Below, one piece after another: positions 1-50,617 of a DNA stretch of 50,617 nucleotides; position 1 is the stretch's first letter; each line of letters opens with the position of its first letter. The stretch comes from Candidatus Woesearchaeota archaeon (lineage in GTDB: Archaea; Nanobdellota; Nanobdellia; Woesearchaeales; WJKR01). Location of the stretch: assembly GCA_016927245.1 (NCBI GenBank), contig JAFGNA010000021.1, positions 1 through 50,617 on the forward strand, in the 5' to 3' direction. Made by a program: the position numbers and the translations under genes. The notes below the pieces were generated by a model, which saw nothing but the letters and a program-made list of their open reading frames with translations, was not told where the DNA came from and did not search any database.

Positions 1-2
1 AG

Positions 3-269
3 CCTGACTTCATCGCCATGGAGCCCCCTGAGCTCATCGGGGGAGAAGTGTCCGTGAGCGAGGCGCGACCAGGGCTCATTGGGGAGACGGTCGCGGCGGT
101 GCGCGCCGTGGCGGACGTGCCCGTCCTCGTCGGTGCCGGCGTCAAGGACGGGGAGGACGTGCGCAAGGCCTGCTCGTTGGGGGCTGAGGGTGTGCTCGTC
201 GCGAGCGGCGTGACCAAGGCAGGGGACAAGGAATCGGTCATCGCGGGGCTCGCGGACGGGTTCGACTAG
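3..269 (+). CDS. tpiA: Triosephosphate isomerase, C-terminal part (5' truncated by window)
   Basis: Interconverts glyceraldehyde-3-phosphate and dihydroxyacetone phosphate in glycolysis/gluconeogenesis. The frame is open from base 3, so the gene starts before the window; the track's Met at 18 is internal (the frame reads PDFIAMEPPE). Visible are the phosphate-gripping glycine motif VLVGAGVKDGEDV and the last barrel strand GAEGVLVASGVTKA, typical of the short archaeal-type enzyme. It ends 19 nt from a convergent pilin-like operon. Enolase lies about 40 kb away in the same window. The family call is firm; the catalytic residues upstream of the window cannot be checked. Confidence 0.9.
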   Translation, partial: PDFIAMEPPELIGGEVSVSEARPGLIGETVAAVRAVADVPVLVGAGVKDGEDVRKACSLGAEGVLVASGVTKAGDKESVIAGLADGFD

Positions 270-288
270 AACAGAAAGAAGCTTTGTT

Positions 289-915
289 TCAGCGGACCGT
301 GATGAACAATCGTTGCTTCGTACCGGTGTAGAGGTCAGGCGTTGCTCCCTTGCAAACTTCTGGCGAGTCAATATTATTATTATCATCATTATCATCATTA
401 TAACAGATATAGACATCGTATAGGTACTGCCCTGCTGGGAGGTCCCGCGGCGTGTCGTAGAGGAGGTAGATGAACTCGTACGCGCCCGACGCTAAAAGCT
501 TCGTATCGCCCGTGCTGTAGCTGTGGAAGAGGAACAGGCTAGGGTTATCACTTAACTCCAAGCCCTTATCATCCCGCCAGGTCGAGAACCGGCTCTCTGC
601 AGGGCTGTCTTGGACGTACTTGGTGACGACGAGGAACTGTTTCTGTTCGTCCTCCTTGTTCACGAAGCCCAAGGTGAAAAACGCTGATTTGCCAGGAGTC
701 ACGGTCTTGTGCGGGTCGAGCACGGCGACGCGCTTGCCGTCAGCGAAGTGCAACCGCTTCAGCTCATCCTGATACTCCTTGTCCACCTCATCGTTTATAT
801 CATTGGTCTGGTCGACGAGCCTGACCGTGATGATGACGCCCATGCTGATGAGGATGGTGCCGAGGATGAGCACGACGACCGTGTTGATGGCGAGCTCCAT
901 GCCCTTCCTGCTCAT
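289..915 (-). CDS. Pilin-like single-pass envelope protein
   Basis: 208 residues. The N-terminus is a short basic leader followed by a hydrophobic helix (MSRKGMELAINTVVVLIL...), a pattern of archaeal class III signal/pilin-like proteins in which cleavage would fall after RKG. The rest is a polar beta-type extracellular domain with a low-complexity DDNDDNNNIDS stretch and one Cys pair near the C-terminus. It is the last gene of a minus-strand operon and overlaps the upstream lipoprotein gene by 4 nt. The 1962-2624 product has the same organisation, so the two may be paralogous subunits. Function is inferred from architecture only; a non-pilin anchored surface protein is possible. Confidence 0.7.
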   Translation of the reverse strand: MSRKGMELAINTVVVLILGTILISMGVIITVRLVDQTNDINDEVDKEYQDELKRLHFADGKRVAVLDPHKTVTPGKSAFFTLGFVNKEDEQKQFLVVTKYVQDSPAESRFSTWRDDKGLELSDNPSLFLFHSYSTGDTKLLASGAYEFIYLLYDTPRDLPAGQYLYDVYICYNDDNDDNNNIDSPEVCKGATPDLYTGTKQRLFITVR

Positions 916-1715
916 GGGAGCACCACCTGGTCCGGGTCGATGAAGGGGAGGGAGGCCTGGGCGGTCTCGAGCGAGTCCCGCACCAAGGAGAAGCCGCTGA
1001 CGCCGAGGCCTTGGTAGGAATAATCTATCTTGACATTGAAGAACCGTTCCTCCTCGAGCTCGGCCATGGTCGGAACGAGCGAGACCTCCACGACGGCCTC
1101 GTCCGTCACGTTAAGGAAGATCACGTCGAGCGGTCGCTCGCCGATGAGCTCGTTCCGCGACAACACTTGGAGGTTGGTGATCCTGACCGGTCCCTGCGCG
1201 CGCGACTCGTCCATATCGACTAGCTTGACGCGCACCTCGCAGGAGCCCTTGCCGAGCACGAACGGCTGCGACACGCTCGTCACGACCTCGAAGCGAACAA
1301 CGCCGGGGTGCTCTGAGAGGAGCTGCTTGGACTGCACCTTGGCGGGCGGCACGCCCACGACGCACGAGCCCCCGTCGCAATAATACTCGGCGCGCTCCGC
1401 GGCGACGGTGCGGTCCTCTCGCCGCGGGTCGGGGAGCAAGACCTTGCCCGAGCACGAGCCGTCATCAGTGGCGGCGAACGAGCAATCAGCGTTGCAGGTG
1501 CACGCGTTCTCCCCCGCTTCCTCCTCGCAAGCGCCGTTGCCGCAACAAGGAGACTCGGTCAAGAATTGGCACTTGCCGCTGTCCAAGCAGCGGGCCGCGG
1601 TGCACGCGCCAGGCGCGACGCAGTCAGCATCGGTGCGGCACTCCTTGGCGCACCCGACGAGCGAGAACGCTAGGCTGAGCAGTACGGCGAGCAACAAGGA
1701 TGACCAGCGCCTCAT
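912..1715 (-). CDS. Cysteine-rich lipoprotein
   Basis: 267 residues. The N-terminal signal peptide ends in a lipobox-like LVGC, so Cys22 is probably lipidated and the protein anchored outside. Next is a Cys-dense region (roughly residues 22-105) with DADC repeats and a motif close to CGNGxCExxEN...CxxDC, a small disulfide module seen in surface proteins of DPANN archaea and bacteria. The remainder, about 160 residues, is a beta-rich domain without recognisable catalytic residues. The gene lies 7 nt after the small membrane protein gene and overlaps the following pilin-like gene by 4 nt, so the four genes probably serve one envelope structure. Confidence 0.75.
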   Translation of the reverse strand: MRRWSSLLLAVLLSLAFSLVGCAKECRTDADCVAPGACTAARCLDSGKCQFLTESPCCGNGACEEEAGENACTCNADCSFAATDDGSCSGKVLLPDPRREDRTVAAERAEYYCDGGSCVVGVPPAKVQSKQLLSEHPGVVRFEVVTSVSQPFVLGKGSCEVRVKLVDMDESRAQGPVRITNLQVLSRNELIGERPLDVIFLNVTDEAVVEVSLVPTMAELEEERFFNVKIDYSYQGLGVSGFSLVRDSLETAQASLPFIDPDQVVLP

Positions 1716-1722
1716 GATGCCC

Positions 1723-1965
1723 TCACTTCATGAAGTTGTACTCTCGGAGCAGCAGCCACGTGAACAGGAGCATGATGATCACGCCCGCGAACAGGATGAG
1801 CAGGTTCTCCCACACACCCTCCCATATGGTGACGAGGCGGTAGAACCCGAACCCCATGATGAGCACGCCTATCCAGAGGAACTTGTCCAGGACGAGCTTG
1901 AGGATGTCGAACTCCTCTTCCCGCGTCAAGTGCTTCTTCATCTTCTTCTCTGCCATGACTATCAC
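1723..1965 (-). CDS. Small two-helix membrane protein
   Basis: 80 residues with a charged N-terminus (AEKKMKKHLTREEEFD) and two predicted membrane helices (about residues 29-48 and 52-73). The first ATG overlaps the stop codon of the upstream pilin-like gene as ATGA; a second Met (MAEKK) three residues later is an alternative start. It sits between a pilin-like gene and a lipoprotein gene. No family recognised; a scaffold or assembly factor for the neighbouring envelope proteins is a guess from context. Confidence 0.65.
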   Translation of the reverse strand: MIVMAEKKMKKHLTREEEFDILKLVLDKFLWIGVLIMGFGFYRLVTIWEGVWENLLILFAGVIIMLLFTWLLLREYNFMK

Positions 1966-2624
1966 CCCGTGACCTCGATGATGAACTGCTCGGACAGGCT
2001 CGGCAACTCAACGGTTGGTTGGGCTGCTTCCGCGATGAACATCTCCAGCGTGCAGACGTAAGAGCCGGTCATAACGTTACCCAGCATCGGATCGTCACCA
2101 TCGAACGCTTTTGCAATATCATCTTGTTTTTCTTCAGGGTTAGAAATCCAAGAATCAATATTCTTACCTGGTATCTGCGTCCCGTAGGGCGAGGCGATGA
2201 CGATGAACCCCGTCCCCTGGCCGGCTTCCACAGCATGGGTGGGAGAGGCCAAGAGGAAGAAAGTCGTCAAGCCATTCTTATCGATACACGCGATGTACTC
2301 CTTGTTATCATTGCTCGCGGGACCGGCGCGCACAGCAGCGTTCGCCTTGTTGTAGAACCCGACTTCGAACTGCTTGCTCTTCCCCGCGCGGACCGACACC
2401 GTCGACTCCACCGTCAAGGGATCGTCGAAGCTCGCAGGGTTGTCAATCTTCGTGTCATCGACGATGCTGCCCAGGTTCCTCGTGGCCTTGTCGAACATGC
2501 TCCTGATGAACGTCAAGCCGATACCGAGGACGACCATGGCCATGACGAGGACGACGATGGCATTGATGGAGAGCTGCAGGCTCGCGCTCCTATCTTTCCG
2601 CAAGCGTTGATCAAAGATTCCCAT
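1962..2624 (-). CDS. Pilin-like single-pass envelope protein, first gene of operon
   Basis: 220 residues using the ATG at 2624 (MGIFDQRLRKDR), chosen because GAGGTGTGA lies just upstream; the track's start at 2690 would read through the promoter region. A basic leader precedes the helix LQLSINAIVVLVMAMVVLGIGL, closely resembling the helix of the 289-915 product (ELAINTVVVLIL). The C-terminal domain is extracellular in character. The stop overlaps the next gene by 4 nt. It looks like a member of a DPANN pilin-like family with an SIN-IVVL core; the processing site is uncertain. Confidence 0.7.
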   Translation of the reverse strand: MGIFDQRLRKDRSASLQLSINAIVVLVMAMVVLGIGLTFIRSMFDKATRNLGSIVDDTKIDNPASFDDPLTVESTVSVRAGKSKQFEVGFYNKANAAVRAGPASNDNKEYIACIDKNGLTTFFLLASPTHAVEAGQGTGFIVIASPYGTQIPGKNIDSWISNPEEKQDDIAKAFDGDDPMLGNVMTGSYVCTLEMFIAEAAQPTVELPSLSEQFIIEVTG

Positions 2625-2701
2625 TGTGTGCTCACACCTCTTCTTTGCATTATTTTGATTTGCAATATTTGACAAAACTCTACTCCTCACTACACCCCGT
2701 C

Positions 2702-2710
2702 ATATTTAAA
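2702..2710 (-). promoter_or_regulatory. TATA box for the pilin-like/lipoprotein operon
   Basis: On the minus strand the element reads TTTAAATAT. Its centre predicts transcription from about 2679, giving a leader of about 55 nt that contains the GAGGTGTGA ribosome binding site. Confidence 0.5.
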
Positions 2711-2737
2711 GGTTTCTATGCTCTGAGAACGCGAAGC

Positions 2738-2744
2738 TTAAATA
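2738..2744 (+). promoter_or_regulatory. TATA box for the C39-like gene
   Basis: TTAAATA centred 26 nt upstream of the ATG at 2767, predicting a leaderless transcript and fixing that start codon. Confidence 0.6.
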
Positions 2745-2766
2745 CGCGTCATGATTCAACGCCTAC

Positions 2767-3366
2767 ATGGAGCCCTACCGGCAGACCACGCCGCACACCT
2801 GCGCCGCCTCCTCGCTCCTCATGGCGCTACACCACCACGACCCGGATACGCCGCTGACGAGAGAGCAAGAGTTCGCCATCTGGCACGCCTCGGCAAACCT
2901 GCCCGTCAGGGCTTCCTCCATCTACGGGCTCGCGTGCGTGGCCAAGCGGCGAGGGCTCAACCCCAGGATAGTCCTTGAGGAGAAGGAGTACGACTACCCC
3001 GACTACCAAGCGAGAGGCTACACCAAGCGGGACATCGACGAAGCGAAGTTCAGCTCGCGCATGCACCACCGAGAGGCGCGGGAGCTCGGCATCCCCGTCG
3101 AGCAGCGAGAGGTCACCATCGACGAGGTGCGCAAGACCCTCGCACAAGGCAAGGTCGTGCTCCTCCGCGTCAACGCGGGCGTGCTGCGCGGCACGAAGAG
3201 CACGTCAAAGTACGTCGTGGCGTACCAGGACGAGGATGAGGACACGTTCACCGTCATCGACCCCAAGCACGGCTCCTTCGAGGTCGACGACCGCAAGCTC
3301 GAAGAGGCCATGGCCACCTTGCAGGCGGAGAAGAAGCGCGACGTGCGCATGCTCGTATTCGACTAA
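2767..3366 (+). CDS. C39-like papain-fold peptidase homologue, probably lacking the catalytic His
   Basis: 199 residues, cytoplasmic (no signal peptide). The N-terminus QTTPHTCAASSLLMAL places Gln6 as oxyanion residue and Cys12 as nucleophile, as in the C39/DUF3335 papain-like fold. In that fold a His begins the strand before the DP motif; here the strand reads SKYVVAYQDED...FTVIDP, so the expected His is Lys148, while Asp165 of the DP motif remains. It may be an inactive peptide-binding homologue. Start supported by a TATA box at -26. The stop TAA overlaps the convergent VWA gene's stop (CTAA). Confidence 0.7.
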   Translation: MEPYRQTTPHTCAASSLLMALHHHDPDTPLTREQEFAIWHASANLPVRASSIYGLACVAKRRGLNPRIVLEEKEYDYPDYQARGYTKRDIDEAKFSSRMHHREARELGIPVEQREVTIDEVRKTLAQGKVVLLRVNAGVLRGTKSTSKYVVAYQDEDEDTFTVIDPKHGSFEVDDRKLEEAMATLQAEKKRDVRMLVFD

Positions 3367-4598
3367 CGCCTCGCGGCGTAGTAGTCCTCGATGAGCAACG
3401 CGTCCAGCCCCGCATAATCCTTGACGAGGTACAGCGTCCCCCTGCCCACCTCGACGACTCGCCGAGACAACGACTCTCCCCGCCCGTCAAGCGAGAGGCC
3501 GACCACGCTGATGGTCACCCGTGACTGCGCCGCCCTGCTCGCCGCTTCGAGCACCCGGCTCTCAGGGTCTTCGCCAACGGTCTGCACGCCATCCGTCAAG
3601 AGCACGAGGTGCTTGACCTCCCTGGCGTTGCCGAAGAGCTGCACGGCCCGATCAATGGTGGCGGCGATGTCAGTCCTGGTGGAGGCGCGGGCCTCCACCA
3701 CCGTCCTCACGAGAGCGAGGAAGTCCGTGCACGGCGCCTGCTCGCGCTGCACCTCCCTGCCGAACACGATGATGCCGACCTTGTCGCGCTTCCTCGTCGC
3801 CTTGAACGAGAGCGCGATGCCTGCGCGCTTCGCCGCCGCGAGCTTGTCCCCCTTCATGCTCCCGCTCGCGTCGATCGCGTAGATGATGCTCGCCCGCTGC
3901 TTGTCCTCCCGCTCATAAGCGACGAGGTCGTCCTTTGAGAGCGAGCGGTGGCCTCGCCGCAACGCCTTCTTGATCGTGGCCTTGAGCGCGACGTCCGCGT
4001 AGCGCTCCCCCCTGAACGGCTTGTACCCGGCCTTCTCACCAGCTGATGAGCGCGCCGTGCTCGCGCGCTCTCCCAGCACGCCCTTGCGGTTCATGCGCTC
4101 GAGCTCGTCGGCCACCATGGTGACGCTGGCCAGGGTGAGGCCGAGCTCGGTGAGGGATCCTTCCTTGTCGATGAGTCCTCGCGACTCGAGGTTGCTGACT
4201 CCTTGCTCGAGCCGGTCCTTGAGCTCCCGGCGGAACTCGGGGACGCGCACGTTCCGCTCCACGTACCCTGGCTCGTAGCCGCTCAGCACGCGGATGAGTC
4301 GCTCGCCGTAGAGCCGCTCCGCCTGGCGGTAGTCCTTGACGAGCTGCTCGAACAGGGAGTCAGGGGTGAATGATCGCAAGCCGTGGTTGATGCTGTCGGC
4401 GAGGAGCAATCCCTGGTCCACGGTGTCCTTGTCGTTCTCCAGGACTGAGCGCATCAGCTTGTCATACTCCTTTGAGTGGGCGAGCTTGCCGTGCAGCTCC
4501 TCGCCTTTTGAGAGTTCTTTCACCTTGGCTGGCTTCGGCGAAGGCCCGGCGTCGAGGTCTTTCTTGCGAGGGGGATTCCTGCTACCGGCCACCACCAA
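3363..4598 (-). CDS. VWA-domain protein paired with a MoxR ATPase
   Basis: 411 residues. The N-terminal ~230 residues are helical and charged; the C-terminal ~170 form a von Willebrand A domain with an intact MIDAS: DASGS (Asp243, Ser245, Ser247), a Thr in the STRTD segment, and Asp in LLTDGVQ. It is soluble. It overlaps the upstream MoxR-type gene by 17 nt, the usual MoxR/VWA chaperone-like pairing in which the ATPase remodels or inserts metal into a target delivered by the VWA protein. The target is not evident here. Convergent 4-nt stop overlap with the C39-like gene. Confidence 0.85.
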   Translation of the reverse strand: MVVAGSRNPPRKKDLDAGPSPKPAKVKELSKGEELHGKLAHSKEYDKLMRSVLENDKDTVDQGLLLADSINHGLRSFTPDSLFEQLVKDYRQAERLYGERLIRVLSGYEPGYVERNVRVPEFRRELKDRLEQGVSNLESRGLIDKEGSLTELGLTLASVTMVADELERMNRKGVLGERASTARSSAGEKAGYKPFRGERYADVALKATIKKALRRGHRSLSKDDLVAYEREDKQRASIIYAIDASGSMKGDKLAAAKRAGIALSFKATRKRDKVGIIVFGREVQREQAPCTDFLALVRTVVEARASTRTDIAATIDRAVQLFGNAREVKHLVLLTDGVQTVGEDPESRVLEAASRAAQSRVTISVVGLSLDGRGESLSRRVVEVGRGTLYLVKDYAGLDALLIEDYYAARR

Positions 4599-5502
4599 TT
4601 GCTTTGAGGCGGTCCTGCAGCAATTCCTCGTACGCGTGCCGGGCGTGCTGCTCGGGCGTGGTGAGGAACTGCGCGCTGGGCTTGAGGCGGATGCGGTGCG
4701 CGATGACGGAGTCCACGGCGGGGCCGAGGTCCTCTACCTGCACGACGCTCCTCCCGGAGAGGTAGGCGTTGCTCTGCGCCCGCTCGTACAAGCCGATGGT
4801 GGCGCGCACGCTGGGGAGCTTCTCGAGCTGGTCGTCCTCTCGCAAGGAGCGCACGTAGGTGACGATGAGCTGCTTGAGGTCTTCGGGCACGGTGACGAGT
4901 CGTTGCGCCTTGGATTCGACGATGTCCTCCTCGACGCGCTGGGATTCGGGGTAGCCCATGGCGACGAGGTCGAAGCGGTCGAGGAACACGTCACTCAAAG
5001 GCTCGGTGCTGTTGTCCTCGGGGTTCATGGTGCCGATGAGGATGAAGTCCGCTTCGAAGTCTACGTCGTAGCTGCCGATGGTGACCTTGTGCTCCTCTAA
5101 CGCTTGGAGGAGGGCGTTTTGGAGCTTCTCGGAGCAGCGGTTGACCTCGTCGAAGAACAGGATGCCGCCGTCAGCCTTGAATATCTTTCCGGGCGTGAAC
5201 GCTTCTGGGGAGAGCGGGCCGTGCTCGAGCGCCTTGACGGGGTCGATGTCGCCGATGAGGTCCTCGGCGGTGAGGTCAGGGCTGCCCTGCACGCGGACGA
5301 ACCGTTGCTTGCCCTCTCGTTCTGGCAGGTAGGAGGCGAGGTTCTTCACCAAGGTGGTCTTGCCGATGCCCGGGGGACCGATGAGGATGACGTGCCGTCC
5401 CATGAGCAATGCTGACTTGAGCTGCTGCTTGGCAGGCTCCTGCCCGAGGATGTCGTCGAGGCTTGCTTTGAGGAGGACTGCTTTGAGTCGTTCTCGGTCC
5501 AT
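4582..5502 (-). CDS. MoxR-family AAA+ ATPase
   Basis: 306 residues. Walker A GPPGIGKT (residues 42-49), Walker B GILFFDEVNR, a sensor-1 region IGTMNPEDN and an arginine-finger-type FLDRFD, followed by a helical lid, all in MoxR/ChlI order. Such ATPases act with VWA-domain partners as protein-maturation machines. The VWA partner is immediately downstream and overlaps by 17 nt. A TATA-like TTTATATT at 5527-5534 centres 28 nt upstream of the ATG, so the mRNA is probably leaderless. Confidence 0.9.
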   Translation of the reverse strand: MDRERLKAVLLKASLDDILGQEPAKQQLKSALLMGRHVILIGPPGIGKTTLVKNLASYLPEREGKQRFVRVQGSPDLTAEDLIGDIDPVKALEHGPLSPEAFTPGKIFKADGGILFFDEVNRCSEKLQNALLQALEEHKVTIGSYDVDFEADFILIGTMNPEDNSTEPLSDVFLDRFDLVAMGYPESQRVEEDIVESKAQRLVTVPEDLKQLIVTYVRSLREDDQLEKLPSVRATIGLYERAQSNAYLSGRSVVQVEDLGPAVDSVIAHRIRLKPSAQFLTTPEQHARHAYEELLQDRLKAIGGGR

Positions 5503-5526
5503 GGAGAAGGGAATAATCGGTCGTCG

Positions 5527-5534
5527 TTTATATT
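5527..5534 (-). promoter_or_regulatory. TATA box for the MoxR-VWA operon
   Basis: Minus-strand AATATAAA, centre about 28 nt upstream of the MoxR start. It overlaps the last codons of the upstream dolichol-kinase-like gene region, whose stop is at 5537. Confidence 0.5.
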
Positions 5535-5536
5535 GG

Positions 5537-6091
5537 TTATGGTAGGAAGAGGAGGGCCGCGCCGGTGGCGAGGGGTATGAGGAGGTTGTCGTCCAGCCAC
5601 CACGGCTTTTGCGCGGTCTCGGCGAGCATGGCCACGCCGCTCGCGACGAGGGCTGGCTGCCAGGACAGGAAGAGGTTGGCGGCGAGGAAGCCGGCGAGGA
5701 AACCAGCCGCGGTGCCGATGAGGGTCTTGTCCTTGTTCCACCACAACCTTTGCTTGCCCGCGTAGTGGCCGATGAGCGTGGCGGCGCCGTCAGCGTAGAC
5801 GAGCACGGCGATGGCGGCCGAGGCGATGATGCGGGGGAAGAGGAGGGTGCTGAGGAGCGAGCCGGCGACGAGGGTGAGGGCTCCCCATCCCGGGATGATG
5901 GCGTGCTCTCGGTCGAAGTGCTCGATGAGGCTGGCGAGGCCGCCGAACGCGGTGTACGCGTACAGCACGGCCACGGCGCAGAGGATGAGGAGTGCGAGGA
6001 GGTCGTGCCAGCATAGCAGGCCGGTGGCTTGGCCTATGAGGATGAGGGTGCCGAGGATGACGTGGGCTCCTTGCCGTTCGAGCTCTTTCAT
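5537..6091 (-). CDS. Dolichol kinase/CTP-transferase-like integral membrane protein
   Basis: 184 residues starting at MKELERQGAHV (6091), where ATGA overlaps the upstream stop; the longer track ORF to 6628 is a shadow extension. Five or six hydrophobic helices. The segment ADGAATLIGHYAG...WWNKDKTLIGTAAGF matches the signature of the SEC59/dolichol kinase and phosphatidate cytidylyltransferase group (Asp-Gly, then KTL-G). The family uses CTP to phosphorylate polyprenols or activate lipids. In archaea such proteins are linked to isoprenoid phosphate recycling or glycan-lipid carriers; the substrate here is unknown. Confidence 0.75.
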   Translation of the reverse strand: MKELERQGAHVILGTLILIGQATGLLCWHDLLALLILCAVAVLYAYTAFGGLASLIEHFDREHAIIPGWGALTLVAGSLLSTLLFPRIIASAAIAVLVYADGAATLIGHYAGKQRLWWNKDKTLIGTAAGFLAGFLAANLFLSWQPALVASGVAMLAETAQKPWWLDDNLLIPLATGAALLFLP

Positions 6092-6564
6092 GGTGCGGTG
6101 ATCACCCAGGTGAAGAGGTTGCTGCCGGTGATGGTGATGATCGTGATGAGGGCCGCGGCGATGAGCACGCCTATTATCGTTGATAGGTAGAAGTGCTTGC
6201 GGGTGATGCCGAGGAGCTCTGCGCCGAGGGCGGCGGTGTAGACGCCGCTGCCCGGGAGGGGGATGCTGATGAACGCGGCGACGCCGAGCTCGCCCCATCG
6301 CTCCACTTTCTTCTTGATGCGCCGCTGGGCGCGGAGGATGACGCGGGTGAAGAACCGGTCGAACCACTGCAGATGCCTGCACGCCTTGATGAGGACGCCG
6401 ACGAGCTCGTACAGGAGGAATCCGAGGAGGATGTTCGTGATGACGGCGAGGAGGACGACGAGGAATAGTGGGGCGTCCGTGGCGAGGAGGCCGTACGGGA
6501 TGCTCGCGCGGAGCTCGAGCGTGGGGATGAGGGTGAGGAGTACGATAAGGAGGGCCGCGTTCAT
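6088..6564 (-). CDS. Putative small multidrug export family protein (COG2426-like)
   Basis: 158 residues, four or five membrane helices. The N-terminal PTLELRASIPYG motif and the later SIPLPGSGVYTAALGAE segment are hallmarks of the small multi-drug export protein family (PF06695), which belongs to the wider DedA-like transporter group. Transport substrate not established for the family. It overlaps the dolichol-kinase-like gene by 4 nt, so the pair may handle lipid carriers or membrane components together. A TATA box at 6591-6598 lies about 30 nt upstream. Confidence 0.8.
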   Translation of the reverse strand: MNAALLIVLLTLIPTLELRASIPYGLLATDAPLFLVVLLAVITNILLGFLLYELVGVLIKACRHLQWFDRFFTRVILRAQRRIKKKVERWGELGVAAFISIPLPGSGVYTAALGAELLGITRKHFYLSTIIGVLIAAALITIITITGSNLFTWVITAP

Positions 6565-6590
6565 GGGGTGATTGGTAGAGCAACCCTCCT

Positions 6591-6598
6591 TTATATAA
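6591..6598 (-). promoter_or_regulatory. TATA box for the exporter-like/dolichol-kinase-like operon
   Basis: TTATATAA, palindromic, centre about 30 nt upstream of the start at 6564. It lies only 30 bp from the outward-facing TATA box of the pilin gene at 6699. Confidence 0.5.
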
Positions 6599-6627
6599 TG
6601 ATGGGGCTTGGTGAGAGAAACGAAACA

Positions 6628-6635
6628 TTTAAATA
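6628..6635 (+). promoter_or_regulatory. TATA box for the first short pilin gene
   Basis: AACATTTAAATAAGG context; predicted start of transcription about 6658, leaving a 40-nt leader with a GAGGTGA ribosome binding site at 6685-6691. Confidence 0.65.
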
Positions 6636-6698
6636 AGGCCAGGAACAGGGGTGGGTGAGAGAATACTCATTAGATGTTGAGTGAGAGGTGAAGCTACC

Positions 6699-7196
6699 AT
6701 GAACAGAAGAGGCCAAGCAGCACTTGAGTTCCTGACGACCTATGGCTGGGCGTTCCTCGTCATCCTCGTGATGATAGGAGCGCTCGCTTATTTCGGCGTC
6801 CTCAACCCGGAGAGGTTCCTGCCTGACCGGTGCCAGTTCCAGACGGGGTGGACGTGCGAGCGGTACGTGCTGAACGAAGCAGGTAACGAAGCCGTTTTCG
6901 AGATTAGGAATGACGGCCAGGACACGGTCAACCTTGCTGATCTCCAGTACCGCGACGACTCAGGAACCTGGGTAAGTTGTACTAATCCTACCATTGATGG
7001 TGATACCATTAACGACGATATCTTCGTGAAGGGCACGACCGCGCAGTTCATATGCCCGATAGGGGCTGGTAAGACACTCGTCGGCGGGGAGAAGACGAAA
7101 GTCGAGCTGCGCTTCAGATACAACCTCGGCTCAACGCAGAGTGCCGCTTTCCAGACGTGGGCTGGCGGCGAGATATACGCCGAGGTCAACGAGTAA
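6699..7196 (+). CDS. Class III signal-type pilin, RGQAALEFLTTYGW family
   Basis: 165 residues from the ATG at 6699, selected by the GAGGTGA site 7 nt upstream; the in-frame Met at 6681 is earlier. The leader MNRRG precedes QAALEFLTTYGWAFLVILVMIG, the near-invariant N-terminal helix of a large DPANN pilin family (cleavage probably after RRG, Glu at +5). A Cys pair (DRCQ...WTCE) and a second (VSC...FIC) suggest disulfides in the extracellular domain. A paralogue follows directly and a third is at 41526-42041. Assembly is probably by the type IV pilus machinery at 42-46 kb. Confidence 0.85.
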   Translation: MNRRGQAALEFLTTYGWAFLVILVMIGALAYFGVLNPERFLPDRCQFQTGWTCERYVLNEAGNEAVFEIRNDGQDTVNLADLQYRDDSGTWVSCTNPTIDGDTINDDIFVKGTTAQFICPIGAGKTLVGGEKTKVELRFRYNLGSTQSAAFQTWAGGEIYAEVNE

Positions 7197-7208
7197 GCAA
7201 AAAAATAA

Positions 7209-7228
7209 TCTTTTTTTGTTTTTCTCTT
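7209..7228 (+). terminator. U-rich terminator after the first short pilin
   Basis: CTTTTTTTGTTTTTCTCTT, no hairpin, the usual archaeal oligo-T termination signal, between two tandem pilin genes. It may reduce but not abolish read-through into the second gene. Confidence 0.55.
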
Positions 7229-7232
7229 CACC

Positions 7233-7709
7233 ATGAGATTTAGAATGGCAACTAGACGCGCGCAGGCAGCTTTGGAGTTCCTCACCACGTACGGGTGGAT
7301 GATCTTCATGGTATTGGCGGCGGGCGGCGCCTTGGCGTACTTCGGCGTGTTCGACTTCGAAAAGAGCCTGCCAGACCAATGCGCCTTCGGCTTCGACTTC
7401 TCGTGTAGCCGCCACGTGTTGCTCAGCGACGGCACGGTGCGCGTCGAGCTGGCCAACAAGGTCGGCGAGCCCGTAGAGATGGTTTCCTTCATCTGCACCT
7501 ATCAGCACGGCGTTTCGAGCAGCATGGACGTCTCCTCGCTCGGTACCTGGGACGTAGGCGAGGACATCACCCTGACCTGCCCCGGCACGACAATGCTACC
7601 CCCTAATGAACGCGCAGAGGTCTCAGTGCTCCTGCAGTACCGCAAGGTAAGCGGAGGCTTCATCAAAGGCGTGCAGGGCAGCGTGACCGGCACCGTCGTC
7701 GAGGCCTAA
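7233..7709 (+). CDS. Class III signal-type pilin, second tandem copy
   Basis: 158 residues from 7233; an internal Met at 7245 (MATRRAQAALEF) gives a leader length closer to the other family members and is an equally good start, since no clear ribosome binding site marks either. The helix AQAALEFLTTYGWMIFMVLAAGG is almost the same as in the upstream gene, but Gly before Gln is replaced by Ala at the processing site. Cys pair DQCAFGFDFSC and later Cys residues parallel those of the first copy. Globular domains have diverged. No separate classical TATA box is visible, so co-transcription is likely. Confidence 0.82.
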   Translation: MRFRMATRRAQAALEFLTTYGWMIFMVLAAGGALAYFGVFDFEKSLPDQCAFGFDFSCSRHVLLSDGTVRVELANKVGEPVEMVSFICTYQHGVSSSMDVSSLGTWDVGEDITLTCPGTTMLPPNERAEVSVLLQYRKVSGGFIKGVQGSVTGTVVEA

Positions 7710-7712
7710 ACA

Positions 7713-7720
7713 TTTAAATA
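7713..7720 (+). promoter_or_regulatory. TATA box for ileS
   Basis: ACATTTAAATAGC; centre about 30 nt upstream of the ileS ATG, predicting a leader of only a few nucleotides. Confidence 0.6.
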
Positions 7721-7746
7721 GCAAGGAATGACCCTTTGTTCTCATC

Positions 7747-10700
7747 ATGGGAAGCCTGAGCGTCAAAGAACGAGAAGCGGCGATGCGCGAGCGGTGGCGC
7801 GGCCAAGCGTTGCTAGACCAGCTGCGCGCCAAGCGCAAAGGCGCGAAGAAGTACTTCCTCCTCGACGGCCCGCCGTACGCGAATTACGTGCCGCACGTCG
7901 GCCACATCCGGAACACGGTGTACAAGGACCTCTACGTGCGCTGGAACTTCATGAAAGGCAAGGACGTCCTGTTCCAACCAGGGTTCGACACGCACGGGCT
8001 GCCCATCGAGAACATGGTGGAGAAGCGGCTCGGCCTCAAGAGCAAGAAGGACATCCAGAAGCTCGGCATCCAATCATTCATGCGGACGTGCAAGGAATCA
8101 GCGGCGCTGAACAAGGACCTCTGGATGGAGACGTACGACCTGCTCGGCAGCTGGTACGCGTGGAAGGAGCCGTACCTCACGTACGAGAACAGCTACATCG
8201 AATCGGTGTGGTGGGGGTTCAAGCAGCTCTGGGACAAAGGCATGGCGTACGAGGGCAAGCGGCCCGTGTTCTGGTGCCCGCAGTGCGAGACCGCCCTCGC
8301 CGGGTACGAAGCTACGGACAGCTACAAGAACGTCACCGACCCTGCCATCTACGTCAAGTTCAAACTCACAGGAGAAGAAGCGTCCCTGCTCGTGTACACG
8401 ACCACTCCTTGGACCTTGCCAGCGAACTGCGCGGTCATGGTAGCGCCGAAGGAAGACTACGTCAGGGCGAGGACGAAGGAGCACGGAGACCTCATCCTCG
8501 CCAAGGAACGATTACCATTGCTACGCGAGCTCGGCATAGACCATGAGATAATCGAGACGTTCAAGGGGAAGAAGCTCGAGGGCAAGCGGTACGAGCCGTT
8601 GCTCGACGTCCCCGTCCAGCAATCACTCAAGGAGGACGAGCACGCCCTCCGCGTCTACGCGTCAAGGCCCATCCTCAAGGAACGAGTCGGGAGCAAGGTC
8701 GCGGCGAAGAAAGGGCTCACCGGCGGTGACGTGTACGAGGACTTCGTCACGGTCACCGAAGGCACCGGGCTCGTGCACTGCGCCCCGGGCCACGGCAAGA
8801 CGGACAACGAGATGGGCAAGCATTACGGCCTCCCTTCAGTCTCGCCGCTGGACGACCAGTGCCGGTTCACCGACGAAGCGGGAAAGTTCGCCGGGAGGTT
8901 CGTCAAGGAAGCAGACCACGACATCGCCGAGGAACTCCACCAGAACGGCAGGCTGCTGCACTACGGCACCGTCGAGCACGCCTACCCGTTGTGCTGGCGG
9001 TGCAAGTCACCCCTCATCTTCCGGCTGAGCGACCAATGGTTCCTCAAGACCGACTCCATCAAGGAATCCATGCTCGAGGCGAACGACAAGGTGGAGTGGC
9101 AGCCGGGGTTCGCGCGGGAGCGGTTCGCCGCGTGGGTCGCGAACGCTGATGACTGGAACTTCTCCCGACAACGGTACTGGGGCGTGCCCATACCGGTCTG
9201 GAAAGGGAAGAGCGGAAGAACGCTGGCCATCGGCAGCCTCGAAGAGCTCAAGCGGCTCGCCACGACCGCGCTGCCTGACGGCTTCGACCTGCACGCCGCC
9301 AACGAGGTCATCCTCAAGCACCCAGAGACAGGGGAATCCATGAAGCGCATCAACGACATCTTCGACGTCTGGTTCGACAGCGGGAGCGCGCCGTACGCCT
9401 CGCTCGGCTACCCGTTCAAGAACAAGGAAGTCTTCGAGGAACACTACCCCGTCGACCGCGTCAACGAGTCGCAAGACCAGATCAGGGGGTGGTTCTACAG
9501 CCTCATGTTCTGCAACATCGGCGTGTTCGGCAAGGCGCCGTACAAGACCATCAGCATGCCCGGGTGGGTGCTCGACGACAAAGGGGAGAAGATGTCCAAG
9601 TCGGCCGGCAACTTCATACCCGCCAAGGAGACACTGGAAGAGCTGGGAGCGGACGCGGTCCGCTTCTATTACTGCTGGGACGTCAGCCCTGGCAGCACGC
9701 AAAAGTTCAACAAGGAGACTGTCAAGACGGACGTGCGCCGATTCCTCACCATTTGGCGCAACCTGGTCAGGCTCGTGAGAGAGAACGGGGCGACGTTCAC
9801 CGGGAAAGAGGAACCCCGCTCGTTGGAAGACCATTGGTTGCGGTCGCGGCTGCACACCACCATCAAGGAGGTGCGCGAGGGCGTCGAGTCGTTCGATATC
9901 AACCTCGCAGGACGGGCACTACACCGATTCATCGTCGACGACTTGTCACGGACGTACGTGCAGCTCGTGCGCGAGCGCATGGAACGGGAAGACCTCCCCG
10001 CGCAGCTCATCAGCGCGTCATTATGGGATGCCGCCAAGCTCAGCGCGGCCATCACGCCCTTCCAATCAGAACAAGCATACCTCGACCTCAAAGGATTATA
10101 CGATGGTGAGAGCGAGGAGTCCGTGCACCTCGAACTGCTCCCCGTGCCTGACGCCGCGCTCATCAACGAGGAGCTCGAGGAGCGGATGCGCGCCGCGGGG
10201 GACGTCATCGCCGGCATCCTCGCCGCGAGGGACAAGATGGGCGTCGGGGTGCGCTGGCCACTGCAAGCAGCGGTGGTGGACGTCGACGACGAGGCCGCAA
10301 CGGCGGTGAAGGAGATGAGAACCCTCATCCAGCGGCAGGCCAACGTGAAATTGTTGCGGGCGGAGCGGTTCGTCGTCAAGCATGACGCAACGCCAGACTA
10401 CCAAGCATTGGGGAAGGCGTATGGCGAGCGGACCGGGGACGCGATCACCGCGTTCCAGCAGCACAAGGAATCCGTCATCGAGGGGGTGACCGGGCCTGTG
10501 GGGAAAGCGGCCGTCGGCGGCTTCACGTTCCTGCCCGAGCACGTCAACCTGGAGAAGCTCGTCCCGGACACCCACGTCGCTGGGGAGTGCAAGCACGGCA
10601 CGGTGTACGTGCAGAAGGCTGTGCCGCGATCGCTCGAGCTCGAAGGGTATGCGCGCGAGGCGACTCGGCGGTTGCAGCAGCTGCGCAAGGAGGCGGGGCT

Positions 10701-10899
10701 GCAGAAGCAGGACCGGATAGCGGCAGTGGTGGTCATCGGCATCGCTGATGAACTGCAGCCCTTCAGGGAGGACGTCGCCGCCAAGGTCGGCGCGGACGAG
10801 CTGACCATCGCTTCCTCGTTCAGCGGCGAGCTGGAGCACTCATCGGAGACTAAGGTCAAAGGCGAAACGTTGCGCGTGCTGCTCGAGAAGCGCGCCTGA
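7747..10899 (+). CDS. ileS: Isoleucyl-tRNA synthetase
   Basis: 1050 residues, normal for archaeal/eukaryotic-type IleRS. Class I signatures: HVGH for HIGH within PYANYVPHVGHIRN, and KMSKS in GEKMSKSAGN. The editing domain lies between, and the CWRCKSPLIFR segment with DQWF is specific to IleRS. A CPQC pair occurs near residue 178. The C-terminal ~350 residues carry the anticodon-binding helices. It charges tRNA-Ile with editing of valine. Single-gene transcript with its own TATA box; the next gene has another. Confidence 0.97.
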   Translation: MGSLSVKEREAAMRERWRGQALLDQLRAKRKGAKKYFLLDGPPYANYVPHVGHIRNTVYKDLYVRWNFMKGKDVLFQPGFDTHGLPIENMVEKRLGLKSKKDIQKLGIQSFMRTCKESAALNKDLWMETYDLLGSWYAWKEPYLTYENSYIESVWWGFKQLWDKGMAYEGKRPVFWCPQCETALAGYEATDSYKNVTDPAIYVKFKLTGEEASLLVYTTTPWTLPANCAVMVAPKEDYVRARTKEHGDLILAKERLPLLRELGIDHEIIETFKGKKLEGKRYEPLLDVPVQQSLKEDEHALRVYASRPILKERVGSKVAAKKGLTGGDVYEDFVTVTEGTGLVHCAPGHGKTDNEMGKHYGLPSVSPLDDQCRFTDEAGKFAGRFVKEADHDIAEELHQNGRLLHYGTVEHAYPLCWRCKSPLIFRLSDQWFLKTDSIKESMLEANDKVEWQPGFARERFAAWVANADDWNFSRQRYWGVPIPVWKGKSGRTLAIGSLEELKRLATTALPDGFDLHAANEVILKHPETGESMKRINDIFDVWFDSGSAPYASLGYPFKNKEVFEEHYPVDRVNESQDQIRGWFYSLMFCNIGVFGKAPYKTISMPGWVLDDKGEKMSKSAGNFIPAKETLEELGADAVRFYYCWDVSPGSTQKFNKETVKTDVRRFLTIWRNLVRLVRENGATFTGKEEPRSLEDHWLRSRLHTTIKEVREGVESFDINLAGRALHRFIVDDLSRTYVQLVRERMEREDLPAQLISASLWDAAKLSAAITPFQSEQAYLDLKGLYDGESEESVHLELLPVPDAALINEELEERMRAAGDVIAGILAARDKMGVGVRWPLQAAVVDVDDEAATAVKEMRTLIQRQANVKLLRAERFVVKHDATPDYQALGKAYGERTGDAITAFQQHKESVIEGVTGPVGKAAVGGFTFLPEHVNLEKLVPDTHVAGECKHGTVYVQKAVPRSLELEGYAREATRRLQQLRKEAGLQKQDRIAAVVVIGIADELQPFREDVAAKVGADELTIASSFSGELEHSSETKVKGETLRVLLEKRA

Positions 10900-10910
10900 A
10901 AACAGAAACT

Positions 10911-10918
10911 TTTATAAG
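10911..10918 (+). promoter_or_regulatory. TATA box for the 10942 gene
   Basis: TTTATAAG centred about 27 nt upstream of the ATG at 10942, which selects that codon over the GTG at 10930. Confidence 0.6.
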
Positions 10919-10941
10919 CCTCTTCGGTCGTGTGGGTGCGC

Positions 10942-11421
10942 ATGGGGGTACCAAGGAGGATTTCTCGCGACACGCCGCTCGCCGAGCTCACGCTGCGCAA
11001 ATACGAGAAGCCCTCGTTGAAGGGGCGCGAGCTCGTGCGCAAGCTCTGCCTCTCCGTCGGGCTGTTGCAACCAGGAGATTCCAGGGACGTCGTCGTGGAC
11101 GTGTTCCTGGTCTTGCTGGAGAGCAGGGAGGAGTTGACGAGCGTCGAGGTGGAGCAGAAAGTGGTGGAGTCGCGCGAGAAGGAAGGGTTGCCGTTGCTCG
11201 GCATCGCGCCCTCGAACATCAGGCGGCAACTCCTCAGGCTCAGGGACTTGTTCTTCGTGGAGAAGGTCGCGAACACGTATCGCATCGCGGAGCATGAGAC
11301 CTTGTCGGCGTTGTTCAAGGAGAAGGTCGAATCATTCTTGCTAGGCGCCACGGTGAGGCGCGTGAAGGAGTATCTCGAAGCGGTGGACAAGGAGTTCCCG
11401 GCGAAACGACAAGTTCTTTAA
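10942..11421 (+). CDS. Winged-helix-like protein of unknown function
   Basis: 159 residues from the ATG chosen by promoter spacing. No catalytic motif. The central part (about residues 40-115: VVVDVFLVLLE...SVEVEQKVVE...APSNIRRQLLRLRDLFFVEKVANTYRI) reads as a winged helix, with a helix-turn-helix followed by a YRI wing. The N-terminus LAELTLRKYEKP and the C-terminal amphipathic helix are unassigned. It is soluble and charged. The HemK2-type gene follows with its own TATA box 26 nt downstream of this stop. Probably a DNA- or RNA-binding regulator found in related genomes; I do not know a named family. Confidence 0.65.
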   Translation: MGVPRRISRDTPLAELTLRKYEKPSLKGRELVRKLCLSVGLLQPGDSRDVVVDVFLVLLESREELTSVEVEQKVVESREKEGLPLLGIAPSNIRRQLLRLRDLFFVEKVANTYRIAEHETLSALFKEKVESFLLGATVRRVKEYLEAVDKEFPAKRQVL

Positions 11422-11423
11422 AG
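11416..11423 (+). promoter_or_regulatory. TATA box for the HemK2/kinase/MazG operon
   Basis: CTTTAAAG overlapping the stop codon of the preceding gene; centre 28 nt upstream of ATG 11448, consistent with leaderless transcription. Confidence 0.5.
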
Positions 11424-11447
11424 GGTGCGTGTTCATGCGTTCCTGTT

Positions 11448-11996
11448 ATGGTGTATGAACCACAAGAGGATTCGTTCTTGCTGCGGCGATGCCTGCCCTC
11501 ATCGTTCAAGGGAAAGAAGGTGTTGGAAATGGGGTGCGGCTCTGGCATCATCAGCGTGGAGGCTGCGCGGAGGGGTGGCGAGGTCGTCGCCGTGGACATC
11601 GATCCCGAGGCGGTGCTGGCCACGAGGAAGGCGGCGCTCGACGCTCGCGTCACCGTCGTGGCGTGCGAGGGAGACCTGTACGAGCCGTTAAATGATGAGT
11701 CGTTCGACTACATCATCTGCAACCCTCCTTACTTGCCGTCCGAGCCAGGGGATCCTGACCTTTCGCTGGACGGCGGCAAGGAAGGATGGGAGTTCATCGA
11801 CCGATTGTTGGCGGGGGCGAAGGAGCACTTGACGCTTGATGGCAGGGTGCTCTTGGTGTTCTCATCCCATACCTTGCCTGACAGGGTCGCCGATATCATC
11901 AAGAGGAACCGGTTCTCATCGAAGCTTCTCGGGAAGAGGGAGGTCGGCTTCTTCGAGGAATTGTTCGTCGTGGAGCTGGTGCCTGATGGATGTTGA
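11448..11996 (+). CDS. HemK2/Mtq2-type protein N5-glutamine methyltransferase
   Basis: 182 residues, the short form without the bacterial PrmC N-terminal domain. SAM-binding motif I EMGCGSGIIS (about 28-36), acidic residue in VVAVDID, and the catalytic NPPY (residues 92-95) that binds the target glutamine. Archaeal and eukaryotic members methylate the GGQ motif of release factor aRF1/eRF1, in eukaryotes with Trm112. The start is 2 nt after the predicted TSS. It overlaps the downstream kinase gene by 11 nt. Confidence 0.9.
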   Translation: MVYEPQEDSFLLRRCLPSSFKGKKVLEMGCGSGIISVEAARRGGEVVAVDIDPEAVLATRKAALDARVTVVACEGDLYEPLNDESFDYIICNPPYLPSEPGDPDLSLDGGKEGWEFIDRLLAGAKEHLTLDGRVLLVFSSHTLPDRVADIIKRNRFSSKLLGKREVGFFEELFVVELVPDGC

Positions 11997-12588
11997 GCGG
12001 GAGGAATACTTGGCGAGGGGGAAGCGGGGGATCGCCTACACGGGCTTCCTTGACGGCAGGAAGGTCTTGGTGAAGGAGCATAACCCTGCCGCGGAGGTGA
12101 ACACCATCCGCAACGAGGCTTTGATGCTGCGAGAGCTGAACGAGCGCGGCGTCGGGCCGCGGTTCATCGCGTATGAGGGCGGTCGGCTGGTGCGCGAGTT
12201 CGTCGACGGGGAGAGGATCGAGGACTTCCTCGAGCACGCGACCATCGCCGAGGCGAAGGCGGTCGTCAGGCAGGTCCTCGAGCAGTGCCGGGCGATGGAC
12301 TTGCTCGGCGTCAACAAGTTGGAGATGACGCGCCCGTACAAGCACATACTCGTACGGAGGGTGAAGAGTGGTGTCGAGGCGGTGATGATCGATTTCGAGC
12401 GGTGCAAGCGCACGGAGAAGCCGAAGAACGTGACGCAGGCCTGCCAGTACATCGCCCGGTTGCAGCCATTGCTCTCAGTCGCAGGGGTCGACGTGGACGC
12501 CGAGAGGGTGAAGGGGTTAGGAGCACGGTACAAGCGGCAGGGCTATGATGAGAAGGCGTTCAAGGAGCTAAAGGGATTGTTCAGGTGA
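11986..12588 (+). CDS. RIO/Bud32-like predicted Ser/Thr protein kinase (COG2112-like)
   Basis: 200 residues from the ATG within the upstream stop region (MDVEREEYLARG). Glycine-rich start KRGIAYTGF, Lys in VLVKEHN, Glu in the NEALMLREL helix, and a metal-binding IDFERCKR that replaces DFG. The segment EMTRPYKHILV stands at the catalytic-loop position, and PKNVTQACQYI follows. This matches the archaeal COG2112 lipopolysaccharide-kinase-like/RIO group rather than Bud32. Substrate unknown. It is translationally coupled on both sides (11-nt overlap upstream, GTGA overlap downstream). Confidence 0.82.
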   Translation: MDVEREEYLARGKRGIAYTGFLDGRKVLVKEHNPAAEVNTIRNEALMLRELNERGVGPRFIAYEGGRLVREFVDGERIEDFLEHATIAEAKAVVRQVLEQCRAMDLLGVNKLEMTRPYKHILVRRVKSGVEAVMIDFERCKRTEKPKNVTQACQYIARLQPLLSVAGVDVDAERVKGLGARYKRQGYDEKAFKELKGLFR

Positions 12589-12857
12589 TAACCGTGGATT
12601 TGAAGACTATGCAGGAGAAGCAGAGGGAGCAGGCGGCCCGCAAGGACCGCCTGCCAAAGGATATGGCTGAGGTAGTGCTGCACTTGGTCGAGGAGGTCGG
12701 CGAGGTGTGCGAGGCTATCCGTGAGGGGCAGCCGCGCGAGTACTTCGAGGCCGAGGTCGCCGACGTCCTGTGGCAGCTGAACAAGCTGTGCTGGATGAAC
12801 GGTTTTGACTTGGAGCGGGCGTTCTTGGCCAAGCTGGAGAAGAAAGAGCGGGGATAG
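12585..12857 (+). CDS. MazG-like nucleotide pyrophosphohydrolase
   Basis: 90 residues. The start is GTG, overlapping the kinase stop as GTGA; ATG at codon 9 (MQEKQREQ) is the alternative. The two-helix metal site of the all-alpha NTP-PPase superfamily is visible: LVEEVGEVCEAI (ExxxE pattern) and EAEVADVLWQLNKL (ExxD). Such single-domain proteins hydrolyse non-canonical or excess (d)NTPs to NMP and PPi. It is the last gene of the three-gene operon. About 95 nt without features separates it from the next, convergently oriented gene. Confidence 0.85.
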   Translation: MITVDLKTMQEKQREQAARKDRLPKDMAEVVLHLVEEVGEVCEAIREGQPREYFEAEVADVLWQLNKLCWMNGFDLERAFLAKLEKKERG

Positions 12858-12952
12858 GCAGGTCTGGGTTGTTCGCCGAGCGCGTGCACAAGCAGCCACG
12901 CAGGGCGCTTCGCGGCTGGGAGCCCAAGGAACGAGGGGTGTTGTTCGGGCAA

Positions 12953-13381
12953 TCACTCGCTTCTTTTCTTCGCTGACTGCGCAGCGATGAAGCATATCAT
13001 GCCGACAATGAGCGGGATGAGGAGGAGGGGGACGGTGACGTTCAGAACCCAGTCGGGGACCGCTCCGCTCTCACTGGCGAACCACGCGCCGAGAACCACC
13101 AGGAGGAGGAACGCGAACGCCAGCGACGACACGGAGGCGATGACCGCGGCCTCGCCGGTCTCTTTCTCCTTCTGCCCGAACAGTAGCTCTATGAGCCATG
13201 GCAGGATGACCAGCGGGAAGAGCAGGACGCGGAGGGCTTGGTTCTTCATCCTCGTCTCCTTCCTCACGAGCCCGACGACGCCGCTGATGACGAGGTCGAG
13301 TATGAGCAGCAGGAGAACGGTCACGAAAACCCGTTCGTCCATCACGTCAATCGTGAACGGTCCCAGTAGCCTCTCGAGCAT
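12953..13381 (-). CDS. Multi-pass membrane protein, unknown function
   Basis: 142 residues from MLERLLGPF (13381), preferred over the track start at 13396 because the shared TATA element at 13405-13413 lies about 28 nt upstream of 13381 but only 13 nt from 13396. Four hydrophobic segments: around residues 20-40, 50-65, 80-100 and 115-135, with a charged loop QKEKETGEA and a basic C-terminus AKKRSE. No motif recognised. It is divergent from ogt across a 55-bp intergenic region. Confidence 0.6.
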   Translation of the reverse strand: MLERLLGPFTIDVMDERVFVTVLLLLILDLVISGVVGLVRKETRMKNQALRVLLFPLVILPWLIELLFGQKEKETGEAAVIASVSSLAFAFLLLVVLGAWFASESGAVPDWVLNVTVPLLLIPLIVGMICFIAAQSAKKRSE

Positions 13382-13404
13382 GCGCCCCTTCATCAAACCC
13401 CTGG

Positions 13405-13413
13405 TTTTTAATA
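13405..13413. promoter_or_regulatory. Shared bidirectional TATA element between membrane protein gene and ogt
   Basis: TTTTTAATA lies about 28 nt from both the plus-strand ATG at 13437 and the minus-strand ATG at 13381. Only one AT-rich element is present in the 55-bp gap. Confidence 0.45.
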
Positions 13414-13436
13414 GTTACGCTTTCTTCCCTGAGCAC

Positions 13437-13760
13437 ATGCCGTCGCTGTTCGCTGAGCAGGTCTACGCTGAGCTCAGAAAGGTTCCTTGGGGCAGGGTGA
13501 CGACGTACAAGGAGCTTGCGAGAGCGGTCGGCACGAAGGCGTATAGGTCCATCGGTCAGGTCATGCGCGCCAACCCTTTCGCTCCTGAGGTGCCTTGCCA
13601 TCGCGTCGTTGCGAGCGACGGTAGTATCGGCGGCTTTGGCGGTGAGTGGCGACGAGGGAAGAAGATTGACGACAAGGTCTCCTTGTTAGCAAAGGAAGGC
13701 GTGGTCGTCAATGATGGCAGGGTAGTCGATTTCGAGAGGGTCCTGTTTCGTTTCCGGTGA
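13437..13760 (+). CDS. ogt: O6-alkylguanine-DNA alkyltransferase, minimal form
   Basis: 107 residues, only the C-terminal catalytic/DNA-binding domain; the long track ORF from 12987 is a shadow. The PCHRVV motif with Cys54 is intact, so this is a methyl-accepting enzyme and not an ATL protein, which would have Trp there. Other family signatures: VPWGRVTTYKELA, RSIGQVMRANP (Arg finger helix) and GSIGGFGG. It repairs O6-methylguanine by suicidal transfer to Cys54. Leaderless start supported by TTTTTAATA. The stop is 2 nt from a convergent kinase gene. Confidence 0.93.
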   Translation: MPSLFAEQVYAELRKVPWGRVTTYKELARAVGTKAYRSIGQVMRANPFAPEVPCHRVVASDGSIGGFGGEWRRGKKIDDKVSLLAKEGVVVNDGRVVDFERVLFRFR

Positions 13761-13762
13761 TT

Positions 13763-14257
13763 CTAGTTCTTGATTTTCTGCATGATGATACCGATGCATT
13801 CGTCAATGCCGTGCTTGCTCGTGTCGATGACCGTCTCGTAGGGTTGTGCTTCGCCGTATTCCTCGTGGTATGCGCGCATCTGCTCTTCGCCTATCGTCTT
13901 GGCGCTCCGTTCGAGGTCTCTTCGTATGGCTACCTCCACCGGACAGGTGAGCCTGAAGCTGTGGACCTCGTAGCCGTGCTCCTTGAAGTAGTCTTGCCCG
14001 AAGCGGTTGTAGAGACTTTTTGGGTTGATTTCTTCGGTGATGACGTCCTTTTCTTCCTTGATGAGCTCTCCGATGAGGAAGTAGGCCGCTTGTTTGCTCA
14101 GCCGCTTGGCAAGCTCCTTGCCGGCAGGCTTGAGCCCTCGTTTGATGTACGGCCTGTCGACGTAGGCGTAATCGGGGAGTTTCTCTCGCAGGATGGTGGA
14201 GAGCGTCGACTTGCCTACCCCTGGCGGACCGTGGAGGTTGATGATGGTTCCCATCAT
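13763..14257 (-). CDS. P-loop nucleotide kinase-like protein
   Basis: 164 residues; ATGATG start, the first ATG overlapping the TFB stop (ATGA). Walker A GPPGVGKS at residues 10-17 at the very N-terminus, INLHGPPGVGKSTLSTIL, followed by VDRPYIKRGLKP and an Arg-rich lid region (RRDLERS) as in small NMP-kinase or adenylylsulfate-kinase-like proteins. C-terminal VIDTSKHGIDECI resembles the end of AAA_17/33 kinases. Substrate unknown. Coupled to tfb, but the link may be only genomic. Confidence 0.75.
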   Translation of the reverse strand: MMGTIINLHGPPGVGKSTLSTILREKLPDYAYVDRPYIKRGLKPAGKELAKRLSKQAAYFLIGELIKEEKDVITEEINPKSLYNRFGQDYFKEHGYEVHSFRLTCPVEVAIRRDLERSAKTIGEEQMRAYHEEYGEAQPYETVIDTSKHGIDECIGIIMQKIKN

Positions 14258-15174
14258 TTCTTCTTCTTCGTCTTCTTGATCTCCTTCTCGAGGTCGAGCT
14301 TGTCGAGGAGCTCCTTGTACCGGTTGCGGATGGTGACCTCGGTCACGCCCGCGACGTCAGCCACTTCTCGCTGGGTGCGCTTCTCGCCGTTGATCAGTGC
14401 TGCCACGTAGAGCGCGGCGGATGCTATCCCGGTAGGGCCGCGACCAGAGGTGAGCTCGACGTGCTGCGCCTTCTCGATGATCTCGACGCTCTTGCTCTGC
14501 GTCTCCGCAGACAATTTCAACGCCGAGGCGAACCGGGCGATGTAATCAGCGGGGTTGGAAGGCAGTATCTTGATGCCAAGTTCGCGCGTGATGAACCTGT
14601 AGGTGCGGCCGATTTCCTTCTTCTCTATCGAGGACGCCTCTGAGAGCTCGTCCAGCGTCCTGGGCACGTCGTGCCGCCTGCAAGCGGCGTACAAAGCGCC
14701 TGCCACGACGCTTTCCATGCTCCTCCCCCTGACGAGCCCTTTCTGCACGGCCAACGTGTAGATCCTCGATGCCTCTTCCTCCACCGAGGAGGGCAAGCGC
14801 AAATACGAGCTGACTCTTTTCAGTTCGGCCAAGGCCAGCTTGAGGTTGCGCTCGATCGCGGTCGAGATGCGTTGCTGCCATTTCCTGAGCCTGAAGAACT
14901 TGTTCTTGTTCTTGCCGTCCAGCCGGTAGAAGTCTGATTTCGTGCCGACGTCGGTGCCGAGCCCTTGGTCGAACTGGGTGTAGCTCATGGGCGCCCCTGT
15001 TCGTCGCTTTCGTTCAGCGGCGTCCGAGTCGAACTCGCGCCATTCCTGGTCGAAGTCGACCATCTTCTCTTCCACGACGAGGCCGCAGTCCTTGCAGATG
15101 ATCTCTCCTTTCTCCTTGTTCCAGAGGAGGTTGAGCGAGCCGCATTCAGGGCATTTCTTGACGAAGCCGGTCAT
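14254..15174 (-). CDS. tfb: Transcription initiation factor B (TFIIB)
   Basis: 306 residues, the usual TFB length. N-terminal zinc ribbon with Cys8, Cys11, Cys27 and Cys30 (CPEC...CKDC), then the B-reader/linker (EWREFDSD...RTGAPMS), and two cyclin-fold repeats (about 110-200 and 205-295), the second ending with the HTH TQREVADVAGVTEVTIRNRYKEL that reads the BRE. C-terminal Lys-rich tail KEIKKTKKKK. It recruits RNA polymerase to TATA/TBP complexes, matching the TTTAAATA-type promoters throughout this window. TATA box at 15223-15232. Confidence 0.97.
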   Translation of the reverse strand: MTGFVKKCPECGSLNLLWNKEKGEIICKDCGLVVEEKMVDFDQEWREFDSDAAERKRRTGAPMSYTQFDQGLGTDVGTKSDFYRLDGKNKNKFFRLRKWQQRISTAIERNLKLALAELKRVSSYLRLPSSVEEEASRIYTLAVQKGLVRGRSMESVVAGALYAACRRHDVPRTLDELSEASSIEKKEIGRTYRFITRELGIKILPSNPADYIARFASALKLSAETQSKSVEIIEKAQHVELTSGRGPTGIASAALYVAALINGEKRTQREVADVAGVTEVTIRNRYKELLDKLDLEKEIKKTKKKK

Positions 15175-15222
15175 GTATCATAACCCCCAACTATCACTAT
15201 CCATCCGAGTGACGACAATAAA

Positions 15223-15232
15223 CTTATAAATA
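15223..15232 (-). promoter_or_regulatory. TATA box for tfb
   Basis: Minus-strand TATTTATAAG; predicted TSS near 15201 and a leader of about 27 nt containing a GGGGGTTATG stretch before the ATG. Confidence 0.55.
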
Positions 15233-15335
15233 CAGGTAAGAATTCCTATTTAAAACTTTCGTTTTCTTGCTTTCCTCTATTTATTGTTTCCGCAAGCCAT
15301 ATAAAGAAGCGTGGGTGAGGGGGAGAAGAAAATAT

Positions 15336-15342
15336 TTTTATA
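15336..15342 (+). promoter_or_regulatory. TATA box for the 15365 gene
   Basis: TTTTATA centred 26 nt upstream of ATG 15365; excludes the longer track start at 15311. Confidence 0.6.
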
Positions 15343-15364
15343 CTCCGGGAGCGCAAGGACCCGC

Positions 15365-15841
15365 ATGGCGGGGAAGAAGACGACGAAGAAAGCAGCAAGG
15401 AAGCACGAGGAGGACATCGAGATGAAGAAAGCCAAGAACGCACAGACCTGGTCCATCGACCTCATCGTCGGCGTCATCATATTCATGCTGATCATCGCCG
15501 TGTTCTACGCGTTCCTCACGTCGAAGAACGAGCCGAAGCTCAAAGACGTCCAGGACGACAACCAGGCAGCGTCGGCGAAAGTCACCAATGTTGACGTCGG
15601 CTCGCTCGGCATCGTGAACAACGGCCGCATCAACATGAGCAAGTACGACGAGCTCTGCAAGGAACCATATGAAGAAGTCAAAGCGATGCTCGGCATCGAG
15701 AGCGACTTTTGCATCTACCTCGAGGACCAGTACGGGAACATCATTCCCTGCACCGACGGCGACGGTCACAAGCGGGCCGGCATCGGCAACGGCCAAGACA
15801 TCAATGTCAGCGAAGACTACTCCTGCGGAGACATCATCTAG
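15365..15841 (+). CDS. Single-pass envelope protein with basic N-terminal tail
   Basis: 158 residues from the ATG placed exactly one TSS distance from its TATA box. N-terminus is Lys-rich (MAGKKTTKKAARKHEEDIEMKKAK), followed by one membrane helix SIDLIVGVIIFMLIIAVFYAF, whose WSIDLIVGVIIF start is reminiscent of DPANN pilin-like helices. The outer domain of about 90 residues has four Cys and ends in SEDYSCGDII. If it is processed, the leader would be unusually long (~30 residues). It precedes a polytopic membrane protein by 9 nt; the two are probably co-transcribed. Confidence 0.65.
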   Translation: MAGKKTTKKAARKHEEDIEMKKAKNAQTWSIDLIVGVIIFMLIIAVFYAFLTSKNEPKLKDVQDDNQAASAKVTNVDVGSLGIVNNGRINMSKYDELCKEPYEEVKAMLGIESDFCIYLEDQYGNIIPCTDGDGHKRAGIGNGQDINVSEDYSCGDII

Positions 15842-15850
15842 GCAAGCACC

Positions 15851-16330
15851 ATGGCAGCGGCGCAGACGTTCATCGCGGGGTTCGCCGGGGCGGCGGGACT
15901 CGCCATCGGCGTGCTGGTGAGCAGCGCTGCACGCGAGGAGCTCGCGGACGGCAAGCGATGGTTCCAGCTCTTCAGGAACATCCTCTTCCTGTTCTGCGTG
16001 GGGCTCTTCCTCTACCAGTACGGCATCACCATCCTCCTCGTCGGCCTCGTCTTCGGCACCCTGGTCATGCGGCACTTCCACCGTGAGAAGGCCGGCGCCA
16101 TCGTCTTGCTCACCTTCATCATGCTCATCCTCACCGTCGGCGTGCCGCTGTTCAAGGCCATCGCGGGCGTGTTCCTCCTTATCGGCATGCTCGAAGGAGG
16201 CGTCTGGGCGGCGGAGCATGAGAAGGTCTTGCGGCGGGGCGTGTTCCGCAAGAAGACGTGGCGCGCGCTCCTGGCGGACGAGCCGTTCTTCTTCCTTCTG
16301 CCCTTCTCTGGCGTCGTGTTCCTGGTGTGA
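15851..16330 (+). CDS. Polytopic membrane protein, unknown function
   Basis: 159 residues, five hydrophobic segments: AGFAGAAGLAIGVLVSS, the 40-75 pair (LFRNILFLFCVGLFL, YGITILLVGLVFG), 84-120, and the C-terminal FFFLLPFSGVVFLV. Charged loops include REELADGKRW and RHFHREKAG. No transport or catalytic motif recognised. It follows the single-pass envelope protein gene by 9 nt and ends 69 nt before tRNA-Arg. Confidence 0.6.
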   Translation: MAAAQTFIAGFAGAAGLAIGVLVSSAAREELADGKRWFQLFRNILFLFCVGLFLYQYGITILLVGLVFGTLVMRHFHREKAGAIVLLTFIMLILTVGVPLFKAIAGVFLLIGMLEGGVWAAEHEKVLRRGVFRKKTWRALLADEPFFFLLPFSGVVFLV

Positions 16331-16368
16331 ACCGTGCTGACGGCGCGGTGCGAGGACGGCAAAACATT

Positions 16369-16375
16369 CTTAAAG
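16369..16375 (+). promoter_or_regulatory. TATA box for tRNA-Arg
   Basis: CTTAAAG centred about 28 nt upstream of the tRNA 5' end, placing the predicted TSS within 2 nt of the mature end. Confidence 0.5.
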
Positions 16376-16399
16376 GCGACCGTGCTCTTCTCGTCACAG

Positions 16400-16507
16400 G
16401 TCCCCGTGGTGTAGCCTGGTCGACGGAACAATATCCTTGTCCCGCCGAGGCACATAGCATTGTGGCTTGCGGAGCCATAGACCCGGGTTCGAATCCCGGC
16501 GGGGACA
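16400..16507 (+). tRNA. tRNA-Arg(GCG) with a 34-nt intron in the D-loop
   Basis: Acceptor GTCCCCG/CGGGGAC, D-stem GTGT/GCAT, anticodon stem GTGGC/GCCAT with loop TTGCGGA (anticodon GCG, Arg), T-arm CCGGG-TTCGAAT-CCCGG, discriminator A. The D-loop is interrupted at 16420-16453. Around that segment a canonical bulge-helix-bulge folds: central helix GCCT/AGGC, bulges GGT and ACA, and an inner hairpin of about 11 pairs with two A-C mismatches and loop TATCC. Cutting GG^T and AC^A joins GCCTGG to ATAGCAT, giving a normal 10-nt D-loop AGCCTGGATA as in other archaeal arginine tRNAs. Mature length 74 with the discriminator. Confidence 0.92.
16420..16453 (+). other. tRNA intron, BHB type, position 20/21
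   Basis: Thirty-four nucleotides beginning TCGACGG and ending GAGGCAC, bounded by the two 3-nt bulges of the BHB motif. A non-canonical location; most archaeal tRNA introns are at 37/38. Confidence 0.85.
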
Positions 16508-16682
16508 GGCCGCATGGCATGTTGGGAAAAAAAACCGCAATGTTTAAATAGAACCCTTGGAATATAGATTGATTGTTGGGGTAACGTAACATATAGTAAT
16601 CCATATATATATGAAAAAATAACGTATACAAACGATAAATGCTTAAATCGTATCGGGACAAGAGCACGAACAAGGGGTTGTG
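16508..16682 (+). promoter_or_regulatory. AT-rich control region with two TATA boxes upstream of the winged-helix gene
   Basis: One TATA (TTTAAATA, 16543-16550) lies 133 nt upstream of the gene; a second (CTTAAAT, 16642-16648) gives a TSS near 16671. Between them is strongly AT-rich DNA with the hexamer AACGTA repeated (GTAACGTAAC, ATAACGTATAC) and an alternating ATATATATAT tract. I read it as a promoter plus possible operator for an autoregulated winged-helix protein; no ORF of note is present. Confidence 0.4.
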
Positions 16683-16955
16683 ATGGCGAAGAACAAGAAG
16701 ATCTTCAACACGTTTTTCCGCGAGAAACCAGCAATGATGCTCATCACCCTCCTCAACAAGAACAACGACATCTACGCGTCATCACTCGCCAAGATCGTCG
16801 ACTGCACCTACAGCCACGTCGTCAAGATACTCCAAGAGATGCAAAAAGCAGACCTCATCACGTTCGAGAAGCAAGGACGGCTGAAAGTCCTGACGCTGAC
16901 CAAGAAAGGACAAGAAACAGCACAGCACATCGACGCCATCAGGAACACCCTCTAA
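16683..16955 (+). CDS. Small winged-helix transcription regulator
   Basis: 90 residues from ATG 16683 (the GTG at 16680 is one codon earlier). MarR/ArsR-like winged helix: helices FNTFFREKPAMMLITLL, the HTH YASSLAKIVDCTYSHVVKILQEMQKADLI, and a wing FEKQGRLKVLTLTKKG. No effector domain and no Cys cluster, so it would act as a simple dimeric repressor or activator. The unusually AT-rich, repeat-bearing upstream region suggests autoregulation. Downstream, a small Cys-containing ORF converges from the other strand after 5 nt. Confidence 0.8.
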   Translation: MAKNKKIFNTFFREKPAMMLITLLNKNNDIYASSLAKIVDCTYSHVVKILQEMQKADLITFEKQGRLKVLTLTKKGQETAQHIDAIRNTL

Positions 16956-16960
16956 AAGAC

Positions 16961-17134
16961 TCACTCATCGACGTCACGGTCCTCGATGTCACGGCAACCA
17001 AAGCAAGGAACGGCGAGGTAGCCATCAACCGACTTCTTCGGATCAAAACAGCACCCCTTCAGATTAAAGAAACACACCCTGCTCCTCTCAGGCTGCGACT
17101 CCTGCGGCGAGAACAACGAGAACACCTTCACCAT
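16961..17134 (-). CDS. Small cysteine-rich protein, probable metal-binding
   Basis: 57 residues from MVKVFSLFSPQE, preferred over the track start at 17170, because a minus-strand TATA (CTTATTAA, 17160-17167) is centred about 29 nt upstream of 17134. Five Cys: one in RVCFFNL, CC in KGCCFD, and CFGC near the C-terminus, followed by an acidic tail DIEDRDVDE. A zinc or iron site formed by CC and CxxC is plausible. No family recognised. Confidence 0.5.
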   Translation of the reverse strand: MVKVFSLFSPQESQPERSRVCFFNLKGCCFDPKKSVDGYLAVPCFGCRDIEDRDVDE

Positions 17135-17159
17135 ACAGCAAGAACGGAAAGAAGAGAGG

Positions 17160-17167
17160 TTAATAAG
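17160..17167 (-). promoter_or_regulatory. TATA box for the small Cys-rich gene
   Basis: Minus-strand CTTATTAA; predicted TSS about 17137, 3 nt from the chosen ATG. Confidence 0.4.
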
Positions 17168-17179
17168 CATTGCGATTGC

Positions 17180-18277
17180 TCACATGAACCGCTTAATCTC
17201 AAGCCTGCCCTTCGCGGAGACGATACGCACCGTATCATCCTCCTTCAGCGACAGCGTCTTCGAGACCACCTCAGGCAGCAACACGCGCGCCCCCCGGAAA
17301 TCCAGCTGCGTGATGAGCTCATGCTCCTTCCCATGAGAGCCGTTGCCATTGCCCGCGTTGAGCCCGGCCATGAGCTTCTTAGCCTCGGCATCCTTCCGCT
17401 CAGCAAGCATCGCCTTCGTGCAGTCATACAAATACTTCGCAATCCTATCAGCGACATCCACACCAGTCGCGGCAGTGATGCCCTGCAACCCAGGACTGAT
17501 ATTCAACTCGATAATCAAAGGACCAGTCACGCCCTCAAGGACATCAACGCCGCAAATCTCGGCGCCGATGGCCTGCGCCGCCTGCACCGCAATCTTCTTC
17601 ATGTACTCGTCAGGGACGAACGGCTCGCCAAAACCGCCCGCATGGATGTTCGCGCGCTTGTCAGAACCCTTGCTCTTGCGCTTCATCGCAGCGACGACCT
17701 TGTCGCCGACGACCATGAGCCGCACGTCGCACGAGCCGGTCTCAACATACTCCTGGACGAGGAAAGGCTGCTTCAACGCGTCAAGCGCGTCAAGGATGGT
17801 CGAGGCGCTCGCGAAGCTATCAGCGAACATGACACCCTTGCCCTGAGTCCCCTGAGGGAACTTCATGATGATAGGATAATTCATCTTCGCCAAGACATCC
17901 TTGGCCGCGTCGATAGTAGCGGAGAGATAGGTGCGCGGCATGGGCAAGTTCTTCTTCTGCAAGACCAGCTGGGTGAGGAGCTTGTCATGCGCCAAGGTGT
18001 ACGCGTTCGGCTTGATAGGAAGGAACACGCGGTCGTCAGTAGAGAACAGGTCTGCGAGCGCGCGCAACAACTGGGCATACCTGAAAGAGCCCTTGATAAA
18101 CACGCAATCATACCGCCCGACAGGCCTCCCCCCATGCAACACCTCGGCCTTCTTGCCAGAGAAGTTTATGTCGATGTGCTTGATGTAGAGGTGGTCTACC
18201 TCGTCGAAGTAGTTCCGCAACGCCTCTATGGTCCATTGCGAACTCTTGCTCCTGCCGGAAATGACCGCTGCTCTCAT
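17180..18277 (-). CDS. rimK: RimK-family ATP-grasp glutamate ligase fused to a C-terminal AbrB domain
   Basis: 365 residues. ATP-grasp core about residues 95-285: ADLFSTDDRVFLPI, KFPQGTQGKGVMFAD (glycine loop), VQEYVETGSCDVRLMVVGD, KRKSKGSDKRANIHAGG, and metal ligands in LIIELNISPGLQGI. These match RimK, which adds glutamates to a carboxyl terminus (bacterial S6) or acts as a LysW/coenzyme F420 ligase relative. After a Gly/Asn linker (NAGNGNGSHG) the last ~50 residues form an AbrB/SpoVT-like swapped-hairpin: ARVLLPEVVSKTLSLKEDDTVRIV. That appendage is unusual. A RimB-like protease precedes it by 9 nt, downstream of lysS. Confidence 0.88.
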   Translation of the reverse strand: MRAAVISGRSKSSQWTIEALRNYFDEVDHLYIKHIDINFSGKKAEVLHGGRPVGRYDCVFIKGSFRYAQLLRALADLFSTDDRVFLPIKPNAYTLAHDKLLTQLVLQKKNLPMPRTYLSATIDAAKDVLAKMNYPIIMKFPQGTQGKGVMFADSFASASTILDALDALKQPFLVQEYVETGSCDVRLMVVGDKVVAAMKRKSKGSDKRANIHAGGFGEPFVPDEYMKKIAVQAAQAIGAEICGVDVLEGVTGPLIIELNISPGLQGITAATGVDVADRIAKYLYDCTKAMLAERKDAEAKKLMAGLNAGNGNGSHGKEHELITQLDFRGARVLLPEVVSKTLSLKEDDTVRIVSAKGRLEIKRFM

Positions 18278-18286
18278 GCTGCATAT

Positions 18287-18637
18287 TCACCTGTTCGGAT
18301 CGATGAGGAATCCCTTCTTGAGGATGTTCTGGCCGATGAGCACCTTATACTTCATGTGCTCGCGGTCCGCGAGCGTGAACTTCGCCGTAATCACAGTGCC
18401 CCGTATCCTAATAGGGGCCTCGATGATGGGGCGGAGCTTGTTGCCATGGGCGCTCTTCACCAGCTTCGACTCGATGACTGGTCCGAGCTTGAGCCTACTC
18501 GCCAACTGGTAGTCGACGCTGCTCTTCGTCGCGCCCGTGTCGACGCGAGCCTGCAACCGCTCCGAGAGGCCGCCGCTCCCGACCTCGACCTCCTCTATCA
18601 TGCCGATGATGACACGGTCCTCGATAGGAGGAGTCAT
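18287..18637 (-). CDS. RimK-associated retropepsin-like protease (PF05618, RimB-like)
   Basis: 116 residues. The DTGA signature (RVDTGATKSS, Asp33) and the later LIGQNILKKGFLI loop (hydrophobic-G-x-N/D-x-L) are those of single-domain retropepsin-like proteins annotated as ATP-dependent zinc proteases, whose bacterial RimB members accompany rimK. It would work as a dimer. Probable role, by family and context: trimming or controlling the product of RimK. ATGA overlap with lysS upstream, 9-nt gap to rimK downstream. Confidence 0.85.
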   Translation of the reverse strand: MTPPIEDRVIIGMIEEVEVGSGGLSERLQARVDTGATKSSVDYQLASRLKLGPVIESKLVKSAHGNKLRPIIEAPIRIRGTVITAKFTLADREHMKYKVLIGQNILKKGFLIDPNR

Positions 18638-20115
18638 CTGCCATCCTCCTGCGGCTTCATGGTCGGGAAAAGGATGACATCCCTGATGGAAGCGTTGTCG
18701 GTGAGAAGCATGACGAGGCGGTCGACCCCGATGCCCACGCCGCTCGTGGGCGGCATGCCGTACTCAATGGCCGCCACGAAGTCGTCGTCCATGGGGTGCG
18801 TCTCGTCCTCGCCGGCTCGTCCTCGCTCGACCTGCTCCTCAAGGAGCCGTCGCTGGACGACCGGGTCGTTGAGCTCTGAGTACGCGTTGCCGAGCTCCCA
18901 GCCGTTGATGTAGAGCTCGAACCGCTCGACGAACCGCTCATCACCTGACCGATGCGGCTTGGCGAGGGGCGTGCTCTCCACCGGGTAGTCCATGACGAAG
19001 GTGGGCTGGACTAACTTGTCCTCGCACGAGGCCTCGAACACAGCCATGACGAGCATGCCCCAACTGCTCGCGTCATACGCGATGCCGTGCTTGTCGCAGT
19101 AATCAAGGAGGTCCTCACGTGACGAGGCCTTGACGTCAATCCCCGCGTGGCGCTTGACGGCGTCAGCGACCGAGAGGCGCCTCCACGGCGGCGAGAGGTC
19201 TATCTTCGTCCCTTGGAATGCTATATTGGTCGTGCCGAGCACGTCCTTGGCGGCCGTGCTAATGACTTCCTCCACGAGTGCCATGCCATCGTTGTAGTCA
19301 GCGTAGGCCTGGTACCATTCCACCTGGGTGAACTCAGGGTTGTGCGTGCGGTCGATGCCTTCGTTGCGGAAGTCCTTGACGAACTCGTACACGCGCTCAT
19401 AGCCGCCCACCAATAATCGTTTGAGGTAGAGCTCGTTGCTGATGCGGAGGTAGAGCTGCACGTCCAGGGCGTGGTGATGCGTCGTGAAGGGGCGCGCGTT
19501 GGCGCCGCCGTAAATCGGCTGGAGCGTAGGAGTCTCTACTTCGAGGAAGCCGTGCTTCTCCAGCGTTCGTTTCATGCTCTGGATAATCTTGCTGCGCTTG
19601 ATGAAGGTTTCCCGCACCTCAGGGTTGACGATGAGGTCGACGTAGCGCTGGCGGTAGCGGAGCTCGGTGTCCTTGAGGCCGTGGTGCTTCTCAGGCAAGG
19701 GGCGGAGGGACTTGCACAGGAGCACTACCTTCTTCGCGTGGACCGTGACCTCCCCTGTCCTCGTCGAGAACACCGTGCCTTCCGCGCCGATGATGTCGCC
19801 GAGGTCGAGCTTCTTGAACCGCCCGTACCCCTCCTCGCCGAGGGCGTCCCTCGTGACGTAGAGCTGCTGCGTGCCGGTCTGGTCCTGGATGGTGCAGAAC
19901 GAGGCCTTGCCCATGATGCGCATGGTCATGATGCGGCCGGCGATGCTGGCGACGTCCTTCGTGGCCTCTTCCGGCTTGAGGCCTTTGTAGGTTTCTTTGA
20001 TGGCCGCCGCGTCGTGCTTCTTCTGGAACCGGTAAGGATAGGGATTGATGCCTTCTTGTATGAGAGCGGCTCGCTTCTTGCGCCGTTCCTGGATGAGCCG
20101 GTTGTCGTCCTCCAT
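18634..20115 (-). CDS. lysS: Lysyl-tRNA synthetase, class II
   Basis: 493 residues. N-terminal OB-fold anticodon-binding domain (AGRIMTMRIMGKASFCTIQDQTG), then the class II core: motif 1 around KRTLEKHGFLEVETPTLQ, motif 2 FRNEGIDRTHNPEFTQVEW, motif 3 GVGIGVDRLVMLLT. Many archaea use the unrelated class I LysRS, so this is the bacterial/eukaryotic-type enzyme, common in DPANN genomes. First gene of a three-gene operon with RimB-like and RimK proteins. TATA box 28 nt upstream of the start, leaderless. Confidence 0.96.
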   Translation of the reverse strand: MEDDNRLIQERRKKRAALIQEGINPYPYRFQKKHDAAAIKETYKGLKPEEATKDVASIAGRIMTMRIMGKASFCTIQDQTGTQQLYVTRDALGEEGYGRFKKLDLGDIIGAEGTVFSTRTGEVTVHAKKVVLLCKSLRPLPEKHHGLKDTELRYRQRYVDLIVNPEVRETFIKRSKIIQSMKRTLEKHGFLEVETPTLQPIYGGANARPFTTHHHALDVQLYLRISNELYLKRLLVGGYERVYEFVKDFRNEGIDRTHNPEFTQVEWYQAYADYNDGMALVEEVISTAAKDVLGTTNIAFQGTKIDLSPPWRRLSVADAVKRHAGIDVKASSREDLLDYCDKHGIAYDASSWGMLVMAVFEASCEDKLVQPTFVMDYPVESTPLAKPHRSGDERFVERFELYINGWELGNAYSELNDPVVQRRLLEEQVERGRAGEDETHPMDDDFVAAIEYGMPPTSGVGIGVDRLVMLLTDNASIRDVILFPTMKPQEDGR

Positions 20116-20138
20116 AGGAGTAGTGGAGGGCGCGTCCC

Positions 20139-20147
20139 TTATAAATT
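20139..20147 (-). promoter_or_regulatory. TATA box for the lysS-rimB-like-rimK operon
   Basis: Minus-strand AATTTATAAGG context, centre 28 nt upstream of the lysS ATG. Confidence 0.6.
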
Positions 20148-20170
20148 TACCTATCGCTCCCCGTCGAGAA

Positions 20171-20548
20171 CTAATACATGGGGAGCTCGCCCGTGACCGC
20201 GTCCACGGCCGCTTCCTGCGCTGGCCCGATGGCGACGCAGGTCTTGGTGCCCGGAGCGACGACGGTCTTGCCGGCGTCGGTGATGAGGGAGGAGACGAGC
20301 CCTTTCCTCTTCGCTTCTCGTTGGTGGCGCAGCAACGATTCCTCGTCAGCGACTTTCAAGACTATCTTCTTCATGCCTTGCGCGTGCCACTCGTCCACGA
20401 CGTCGTCGTTGCTTCGGAGCACCGCTTCCACCGATGCGTGCGCGGCTTGCGCGGCCGCCTTCCCTCGGGGCAGCTTGAGGTCTTCCCTGATGAGGATGAC
20501 TTGTTTGAGGTCGTGGGCGATGCGCGGTTTCTTGGTGAGGAATCCCAT
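20171..20548 (-). CDS. pth2: Peptidyl-tRNA hydrolase, archaeal type
   Basis: 125 residues, typical of the archaeal/eukaryotic Pth2 family. Signatures: LKQVILIREDLKLPRGKAAAQAAHAS with the conserved Lys-Gly-Lys and His, KKIVLKVADEESLL, ITDAGKTVVAPGTKTCVAIGP with the TxxG-T loop. It releases nascent peptides from drop-off peptidyl-tRNA. It lies 3 nt downstream of a lipoprotein gene, so it depends on that promoter; the pairing has no obvious functional meaning. Confidence 0.95.
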   Translation of the reverse strand: MGFLTKKPRIAHDLKQVILIREDLKLPRGKAAAQAAHASVEAVLRSNDDVVDEWHAQGMKKIVLKVADEESLLRHQREAKRKGLVSSLITDAGKTVVAPGTKTCVAIGPAQEAAVDAVTGELPMY

Positions 20549-20551
20549 GGT

Positions 20552-20950
20552 TCATCGTTGGTAGCTGCAGGCGCAGTCGACGCGCCACTGCCAGGTGTCC
20601 TTGCCTTCGGCGTTCCTGCCTACGTTGACGATCGGCTCCGCTTGCTTGATGAAGCAGAGGTAGGTCGAGGCGTTGTAGCGTTCCTCGAAGGCGTCGTTGC
20701 ACTCGGTGTCTTTGATGAGCGGCTTGATGGGCTTGTACGTGAAGTAGACTTCCTTGACGTAGGGGCCTGGGGAGAAGCAGGTGTCGAACGGGCAGTTGAC
20801 GCTCACGTCTTCGCCCGTCTCGATGTCGTTGGCGTCATTGATGAGGTCATCGCATATCTCCGCGCAGTCTTCCATGGCAGGTTGCGTCCCGTCGCAGGCT
20901 GTTATGAGGATGAGCGGGATGGCGAGTAGGAAGAGGTGTTCGCGGCGCAT
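20552..20950 (-). CDS. Small Cys-rich lipoprotein
   Basis: 132 residues from MRREHLF (20950), one TSS distance from the TATA box at 20974-20980; the track start is four codons earlier. Signal peptide FLLAIPLILITAC gives a lipobox ending ITAC, so Cys17 is the likely lipidated residue. The mature part has about ten Cys (DCAEICDD, NCPFDTCF, YLCF, VDCACSY), suggesting several disulfides in an extracytoplasmic domain. No family recognised. Co-transcribed with pth2. Confidence 0.7.
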   Translation of the reverse strand: MRREHLFLLAIPLILITACDGTQPAMEDCAEICDDLINDANDIETGEDVSVNCPFDTCFSPGPYVKEVYFTYKPIKPLIKDTECNDAFEERYNASTYLCFIKQAEPIVNVGRNAEGKDTWQWRVDCACSYQR

Positions 20951-20973
20951 ACGATTGCTCATAGCAACACACC

Positions 20974-20980
20974 TTTATAA
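20974..20980 (-). promoter_or_regulatory. TATA box for the lipoprotein-pth2 operon
   Basis: Minus-strand TTATAAA centred 27 nt upstream of ATG 20950. Confidence 0.55.
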
Positions 20981-20989
20981 CTGTTTGCC

Positions 20990-21949
20990 TTAGTCCATGA
21001 TGGTGGTGATCTCGTCGATGCGGTAGAACAGGTTCTTGACGCCGTCCACGGCTTTGGCTACGATGATGGTGCGCTCGTGTCGTTGCTGGTAGTGGTCGAT
21101 GGTGGTGACGATGTCCTTTCGCTTGTCGGCGAGGAGGTGGAGCGCGTTGAGGTCTCGTCGGTAGTGGGCTTTCATGATGGCTTCGTAGTGGTTCGCGATG
21201 AGGCTGATGATGTCTGCTAGGCCTTCTGCCTGTCCTTCTTCCAGGTCGGTGATGAGCCGTGACAACCGTTTGAGGATGTCGCCGAGCTTTTCCATGATCT
21301 GTGCGATGTCCCAGTTGCCGAGGAGGTCTCCTTCCTGCTCGTAGCGTTTGCGGATGCGCGGGTGTTCGAGTGCGTGCCTGATGGCGCGCATGACGAGGAA
21401 GCTGAGCCTGTTCACGTCGGTGTCTCGTTCCGCGAGGTTCTTGGTGATGTTGATGTCGCCGAATTTTTTCGGCTCGCGTACCTGTGAGATGATGTCGAGT
21501 GTCATGGATCGTATGATGCTGTCCAGCTTGCGGATGAGGTTGCTGATGTTGATGTCGTCCATGTTGAGGTAGCACTTGGCTTGTATGCGCGTGGCTGATT
21601 CCTCGATGATCTCGAGTGCCATGAGTTGGTGGATCATCACTCGTATCTCCTTGTTCTTGGTGGGCATCTCCTTTCCGGTGAGGGTGAGGAGGTCGCAGTC
21701 GTTGAGGTAGGCGTTGAATATTTTTCGCTTGATGACTCTTGGCGAGTCGTCGTCGATGGCGAAGGTGTACTCTCGTTCCTGTCGTTCCTTTCCTTCTTGG
21801 TGTCCTGGTTCGATGATGAGGTCGTGGTCTTGGATGTCCATCCTGACCGTGTCGCCGGGCGAGAGTTGGTTCCTGACGGTCCAGCTCTTGGGCAGGCTGA
21901 CGATGAGCGAGTTACTGCCGAACTTGATGATTTTCCGGTATTCTGTCAT
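20990..21949 (-). CDS. phoU: PhoU-like phosphate uptake regulator with N-terminal AbrB domain
   Basis: 319 residues from MTEYRKI (21949), preceded by GGGGTGCGTCA. Residues 1-45 are an AbrB/SpoVT hairpin (KIIKFGSNSLIVSLPKSWTVRNQLSPGDTVRM), the rest two PhoU three-helix bundles rich in acid/His residues. This AbrB-PhoU arrangement is standard in archaea and thought to link phosphate transport status to transcription or signalling. No pst genes are in the window. The divergent intergenic region toward 22074 is AT-rich with multiple TATA-like and dyad elements. Confidence 0.9.
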   Translation of the reverse strand: MTEYRKIIKFGSNSLIVSLPKSWTVRNQLSPGDTVRMDIQDHDLIIEPGHQEGKERQEREYTFAIDDDSPRVIKRKIFNAYLNDCDLLTLTGKEMPTKNKEIRVMIHQLMALEIIEESATRIQAKCYLNMDDINISNLIRKLDSIIRSMTLDIISQVREPKKFGDINITKNLAERDTDVNRLSFLVMRAIRHALEHPRIRKRYEQEGDLLGNWDIAQIMEKLGDILKRLSRLITDLEEGQAEGLADIISLIANHYEAIMKAHYRRDLNALHLLADKRKDIVTTIDHYQQRHERTIIVAKAVDGVKNLFYRIDEITTIMD

Positions 21950-22028
21950 TGACGCACCCCCTGGCACGGAAAACATTCTGCACACATATATATTTGATAT
22001 ATGGTAAATATAGTATAGGGAAAAAGCA

Positions 22029-22040
22029 TATATTTATATG
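22029..22040 (+). promoter_or_regulatory. TATA box for the 39-residue ORF
   Basis: TATATTTATATG; predicted TSS near 22060, about 10-15 nt upstream of the ATG, with the GAGGGGG ribosome binding site close to the transcript start. Confidence 0.5.
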
Positions 22041-22073
22041 TGTTTCCTAAAAGGACAAGAGGGGGAAACACCA

Positions 22074-22193
22074 ATGCTCTATGCGACCAACACAGGACGT
22101 ATCCTCTCAGAAGAGGATATCAACCTGCTCACGCCACAGGAAATAGAGCGCGAAGGCATCCACGTCATCGGCGACTGGGACGAATGGTCTTGA
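22074..22193 (+). CDS. 39-residue acidic small protein, absent from the ORF track
   Basis: Reads MLYATNTGRILSEEDINLLTPQ...HVIGDWDEWS and stops with TGA at 22191. Strong support for translation: GAGGGGG lies 8 nt before the ATG and a TATA element just upstream; codon use looks like that of neighbours. The peptide is acidic, soluble, with no Cys. The LSEEDINLLTPQEIEREGI stretch is probably helical. No family recognised. It sits divergently from phoU, which could mean shared regulation. Confidence 0.6.
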   Translation: MLYATNTGRILSEEDINLLTPQEIEREGIHVIGDWDEWS

Positions 22194-22250
22194 ACCTGTC
22201 GTGAGCAAGGAGCTTCTTTTTATAAAGGCATTCAGGTAGAGAGCAAAAGA

Positions 22251-22258
22251 TTTAAATA
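22251..22258 (+). promoter_or_regulatory. TATA box for gyrB
   Basis: AAAAGATTTAAATACG context. Leader about 50 nt, containing AAGGAG at 22318-22323. A second TATA-like TTTTATAAAG at 22218-22227 could serve as an alternative promoter. Confidence 0.55.
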
Positions 22259-22330
22259 CGCTCGCTGTTTCTGCAAGCCAAGGATTTCTCGACGAGAAAC
22301 AACACGAAAACACCATCAAGGAGCTTATAA

Positions 22331-24690
<2,360 letters not shown>

Positions 24691-24712
24691 TCTCGTCCCC
24701 AAGCCAAGAAGG

Positions 24713-24720
24713 TTTATAAA
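24713..24720 (-). promoter_or_regulatory. TATA box for the 24690 membrane protein gene
   Basis: TTTATAAA, 27 nt upstream of the start. It is about 36 bp from the outward TATA box of srp54. Confidence 0.55.
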
Positions 24721-24749
24721 TCTTCTGCCGGGGCAAGCCAACCACACTA

Positions 24750-24757
24750 TTTATAAG
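24750..24757 (+). promoter_or_regulatory. TATA box for srp54
   Basis: TTTATAAG; predicted TSS about 24780, 4 nt before ATG 24784, excluding the track start at 24757, which lies inside the promoter. Confidence 0.6.
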
Positions 24758-24783
24758 TGACCGTGTCCTTCTCGACAGCCACC

Positions 24784-26145
24784 ATGGTCCTGGACAAGCT
24801 CGGCAGCAGCCTGAAGAGCACGCTCCAAAAAATCACGAGGGCGCTGTTCGTGGACGAGAAGCTCATCAACGAGCTAGCAAAGGACATCCAACGATCATTA
24901 CTGCAAGCGGACGTCTCCGTCAAGCTCGTGTTCGAAGTCACCAAGCGCATCAAGGAACGGGCGTTGCAGGAGAAGGAAGCAAAAGGCCTGGACAAGAAAG
25001 AGCAGCTCATCACCATCGTCTACGAAGAGCTCACCAAGTTCATCGGCGGCGATGAAGAACCATTCAGCATCCCGAAGAAGAAGCCGTTCACCATCATGCT
25101 CGTCGGCCTGTTCGGCAACGGCAAGACCACCACGGCCGGCAAATTAGCGAACTATTACAAGAAGCGCGGCTCGAAAGTGGCCGTCATCCAAACAGACACG
25201 TGGCGGCCCGCGGCGCACGAGCAGCTGCAGACGCTGGCGAAGCAAGCGAGCGTGGACTTCTACGGCAAGGAAGATGAGAAGGACCCTGTGAAGATATACG
25301 ACGAGCACAAGCAATCATTGCACGGGTACGACCTCGTCATCGTCGACACCGCGGGCAGGGACGCACTCTCACAAGACCTCGTCAAGGAGCTCGAACGCAT
25401 CAGCAAAGCGGTGCGAGCAGATGAGCGCTGGCTCGTCATGGCAGCGGACGTCGGCCAAGCCGCGCAGCAACAAGCGCAGCAGTTCCACGACACGGCAGAA
25501 GTCACAGGCGTCATCATCTCCAAACTGGACGGCACGGCAAAAGGAGGAGGCGCGCTCAGCGCGTGCGCCGTCACCGGCGCGCCCGTCAGGTTCATCGGCG
25601 TCGGCGAGAAGATGGACGAGTTCGAGCTGTTCAGCCCGAAAGGATTCGTAGGACGATTACTGGGCATGGGCGACCTCGAAGCATTGCTGGACAAGGCGCA
25701 AGCCGCCATCTCAGAAGAGGAAGCGCAAGACCTCGGCCGCAAATTCCTCAAAGGAGAGTTCAACCTCATCGACCTGTACGAGCAGATGCAAGCCATGAAG
25801 AAGATGGGACCCCTGAACAAGATAGTAGAGATGGTCCCAGGGTTCAGCCAGCTCAAGATGCCCAAGGAGGCATTGAAAGTGCAAGAAGGAAAGCTCGAGC
25901 TCTGGAGAGTCCTCATGGACAGCATGACCAAAGAGGAATTGGAAGACCCCGACACCATCCGCGGCAGCAGGCTCGAACGCATCAGCAAGGGAAGCGGCAT
26001 CCCCGCCTCTGAGCTGAGAGGCCTGCTCAAGCAGTACAAGCAGTCGAAGAAGCTGATGAAGATGATGAAAGGAGGATCGGAGAAGGACATGCAGAAGCTC
26101 ATGCAGCGCATGGGCGGCAAAGGCATGAGCGGGATGAAGTTCTGA
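24784..26145 (+). CDS. srp54: Signal recognition particle GTPase SRP54
   Basis: 453 residues. N domain (about 1-85), G domain with G1 GLFGNGKTTTAGKLA, TDTWRPAAHEQL (insertion box start), DTAGRD (G3) and SKLDGTAKGGGA (G4/closing), and a Met-rich M domain (KKLMKMMKGGSEKDMQKLMQRMGGKGMSGMKF) that binds signal sequences and 7S RNA. It targets secretory and membrane proteins co-translationally, including the many pilins and lipoproteins encoded nearby. The stop overlaps the next gene's ATG by one base (TGATG). Confidence 0.96.
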   Translation: MVLDKLGSSLKSTLQKITRALFVDEKLINELAKDIQRSLLQADVSVKLVFEVTKRIKERALQEKEAKGLDKKEQLITIVYEELTKFIGGDEEPFSIPKKKPFTIMLVGLFGNGKTTTAGKLANYYKKRGSKVAVIQTDTWRPAAHEQLQTLAKQASVDFYGKEDEKDPVKIYDEHKQSLHGYDLVIVDTAGRDALSQDLVKELERISKAVRADERWLVMAADVGQAAQQQAQQFHDTAEVTGVIISKLDGTAKGGGALSACAVTGAPVRFIGVGEKMDEFELFSPKGFVGRLLGMGDLEALLDKAQAAISEEEAQDLGRKFLKGEFNLIDLYEQMQAMKKMGPLNKIVEMVPGFSQLKMPKEALKVQEGKLELWRVLMDSMTKEELEDPDTIRGSRLERISKGSGIPASELRGLLKQYKQSKKLMKMMKGGSEKDMQKLMQRMGGKGMSGMKF

Positions 26146-26585
26146 TGCAAGCAGAAACACACCTCGAAGGGTTCTTCTCCAGAAACAAGCCGCTCCGCGT
26201 CCTCATCGAGGGTTGCTTCCAGCCGGGAAGGGAGAACATCAACCTGGACGTCGGCGAGTACGTCATCCCCGAGACCACGACGAGCATCCAGCTGGGAATC
26301 ACCGGCTACGACCTCGACCTCGTCGCGCGACTAGACGGCCAAGAATCCATGGAGTTCCTCTCGCAGGCAAGAGAAGGACTGCTCCTCGACTACAACAACC
26401 TCACCAGGATCAGGCGGCCGAGATGCCTGCTCGCCGACGACGGGCGGCTGTACTACGACCGCCGGCTCCTCCGCGAGAGGCCGGCACCCGCCGCATCGTT
26501 CGTCAGGTTCCTCCACGAGCAGCACCGGGAAGGACGAGGATTCCATGACCTCTACGAGCTCGTCAAACGGCAACGAGGGATCTAG
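26145..26585 (+). CDS. Uncharacterised soluble protein coupled to srp54
   Basis: 146 residues. Begins with ATG sharing one base with the srp54 stop, so translation is coupled. No signal peptide, no Cys cluster, no nucleotide-binding motif. Middle section INLDVGEYVIPETTTSIQLGITGYDLDLVARLDG is beta-rich; the C-terminal half is Arg-rich (RRLLRERPAPAASFVRFLHEQHREGRG), suggesting nucleic-acid binding. The neighbour relationship hints at SRP or co-translational function but nothing in the sequence proves it. Confidence 0.6.
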   Translation: MQAETHLEGFFSRNKPLRVLIEGCFQPGRENINLDVGEYVIPETTTSIQLGITGYDLDLVARLDGQESMEFLSQAREGLLLDYNNLTRIRRPRCLLADDGRLYYDRRLLRERPAPAASFVRFLHEQHREGRGFHDLYELVKRQRGI

Positions 26586-26662
26586 CCCGGGGACGAGAAT
26601 CCTGGCAACCACGCCCGTCGCCAACGAAGCCGCGGCCACGAAAGGAACAAGAAGAACAACAT

Positions 26663-26670
26663 TTTTAAAA
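26663..26670 (+). promoter_or_regulatory. TATA box for the zinc-ribbon gene
   Basis: TTTTAAAA in an A-rich tract, centre 26-27 nt upstream of ATG 26693. Confidence 0.5.
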
Positions 26671-26692
26671 AAAAGGCCTTCCGAAACAAAGC

Positions 26693-26947
26693 ATGCGCGT
26701 CCCCAAGAAGAAGGTGTACGGCCAATCCAAGACTGAACGCTGCCCCTTGTGCGGCGACCGGGCGCTCATCAAGAACCCGCAAGGCATCCCTGTCTGCAAC
26801 GACCACAAAGACTTCATCATCGAGCTGGTATGCAGCTGCGGCGGACCATTGGAACCGAAGCAAGGGAAATGGGGCGTCTTCTTCGTCTGCGAACGCTGCG
26901 GCCCGATCTCATGGAGCAAGGCCATGGCCATGAACGACCTCGGCTAA
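26693..26947 (+). CDS. Double zinc-ribbon protein
   Basis: 84 residues. Cys pattern CPLCG (17-20 region), then Cys-x-x-His (VCNDH), then CSCGG and CERCG, which could form two zinc ribbons or knuckles. Basic N-terminus VPKKKVYGQSK. Resembles small nucleic-acid-associated zinc-ribbon proteins of archaea such as C4 topoisomerase-type fingers, but I cannot name the family. Leaderless by TATA spacing. Archaellin follows with its own promoter. Confidence 0.75.
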   Translation: MRVPKKKVYGQSKTERCPLCGDRALIKNPQGIPVCNDHKDFIIELVCSCGGPLEPKQGKWGVFFVCERCGPISWSKAMAMNDLG

Positions 26948-26954
26948 AGAGAAA

Positions 26955-26965
26955 TATTTATATAA
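26955..26965 (+). promoter_or_regulatory. TATA box for the archaellin gene
   Basis: TATTTATATAA; predicted TSS near 26986, with a leader of about 27 nt holding the GAGGTGGT ribosome binding site at 27002-27009. Confidence 0.55.
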
Positions 26966-27012
26966 TCCTTGTGCAGGAAAGGCAAAGGGAGTATCGATTT
27001 CGAGGTGGTTTC

Positions 27013-27921
27013 ATGAAGGGAGAAGGCAACACGAGAAAAGCGGAGATGGGCATCGGGACCCTCATCATCTTCATCGCATTGCTGCTCGTCGCGGCGGTAG
27101 CGGCCGGGGTCCTCATCCAGACTGCCGGCAGCTTGCAGGAACGGGCGCTGACGACGGGCGACCAGGCGAAAGGACAGATCAGCACGAACGTCAAGGTCGT
27201 CGAGGTCAGCGGCAGTAACGGCCAGGACGGAGACCTCGAGGAGTTCGAGCAGATCGTCAAGCTCAGCCCGGGCAGCAGTGACATCAAGCTCGAGCAGGTC
27301 TTGCTCACCATGAACACCTATGACCGGACAGCGACGCTCACCTATAGGGGCACGGACGGGACGTACGAGAACGACTACACCAACGGGTTCTACACCCTAG
27401 GCCTCGAGGTGTTGGGGAACATCACCACCACCCCCGCTAACCTCTCAGAGGACTACGACCTCGACGGCATCGCAGACCAGGTCTCCATCGACGGCAACGG
27501 CAACCTACTCTTCGAGTTCAGCGGCGGGGAGAACTACACCCTGACCGAGGAGAACTGCACGGGCGCTGAGCACGACGTCACCACCTCGGTCGTGGCGGTG
27601 AGCAACTACATCGAGGCCATCATCCTCGAGGGGACGTGCGGCGGCGACGAAGCCAACACGCAGAACATCACCATCACCGTGACGCCCGTCGACCTCGGCG
27701 TCGGCCACTTCACCGTGGAGTACCTCCAAAGAGGCACCAACCCCGTGGACGGCAACCTCCAGATAGGGGACGTCATCAAGCTGTACTACGAGGCGCCTCG
27801 GGAAGTAGGAGAGGATGAAGAGGTCAGGCTGAACTTCATCCCGAAGATAGGCACGCCCACACTGACCCAGTTCATCACCCCTGAAGTGATCAGCACGGAG
27901 CGCGTGTACCTCTACCCCTGA
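27013..27921 (+). CDS. Archaellin (archaeal flagellin)
   Basis: 302 residues from ATG 27013 (MKGEGNTRKAEMG), chosen by GAGGTGGT just upstream; the track ORF starting at 26749 is a frame extension. Short basic leader ending RKA, then the archaellin helix EMGIGTLIIFIALLLVAAVAAGVLIQ, closely matching the class III signal and core helix of FlaB, then QTAGSLQERAL. Extracellular beta domain with several N-glycosylation sequons (NIT, NLS, NYT). No other arl genes adjoin; motor candidates are at 42-46 kb. It could also be an adhesive archaellin-like pilin. Confidence 0.85.
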   Translation: MKGEGNTRKAEMGIGTLIIFIALLLVAAVAAGVLIQTAGSLQERALTTGDQAKGQISTNVKVVEVSGSNGQDGDLEEFEQIVKLSPGSSDIKLEQVLLTMNTYDRTATLTYRGTDGTYENDYTNGFYTLGLEVLGNITTTPANLSEDYDLDGIADQVSIDGNGNLLFEFSGGENYTLTEENCTGAEHDVTTSVVAVSNYIEAIILEGTCGGDEANTQNITITVTPVDLGVGHFTVEYLQRGTNPVDGNLQIGDVIKLYYEAPREVGEDEEVRLNFIPKIGTPTLTQFITPEVISTERVYLYP

Positions 27922-27926
27922 ACACC

Positions 27927-27940
27927 ATTATTTTTTTCCT
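27927..27940 (+). terminator. U-rich terminator after the archaellin gene
   Basis: ATTATTTTTTTCCT, 6 nt after the stop codon and just before the next gene's TATA box. Confidence 0.5.
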
Positions 27941-27949
27941 CCCCCATGA

Positions 27950-27959
27950 TTTATAAATA
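27950..27959 (+). promoter_or_regulatory. TATA box for the AsnB-Dph6 gene
   Basis: TTTATAAATA, centre 28 nt upstream of the ATG; leaderless start exposing Cys2. Confidence 0.6.
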
Positions 27960-27982
27960 GGGGTTTCTTTCCCAACAACAGC

Positions 27983-30100
27983 ATGTGCGGCATCCTCGGA
28001 CTCTGGAACACTAGCGGCAAAGACGTCAGGGCGGCGATGAGCCTCCTCCAAGCCAGGGGTAACGACGGCGCAGGGTGGACCGACGGAGAGGAAGTGCAGC
28101 ACGCACAGGAAGCCAGCAAGCTCACGCTCACCACGACCGGGATGGGCCACACCCTCCACGCCATCGTCGACCACCAACCGCAACCCATCAAGAAGGAAGG
28201 GGTGCTGGTCGCGAACTGCGAAATCTACAACTGGCGAGCCCTCGCCGAGAAGCACCACGTCAAGGCGGAGAACGACGCCGCCCTGCTGTGCGCCCTCCTC
28301 GACAAGATAGAACTCGTGAAGGAAAGCGTCCACGCGCTGCTCGAAGAGCTCGACGGCGTCTACGCCTTCGCGTACCGGCGCGAAGGCCGTTCAGTCATCG
28401 CCCGAGACCTCCTCGGCGTCAAGCCGCTGTGGTACACGCACCAAGACGGCTTCTCGTACGCCTCTGAGCGGAAAGCGCTCCTCGCGCTCGGCCACCACGA
28501 CGTCAACGAGCTCGACCCACGCACCATCCTGCACTACGATGAGGAGAAGAACCGGCTGCGACGATGGCGACGACCGTTCTACGACGTCACCGTCACGGAA
28601 GACGACGAGGCGTCCCTCGCGACGAGGACGAAAGCGCTCCTTGTCGAGGCGATACGGAAACGCGTCCCGGACCGGAACATACAGGCAGGCATCCTCTTCT
28701 CAGGGGGCATCGACAGCACCATCATCGCGAAGACGTGCAAGGACCTCGGAGTCAAGGCGACGTGCTACACCGCCGTCGCTGAGAACCCGCGCGGCAAGGA
28801 GCCCCACGACCTCGTCACGGCCAAGGAGGTAGCGGCCAAGCACCGCTTCAAGCACGAGGTGGTACGCGTCGACGAAAGCAACATCCCCCAACTCGCCGAG
28901 GAGACAGCGAATCTCATCGAGGAGGCGCACGCAGTCAAGGTGGCCGTGGGCATGCCCTTCCTCGCGGCCGCGAAACAAGCGCGGAAGGATGGGTGCAAGG
29001 TCTTGTTCAGCGGCCTGGGAGCGGAGGAGCTATACGCGGGTTACCAACGGCACAAGCACGCGCAGGACGTGAACGACGAGTGCTACGCCGGCCTGCTCTG
29101 GCTGTACGAACGAGACCTGTACCGTGACGACGTCATCACCATGCGCAACGGCCTCGAGCTCCGCCTCCCCTTCCTCGACAAGGAGTTGACGAAACAAGCC
29201 CTTACCATACCCGGGTCGTTGAAGCTCAAGGACGGCAAGGAGAAATACTTGCTCAGGAAAGCGGCGCTGCTCCTCGGCATCGACGAGCAAGACGCGTTCC
29301 GACCAAAGAAGGCAGCGCAGTACGGGAGCGGGTTCGACCGGGCGCTAGAAAGAGTCGCCCGAAGCAAGGGAGAGAGCCGGTCGCAGTACCTGCGCGCAGC
29401 GCTCCCGAACGCGAACAGGAAGCTCGGCATCTTGTGCTCCGGTGGCAAGGACTCCTGGTACGCCGCGTACGTCACGAAACGGCTGAACTACGACCTGGCC
29501 TGCGTCATGACCATGAGGAGCGAGAACCAAGACAGCTACCTGTTCCACACGCCAGCGGTGGAGCTCGTGAAACTGCAGGCACGGGCTGCGGAGCTGCCCT
29601 ACCTCGAGCAATCCACAAAAGGCGAGAAGGAAGAAGAGCTGGAAGACCTCAAGGCACTCTTACAGAAGGCGAAGGAAGAGCACCAGGTAGAAGGCGTCGT
29701 GACCGGCGCGCTGCGCAGCCAGTACCAGCGGAGCAGGTTCGAGCAGGCATGCGACGAGCTCGGCCTCAAGGCGTACGCGCCGCTCTGGCACCTCGAGCAG
29801 GAGTCGGAATTGCGGGAGTTGCTCCGTGAGGGTTTTGTCGTCACGATGAGCTCTATCGCCGGCGAGGGGTTGTCCGAGGAGTGGCTCGGAAGAGCTATCG
29901 GTGAGAAAGAAGTAGAGGTGCTTGTCAGGCTCCGCGATAAGATAGGCTTCAACGTGGCTGGCGAAGGGGGAGAATACGAATCATTAGTATTGGACTGCCC
30001 GTTATTCAAAAAAAGGCTGATGATCCAGGCCAAGAGGGAGATGGAGAACAGCATCACCGGCAGAATCACGGTGACGAAGGCGTTCCTGGCGGAGAAATGA
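27983..30100 (+). CDS. Asparagine synthetase (glutamine-hydrolysing) fused to Dph6-like diphthine-ammonia ligase
   Basis: 705 residues, one uninterrupted frame. Residues 1-185: class II glutamine amidotransferase with catalytic Cys2 (MCGILGLW) and ANCEIYNW. Residues ~200-480: asparagine synthetase ATP-PPase with SGGIDSTIIAK and GLGAEELYAGY, ending in LRLPFLDKEL...KYLLRKAA. Residues ~483-705: a second PP-loop domain, GILCSGGKDSWYAAY, ...GALRSQYQR..., and NVAGEGGEYESLVLDCPLF, the Dph6 signature (ATP-dependent amidation of diphthine on EF2). The fusion could let amidotransferase ammonia serve both reactions. Alternatively the parts work independently. The family calls are firm; the channelling idea is inference. 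Confidence 0.92.
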   Translation: MCGILGLWNTSGKDVRAAMSLLQARGNDGAGWTDGEEVQHAQEASKLTLTTTGMGHTLHAIVDHQPQPIKKEGVLVANCEIYNWRALAEKHHVKAENDAALLCALLDKIELVKESVHALLEELDGVYAFAYRREGRSVIARDLLGVKPLWYTHQDGFSYASERKALLALGHHDVNELDPRTILHYDEEKNRLRRWRRPFYDVTVTEDDEASLATRTKALLVEAIRKRVPDRNIQAGILFSGGIDSTIIAKTCKDLGVKATCYTAVAENPRGKEPHDLVTAKEVAAKHRFKHEVVRVDESNIPQLAEETANLIEEAHAVKVAVGMPFLAAAKQARKDGCKVLFSGLGAEELYAGYQRHKHAQDVNDECYAGLLWLYERDLYRDDVITMRNGLELRLPFLDKELTKQALTIPGSLKLKDGKEKYLLRKAALLLGIDEQDAFRPKKAAQYGSGFDRALERVARSKGESRSQYLRAALPNANRKLGILCSGGKDSWYAAYVTKRLNYDLACVMTMRSENQDSYLFHTPAVELVKLQARAAELPYLEQSTKGEKEEELEDLKALLQKAKEEHQVEGVVTGALRSQYQRSRFEQACDELGLKAYAPLWHLEQESELRELLREGFVVTMSSIAGEGLSEEWLGRAIGEKEVEVLVRLRDKIGFNVAGEGGEYESLVLDCPLFKKRLMIQAKREMENSITGRITVTKAFLAEK

Positions 30101-30275
30101 ATGTATCGCAAAAAAGTATAGTTCAATTAAGTCATATGACTTTAATGAGATGGCAATTATGAAAATATGCTCAACAGCCAGAAACAGCATCCACGAAATA
30201 ACCAATACGTTAAAATTCCTCCAATGTCATTTTTTTGCCAACAATTTGAAGGAGCTTTAGACCTAGCGAGTATGA
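30101..30275. other. AT-rich intergenic region between the AsnB-Dph6 gene and tRNA-Thr
   Basis: 175 bp that is far more AT-rich than the flanking genes, between the 3' ends of two convergent transcripts. It contains a weak 36-codon ORF (30150-30260, MAIMKICSTARNS...) without a ribosome binding site or clear promoter, and a T7 run at 30229-30235. No RNA fold or repeat recognised. Possibly the termination zone for both strands. Confidence 0.3.
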
Positions 30276-30276
30276 A

Positions 30277-30368
30277 GCCTCCGCCGAGATTTGAACTCGG
30301 GACCTGCTGCTTACGAGGCAGCCGCTGATGCCGCACGGAGAGCGCTCTGGCCGCTGAGCTACGGAGGC
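30277..30368 (-). tRNA. tRNA-Thr(CGT) with a ~20-nt insertion between D-arm and anticodon arm
   Basis: Minus strand: acceptor GCCTCCG/CGGAGGC, D-arm GCTC-AGCGGCCA-GAGC, anticodon arm GCTGC-CTCGTAA-GCAGC (anticodon CGT), variable AGGTC, T-arm CCGAG-TTCAAAT-CTCGG, discriminator base U as in archaeal tRNA-Thr. Between base 26 and the anticodon stem 20 extra nucleotides (CTCTCCGTGCGGCATCAGCG) are present. They are flanked by a direct repeat AGCG, so the exact boundaries slide by up to 4 nt. I read it as an intron at about 26/27, but a clean bulge-helix-bulge is not evident; CGCT/AGCG can pair. The TATA box at 30393-30401 predicts a TSS 3 nt upstream. Confidence 0.85.
30323..30342 (-). other. Probable non-canonical tRNA intron (position ~26/27)
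   Basis: Twenty nucleotides whose removal leaves a normal class I tRNA-Thr. Boundaries uncertain because AGCG is repeated at both ends. Confidence 0.6.
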
Positions 30369-30392
30369 GTCTCTTGCAAGAACAAGAACCCC

Positions 30393-30401
30393 TTTTTTAA
30401 A
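30393..30401 (-). promoter_or_regulatory. TATA box for tRNA-Thr, inside the stop of the upstream gene
   Basis: Minus-strand CTTTAAAAAAG context; overlaps the TAA of the zinc-ribbon ORF and is spaced correctly for a TSS next to the tRNA 5' end. Confidence 0.5.
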
Positions 30402-30555
30402 GCTTTTCCTTGAGCTCCGCTGCTGAGTAGCGCCGCTGGCAAGCCTGGCACACCAAGTGCTGCTTCCCTTTCCGGTCACGCACCCACGTCCCCAACGGCT
30501 TCTGCAGGAAGGTCAGCCCGACTTTCTCCTTGCACAATGAGCATCGCTGCGCCAT
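30397..30555 (-). CDS. 52-residue zinc-ribbon protein, absent from the ORF track
   Basis: Reads MAQRCSLCKEKVGLTFLQKP...KQHLVCQACQRRYSAAELKEKL. Two CxxC knuckles (CSLC, CQAC) spaced by about 30 residues form a classic zinc ribbon; the product is strongly basic, so nucleic-acid or ribosome binding is plausible. It begins 4 nt after the upstream 118-residue gene and is the last gene of the M50 operon. Its stop codon overlaps the tRNA-Thr TATA box. Confidence 0.75.
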   Translation of the reverse strand: MAQRCSLCKEKVGLTFLQKPLGTWVRDRKGKQHLVCQACQRRYSAAELKEKL

Positions 30556-30559
30556 ATCA

Positions 30560-30916
30560 TCACTTCCTCAAACCCTTGTGGATCTCGTTGAGTTGCTGGT
30601 ACAGCTCCTTGACGTCCTTGTACACCTGCTCGACGTCCCAGTTCGCCTTGCCCAGGGCGCGCTCGTTGCCGATGACGACCTTGAGCTTGTTCGCCATGCC
30701 CTCGAGCAACTCGAGGTGGTGGTAGCAGTTGCGAGGGTCCTTGTACGCGCCTTCGCGGATGTTCTGCTGGATGGCGTCGAGCGAGCGCCGCTCGTGCGGC
30801 TCGAGCTCGTAGTCGATGAACTCGCGGTCCACCCAGTCATTGTTGGACCACTCCTCAGGGTCAGGGCTGTACGGCACGGCGCAGGGGAAGCGAGATTTTC
30901 TTAAGAGCCTTTGCAT
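30560..30916 (-). CDS. Uncharacterised helical protein
   Basis: 118 residues, soluble. Basic N-terminus MQRLLRKSRFPCAVPYSPDPEEW, then acidic YELEPHERRSLDAIQQNIREGAYKDPRNCYHHLELLEG and a C-terminal heptad-like section (DVEQVYKDVKELYQQLNEIHKGL) that may form a coiled coil. No catalytic motif. Operon partner of an M50-type protease (1-nt gap) and a zinc-ribbon protein (4-nt gap). Confidence 0.65.
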   Translation of the reverse strand: MQRLLRKSRFPCAVPYSPDPEEWSNNDWVDREFIDYELEPHERRSLDAIQQNIREGAYKDPRNCYHHLELLEGMANKLKVVIGNERALGKANWDVEQVYKDVKELYQQLNEIHKGLRK

Positions 30917-30917
30917 T

Positions 30918-31508
30918 TCATATATAAATATGGGTGGTGAATGAGAGCACGCACGCCGCTACGAGGAGGGCCGCGTAAGCCTTCTTGTCCCAGGCAAGCA
31001 CGGCGCTCCCGTCAAACCCAGGGAGCGGGAGAAGGTTGAACAAGGCGAGGAACGCGTTGACCCACGCGCCGAGGCCGCCGACAACAGGGAAGAGGAACAG
31101 GAAGGGGAGGAAGAGCAGGGCTAACACCAGGTTCGCCGAGGGGCCCGCGGCGGCGATGCGGCCTCGCTGCTCCCTCGTCGTCTGTCCCTTGAACCACACC
31201 GCGCCGGGAGCGGCGAAGACGAAGCCGAGGAAACTCATCGCCACAGCGAGGAAGAGCATGCCCTTGTTGGCCCTGAAGCCCGCCTCGCACCCGTAGCTGA
31301 GGGCCACGGCCTTGTGCGCGAGCTCGTGCACGAGGAATCCTACGCCGACGGTCAGGGCGGCGAGGAACAGCGTGACGAGAAAGCCCCTGGTGAATGACAG
31401 GCCGCCGGCGAACACGACAGCGAACGCCAGCGAGATGAGCCCCCACGCCAAGCAGAGGTCCTTGGTCTCCCTGCGCGAGAACGAGACGACAGTCTTCCGA
31501 AAGGCCAT
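30918..31508 (-). CDS. Site-2-protease family (M50) intramembrane metalloprotease
   Basis: 196 residues from MAFRKTVVSF (31508), picked by TATA spacing. Six hydrophobic segments; zinc site HELAHK (His61, Glu62, His65) within FLVHELAHKAVALSYG and the third ligand Asp in NLLPLPGFDGS. The arrangement is the compact M50B form without PDZ domain. It would cleave membrane-embedded substrates such as anchored regulators or signal remnants. Substrate unknown. First gene of a three-gene operon. Confidence 0.9.
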   Translation of the reverse strand: MAFRKTVVSFSRRETKDLCLAWGLISLAFAVVFAGGLSFTRGFLVTLFLAALTVGVGFLVHELAHKAVALSYGCEAGFRANKGMLFLAVAMSFLGFVFAAPGAVWFKGQTTREQRGRIAAAGPSANLVLALLFLPFLFLFPVVGGLGAWVNAFLALFNLLPLPGFDGSAVLAWDKKAYAALLVAACVLSFTTHIYI

Positions 31509-31533
31509 GGCATGAGAGGGCACCCATAAGCCG

Positions 31534-31540
31534 TTTATAT
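31534..31540 (-). promoter_or_regulatory. TATA box for the M50 protease operon
   Basis: Minus-strand ATATAAA, centre 29 nt upstream of ATG 31508. Confidence 0.5.
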
Positions 31541-31591
31541 GCGTGGCGGCTCATCGTGACCATTAGGGAATGGTGAACAACAAGAAAAATT

Positions 31592-31599
31592 TTTTAAAC
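31592..31599 (+). promoter_or_regulatory. TATA box for the 31621 membrane protein gene
   Basis: TTTTAAAC centred 26 nt upstream of ATG 31621; rules out the longer track start at 31570. Confidence 0.55.
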
Positions 31600-31620
31600 C
31601 CGACCCCTTTCCTGGTCGCC

Positions 31621-32115
31621 ATGAGGACGTCAAGATCGCTCCCGCTCACCCTGGTCGCGCAGCTCCTCTTCCTCGGGCTCGTCCTCACCACCACGGGACC
31701 AGCGAAGATGGCGGTGTTCGCGCTGTTCTGGCTCACCACGATAGCGACCCTGTTCGTGCTGGTCAACCGCGAATGGTGGCGTGAAACATCATGGATAGCG
31801 TTCGGCGCGCTCTGCGCCTCCCTCATCGTCGGCGTCCTGCTCTCCACGCACGCGCTGGAAGACCCTGTCGGCGTCGGGGTGAGCGTGATGGGACTGCTCC
31901 TCGTCGCCGCGGCGCTGAGCGTGCTGCCGACGAGGAGGAAGAGGCGCACGAAGCCCCAACGAGGCCTCCCTGACATCTTCTACAGCATCCCAGGCAGCGA
32001 GAAGTACCACCGCAAAGGCTGCCGCATGCTCACGGACAGGGATGACCTCGAGGGCTACGCCTCCGAGGCAGAGGCGCGCAGGGCGGGGAAGACCCCTTGC
32101 CGGCTGTGCCACTAG
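31621..32115 (+). CDS. Membrane protein with C-terminal Ada-like metal-binding domain
   Basis: 164 residues. Four membrane helices (about 8-25, 30-45, 57-76, 84-100), then a basic linker RRKRRTKPQRG and a ~45-residue domain FYSIPGSEKYHRKGCRML...GYASEAEARRAGKTPCRLCH. This KYHxxxC...EA-G-xPCxxC pattern is that of the Ada metal-binding domain-like fold, found also at the C-terminus of secreted nucleases. The ligands are His, Cys and CxxC. It could sense metal or bind DNA at the membrane. Its stop overlaps convergent nucS (CTAG). Confidence 0.7.
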   Translation: MRTSRSLPLTLVAQLLFLGLVLTTTGPAKMAVFALFWLTTIATLFVLVNREWWRETSWIAFGALCASLIVGVLLSTHALEDPVGVGVSVMGLLLVAAALSVLPTRRKRRTKPQRGLPDIFYSIPGSEKYHRKGCRMLTDRDDLEGYASEAEARRAGKTPCRLCH

Positions 32116-32843
32116 AAGAATCCTTGGAGGCCGCTCTGCCCCTTGTTATGCCGCTCCAAGCGCTTAGGAGGCTGCACCGCGACGTGCCGGAACCCCCACT
32201 GCTCAAGCATGGCCAGGGCGTTCGCCGAGATGGCAGGAGAGGCCATGACGCCCTTCACCCCCCGCACGCCCTTGAGCTCCTCGATCTTCTCGACGTAGCG
32301 TCGCAGCTGCGTCACGCACGCCAAGGAGGCGGTGTAGCGCTTGCACTCCACCACGACAAGGTTGCCCGCGCCGTCATGGCCGAACACGTCGATGAACCCG
32401 AACTTGGTGTGCTCCTCGCGCGACAAGGGGATGAAGTCAGGGCTGATGAGCTCGGGGTTATCCTTGATCATGTCGCTCATGTCCCTCTCGTTCCCCTGCA
32501 AGACTTGTTTCTGGCCGTCCTCAAGCTTCCCGGCCATGGCGTCGTACACCCTGAACAAGCGGACGTCGAGGAAGTCCTTGCCGCTCCTCGCCCGCAGGAC
32601 CAACCCGTCCTCCGCTTCCAGCCGCAACTCCGCCCCGGGCTTGAGGTAGTTGACCGGGTTGCCGTTGACGGGCTGGTGCACCAAGAGGCTCTGGTCCTCC
32701 TTGATGATGATGAGCCGATCCCCCCGCGGCAAGTAAGCCTCAGCGCGGCCAGAGTAGCGTATCTCACAGTTACAGAAGAACACGAACACCTGGTGCGACG
32801 CCAGCGCGCGATCGAACAGCTCCCGGAAATCATGTTTCTCCAT
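32112..32843 (-). CDS. nucS: Endonuclease NucS
   Basis: 243 residues from MEKHDFREL (32843). N-terminal beta domain for dimerisation/PCNA-linked binding, C-terminal PD-(D/E)xK nuclease with Glu131, Asp152 (GFIDVFGHD), and Glu166/Lys168 (VVVECKR). NucS (EndoMS) cuts double strands at mismatches or branched DNA and does non-canonical mismatch repair in archaea and actinobacteria. TATA box at 32876-32884 gives a short leader. A convergent 4-nt overlap joins it to the membrane protein gene. Confidence 0.93.
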   Translation of the reverse strand: MEKHDFRELFDRALASHQVFVFFCNCEIRYSGRAEAYLPRGDRLIIIKEDQSLLVHQPVNGNPVNYLKPGAELRLEAEDGLVLRARSGKDFLDVRLFRVYDAMAGKLEDGQKQVLQGNERDMSDMIKDNPELISPDFIPLSREEHTKFGFIDVFGHDGAGNLVVVECKRYTASLACVTQLRRYVEKIEELKGVRGVKGVMASPAISANALAMLEQWGFRHVAVQPPKRLERHNKGQSGLQGFF

Positions 32844-32875
32844 TGCCAGCACCGCCAATGGTGAACCGGCGCTCA

Positions 32876-32884
32876 TTTAAAAAA
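32876..32884 (-). promoter_or_regulatory. TATA box for nucS
   Basis: Minus-strand TTTTTTAAATG; about 37 nt upstream of the start, leader about 11 nt. Confidence 0.45.
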
Positions 32885-32909
32885 GTGTGTTCTTGCGAGC
32901 ACCAGAACA

Positions 32910-32917
32910 TTTATAAA
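32910..32917 (+). promoter_or_regulatory. TATA box for the tRNA-Pro/eL43 operon
   Basis: TTTATAAA preceded by GAACA; predicted TSS about 32940, 21 nt upstream of tRNA-Pro. No other TATA box appears between the tRNA and eL43. Confidence 0.55.
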
Positions 32918-32960
32918 CCGAGTGTTGTTCTCACCACTCCCGGCACCACGGCAAGCAATC

Positions 32961-33072
32961 GGGGCTGTGGGGTAACTTGGCTATCCTTTTCGGTTTGGGA
33001 CCCCTTCACGAGCCCCGAAGCCACGAAGGGGCAAAAAGCCGAATGATCCCGGTTCAAATCCGGGCAGCCCCA
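32961..33072 (+). tRNA. tRNA-Pro(TGG) with a 38-nt intron at 37/38
   Basis: Acceptor GGGGCTG/CAGCCCC, D-stem GGGT/ATCC, anticodon stem TTCGG/CCGAA, T-arm CCCGG-TTCAAAT-CCGGG, discriminator A. The anticodon loop is split after TTTGGG (anticodon TGG). The intron 33000-33037 forms a perfect bulge-helix-bulge: outer helix TTCGG/CCGAA, central helix TTTG/CAAA, bulges GGA and AAG, inner helix CCCCTTC/GAAGGGG. The 3' end is 25 nt from the eL43 start codon, so the tRNA probably leads a protein-coding operon. Confidence 0.93.
33000..33037 (+). other. tRNA-Pro intron, canonical BHB
   Basis: Thirty-eight nucleotides from ACCCCTTC to GGGGCAAAAA; cut positions GG^A and AA^G in the two bulges. Confidence 0.9.
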
Positions 33073-33097
33073 TCCCGGCACGCGAGGAGACGCACCA

Positions 33098-33349
33098 ATG
33101 GCAGGCAAGAAGACCAAGCACGGATCCACCAAGCGGTTCGGCCCGCGATACGGAAGGACATTGAAGAACAAGATCGGGAAGATCGAGCAACAGCAGAAGC
33201 GGCCGCAACGATGCCCGCAATGCCGCTACCAGCAAGTCAGCCGCGAGAGCAAAGGCATCTGGACGTGCAAGAAATGCGGTGCGAAGTTCACGAGCAAGGC
33301 GTACAGCGTGGCCAAGATGCCATCGCTCAAGCCAGAGACAAAAGAGTGA
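33098..33349 (+). CDS. rpl37ae: Ribosomal protein eL43 (L37Ae)
   Basis: 83 residues, basic, with the zinc ribbon CPQC...CKKC (about residues 39-60) and the conserved N-terminus KKTKHGSTKRFGPRYGRTLKNKI. Large-subunit protein binding 23S rRNA near the E site. GAGGAGA lies 8 nt upstream of the ATG, so it is translated from a leadered transcript that probably also carries tRNA-Pro. Next gene (rpoP) follows by 5 nt, the conserved archaeal order. Confidence 0.95.
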   Translation: MAGKKTKHGSTKRFGPRYGRTLKNKIGKIEQQQKRPQRCPQCRYQQVSRESKGIWTCKKCGAKFTSKAYSVAKMPSLKPETKE

Positions 33350-33354
33350 TACCC

Positions 33355-33492
33355 ATGGTCGAGTACAAGTGCTTCAGCTGCGGCAAGACCATCGCCGACA
33401 CACACATCAGGAAGAAGATCAGGTGCGTGTACTGCGGCTCCAAGATCATCTTCAAGCCGCGCACCACCATCACGCACGTCAAGGCACGATGA
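33355..33492 (+). CDS. rpoP: DNA-directed RNA polymerase subunit P (Rpb12-like), absent from the ORF track as a separate entry
   Basis: 45 residues: MVEYKCFSCGKTIADTHI...RCVYCGSKIIFKPRT. Zinc ribbon CFSC/CVYC, followed by KPR, as in archaeal RpoP and eukaryotic Rpb12/RPABC4. It stabilises the Rpb2/Rpb3 platform of RNA polymerase. It overlaps pcc1 by 4 nt. Confidence 0.93.
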   Translation: MVEYKCFSCGKTIADTHIRKKIRCVYCGSKIIFKPRTTITHVKAR

Positions 33493-33719
33493 TAGCCGCG
33501 ACCATCACCATCAACGACGAGGAAGACCACCTCCGACCCTTGTTCGCGGCGGAGGAACAACGGCTGCTCAACGGCCGCGCCTCCTACGAGGTCACCCGCC
33601 GAGGAAGCGACACGACCATCACCGCGAAGGCCGAGGACGCCACGGCGCTGCGGGCGCTGCTGAACAGCGCGTGCAAGGCCTTGATCGTGTACGAGAAGAC
33701 GAAGAGGACGACACGATGA
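33489..33719 (+). CDS. pcc1: Pcc1-like KEOPS complex subunit
   Basis: 76 residues starting ATG 33489 inside the rpoP stop. Fold pattern of Pcc1/CGI-121-partner: beta strand ATITIN, RASYEVTRRGSDTTITAKAEDATALRALLNSACKALIVYEK. Pcc1 dimerises and supports Kae1 in N6-threonylcarbamoyladenosine (t6A37) synthesis on ANN-decoding tRNAs, such as the tRNA-Thr in this window. Gene order eL43-rpoP-pcc1-prefoldin is conserved in Archaea. Confidence 0.82.
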   Translation: MIAATITINDEEDHLRPLFAAEEQRLLNGRASYEVTRRGSDTTITAKAEDATALRALLNSACKALIVYEKTKRTTR

Positions 33720-34036
33720 GCCACGAGGAAGCAACGCAGAGACTCCTGCAACTCGAGCAAGGGCTCGAACAACTCTCCCTGCAGAAGAAGCAGTTCCGAA
33801 CGCAACTCGCAGAAGCAGAAGCAGCCCTCACAGCCACCGAGCAAGCAAGAGAAGCTTATCGCATCATCGGCAACCTCATGATCAAGCAGCCAGCGGCGAC
33901 GATCAAGAAAGAGCTCGACGAGAAACAAGAAACCCTGCGGGTGCGCATCGCGACCATCGAGAAGCAAGAGGGCAAGCTCCGAACGCAGCTCAAGGAAGCG
34001 CAGGAAACAGCGATGCAGCAAAAGAAAAAGAAGTGA
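33716..34036 (+). CDS. pfdB: Prefoldin subunit beta
   Basis: 106 residues from ATG overlapping the pcc1 stop (ATGA). Two long coiled-coil helices (about 5-45 and 62-100) joined by a short hairpin EAYRIIGNLMIKQPAATI, the defining beta-prefoldin layout; the C-terminus is Lys-rich QQKKKK. It makes the hexameric jellyfish chaperone with the alpha subunit and passes clients to the thermosome. Confidence 0.93.
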   Translation: MSHEEATQRLLQLEQGLEQLSLQKKQFRTQLAEAEAALTATEQAREAYRIIGNLMIKQPAATIKKELDEKQETLRVRIATIEKQEGKLRTQLKEAQETAMQQKKKK

Positions 34037-34042
34037 TGACCT

Positions 34043-34294
34043 ATGGACCAGCGCGTAGAAGAGATAATCGCATTGCTCAAGGAACTCCAGGAAGACAACA
34101 CCGTCCCCCGCAACGTCAAGCTCAAGCTCCAACACATGCAAGCATCGCTCGAGGACGAGGGCGGCGAGATATCCCTCAAAGTGAACAAGATACTCAGCGA
34201 CGTCGAGGACATCGCCAACGACATCAACCTGCCCATGTTCATCAGGACGCAGATATGGAACCTGACAAGCATGCTCGAAGGCATCAACGCCTGA
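34043..34294 (+). CDS. UPF0147 family protein
   Basis: 83 residues, all helical: MDQRVEEIIALLKELQEDNTVPRN...QHMQASLEDEG...SDVEDIANDINLPMFIRTQIWNLTSMLEGI. This is the archaeal UPF0147 family of small helical-bundle proteins, often next to prefoldin. No biochemical role is established. It ends with TGA immediately adjacent to the opposite-strand MscS-like stop (zero gap). Confidence 0.92.
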   Translation: MDQRVEEIIALLKELQEDNTVPRNVKLKLQHMQASLEDEGGEISLKVNKILSDVEDIANDINLPMFIRTQIWNLTSMLEGINA

Positions 34295-34903
34295 CTAGCG
34301 CTTCCTCAGCCGATTCTCCACGACGTACTCCTCCTTCAAGAACAGCCTGTTCGGGAGGAACAAGCGATCACCACCATCGACGACGGTCGTCGAGGTCAAC
34401 GACACCCGCTCCACGCGCCCATCAACACCCTTGATGCGCACCCGCACCCCCGGCACGACGCGCCCACGATACCGGAGCACCACCCCCGCTACGAGGTTAG
34501 GGAAGAAATCCTTGATTGAGAGAAGGAACGAGACGACGAGGATGAGCGCGAACAACGACAAGAGAGCCAACGCCGCCACCCTGAGCGCGTCGAGACGGCC
34601 AAGAACAAGGATGAGCGTCACCGCGTACACCACGAAGCTCACCAGCAACCCCAGCTTCTGCTCGAGCGACACGCGGTAATGCGTGACGCGGCGCATGTGC
34701 TTGTCGAAGCCGACGCCGCGCAGCACGCGACGAACGACGAGGCCGAGGAGCCTGCCCACGACGAAGCCGCCGAGGAGGATGAGCAACGACTCCAGCGAGG
34801 CGATGACGAAGGGGTGCTCCTCCAGCGAGGAGAGGAAGGAGAGCACGAGTATCACGGCGAGCCACCACCCGCCGCGACCGGCTCGTACAAGACCACGAAG
34901 CAA
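34295..34903 (-). CDS. Short MscS-like channel protein
   Basis: 202 residues. Four hydrophobic segments; after the last, the sequence SIKDFFPNLVAGVVLRYRGRVVPGVRVRIKGVDGRVERVSLTSTTVVDGGDRLFLPNRLF matches the pore-end and beta domain of MscS (PN-GxV, S-I-x-x-V-x-G), but the protein stops right after the beta domain, lacking the alpha/beta C-terminal basket. It may therefore be a minimal mechanosensitive channel. The ATG start lies inside the end of herA (52-nt overlap); internal GTG starts would shorten the first helix. Confidence 0.75.
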   Translation of the reverse strand: MLRGLVRAGRGGWWLAVILVLSFLSSLEEHPFVIASLESLLILLGGFVVGRLLGLVVRRVLRGVGFDKHMRRVTHYRVSLEQKLGLLVSFVVYAVTLILVLGRLDALRVAALALLSLFALILVVSFLLSIKDFFPNLVAGVVLRYRGRVVPGVRVRIKGVDGRVERVSLTSTTVVDGGDRLFLPNRLFLKEEYVVENRLRKR

Positions 34904-36882
34904 TCATGATAATCCTCCACCGTCGTGAACCGGGAGAAACGCTCCTTGAGGTCATCGATGCTCAGACGAGCAGGACGCTTCTCCTGATAGGCGAGCTGCT
35001 CGTACTCGATGGACGCGTACGTCGCCGCCTTGCTCAGCCTAGTGAACACGAACCCCTCATCCACGCGGAGAGCGTCGCCATCACGGAAGACGTAGCCCTG
35101 TTCCAGCAACGGTCGCAACTCATCATCGATAGCGACCGAGCCGCCGACCGCGGCGGCCAACGACTGCACCGTTGACGCCTTGCCAGAGAACACGCTCTGG
35201 AGCAACGACAACTCGCGAGGCGAGAGCTTATGCAGCTCGGGGAGCCGCTTGGTCTCGAAGGACTCCTTGTCCGTCACAATGGCGCCGTGCTCACGCTCGA
35301 CCAACAAATGGTATCGTTGCTCTCCCTCACGGCAACGCAACTGGTAGGCAGGGATGAGGACCGTGTCGACACGGGAGAGGGGCTGCTCGCTCATCACCTC
35401 AAGGTCGCGCGGCGTCACGCTCGGCTTGATGAGAGGGAGGAGCTCCTGCGACTGGAAGGAAGAAGCCTGCTCGAGCAAGCCGTCATCGGCGACGGGCGCG
35501 TCGCCCTTGAGCATGTCGACAGCGTGGCCGCCGTGCGCAGTCCTCCTCGGCCTGACAACGACGAACAAAGGAACATCGGTAGCGCCGGTGATGAGCGCGG
35601 TGCCGACGGGCAGGTTCTGTATCTCCTGCTCCGCCTCCGCCGTGATGCCCTCGACGGACTGGCCGATGGCGCGGAGGTCATTCGGGTTGGTGACCTTGAG
35701 GATAACCTGGGTGCTGCACTGGCTCAGCACGGACTTGTCCACCCTCGCGGGCCGCTGGCTGACCACGCACAAGCCGAGGCCGAACTTGCGCCCCTCAGAA
35801 GCGATGTCCCGGAGCACCTTCGAGGCCTTGGTCTCGCCGAAGCTGCGCTCAGGGCAATAATTATGAGCCTCTTCGATGACGAGGAAGAACGGGCTGACCT
35901 TGTTCTGCTTTCGGAGGAGGAACAAGTCCTTGCACAACTTGTAGATGATGATCTCCTGGACGTCAGGACTGACTCCCTTGAGATTGATCACCGTTGCCTG
36001 GCCTGGCTTAACGAGCTCGTTGTACGGGGTGGGCGCGGCGGAGAAGAAAGGAAGGGAGCGGAGGTAGTCGACCGTGCTGATGATATTGTACTTGGCAGGA
36101 CTCTCCTCGGCCTCGAGCTCGTACAGCAACGAGTCGAACGTGACGTCATCAAGGTTCTTCAACGCCGCGTACAGCACGGCCTGCTGGTTGGCGGAGAGCT
36201 TGCCGGGGAGGAGGTGCGCGAGCTCGGCAGCGGAGAGGCGGGTGGAGATGCGCAACGGCCTGACCCCTGGTACGAAACGGTCGTCGCCGTACTCGGCCAC
36301 GGGATAAGCCTTAGGCTCGACACCATAGGCGGCCATGCGCTCTCGGTCAGCCTCGTCAGGGTTGGGCTCGGCCAATCGGCCGTACTCGCCATGCGGGTCG
36401 ACGATGACGAGGGGGACTCCTCGCTCGGCGATCTCCTCGAGGAGGACGCCGACGGTGTAGCTCTTGCCCGCGCCGCTCTTCGCGAGCACGGCGACGTGCT
36501 TGGTCATCATGGCATTGAGGTCGAGGGCGACGGGAAGGGTCCTGCCGTCGAGGTGTCCGAGCACGGCGTGAGGGGAACGACCATCACTGGCGGAGGGGAG
36601 CGCGATGACCCTCGCGACGAAGTCGTCCTCCGCGCGGAAAACCTCGCTACCAGGCTCGAACGGTATCCTTGGCCGCTTTACCCGTTCCTGTTCCTTGTAC
36701 CCGATGACCTGGCAGGCAGCCATGGTCTTGCCTTCAGTCTTGGTGACCTCGATGATCTGGCACAGCACGAAATCATACACGGGGTGGTAGACCTGGACGT
36801 ACTCGAAGTTCTTCGGCTCTTCCTTCGCGACGAAGGAGAACTTGCTCGTCGTGATCCGGCCGTCGATGGTGCCGAGGAGCAT
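34852..36882 (-). CDS. herA: HerA-type bipolar DNA translocase/ATPase
   Basis: 676 residues. N-terminal HAS-barrel (about 1-95: MLLGTIDGRITTSKFSF), P-loop AKSGAGKSYT (134-143) after TKHVAVL, Walker B VIEEAHNYCPE, sensor SQRPARVDKSVLSQCSTQVILK, and IQNLPVGTALITG. C-terminal ~200 residues extend beyond the ATPase core and may be helical/winged. With nuclease NurA, HerA resects DNA ends for recombination; nurA is not visible here. Leaderless from TATA at 36905-36912. Confidence 0.9.
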   Translation of the reverse strand: MLLGTIDGRITTSKFSFVAKEEPKNFEYVQVYHPVYDFVLCQIIEVTKTEGKTMAACQVIGYKEQERVKRPRIPFEPGSEVFRAEDDFVARVIALPSASDGRSPHAVLGHLDGRTLPVALDLNAMMTKHVAVLAKSGAGKSYTVGVLLEEIAERGVPLVIVDPHGEYGRLAEPNPDEADRERMAAYGVEPKAYPVAEYGDDRFVPGVRPLRISTRLSAAELAHLLPGKLSANQQAVLYAALKNLDDVTFDSLLYELEAEESPAKYNIISTVDYLRSLPFFSAAPTPYNELVKPGQATVINLKGVSPDVQEIIIYKLCKDLFLLRKQNKVSPFFLVIEEAHNYCPERSFGETKASKVLRDIASEGRKFGLGLCVVSQRPARVDKSVLSQCSTQVILKVTNPNDLRAIGQSVEGITAEAEQEIQNLPVGTALITGATDVPLFVVVRPRRTAHGGHAVDMLKGDAPVADDGLLEQASSFQSQELLPLIKPSVTPRDLEVMSEQPLSRVDTVLIPAYQLRCREGEQRYHLLVEREHGAIVTDKESFETKRLPELHKLSPRELSLLQSVFSGKASTVQSLAAAVGGSVAIDDELRPLLEQGYVFRDGDALRVDEGFVFTRLSKAATYASIEYEQLAYQEKRPARLSIDDLKERFSRFTTVEDYHDCFVVLYEPVAAGGGSP

Positions 36883-36904
36883 TGCCTGGCAGAAGCGACC
36901 CTTG

Positions 36905-36912
36905 TTTAAAAG
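36905..36912 (-). promoter_or_regulatory. TATA box for herA, overlapping the stop of the 59-residue ORF
   Basis: Minus-strand CTTTTAAAC, centre 26 nt upstream of ATG 36882. Confidence 0.5.
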
Positions 36913-37085
36913 CTTTCTCTTCTCCTTGAGAGGTGCAGCGCCGCGAGGGTTCCGGAAGACTTATAAACCATCTTTCTCAGGAGGACCATGCTATCGCTGA
37001 CCAACACCACGTGATGCCTGATGACCGATACGAAGAAGGACGTGAGGAAGATGGCGATGACGAGCAGGATGATGACGGTCAGCAT
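36906..37085 (-). CDS. 59-residue single-helix membrane protein, absent from the ORF track
   Basis: Reads MLTVIILLVIAIFLTSFFVSVIRHH...VVLVSDSMVLLRKMVYKSSGTLAALHLSRRRESF. One N-terminal membrane helix, then a basic cytoplasmic tail. An in-frame TGA just upstream fixes the start. A TATA-like TTTAAATG at 37140-37147 would give a TSS near 37118. No ribosome binding site is obvious. It precedes herA on the same strand by 23 nt. The plus-strand ORF in the track (36933) is its antisense shadow. Confidence 0.45.
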   Translation of the reverse strand: MLTVIILLVIAIFLTSFFVSVIRHHVVLVSDSMVLLRKMVYKSSGTLAALHLSRRRESF

Positions 37086-37142
37086 CGGGTATCAGGGCTC
37101 AAGCAAGGTTTCGTTCCCAGGGCATCCCAGCCCCGCAAGCAT

Positions 37143-37808
37143 TTAAATAGTTTTCTGTGTTTCTCGTAAGGAGCGTATCGCGATCCCTAGGTCTTCCGAG
37201 GCGTAGATGGCGTTGCCCGCGACGATGATGGAGGCGCCGGCCTCCCTGGCCAGGGCGGCGGTCTCAGGGTTCATGCCGCCGTCCATCTCGATGGGCAGTT
37301 CTGGGAATCGCTGCTTGATGATGATGACCTTGGTGAGGGTGTCAGGGAGGAACTCCTGGCCTGCCTTGCCGGGATGGACGCTGAGCACCAATGCGTAGTC
37401 CGCCAGGGAGAGGTAGGGGAGTATCTTCTCCGCTGGCGTCTCAGGATTGAGCACGATGCCAGCCTTGACCCCCGCTCTCCTGAGACGGGAGAGGAGCCTT
37501 TCCGGTTCCTTCGCCGCCTCGACGTGGAATGCGAGCATGGACGCGCCCGCGCTGACAAACTCCTCGAGGCGGTCGTCAGGGTCCTGTATCATGATGTGAA
37601 TGTCCAGAGGCAGCCCCGTGGCGATGGCTTTGATGGCGGCGGGGTCGTTCCACCTCGTAGTCTCCGGCACGAACGTTCCGTCCATGACGTCGACGTGGAG
37701 GAGGTCTGCGCCTGCCGCTTCCGCCGCGCTGGCCGCTGCTTGCACTTCTTCCTGGGTGGCGTGCGGGGCTGCGAGGATGGACGCGGAGACGAGGAGGTCT
37801 TTGGCCAT
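37143..37808 (-). CDS. rpe: Ribulose-phosphate 3-epimerase
   Basis: 221 residues from MAKDLLVSASILAA (37808), 26 nt from the TATA box; the track start is 17 codons upstream. TIM barrel with metal His/Asp residues in LLHVDVMDG, DIHIMIQDP, FHVEAA, SVHPGKAGQ and MDGGMNPETA. It converts ribulose-5-P to xylulose-5-P. Adjacent to rpiB (divergent) and near split transketolase, giving a non-oxidative pentose phosphate set. Confidence 0.95.
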   Translation of the reverse strand: MAKDLLVSASILAAPHATQEEVQAAASAAEAAGADLLHVDVMDGTFVPETTRWNDPAAIKAIATGLPLDIHIMIQDPDDRLEEFVSAGASMLAFHVEAAKEPERLLSRLRRAGVKAGIVLNPETPAEKILPYLSLADYALVLSVHPGKAGQEFLPDTLTKVIIIKQRFPELPIEMDGGMNPETAALAREAGASIIVAGNAIYASEDLGIAIRSLRETQKTI

Positions 37809-37830
37809 GGTCCTTCCTTGACAAGAGGTG

Positions 37831-37838
37831 CTTATATA
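37831..37838 (-). promoter_or_regulatory. TATA box for rpe
   Basis: Minus-strand TATATAAG, centre 26 nt upstream of the rpe start; only about 20 bp from the opposite-facing rpiB TATA box. Confidence 0.6.
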
Positions 37839-37857
37839 GGTTGCTGTTCGGAAAAGC

Positions 37858-37865
37858 ATTTAAAG
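37858..37865 (+). promoter_or_regulatory. TATA box for rpiB
   Basis: ATTTAAAG, centre 26 nt upstream of ATG 37888. Confidence 0.55.
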
Positions 37866-37887
37866 AGTCGTTGCTGCAAGTAATGGT

Positions 37888-38334
37888 ATGAAGGTGTTCC
37901 TTGGTTGCGACCATGAGGGCTACTCGTTGAAGGAGAAGGTGAAGCGCCTCGAGGGGTTCGTCGACCGCTCATCATTGTTGGTGCCGGGCGATGATTACCC
38001 TGACGTCGCCGCCGCCGTGGCGAAGGAGGTCGCGGAGAAGCGGGCGAAGGGCGTCCTCATCTGCGGCTCTGGCATCGGGATGTGCATCGCTGCTAACAAG
38101 GTCGCGGGCGTGCGGGCAGCGGTGTGTCGTGACGTGAGAGAGGCGGTGCTGGCGCGGGAGCACAACGACGCGAACGTGCTCTGCCTGGCCGGGCGGGTGA
38201 CGAGCAGCGACGCTGCCGAGCGCATCATCGACGCGTTCCTAGGCACGAGGTTCCTGGGCGGGCGGCACAAGCGCAGGGTGGAGAAGATCCGCGCGTTGGA
38301 GCGGTTACCTATCACTCGCGTAACGCTCTCATGA
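37888..38334 (+). CDS. rpiB: Ribose-5-phosphate isomerase B
   Basis: 148 residues of the RpiB/LacAB family, the bacterial-type isomerase rather than archaeal RpiA. GCDHEGYSLKE at the N-terminus, ICGSGIGMCIAANKVAGVRAAVCRD with the catalytic Cys region, and EHNDANVLCLAGR. Interconverts ribose-5-P and ribulose-5-P. Divergent from rpe; its 3' end overlaps the convergent transketolase gene by 23 nt. Confidence 0.94.
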   Translation: MKVFLGCDHEGYSLKEKVKRLEGFVDRSSLLVPGDDYPDVAAAVAKEVAEKRAKGVLICGSGIGMCIAANKVAGVRAAVCRDVREAVLAREHNDANVLCLAGRVTSSDAAERIIDAFLGTRFLGGRHKRRVEKIRALERLPITRVTLS

Positions 38335-39307
38335 CGGCACTCGAGATGCCCTGCGCGTCCAGCCCGTGTTTCTTGTAGAGTTGTCCCGGCGTTCCTGATT
38401 CGCCGAACCGGTCGTTGACGCCAAGCCTGATGAGGGGGGCGGCCCTCCTTTCCCTTGCGAGGAGTTCTGCCGCCGCGCTGCCGAGCCCGCCGATGACGTC
38501 GTGGTCTTCGAGGGTGATGACGAGCTCGTGCTTGCCTGCTCGTTCGAGGGCGGCGGCGTCGAGCGGCTTGATCGTGTGCGCGTGCAGGACGCTCGCTGAT
38601 TTCTTGTGCTTCGCCCAGAGCCGTTTCGCCGCTTCGAGGGCGGGGAATGCCATGCTGCCCGTGGTGATGATACAGACGTCGTCCCCTTCGAGGAGCCAGC
38701 TGCCTTTGCCGATGAGGGCTGGTCTCTTGATGAGCTGCGGCGTCTTCTCCCTGGCGAGGCGCAGGTAGGCGGGCTTGCCTTTCTTGATGGCTGCTCGTAT
38801 GAGGAATGCCGCTTCGTTCCCGTCGCCCGGGCTCAGGATGGTCATCCCTGGCAGGCTTCTCATCAGGGCCACGTCTTCCAGTGCTTGGTGCGTGGCGCCG
38901 TCCTCGCCGGTGGCGAGGCCTGCGTGGCTGCCGACGATGATGACTGGTAGCCGGGAGTAGGCTATCTGCGTCCTGATGAAGTCCCAGTTCCTCCCGGGGC
39001 TGAACACGGCGAAGCTCGCCATGACGGGCTTGAGGCCTTCTGATGCCATGCCTGCGGCGATGCCTGCTAATGATTGCTCGGCGACGCCGACGTCGACGAA
39101 CCGCTTCGGGTATCGCTCCGCGAACGCTGAGAGGCCGGTTGATCCTTTGAGGTCTGCGGTCAAGGCGTAGACTCGTTCGTCCTGTTTCGCCGCCGCGACG
39201 ATGCCTCGTCCAAACCCTTGCCTGGTGGCCTCTCTCTGCAATGATTCCTTACCAGTCAGCCACCACTTCTTCGCGGCGTCGGTGAGGTTGCGCGGCCGCG
39301 GCTTCAT
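38312..39307 (-). CDS. Transketolase, C-terminal (pyrimidine/C-domain) subunit
   Basis: 331 residues. Split-type transketolase half: pyrimidine-binding domain TADLKGSTGLSAFAERYPKRFVDVGVAEQSLAGIAAGMA (Glu of VAEQ activates thiamine diphosphate) and the C-terminal domain VCIITTGSMAFPALEAAK...GLGSAAAELLA. It overlaps the N-terminal subunit gene by 4 nt. Together they move two-carbon units in the pentose pathway. Split transketolases are common in archaea. Convergent 23-nt overlap with rpiB. Confidence 0.94.
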   Translation of the reverse strand: MKPRPRNLTDAAKKWWLTGKESLQREATRQGFGRGIVAAAKQDERVYALTADLKGSTGLSAFAERYPKRFVDVGVAEQSLAGIAAGMASEGLKPVMASFAVFSPGRNWDFIRTQIAYSRLPVIIVGSHAGLATGEDGATHQALEDVALMRSLPGMTILSPGDGNEAAFLIRAAIKKGKPAYLRLAREKTPQLIKRPALIGKGSWLLEGDDVCIITTGSMAFPALEAAKRLWAKHKKSASVLHAHTIKPLDAAALERAGKHELVITLEDHDVIGGLGSAAAELLARERRAAPLIRLGVNDRFGESGTPGQLYKKHGLDAQGISSAVMRALRE

Positions 39308-40188
39308 CGGAGCACCCCTTTGCTGCGCAGCAGTCTCTTGAGGTGCTTGGCGCGCTGCTTGCGGTCGAGCTCTCTCAGGGCTTGGGCGAGTTCCTCGTCA
39401 TCAAGGGCTTTGCCGTGCCATAACGGGTTGTTTTCCATGAACGTGACGCCCTTGCCGATCGTGGTGTGCGCGATGATGCAGAACGGCTTGTCGTCCTGCT
39501 GGTAGGTGAAGTAGGTGAGCGCGTCTTCGATGAGGCGGTGGTTGTGGCCGTCTATCTCGACCGTCTTCCAGCCGAACGCCTTGTACTTCCGCTTGAGGTC
39601 CTTGAGGTCTAGTACGTCAGTGGTGCGGCCGCTTATCTGTATGTCGTTGCGGTCGATGATGACGCACAGGTTTCCTAGGTTGTGGTGCGCCGCTTCCTGC
39701 GCCGCTTCCCACACCGCTCCTTCGTCGTGCTCCCCGTCGCTGGCGAGGCAGTACGTCTTCCATTTCTTCTTCTGCAGCTTGGCCGCCATCGCCTTGCCGA
39801 CGGCGAACGCGTAGCCTTGGCCGAGGGGGCCGCTGCTGTTCTCTATCCCTGGGAGTGAGCCGAGCTCGGGGTGTCCTTGCAGGGGGCTGCCGAGCTTGCG
39901 CAAGGTGGACAATCGTTTCTTGGGGAAGTAGCCTTGGTCTGCGAGGACTGCGTAGAGGGCTGGGCAGACGTGGCCCGCGCTGAGCACGAACCGGTCTCTC
40001 CTTGGCCAGGCAGGCCTTTCCGGGTCGTGCTTCAGGATTCTTTCGTAGAGGACGAGGAGGAGGTCTATGCTGGAGAGGGAGCCGCCTGGATGTCCTGAGC
40101 CGGCGGCGTGCACCATGCGGAGGATGTCCTTCCTGAGCTCGTACGCCTTCTCTTTGAGGGAGTCTTTCTGCTTAGCGGTGCGTGCCAT
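39304..40188 (-). CDS. Transketolase, N-terminal (ThDP-binding) subunit
   Basis: 294 residues. GSGHPGGSLSSID with the substrate-binding His, and the thiamine-binding GDG-like motif here as SDGEHDEGAVWEAAQEAAHHNLGNLCVIIDRND. Partner of the downstream subunit. It overlaps the enolase gene by 17 nt at its 5' end, so eno-tktN-tktC form one operon of sugar-phosphate and lower glycolytic genes. Confidence 0.94.
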   Translation of the reverse strand: MARTAKQKDSLKEKAYELRKDILRMVHAAGSGHPGGSLSSIDLLLVLYERILKHDPERPAWPRRDRFVLSAGHVCPALYAVLADQGYFPKKRLSTLRKLGSPLQGHPELGSLPGIENSSGPLGQGYAFAVGKAMAAKLQKKKWKTYCLASDGEHDEGAVWEAAQEAAHHNLGNLCVIIDRNDIQISGRTTDVLDLKDLKRKYKAFGWKTVEIDGHNHRLIEDALTYFTYQQDDKPFCIIAHTTIGKGVTFMENNPLWHGKALDDEELAQALRELDRKQRAKHLKRLLRSKGVLR

Positions 40189-41437
40189 AGCGTGCCTGCC
40201 TGCCGAGGTGCTCCTCGATGCGGAGGAGCTGGTTGTACTTCGCCGTCCGTTCGCCTCTTGCGGGGGCGCCGAGCTTGATCTGGCCGCAGCCCAGGCCGAC
40301 GGCGAGGTCGGCGATGAACGGGTCTTCGGTCTCTCCTGAGCGGTGGCTGACCATGACGCGCCAGCCTGCTTTCCTTGCCATGCTCGCCGCTCGCAGGGCT
40401 TCGGTGAGGGTGCCTACCTGGTTGGCCTTGAGGAGGAGGGCGTTGCACCAGTGCTCGTCGATGGCGTAGCGGATGCGTCCCGGGTTCGTGACGGTGAGGT
40501 CGTCTCCCACGACTTGGAAGTCTTTCTTGCGCTTGGCCGCCTTGGTGAACGCTTGCCAGGACTCGGTGTCGTCCTGGTCGAACGGGTCTTCGAGGCTGAT
40601 GAGGGGGTAGCTCGTGATGAGGCTGCGGTAATAGGTGGCGAGCTGGGTGGGCTTGAGCCGCTTGGCCGTGTAGGTCTTGCCGTTGGGGTGGTAGAGCTCG
40701 CTCGCCGCGGCGTCCATGGCTAGTTGCAGCTTGCCGTCGTGCCCTGCGTGCTTGATGGCGCGCTGCAGGAGGCCTAATGCTTCCTCTGCCGTGCCTATTG
40801 GTGGGGCGAACCCTCCTTCGTCGCCGAGGTGGGCGGCTTGGGCGCCGTAGCGCTCCTGGATGAGGAGTTTGAGCTCGTGGTACGTCTCCGCGACCATCTG
40901 CGCTGCTTGGGCGAAGGTCTTGGCCTTCGTAGGGACTATCATGAACTCTTGGAACTCGAGCTTGCCAGCGGCGTGCATGCCCCCGTTGATGACGTTCGCG
41001 TACGGGACGGGGAGTGATGGTTTGGTGCCTGCGAGTTCGGCGATGCGCTGGAAGAATGGCTGGTCTTTCGCCGCGGCTGATGCGCGGGCGACGGCGAGGC
41101 TGACCCCCAGTAATGCGTTCGCCCCTAGTTTATGCTTGTCCTTGGTGCCGTCGAGGTGGAGGAGCTCGCCATCAATGTGGGCTTGGTCGTGGGCGTCCTT
41201 GCCGAGGAGGGCTTTCCTGATGGCGGTGTTGACGTTGCGCACGGCCTTGGTGACGGCCTTGCCGTGGTACGCCTTGGTGTGGTCGCGCAATTCGTGGGCT
41301 TCGTGCTTGCCCGTGCTCGCGCCGGAGGGCACCATGGCCGAGCCGACGGCTGTTTCCGTGGTGACATCGACTTCTAAGGTAGGGTTGCCCCTGCTGTCCA
41401 GGACTTGTCGTGCCTTGATGTCGAGAATGCGTTCCAA
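40172..41437 (-). CDS. eno: Enolase
   Basis: 421 residues, normal length. N-terminal capping domain (ARQVLDSRGNPTLEVDV, GASTGKHEA) and barrel with metal and catalytic segments DEGGFAPP, LAMDAAASE, SLEDPFDQDD, VGDDLTVTNP, LLLKANQVGTLTEAL and MVSHRSGETED. Converts 2-phosphoglycerate to phosphoenolpyruvate. First gene of the eno-transketolase operon. Its TATA region CGCAACATTTAAATA is identical over 15 nt to that of the pilin gene 640 bp away. Confidence 0.97.
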   Translation of the reverse strand: MERILDIKARQVLDSRGNPTLEVDVTTETAVGSAMVPSGASTGKHEAHELRDHTKAYHGKAVTKAVRNVNTAIRKALLGKDAHDQAHIDGELLHLDGTKDKHKLGANALLGVSLAVARASAAAKDQPFFQRIAELAGTKPSLPVPYANVINGGMHAAGKLEFQEFMIVPTKAKTFAQAAQMVAETYHELKLLIQERYGAQAAHLGDEGGFAPPIGTAEEALGLLQRAIKHAGHDGKLQLAMDAAASELYHPNGKTYTAKRLKPTQLATYYRSLITSYPLISLEDPFDQDDTESWQAFTKAAKRKKDFQVVGDDLTVTNPGRIRYAIDEHWCNALLLKANQVGTLTEALRAASMARKAGWRVMVSHRSGETEDPFIADLAVGLGCGQIKLGAPARGERTAKYNQLLRIEEHLGRQARYGTHR

Positions 41438-41475
41438 TGAGTCACCCCTCTCTAGGTGGCAAAGGGACTAGTCGT

Positions 41476-41483
41476 ATTTAAAT
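41476..41483 (-). promoter_or_regulatory. TATA box for the eno-transketolase operon
   Basis: Minus strand CGCAACATTTAAATACG; predicted TSS about 41453, leader about 15 nt. Confidence 0.65.
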
Positions 41484-41490
41484 GTTGCGA

Positions 41491-41520
41491 GAAGAAAGAA
41501 AAAAGAAAAAAGAAAGGAAG
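41491..41520 (-). terminator. U-rich terminator after the third short pilin
   Basis: On the minus strand a run of TTTCTTTTTTCTTTTTTCTTTC directly downstream of the pilin stop, before the eno promoter. Confidence 0.6.
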
Positions 41521-41525
41521 TCTAT

Positions 41526-42041
41526 TTACGCCAGGATTTCGGCGTCGACCGCGCCGCTGTGGGGGCGAACCTGACCGGTGCTCGGCGTGATGTAGGCGAA
41601 GGTAAGGTCGCTCTTGAACTTGTCGCCAGCGGTCTTGCCACCGAAGTTCGTACAGGTAAAGGTGAGCAAGAATGACTCGCCGTTAGGGATGGTGTGCCCA
41701 GAGGTGCCCAACGTGATGTCCGTTCCGTTGGTGAACTCAGCAGTCAAGCCCATGCCGGCCGTGGGGCAGTCGCCATTAGCGCTCACGTTGCCAGCGGCAT
41801 CTGCTATCCTGATGCTCTCTCCTTTGTTGTTCCTGAAGGGAATCTCGATTGAGTAACCCGTCTCGTACACGATGGCGTTGTCGATGCTGGGGATCGGCGC
41901 TTTGAACACCGTCCTTTCTGGCAGGAGCTTGCCAGGGCTGAGCACGCCGAAGTACGCGAGTGCGCCGATGGCTGCCAGGACGACCAGGATGGCCCATCCG
42001 TAGGTCATCAGGAACTCCATTGCTGCTTGTCCTTTTCTCAT
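41526..42041 (-). CDS. Class III signal-type pilin, third family member
   Basis: 171 residues. Leader MRKG then QAAMEFLMTYGWAILVVLAAIGALAYFGVL, the same helix as the 6699 and 7233 genes; cleavage after RKG. Unlike them it lacks the first Cys pair after the helix (LPERTVFKAP instead of LPDRCQ or LPDQCA); two later Cys (GDCPT, TFTCTN) remain. GAGGTGAAATA precedes the ATG and the leader is about 50 nt. Nearest pilin gene to the assembly machinery at 42-46 kb, so it may be the major subunit. The expression level is unknown. Confidence 0.87.
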   Translation of the reverse strand: MRKGQAAMEFLMTYGWAILVVLAAIGALAYFGVLSPGKLLPERTVFKAPIPSIDNAIVYETGYSIEIPFRNNKGESIRIADAAGNVSANGDCPTAGMGLTAEFTNGTDITLGTSGHTIPNGESFLLTFTCTNFGGKTAGDKFKSDLTFAYITPSTGQVRPHSGAVDAEILA

Positions 42042-42111
42042 TATTTCACCTCGTTGTTTTCCGGAAAACCGTTATTTCCAGTATTGGTTGCGTTGTCTTT
42101 GTGCGCACTCC

Positions 42112-42119
42112 TATTTAAA
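42112..42119 (-). promoter_or_regulatory. TATA box for the third short pilin
   Basis: Minus strand CCGCAACATTTAAATAGG; TSS about 42090, with a leader containing GAGGTGA. Confidence 0.65.
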
Positions 42120-42175
42120 TGTTGCGGTTTTTTGTATACTGGTATCCTTTTAATTATGTTATTATGGGGGAGTGG

Positions 42176-43465
42176 TTAGAGCTCTAAGAGCCCGCCCAAC
42201 AAGAACCCGAGCACCCACGTCGCCAAGAAATACAACGCCAGCGTCGCCAATACGAACATCGGGATGTACTTCGCCCCCTCCTTGACATTCCCCTTCCTGA
42301 TGATGCTGATGATGAACGAAGAAAACAACGACGTCACGAACAACGTCGCCACGGAGAAAATACGGAAATCCTTGAGCGTGATGGAATCACCCGACAAGCT
42401 AATGCTGAACATGCCCGTGCTGGCGCCACTCCCCGCCCCCTCAGCCGCCATCAAGCCCATGATCTTCTGGATGATGATAAGCAATTGCCCAGCGAGGCCG
42501 AACAAGACAGGAGCGGCCACGACGGTCGCGAAGCCGATGAAGATGGCATACGTCATCACGTTAGCAGCCATCTCCTTCTTCAGAATCCTGGTCTCCTGGA
42601 TGTTCAGCGCGATCTTGTTCAGCAGCTCAGCCATCTCCCCACCAGACTCCATACCCTCCAGCAAGAGGTTGATGCTCCGCTTCAGCACCACGGAATCATA
42701 CTTCGCCGTGAACTTGGCCAACGCGTCCCTCAAGTCCTCGCCCGACACCGTGGACTTCGCCACGTCCTCTATCTCCTTAGCCAATATCCCGAACCGCGGA
42801 CGAACAGCGAACCACAACGCGCGGTCCACCGGCATGCCAGCACTGATGTTCGCGCTCGCCAACTGCAAGAAATCAGGCAACACCTCCTCGATCTCCAAGG
42901 TACGCTTGAAAATCTTGATATCCAAGAAGATGTACAACAACACCCACGCCAAGACGAACAAACCGGCAAAAATGCCGGTCCAGAGGCCGGTAAGGAAGAC
43001 GATGGAATCCTTGACGCCCGGCTTGCCCATCGAGGCGATGATCAACGCCCCGCCCGAGAGGACGAGACAAGCCACGATGATGATGCGGAAGATGTTCTTC
43101 GACACCACAGACTCATCAGCCTCCTCGAACCCCGCCTTGTCCAAGTACTTGCGAAGGAGCTGGCGGTTGCGGAGCTTGCGACGCTGCTGCTTCTGCTGCC
43201 GCTGCCGCCGCAGCACGAGCTGCTTGTCAGAGAGCTGCTCAAGCCGCTTCAGCTTCCTCTTCGCCTCGGCATCGACCCGTCGGCGCTGCTCATCAAGCCT
43301 CTGAGAAGCGGCCGACAACCCAGAAGGACGAGGCCTGGAGAACAACCCCCGCAAGCCCTTCCGCCTCCCAGAAACAGGCGCAGCACCCTCTCGCTTCGCA
43401 AGCGCTCCCTGCCGCTCCGGCCGCCGCCGGCCCTTCTCCTTCCGCTGCTCCACAGTCTTCTTCAT
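42176..43465 (-). CDS. Type IV pilus platform protein (TadC/ArlJ-like), with long basic N-terminal region
   Basis: 429 residues. The first ~115 residues are Lys/Arg/Gln-rich and probably cytoplasmic (RRQRQQKQQRRKLRNRQLLRKYL), followed by two membrane helices (~125-185) and a T2SSF domain: LEIEEVLPDFLQLASANISAGMPVDRALW, LRDALAKFTAKYDSVVLKRSINLLLEGMESGGEMAELL, then three further helices. The T2SSF domain transduces ATPase motion to the filament base. It overlaps the smaller platform gene by 4 nt. Two separate platform genes replace the single long ArlJ. Confidence 0.88.
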   Translation of the reverse strand: MKKTVEQRKEKGRRRPERQGALAKREGAAPVSGRRKGLRGLFSRPRPSGLSAASQRLDEQRRRVDAEAKRKLKRLEQLSDKQLVLRRQRQQKQQRRKLRNRQLLRKYLDKAGFEEADESVVSKNIFRIIIVACLVLSGGALIIASMGKPGVKDSIVFLTGLWTGIFAGLFVLAWVLLYIFLDIKIFKRTLEIEEVLPDFLQLASANISAGMPVDRALWFAVRPRFGILAKEIEDVAKSTVSGEDLRDALAKFTAKYDSVVLKRSINLLLEGMESGGEMAELLNKIALNIQETRILKKEMAANVMTYAIFIGFATVVAAPVLFGLAGQLLIIIQKIMGLMAAEGAGSGASTGMFSISLSGDSITLKDFRIFSVATLFVTSLFSSFIISIIRKGNVKEGAKYIPMFVLATLALYFLATWVLGFLLGGLLEL

Positions 43466-44259
43466 AGTTCCATAGGGGGACGGATAGTCTTGATGATAGA
43501 GAGGAACATGAACTGCACGAACGCCACCATGCCCGTGATGATGAGAAGGACGCCGAGCGAGAGGTGCAGCCCGATGAACGTGGCGAGGATGACCAGCATG
43601 GTCACGCCCAAGGAAGGGATAATGATAGCCGCCATCATGTAGAACATGGCGAGCGGGTTAAGCTTCCGGCCGTACTCCTTCACCTCAATCTGCTGCTCGC
43701 GCACGATCTGGTCTATCACGACGTTCAACGACCGGGTGACGTCGCTGCCCGTCTTCATGCTGTTGAGGAGCTGCCAGAGCATCTTGCGGAAGTTCGGCGA
43801 GGGCGTGAGCAAGATGGTCTCATTGATGGCATCCTCCATCCCCGTGCCGAGGTCGACCTTCTCCACGACCTCCGCGAAGTACGGGCCGATGATCTCATAG
43901 TTCTTGGCGAGGTTCTTGAACGTGGTGTACATAGGAACGCCGCTCTCCAGCTCGATGATGAGGAACCTCCCCGCGAAGATGATCTCCTGGTTGATACCGT
44001 TGTTCACCCGTTGAATCTTCATGTCGACGTAGTTCAGGAAGTAAGTGAACACCATGGGGAAGACGAGCGGGAGGGCGAGGAAGACGAGCAATGACTGCAC
44101 GAAGAAGAACGCGACGAACAACAAGCCGAACGAGAGGTAGAGGGAGGTGAAGAAGATGCGCTTGATGTACTCCTCCTCGTTCTCGTACAGCCGCGCCTGG
44201 CGGAGCTTGAGCCCGAGGTCGGGTATGCGCCTGGCGATCTTCCTGTACAGGATGGTCAT
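43462..44259 (-). CDS. Type IV pilus platform protein, second (TadB/TadC-like)
   Basis: 265 residues from MTILYRKIARRIPDLG (44259), 16 nt after the ATPase gene; the track start 48 nt upstream would overlap it. Helices at about 38-75, then T2SSF: NQEIIFAGRFLIIELESGVPMYTTFKNLAKNYEIIGPYF...LLTPSPNFRKMLWQLLNSMKTGSDVTRSL, then two C-terminal helices. Partner of the 429-residue platform protein, probably a heterodimer. Order ATPase - platform 2 - platform 1 is a tight operon. Confidence 0.88.
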   Translation of the reverse strand: MTILYRKIARRIPDLGLKLRQARLYENEEEYIKRIFFTSLYLSFGLLFVAFFFVQSLLVFLALPLVFPMVFTYFLNYVDMKIQRVNNGINQEIIFAGRFLIIELESGVPMYTTFKNLAKNYEIIGPYFAEVVEKVDLGTGMEDAINETILLTPSPNFRKMLWQLLNSMKTGSDVTRSLNVVIDQIVREQQIEVKEYGRKLNPLAMFYMMAAIIIPSLGVTMLVILATFIGLHLSLGVLLIITGMVAFVQFMFLSIIKTIRPPMEL

Positions 44260-44275
44260 AAGAGGTCCTTCCGTC

Positions 44276-45979
44276 TTAGTTGGTGAGCTGCTTGCCGGAC
44301 TTGACATGCTGGAGCAAGAGCTCCTTGTTCGTGTAGTACTCGGCGATGACGCGGCCGACGCCGTCCACGGAGGTGATGTCGAGCTTTTCCAAGTAGTCCA
44401 GGATAGCCATCTTCTCGTGGAGGTCCTCCTGGATGTCGTGATCGGTCATGCCGGTGTAGAGCTTGAGGTTGGCGTAGAGCTGCCGGGACTTGTTCTTCTT
44501 CACCAATCGGTCCAGCTTGTTGTCGTACTGCATGAGCACGTTCGGCTCGCTACCAGGCAGTATCTCGGCTATCTGGAACGTCCTCCTCGTACCCGTCCGG
44601 CGGTTGCGGAACTGGACGATGATGAGGCTGATGGCAGGGAGCATGATCTTCGGCACGTTGATGGGCGGATTGGTCAAGCGCTCGACCGTCTCCGCGGCGT
44701 TGTTCGCGTGGAACGTGGCGTAGACTGAGTGGCCGGTGTGGATGGCCTCGAACAAGGTCTCCGCCTCCCGCTGACGCCTGACCTCGCCGACGAGGATGCG
44801 GTCCGGTCGCATACGCAACGAGTTGACGAGGAGGTCTCCCATGCTGACCTCTCCCTTACCCTCAGCGTTGGGCAAGCGAGTGTTCATGGGCACCCAGTGC
44901 AGGAAGCTCGGCAGCCTGATCTCGCGCGTGTCCTCTATGCTGATGATACGCTGGTTCGGCGGGAAGAAGTTCGCCAAGACGTTCAGCGCCGACGTCTTGC
45001 CGGAGGCGGTGCCGCCGGCGATGATGGCGCTCATCTCGTACTGCATGGCGAGCCAGATGAGGGCTGCTGCTTCCACGCTGATGGTCTTGCTCCTGATGAA
45101 CTTGGTGATGGTCCACGGGTCCCGCGAGAACTTGCGGATGGTGATGGTGTTGCCCGCCGTGCTGATAGGGCTGATGGTCGCGTTGACGCGGTCACCCTCG
45201 TTGAGGTGCGCGTCGAGCAATGGCTCGAGCACCGTGATCTGGCGTCCGACCTTGCGACCGATGATGGCGGCGTAGTGCTTGGTCTGGTCCTCGTCTCGCA
45301 TCGTGATGTTCGTCTTCAGCCAGCCGTGCTTCTTCTGGTACACCCAGATGGGCTGGTCGGCCTGGTTCACCACTATCTCCTCGAGCAAGGCGTCGTTCAT
45401 GAGGATCTCGATGCTTCCCAGTCCTAACGCCTTGGCGATGAGGTAGGTCTTGAGGAACCCTTTCGTGCTGTCATTGGCGTCGGGGAAGTACTTGTCGATG
45501 AGCAGGACGATGTACTCCTTGAACTTGTCCTCCACGACAGTCGCCTTCTTGATGTCCGCGAGGTCCACCAATCCCAAGGAGACCCGCTTGATGAGCTCCT
45601 GCCTGATCTTCTCGAGGATGTACTCAGTGGTGCGGCTGATATTGCTGATCTCGACGTTGTAGATGGGGACGAACTCTCCCGTGACACGCTGCACCGTGAT
45701 GGTGATGGGAATATCGCCGCTCTTGAACTCATACCTGTCAATCACCACAGCCTTCTTCTCAGGCGCCTGCGCGCGAGCCTGTTTCTTGGCGGGCTTCCCC
45801 GCAGCGGTTTTCATAGCGCGCTTCTTACCAGCATGACGGACAGGCCTCTTGGCAGGCGCCTTGGCGACGGAGTGGCGTGATGAGCGGTGCTTGGGCTTCC
45901 CAGCACGATTCTTACCGGCACGACGGACAGGCCTCTTGGCCGTCGAGCGGTGCTCATGAGAATGTTTTTTCGTCGCCAC
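44276..45979 (-). CDS. Type IV pilus/secretion ATPase (PilB/VirB11/ArlI-like) with histone-H1-like N-terminal tail
   Basis: 567 residues from GTG 45979 (VATKKHSHEHRS), chosen because GGTGAGGAG lies just upstream and the TATA box is 46025-46033; the track's ATG at 46072 lies upstream of that promoter. Residues ~2-75 are a Lys/Arg/Ala/Pro tail with a repeated KRPVR(R/H)AGK(N/K)RA unit. Then an ArlI-type N domain, Walker A GGTASGKTS (~325), Asp box IISIEDTREIRLP, Walker B ILVGEVRRQRE, and His box IHTGHSVYATFHANN. It powers filament assembly via the two platform proteins. Basic tails of this kind are not standard for the family. Confidence 0.9.
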   Translation of the reverse strand: MATKKHSHEHRSTAKRPVRRAGKNRAGKPKHRSSRHSVAKAPAKRPVRHAGKKRAMKTAAGKPAKKQARAQAPEKKAVVIDRYEFKSGDIPITITVQRVTGEFVPIYNVEISNISRTTEYILEKIRQELIKRVSLGLVDLADIKKATVVEDKFKEYIVLLIDKYFPDANDSTKGFLKTYLIAKALGLGSIEILMNDALLEEIVVNQADQPIWVYQKKHGWLKTNITMRDEDQTKHYAAIIGRKVGRQITVLEPLLDAHLNEGDRVNATISPISTAGNTITIRKFSRDPWTITKFIRSKTISVEAAALIWLAMQYEMSAIIAGGTASGKTSALNVLANFFPPNQRIISIEDTREIRLPSFLHWVPMNTRLPNAEGKGEVSMGDLLVNSLRMRPDRILVGEVRRQREAETLFEAIHTGHSVYATFHANNAAETVERLTNPPINVPKIMLPAISLIIVQFRNRRTGTRRTFQIAEILPGSEPNVLMQYDNKLDRLVKKNKSRQLYANLKLYTGMTDHDIQEDLHEKMAILDYLEKLDITSVDGVGRVIAEYYTNKELLLQHVKSGKQLTN

Positions 45980-46024
45980 TGGCTCCTCACCCCTTCTCCT
46001 CAAGCCCCACAAGGCAACTCCCCC

Positions 46025-46033
46025 TTTATAAAA
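46025..46033 (-). promoter_or_regulatory. TATA box for the pilus ATPase operon
   Basis: Minus strand TTTTATAAA; TSS about 46003, supporting the GTG at 45979 with a leader of about 24 nt. Confidence 0.55.
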
Positions 46034-46068
46034 CTTTTGTTCTTCCCCGTCTGAGAAAAAAAAAACCG

Positions 46069-47217
46069 TCACTTATGGACGAGGGAGGTGAGCTTCCTGA
46101 TCTCCTCCCTGAGCGAGCTGCGGTGCGACTCCACCTTCTTGTACTCTGCCTCCAGCTCCGCGACGTGCTTCTTCACCGTCGCGTTCTTGCTGATAGCATT
46201 GAACGCCCGCGCCTTCTTCATGAGGCCTTCGTACTCCTGCTTGAGCTGCGACTTCTTCTTCTCGATGCTCCCCAAGAGCTTCTCCGCCTGCGCTTTCTTA
46301 TCGAAGAACTTCTTGAGGTCCTTGTACACCGCCTTCTTCTGCCCCTTGTACGAGTCGAGATCAGCCTTCTTCTGCTTGAGCTGCTCCAAGATCTTCTCCT
46401 GCAGGTTGAAAATCTTATTGCTGTGCTCCTCGCTCAGCTTGATCAACGGCAGGATGGCCTGGTGCTTCTTGTTCTTCATGCGGTGCTCGATCTGGTCGAC
46501 GTAGGACTCGAGCTTGGCGAGGTTATTATCAGACACCTCGATGTCCTTCTGCTCCTTCTTGATGGTGTCCCTCAGATCGTCGATGAACTCGTTCATGTCC
46601 TTGATACGCTGCAACAAGAGGGCCTCCTGGCCCTCCAAGTCCTTGATGACATGCTTGTCCTTCTTCACCCTGAGTCGTTCCTGCTCGACCTGGGCCATCA
46701 TCTCCCGGTAGCGACGCTCCTCCGCCTTGATGCCCTGATGAGACTCCTCCATCAACTTCCCGTACTCCGACTTCTGCTTCTCGATGTCCTTGTCGATGTT
46801 GTTCTTCAAGTTCTCATAGTACTCGAGCTCCTTGAAATCCTTCTTGACGGCCTCTATCTCGCCGCCGATGCTCTTCTTGAGGTCGGCGAACTCCTCCTTC
46901 ATCTTCTCGAAGCCGATCGTGTCCTTCTCAAGGCTCTGCAGCGTGGTCTCGACCTTGCGCACGAACGACTCCTTCTTGCTCGTGTACTCCTTGGTCTTCT
47001 TCTCAACCTCTGACTTGCTCAGCTTCCGCTCCACCAACCAGACCTTTGAGAGGGTGTACTCCACGCTGATGAGGCCGTCCTCCTCAAGGAAATCAGCCCA
47101 TTCCTGGACCAAGACCTTGCTGACACCGAGCTGCTTGGCAGCTTCATCGAGGGAGACCCGCTTCTTCTGCTCGATGAGGGAGACGAGCTTGTCCACACCA
47201 GTCTCGATGTCTCTCAT
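46069..47217 (-). CDS. Winged-helix protein with long coiled coil
   Basis: 382 residues. Residues 1-62 form a winged helix: DKLVSLIEQKKRVSLDEAAKQLGVSKVLVQEWADFLEEDGLISVEYTLSKVWLVER. Residues ~65-375 are an almost uninterrupted coiled coil with Lys/Glu heptads and few breaks (around ILPLIKLSEEHSNKIF). Located directly upstream of the pilus ATPase, same strand, 89-nt gap containing the ATPase promoter. It may regulate or tether the pilus locus. Leaderless from TTTAAATA. I know no named family. Confidence 0.75.
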   Translation of the reverse strand: MRDIETGVDKLVSLIEQKKRVSLDEAAKQLGVSKVLVQEWADFLEEDGLISVEYTLSKVWLVERKLSKSEVEKKTKEYTSKKESFVRKVETTLQSLEKDTIGFEKMKEEFADLKKSIGGEIEAVKKDFKELEYYENLKNNIDKDIEKQKSEYGKLMEESHQGIKAEERRYREMMAQVEQERLRVKKDKHVIKDLEGQEALLLQRIKDMNEFIDDLRDTIKKEQKDIEVSDNNLAKLESYVDQIEHRMKNKKHQAILPLIKLSEEHSNKIFNLQEKILEQLKQKKADLDSYKGQKKAVYKDLKKFFDKKAQAEKLLGSIEKKKSQLKQEYEGLMKKARAFNAISKNATVKKHVAELEAEYKKVESHRSSLREEIRKLTSLVHK

Positions 47218-47240
47218 AAGCCTGGCAAGAGGCTCCAGGG

Positions 47241-47248
47241 TTTAAATA
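47241..47248 (-). promoter_or_regulatory. TATA box for the winged-helix coiled-coil gene
   Basis: Minus strand TATTTAAA, centre 28 nt upstream of ATG 47217; overlaps the stop region of the DUF192 gene. Confidence 0.55.
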
Positions 47249-47652
47249 TCTTTCGGGCGCTTGACGACGAGAAGGTCGCCCACGCGCACCTCACCAGCAG
47301 CGCCTGCGGGGAGCTCGACAAAGGCGTCAGCGAGCGCTCTGGCCGTGGTGAACGTGAACGGCCTGAGCCTTCGCCGCACATCAACGACGAGGAACCCTTC
47401 CCGGAGACGCTCGCAGAACAAGACATCGATGGGGAAGAACACGAAGAGCATGTGCAGGGAGAGGCGTTCCTTGCGGGCCATGAGGAAGAGGAGCGCCTCG
47501 CCGCGACCGAGCTTCCGGAACATCAGGCCCATCGCTCGTTGCGGCACCGTGGTCGCGCCGAAGAGCCGGACGGCGAGCGCCGTGCCCGTACGGGCACTGA
47601 CGAGCGACAACCACGTCGGGACCCTGAACCTGAGCGCGCGCAACGACACCAT
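47242..47652 (-). CDS. DUF192 family protein
   Basis: 136 residues. Family signature: RAMGLMFRK, ALLFLM, LSLHMLFVFFPIDVLFCERLREGFLVVDVRRRLRPFTF, then VELPAGAAGEVRVGD. This is the small beta-fold DUF192 protein found across bacteria and archaea, with unknown function. No signal peptide here, unlike many bacterial members. Leaderless from TATAAAAA at 47678-47684 on the plus strand. It sits between the coiled-coil gene and surface-protein genes. Confidence 0.9.
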   Translation of the reverse strand: MVSLRALRFRVPTWLSLVSARTGTALAVRLFGATTVPQRAMGLMFRKLGRGEALLFLMARKERLSLHMLFVFFPIDVLFCERLREGFLVVDVRRRLRPFTFTTARALADAFVELPAGAAGEVRVGDLLVVKRPKDI

Positions 47653-47677
47653 AACAATGCAGGAAGAGGCGCGCTCC

Positions 47678-47684
47678 TATAAAA
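47678..47684 (-). promoter_or_regulatory. TATA box for the DUF192 gene
   Basis: Minus-strand TTTTATA, centre about 28 nt upstream of ATG 47652; lies 9 nt before the 3' end of the surface-protein gene. Confidence 0.5.
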
Positions 47685-47693
47685 AACGCGCGG

Positions 47694-48680
47694 TCACGAG
47701 CAAGGAGAGGAGGATAAGGCGTCGAGCTCGTAATCATCCATGCTCTGGTTGCCCAGCCGGAACCAGTCAGGCACATAGACCATGTTCTGTATCTGGCAGC
47801 GATCACCGGAGCCGTCAGGACTAGCGGAGAAGTACACGTGGTCCACGACGCTCCTGTCAGTCTTGACCACGATGCCCTGGTCTGAGAGCGCGGGAAGGTA
47901 GACGAGGCTCTCGATGCCGTCAGGCGAGGGGGAGAGGTCATTGGTGAACCGTTGGAGGAAGCTCGGAGCCTCGTCGGACTCACGGTAGTATGACCCCTCG
48001 ACGAATTCCTGAAGCACGGCCGTGTCATTGGTCGACTCGTCCACGTAGCCGGTGGGCGGCGAGGTGAAGTTGATGATCGTGTTCGGCACGCGGCCCGCGG
48101 TGTTGACCGTGTACAAGGGGTCTTTGAGGTCATAGATGGGCACCACGGTCATGAACGTCCGGTTGTACGCCCACCACGCGAGGCCGAGGTTGTCCGAGAG
48201 GAGGAACTCGCCGTCGAACGAGATGGAGATGTGCCAGGGGGACACCTGCTCCAAGGTGACGTTGGTGACGTCGATGGCGAGTGAGAGTCCTATCCTGTCC
48301 GCGAGCTCGCCCACTCGTGAGAGGTAATCCTCGAAGCTGGAGTCGTCCAGCACGGCGAGGCTGGTACCATTGATAGTGCCGTTGATGAACGCGTGCCTGA
48401 ACGCCTCTTCCATGGACTCCTGGTCGTGGAAGAAGACGCCTCGCTGGGAGAGGTATTCCTCGAGCCCTATCATCGCCCTGAAGCCTGAGATGAACGCCGC
48501 CCGGTGGAGGTCCTCGTGCAGGTCCTCCGCGAAGTCGTTCATGGTGTGCACGCGGATGGCGACGACCTCCTGTCGGTCGTGATACTTGTACGCGTTGAAC
48601 GTGAAGAAGACGGCGCTGAACAGCACGAGGAAGATGACAGCCATGAAGAGGTAGAGCATGCCACTCCTGTTCGAGGTCAT
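47694..48680 (-). CDS. Large N-anchored extracellular protein
   Basis: 328 residues from MTSNRSGMLYLF (48680), an ATGA overlap with the upstream VWA gene; the track start is 12 codons earlier. One N-terminal membrane helix (GMLYLFMAVIFLVLFSAVFFTF), then an extracellular domain of about 290 residues with several NxS/T sequons (NGTINGTS, NRTF, NDTA), few Cys (two, near the C-terminus) and acid-rich loops. No motif recognised. Co-transcribed with the VWA-containing surface protein; probably part of one cell-surface complex. Confidence 0.7.
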   Translation of the reverse strand: MTSNRSGMLYLFMAVIFLVLFSAVFFTFNAYKYHDRQEVVAIRVHTMNDFAEDLHEDLHRAAFISGFRAMIGLEEYLSQRGVFFHDQESMEEAFRHAFINGTINGTSLAVLDDSSFEDYLSRVGELADRIGLSLAIDVTNVTLEQVSPWHISISFDGEFLLSDNLGLAWWAYNRTFMTVVPIYDLKDPLYTVNTAGRVPNTIINFTSPPTGYVDESTNDTAVLQEFVEGSYYRESDEAPSFLQRFTNDLSPSPDGIESLVYLPALSDQGIVVKTDRSVVDHVYFSASPDGSGDRCQIQNMVYVPDWFRLGNQSMDDYELDALSSSPCS

Positions 48681-50617
48681 TGCCACAGTTCCACCTCCAC
48701 GATGGCCGGTCCCCAAAGGTAGGGCACGTCGCTGACGAGCGTGACGATGATCTCGAGGTCCTCAGCGGCGAGGTTGACGAACACCCGGCCGTCACCGTCG
48801 AAGTCGAGCTGGGAGAGCAGGCCGAAGACTGCGATGTCATACGCTTCCTGCTCGTCATAGACGTAGGAGGCGTTGGTGTACCGGCAAGTCCTGGTCCCTG
48901 AGTAAGAGGAGGGAACGCTGAACGTGAGGAAGCTGCCGTCTTCGAACTCCACCGTCCACTCGCAACCATCATCCTTCTCGACCACGGTGGACCTCGTCGT
49001 GGAGGAGTTGATGAAGCCTGTGTAGATGAGGCTGTTGTTGAAAGAGCAATTGGTGGTGTTGGAGCTGTCATCACCGGTGTACACCGAGATGAGGTGCTCC
49101 CCAGGAGTGAGGTGCTCGACAGGGATGTACACGCTGAACGGGTCGCCGAAGGCGGAGTAGTTCTCCCCGTACACTGAGAGGTTGAACACAGTGGTATCGT
49201 CTACCTTGACGAGCGACGTCCAGTGCTCCCCTGAGTAAGAGACCACTTTTGCGTCTGAGACGCGAAGCCCTTGCGGGACGGTGATGTTTGCTTCGCAGGC
49301 GCCGAACTGCGGCGTCTGGAACACGAGCTCTATCTCATTGGGGTGCGGTTGGTGGTACGTGGACGAGTGATTGATGATGATGCACGAGTCGTTGTACAGG
49401 ATTGATTGCTGGACGTCACCGCCGCTAGAGAACACGAGTGATTGCGACCTCCTCGTCGCTTCGAGGATGCTGAGCGCGACGTCCTGGTAGAAGGTGACGA
49501 GCTCGCCGACGTCGTCGCTCTTATAGAACAGGCCGTTGCCGCACGCCGCGATGCGCGAGAGCACCTCCTCATCAGCCTCGTCGCTGAACCCGACCGCGTG
49601 AACGACCACTGCGTAGTCCTCGGCGGCGTCGCACGCCGCTTGGATGGCGTCATCCCCTGGCTCATCAGCCTCGCCGTCATAATCGAGATCATCAGTCCAT
49701 CCCTGTTCGAGGCATTCCCTGTTCGCGACGCCGTCGCTCATCACGAACATGACCTTGTCACGGTCGCTGGAGAGCCCGTACAGCTCGAGGTCCATGCGCG
49801 CCGACTGCGCGGCGTTCGTGAGCTCCACCGCGAGGAGGTTTGTGCCGACGACAAAGCGCTCCTGGTCGATGATGTGCCCCCTGACATCCCAGTACTCGCC
49901 GACGTGGCGACCCTTGTCCTCGAGGATGATCTCGCCGTTGAGGTAGACCAGCGCGTTGTCATCGGCGAGGAGGTTCATCGCGCCCCGCTTGACGTCGTCG
50001 AGGCTAGCGACGGAGAACTCCTTGCGGAAATAGTAGTGGTCCGTGACGTTCCTCGCGACGAGGAGGATGTTGTCGAACAGGAAGTAGCCCCATTCATTCG
50101 AAGCACTCCGCTCGAGCTTGCCGCCCAGCTCGAGGTAGTACGTCCCAGGACCCTCTATCCACGGCGAGAGGTCCTGGCTGAAGAAGCCATCGGGGATGTC
50201 CATGTTAGGGTTGTCCTCGGCGGCTATCTCTGGGTAGGTGTCAGCTCCTTGGTGATCGCCGTCCAGCTCCTGTCCGAGCCAGTGAGCCCCTGAGTAGGGA
50301 GAAGTCCACCGGCCCTTCACCCAGACCTGGTCTGCGTTCTCGAAATAGTTCTGGTAGTCGTCCCAGGCGTAGTCGAAGTACAGCACGGCTGAGCCGTTGC
50401 TGGATATCATGTCGTACTGCTGCTCAGTGATGGTGACCTGGACGCCGTACGCGCCGGACACGTCGCCGCTGCCCGTGCTCGGCGTTTCTATGCGCAACTG
50501 ATTGTTCCACACTCCTGAGAAGGCGACGCTGCCGGCGAAGTCGAACGTGCCCGAAGACCAGTCCCAACCGTCATCGCCGGCGCCGAGGCCGTACGTGTTC
50601 GCCGTGCTGTTCAGCCC
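48677..50617 (-). CDS. Giant extracellular protein with VWA-like domain (5' truncated by window)
   Basis: At least 646 residues; the frame is open to the window edge (the track's start at 50512 is a GTG inside it). Order in the visible part: beta-sandwich or lectin-like region WTSPYSGAHWLG...FRKEFSVASLDDVKRG...NALVYLNGEI, then VWA segments KVMFVMSDGVANRECL and ...AIQAACDAAEDYAVVVHAVGFSDEADEEVLSRIAACGNGLFYKSDDVGELV; then a ~300-residue beta region with NITV and NCSFNNS glycosylation sites. The MIDAS DxSxS would be upstream of the window. Surface adhesin-like protein is inference. Confidence 0.8.
   Translation of the reverse strand, partial: GLNSTANTYGLGAGDDGWDWSSGTFDFAGSVAFSGVWNNQLRIETPSTGSGDVSGAYGVQVTITEQQYDMISSNGSAVLYFDYAWDDYQNYFENADQVWVKGRWTSPYSGAHWLGQELDGDHQGADTYPEIAAEDNPNMDIPDGFFSQDLSPWIEGPGTYYLELGGKLERSASNEWGYFLFDNILLVARNVTDHYYFRKEFSVASLDDVKRGAMNLLADDNALVYLNGEIILEDKGRHVGEYWDVRGHIIDQERFVVGTNLLAVELTNAAQSARMDLELYGLSSDRDKVMFVMSDGVANRECLEQGWTDDLDYDGEADEPGDDAIQAACDAAEDYAVVVHAVGFSDEADEEVLSRIAACGNGLFYKSDDVGELVTFYQDVALSILEATRRSQSLVFSSGGDVQQSILYNDSCIIINHSSTYHQPHPNEIELVFQTPQFGACEANITVPQGLRVSDAKVVSYSGEHWTSLVKVDDTTVFNLSVYGENYSAFGDPFSVYIPVEHLTPGEHLISVYTGDDSSNTTNCSFNNSLIYTGFINSSTTRSTVVEKDDGCEWTVEFEDGSFLTFSVPSSYSGTRTCRYTNASYVYDEQEAYDIAVFGLLSQLDFDGDGRVFVNLAAEDLEIIVTLVSDVPYLWGPAIVEVELWQ

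Follow-up and report, generated by a model that had tools for sequence, protein, structure and literature searches.

A bulge-helix-bulge intron in the D-loop of the only detected tRNA-Arg(GCG) gene of a Woesearchaeota genome

The archaeal tRNA introns that lie outside position 37/38 at bulge-helix-bulge (BHB) motifs of the EndA type are known from the Thermoproteales, Thaumarchaeota, Nanoarchaeum, ARMAN, Korarchaeum and some Asgard archaea. Sites reported for these non-canonical introns include 20/21, 22/23, 29/30 and 30/31 (PMC4090602), and a tally based on tRNAscan-SE 2.0 lists 673 of them in 217 archaeal genomes (PMC8450103). Archaeal endonucleases recognize the BHB regardless of the mature tRNA domain (PMC8707768), and the prevailing view in reviews associates (alpha beta)2 or epsilon2 enzymes with non-canonical introns and limits alpha4 enzymes to canonical BHBs and introns (PMC4033280, PMC4090602, PMC6379350). 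Our analysis confirms that the insert found in the D-loop of a woesearchaeal tRNA-Arg(GCG) is a genuine intron of this already known kind, and that it interrupts the only tRNA-Arg(GCG) detected in the genome, the one serving CGC and CGU codons.

The window, that is, the whole stretch of 50,617 nucleotides under analysis, is one contig (C9) of an assembly of 24 contigs and 1.11 Mb that is rated 100% complete. Every conserved position and every stem of the tRNA are intact in the two exons (Table 1), and 18 nt of the 5' exon, CCCCGTGGTGTAGCCTGG, are identical in the sister species. In standard numbering the D-loop reads A14, G15, C16, C17, T17a, G18 and G19 ahead of the insert and A20, T20a and A21 behind it, so that the 3' exon begins with A20, an arginine identity base. 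The original prediction had put the insert between positions 20 and 21; the 34 nt are indeed there, following the 20th exon nucleotide by linear count, but in standard tRNA numbering the site is 19/20.

Table 1. Features of the tRNA-Arg(GCG) locus and other intron-bearing tRNA genes of the genome (positions refer to the window unless a locus is named)
Feature	Position	Strand	Remarks
TATA-like stretch CTTAAAG, candidate	16369..16375	+	about 25-31 nt upstream of tRNA-Arg(GCG); by eye
tRNA-Arg(GCG) gene, intron-bearing	16400-16507	+	sequence reading
tRNA-Arg(GCG) 5' exon	16400..16419	+	acceptor GTCCCCG, TG, D-stem GTGT, D-loop AGCCTGG
BHB central helix, 5' strand GCCT	16414..16417	+	conserved D-loop nucleotides 15-17a
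5' bulge GGT	16418..16420	+	predicted cut GG^T
34-nt BHB intron TCGACGGAACAATATCCTTGTCCCGCCGAGGCAC	16420..16453	+	position 19/20, between G19 and A20
BHB central helix, 3' strand AGGC	16448..16451	+	near intron 3' end
3' bulge ACA	16452..16454	+	predicted cut AC^A
tRNA-Arg(GCG) 3' exon	16454..16507	+	ATA, D-stem GCAT, anticodon arm TTGCGGA (anticodon GCG)
tRNA-Arg(GCG) 3' exon (continued)	16454..16507	+	T-arm CCGGG-TTCGAAT-CCCGG, acceptor CGGGGAC, A73; CCA not encoded
Thr(CGT)	30276..30368	-	20-nt D-stem intron at 22/23; relaxed BHB, 3/4 central pairs
tRNA-Pro(TGG), comparison case	32961..33072	+	38-nt canonical 37/38 intron, strict central helix
Arg(CCT), two introns	L030 1501-1618	-	D-loop 20a/21, 21 nt; 37/38, 22 nt
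Lys(TTT), D-arm intron			site 19/20
Thr(GGT), D-arm intron			site 20/21
Val(CAC), D-arm intron			site 20a/21
Gln(CTG), D-arm intron			site 21/22
Leu(CAG), D-arm intron			site 21/22; 3/4 central pairs (relaxed)
Lys(CTT), D-arm intron			site 22/23

The BHB-type motif predicted for this D-loop is borne out, with GCCT facing AGGC, the bulges GGT and ACA, and an inner helix, CGACGGAACAA/TTGTCCCGCCG, of 11 positions with two A-C mismatches. It lies at the exon-intron borders, and both predicted cuts fall inside the 3-nt bulges. Its description as a perfect, standard BHB is only partly apt. Set against the strict hBHBh' criterion (a 4-bp central helix, two 3-nt bulges and flanking helices longer than 2 bp), the central helix and the bulges conform, but the inner helix has its two mismatches, the outer helix comprises just 2 bp (A-U, U-A), and imposing the BHB costs, at best, 4.1 kcal/mol relative to the minimum free energy (MFE) fold, in which both bulges are paired. 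The notion that the BHB is the thermodynamic fold was rejected on the strength of that gap. The gap is nonetheless not disqualifying, since the BHBs of the genome's 37/38 introns lie 1.6-10.3 kcal/mol above their own MFE folds and those of its remaining D-arm introns 0-4.0 kcal/mol above. As to chance, a strict 4-bp central helix by itself turns up often (about 20%), given the flexible placements; a BHB of equal score that also leaves a good mature tRNA was obtained from 4 of 3000 shuffled inserts and from 6 of 3000 random 34-mers taken from the window.

Unspliced, the gene scores 23.1 bits in Rfam, under the cut-off of 29 bits, and ARAGORN places its start within the insert, at 16432; with the insert removed, ARAGORN reports a 74-nt tRNA-Arg(gcg). 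This recovery of a standard tRNA upon removal of an insert outside 37/38 is what is expected of an archaeal non-canonical intron. The restored D-loop, AGCCTGGATA, also occurs in the intact Arg(TCT) of this genome and in the uninterrupted Arg(GCG) of many relatives, in keeping with the anticipated resemblance to arginine tRNAs. The second, intact tRNA-Arg(GCG) that had been named as a counterargument did not appear: an Arg(GCG) 3'-half pattern searched genome-wide gave one match only. The gene is very likely needed, since an assembly rated 100% complete yielded no second copy and five neighbouring genes use CGC more often than any other Arg codon; it is probably single-copy and essential and, judging by its sequence, its intron is probably functional.

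The same 3'-half pattern, which genes with a 37/38 intron escape, was run over the 288 genomes of the order. Among the parsable Arg(GCG) genes, 45/52 are uninterrupted and 7/52 carry a D-loop insert, proportions that are not a frequency for all genomes because of the genes the pattern misses. The seven inserts sit at 19/20 or 20a/21 and are spread over six families, and their distribution across the order is patchy. One family (f64) has a 26-nt insert in one genome and none in two others, and in one genus (g19) the insert of one congener is absent from the other. In the sister species, the one further genome in the genus of the window, the same loop holds a 30-nt insert of unrelated sequence, between conserved exons that share 18 identical flanking bases with those of the window; this insert is placed, with less certainty, at 20a/21, with 3/4 central pairs.

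D-loop introns, which the original prediction had called uncommon, are plentiful in this genome, where at least nine tRNAs, Arg(GCG) included, carry an intron in the D-arm (Table 1) and further non-canonical introns occur at 29/30 and 30/31. Once spliced, all nine D-arm cases yield the expected tRNA in ARAGORN, and several of the restored D-arms match intact isoacceptors (e.g. Gln(CTG) and Gln(TTG)). Over all parsed introns, four central pairs are found in 10/12 non-canonical and 5/14 canonical introns (Fisher p = 0.02), a difference to be taken as no more than suggestive, since the BHB was partly optimised during placement and several genes (Ser and others) are outside the count. Transposition of introns between the tRNAs of this genome was rejected, the best pairwise similarity (12) being equal to the maximum of the shuffled sets (9-12). 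Several other observations concern the annotation of tRNA genes. ARAGORN labels the Thr(CGT) gene of the window as His(GTG), the true His(GTG) being located elsewhere (L010). A tRNA-Ile (L014 1501-1609) has anticodon TAT after removal of a 37/38 intron, as opposed to the usual CAT-type Ile2, and would read AUA directly. A Ser(CGA)-like sequence (L017, about 1830-1925) has a T-arm with no matching 3' T-stem after it and may be another disrupted tRNA or a degenerate copy. An identical Leu(GAG) tRNA is found in the first bases of L027 and L028, at the ends of contigs C6 and C7, and therefore represents a single gene at a break in the assembly.

PF01974, PF02778 and a six-sequence profile identify a single EndA gene in the genome. 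Its product, of 214 aa and alpha type, bears the catalytic triad Y150, H160, K191 and, judged by alignment with METJA, a METJA-like L10 stretch, DDEGDV; it also has a poorly conserved N-terminal extension of about 50 aa that is absent from METJA. No CSL or ASL loop insertion relative to METJA is seen near the active site in the alignment. The search for a heterotetrameric or epsilon-type EndA, as the prediction had advised, thus led to one alpha-type gene: PF01974, PF02778 and profile A1 gave no further match at E <= 10, a threshold that a very divergent second subunit could escape, and no three-unit chain of the epsilon2 type (about 390 aa) was found. The EndA proteins of relatives resemble that of the window genome, and an RtcB gene is present. 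One genome of the order (G036) has two full-length EndA copies (L232, L233), both with the catalytic triad, and also bears an Arg(GCG) D-loop intron. From its sequence, the EndA described here is probably an alpha4 homotetramer.

The prediction that a D-loop intron requires an endonuclease of broad specificity does not hold up, because a strict BHB is recognised independently of the tRNA body (PMC8707768) and only an alpha-type EndA was found. The reported restriction of alpha4 enzymes to canonical substrates concerns the form of the motif, and an alpha-type EndA should cut a strict BHB at any tRNA position. The introns that would be difficult for an alpha4 enzyme are the relaxed ones of Thr(CGT) and Leu(CAG). 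We propose, with considerable confidence, that the gene is a functional, single-copy tRNA-Arg(GCG) whose BHB intron at 19/20 is removed by the lone EndA and RtcB, as one case of a D-arm hotspot. In the transcript, G15-C16-C17-T17a would pair with AGGC at the 3' end of the intron, a pairing evident in the sequence and presumed to form in the cell, and GGU and ACA would be left as two 3-nt bulges. The single EndA, probably as an alpha4 homotetramer, would cut GG^U and AC^A, and RtcB would join the exons into the D-loop AGCCTGGATA, to which the 3' exon contributes A20 as its first base. Strict BHB geometry, as opposed to a broad-specificity endonuclease, is probably what permits removal away from the anticodon. 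Against this explanation stand the MFE fold with its paired bulges, the 3/4 central pairs of Thr(CGT) and Leu(CAG) and the limit ascribed to alpha4 enzymes (PMC4033280).

The rival that shares most with this proposal accepts a genuine D-loop intron and assigns it to a broad-specificity cutter, either an (alpha beta)2 enzyme with an undetected subunit or an alpha4 enzyme whose N-terminal extension broadens its range. The closest PDB match of the EndA in phmmer is 3iey_A, the catalytic subunit of the N. equitans heterotetramer, and both the relaxed central helices of two D-arm introns and the extension missing from METJA lend themselves to this reading. We nevertheless regard it as rather unlikely, for each of the three profiles retrieves one EndA, the L10 stretch kept by this protein is present in METJA and lacking in NEQ205, no insertion occupies the expected place of the CSL, and the extension is weakly conserved.

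The remaining alternatives dispense with a functional intron and are far less plausible. A decaying pseudogene holding an inserted fragment, with CGY codons read by another tRNA, would agree with the Rfam score of the unspliced gene, but was rejected as highly improbable in view of the intact stems and conserved positions, the single match for Arg(GCG), the relatives that retain the exons with other inserts or none, and the nine cases within the same genome. A somewhat slimmer chance attaches to an intron-less gene starting at 16432, as in the ARAGORN output, for which the TTGTCCC of the insert, partly mimicking the acceptor strand, would serve as alternative 5' acceptor strand; such a gene lacks the D-loop signature (A14, G18-G19, A21) and was rejected, the signature being present in the upstream exon, which is conserved both in the sister species and in the order at large. 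Least credible of all is an assembly or binning artefact: the window is one contig among the 24 of its assembly, but inserts in the same loop recur in the sister species and in five other families, and the TFIIB gene of the contig is 99% identical to an independent Candidatus Woesearchaeota record.

More generally, and leaning only slightly in its favour, we suggest that the D-arm of woesearchaeal tRNAs is a hotspot in which the conserved D-loop motifs AGCCTGG and AGCGG act as ready BHB halves, introns are repeatedly gained or replaced, and an alpha4-type EndA removes them with no broad-specificity loop. If true, such removal would depart from the accepted co-evolution that links non-canonical introns to (alpha beta)2 or epsilon2 endonucleases. 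The lineage offers a natural test of whether such introns need a broad-specificity endonuclease or just a strict BHB. D-loop introns occur often in this large, uncultured DPANN lineage, in which standard tools overlook or mislabel tRNA genes, and their patchy presence in the same loop, with congeners differing, makes intron gain and replacement traceable.

In the literature searched, no earlier report of such introns for this Woesearchaeota lineage was found. Like the non-canonical introns of the archaeal groups named at the outset, those described here have an EndA-type BHB outside 37/38; unlike them, they reside in a Woesearchaeota host, cluster in the 3' half of the D-arm and coexist with a single alpha-type EndA devoid of CSL or ASL. 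The nanoarchaeote Nst1 is similar in that the catalytic EndA subunit alone has been identified, but only two intron-containing tRNAs were reported there (PMC3655853). Nanoarchaeum equitans, a DPANN relative that also has unusual tRNA genes, provides through the catalytic subunit of its (alpha beta)2 EndA (3iey) the nearest PDB sequence; its NEQ205, however, is without the L10 residues and has a 6-residue insertion between Y and H, in contrast to the EndA of the window genome, where PF01974, PF02778 and the profile found no beta subunit. The alpha4 EndA of Methanocaldococcus jannaschii (1a79) shares with the present enzyme a single gene, the Y/H/K triad, the L10 stretch and the absence of CSL and ASL, and differs in having no N-terminal extension of about 50 aa; the abundance of D-arm introns alongside an enzyme of this type is unexpected from the reviews (PMC4033280). 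The kind of intron is thus known; new are its occurrence in this lineage, the D-arm hotspot and the combination of that hotspot with an alpha4-like EndA.
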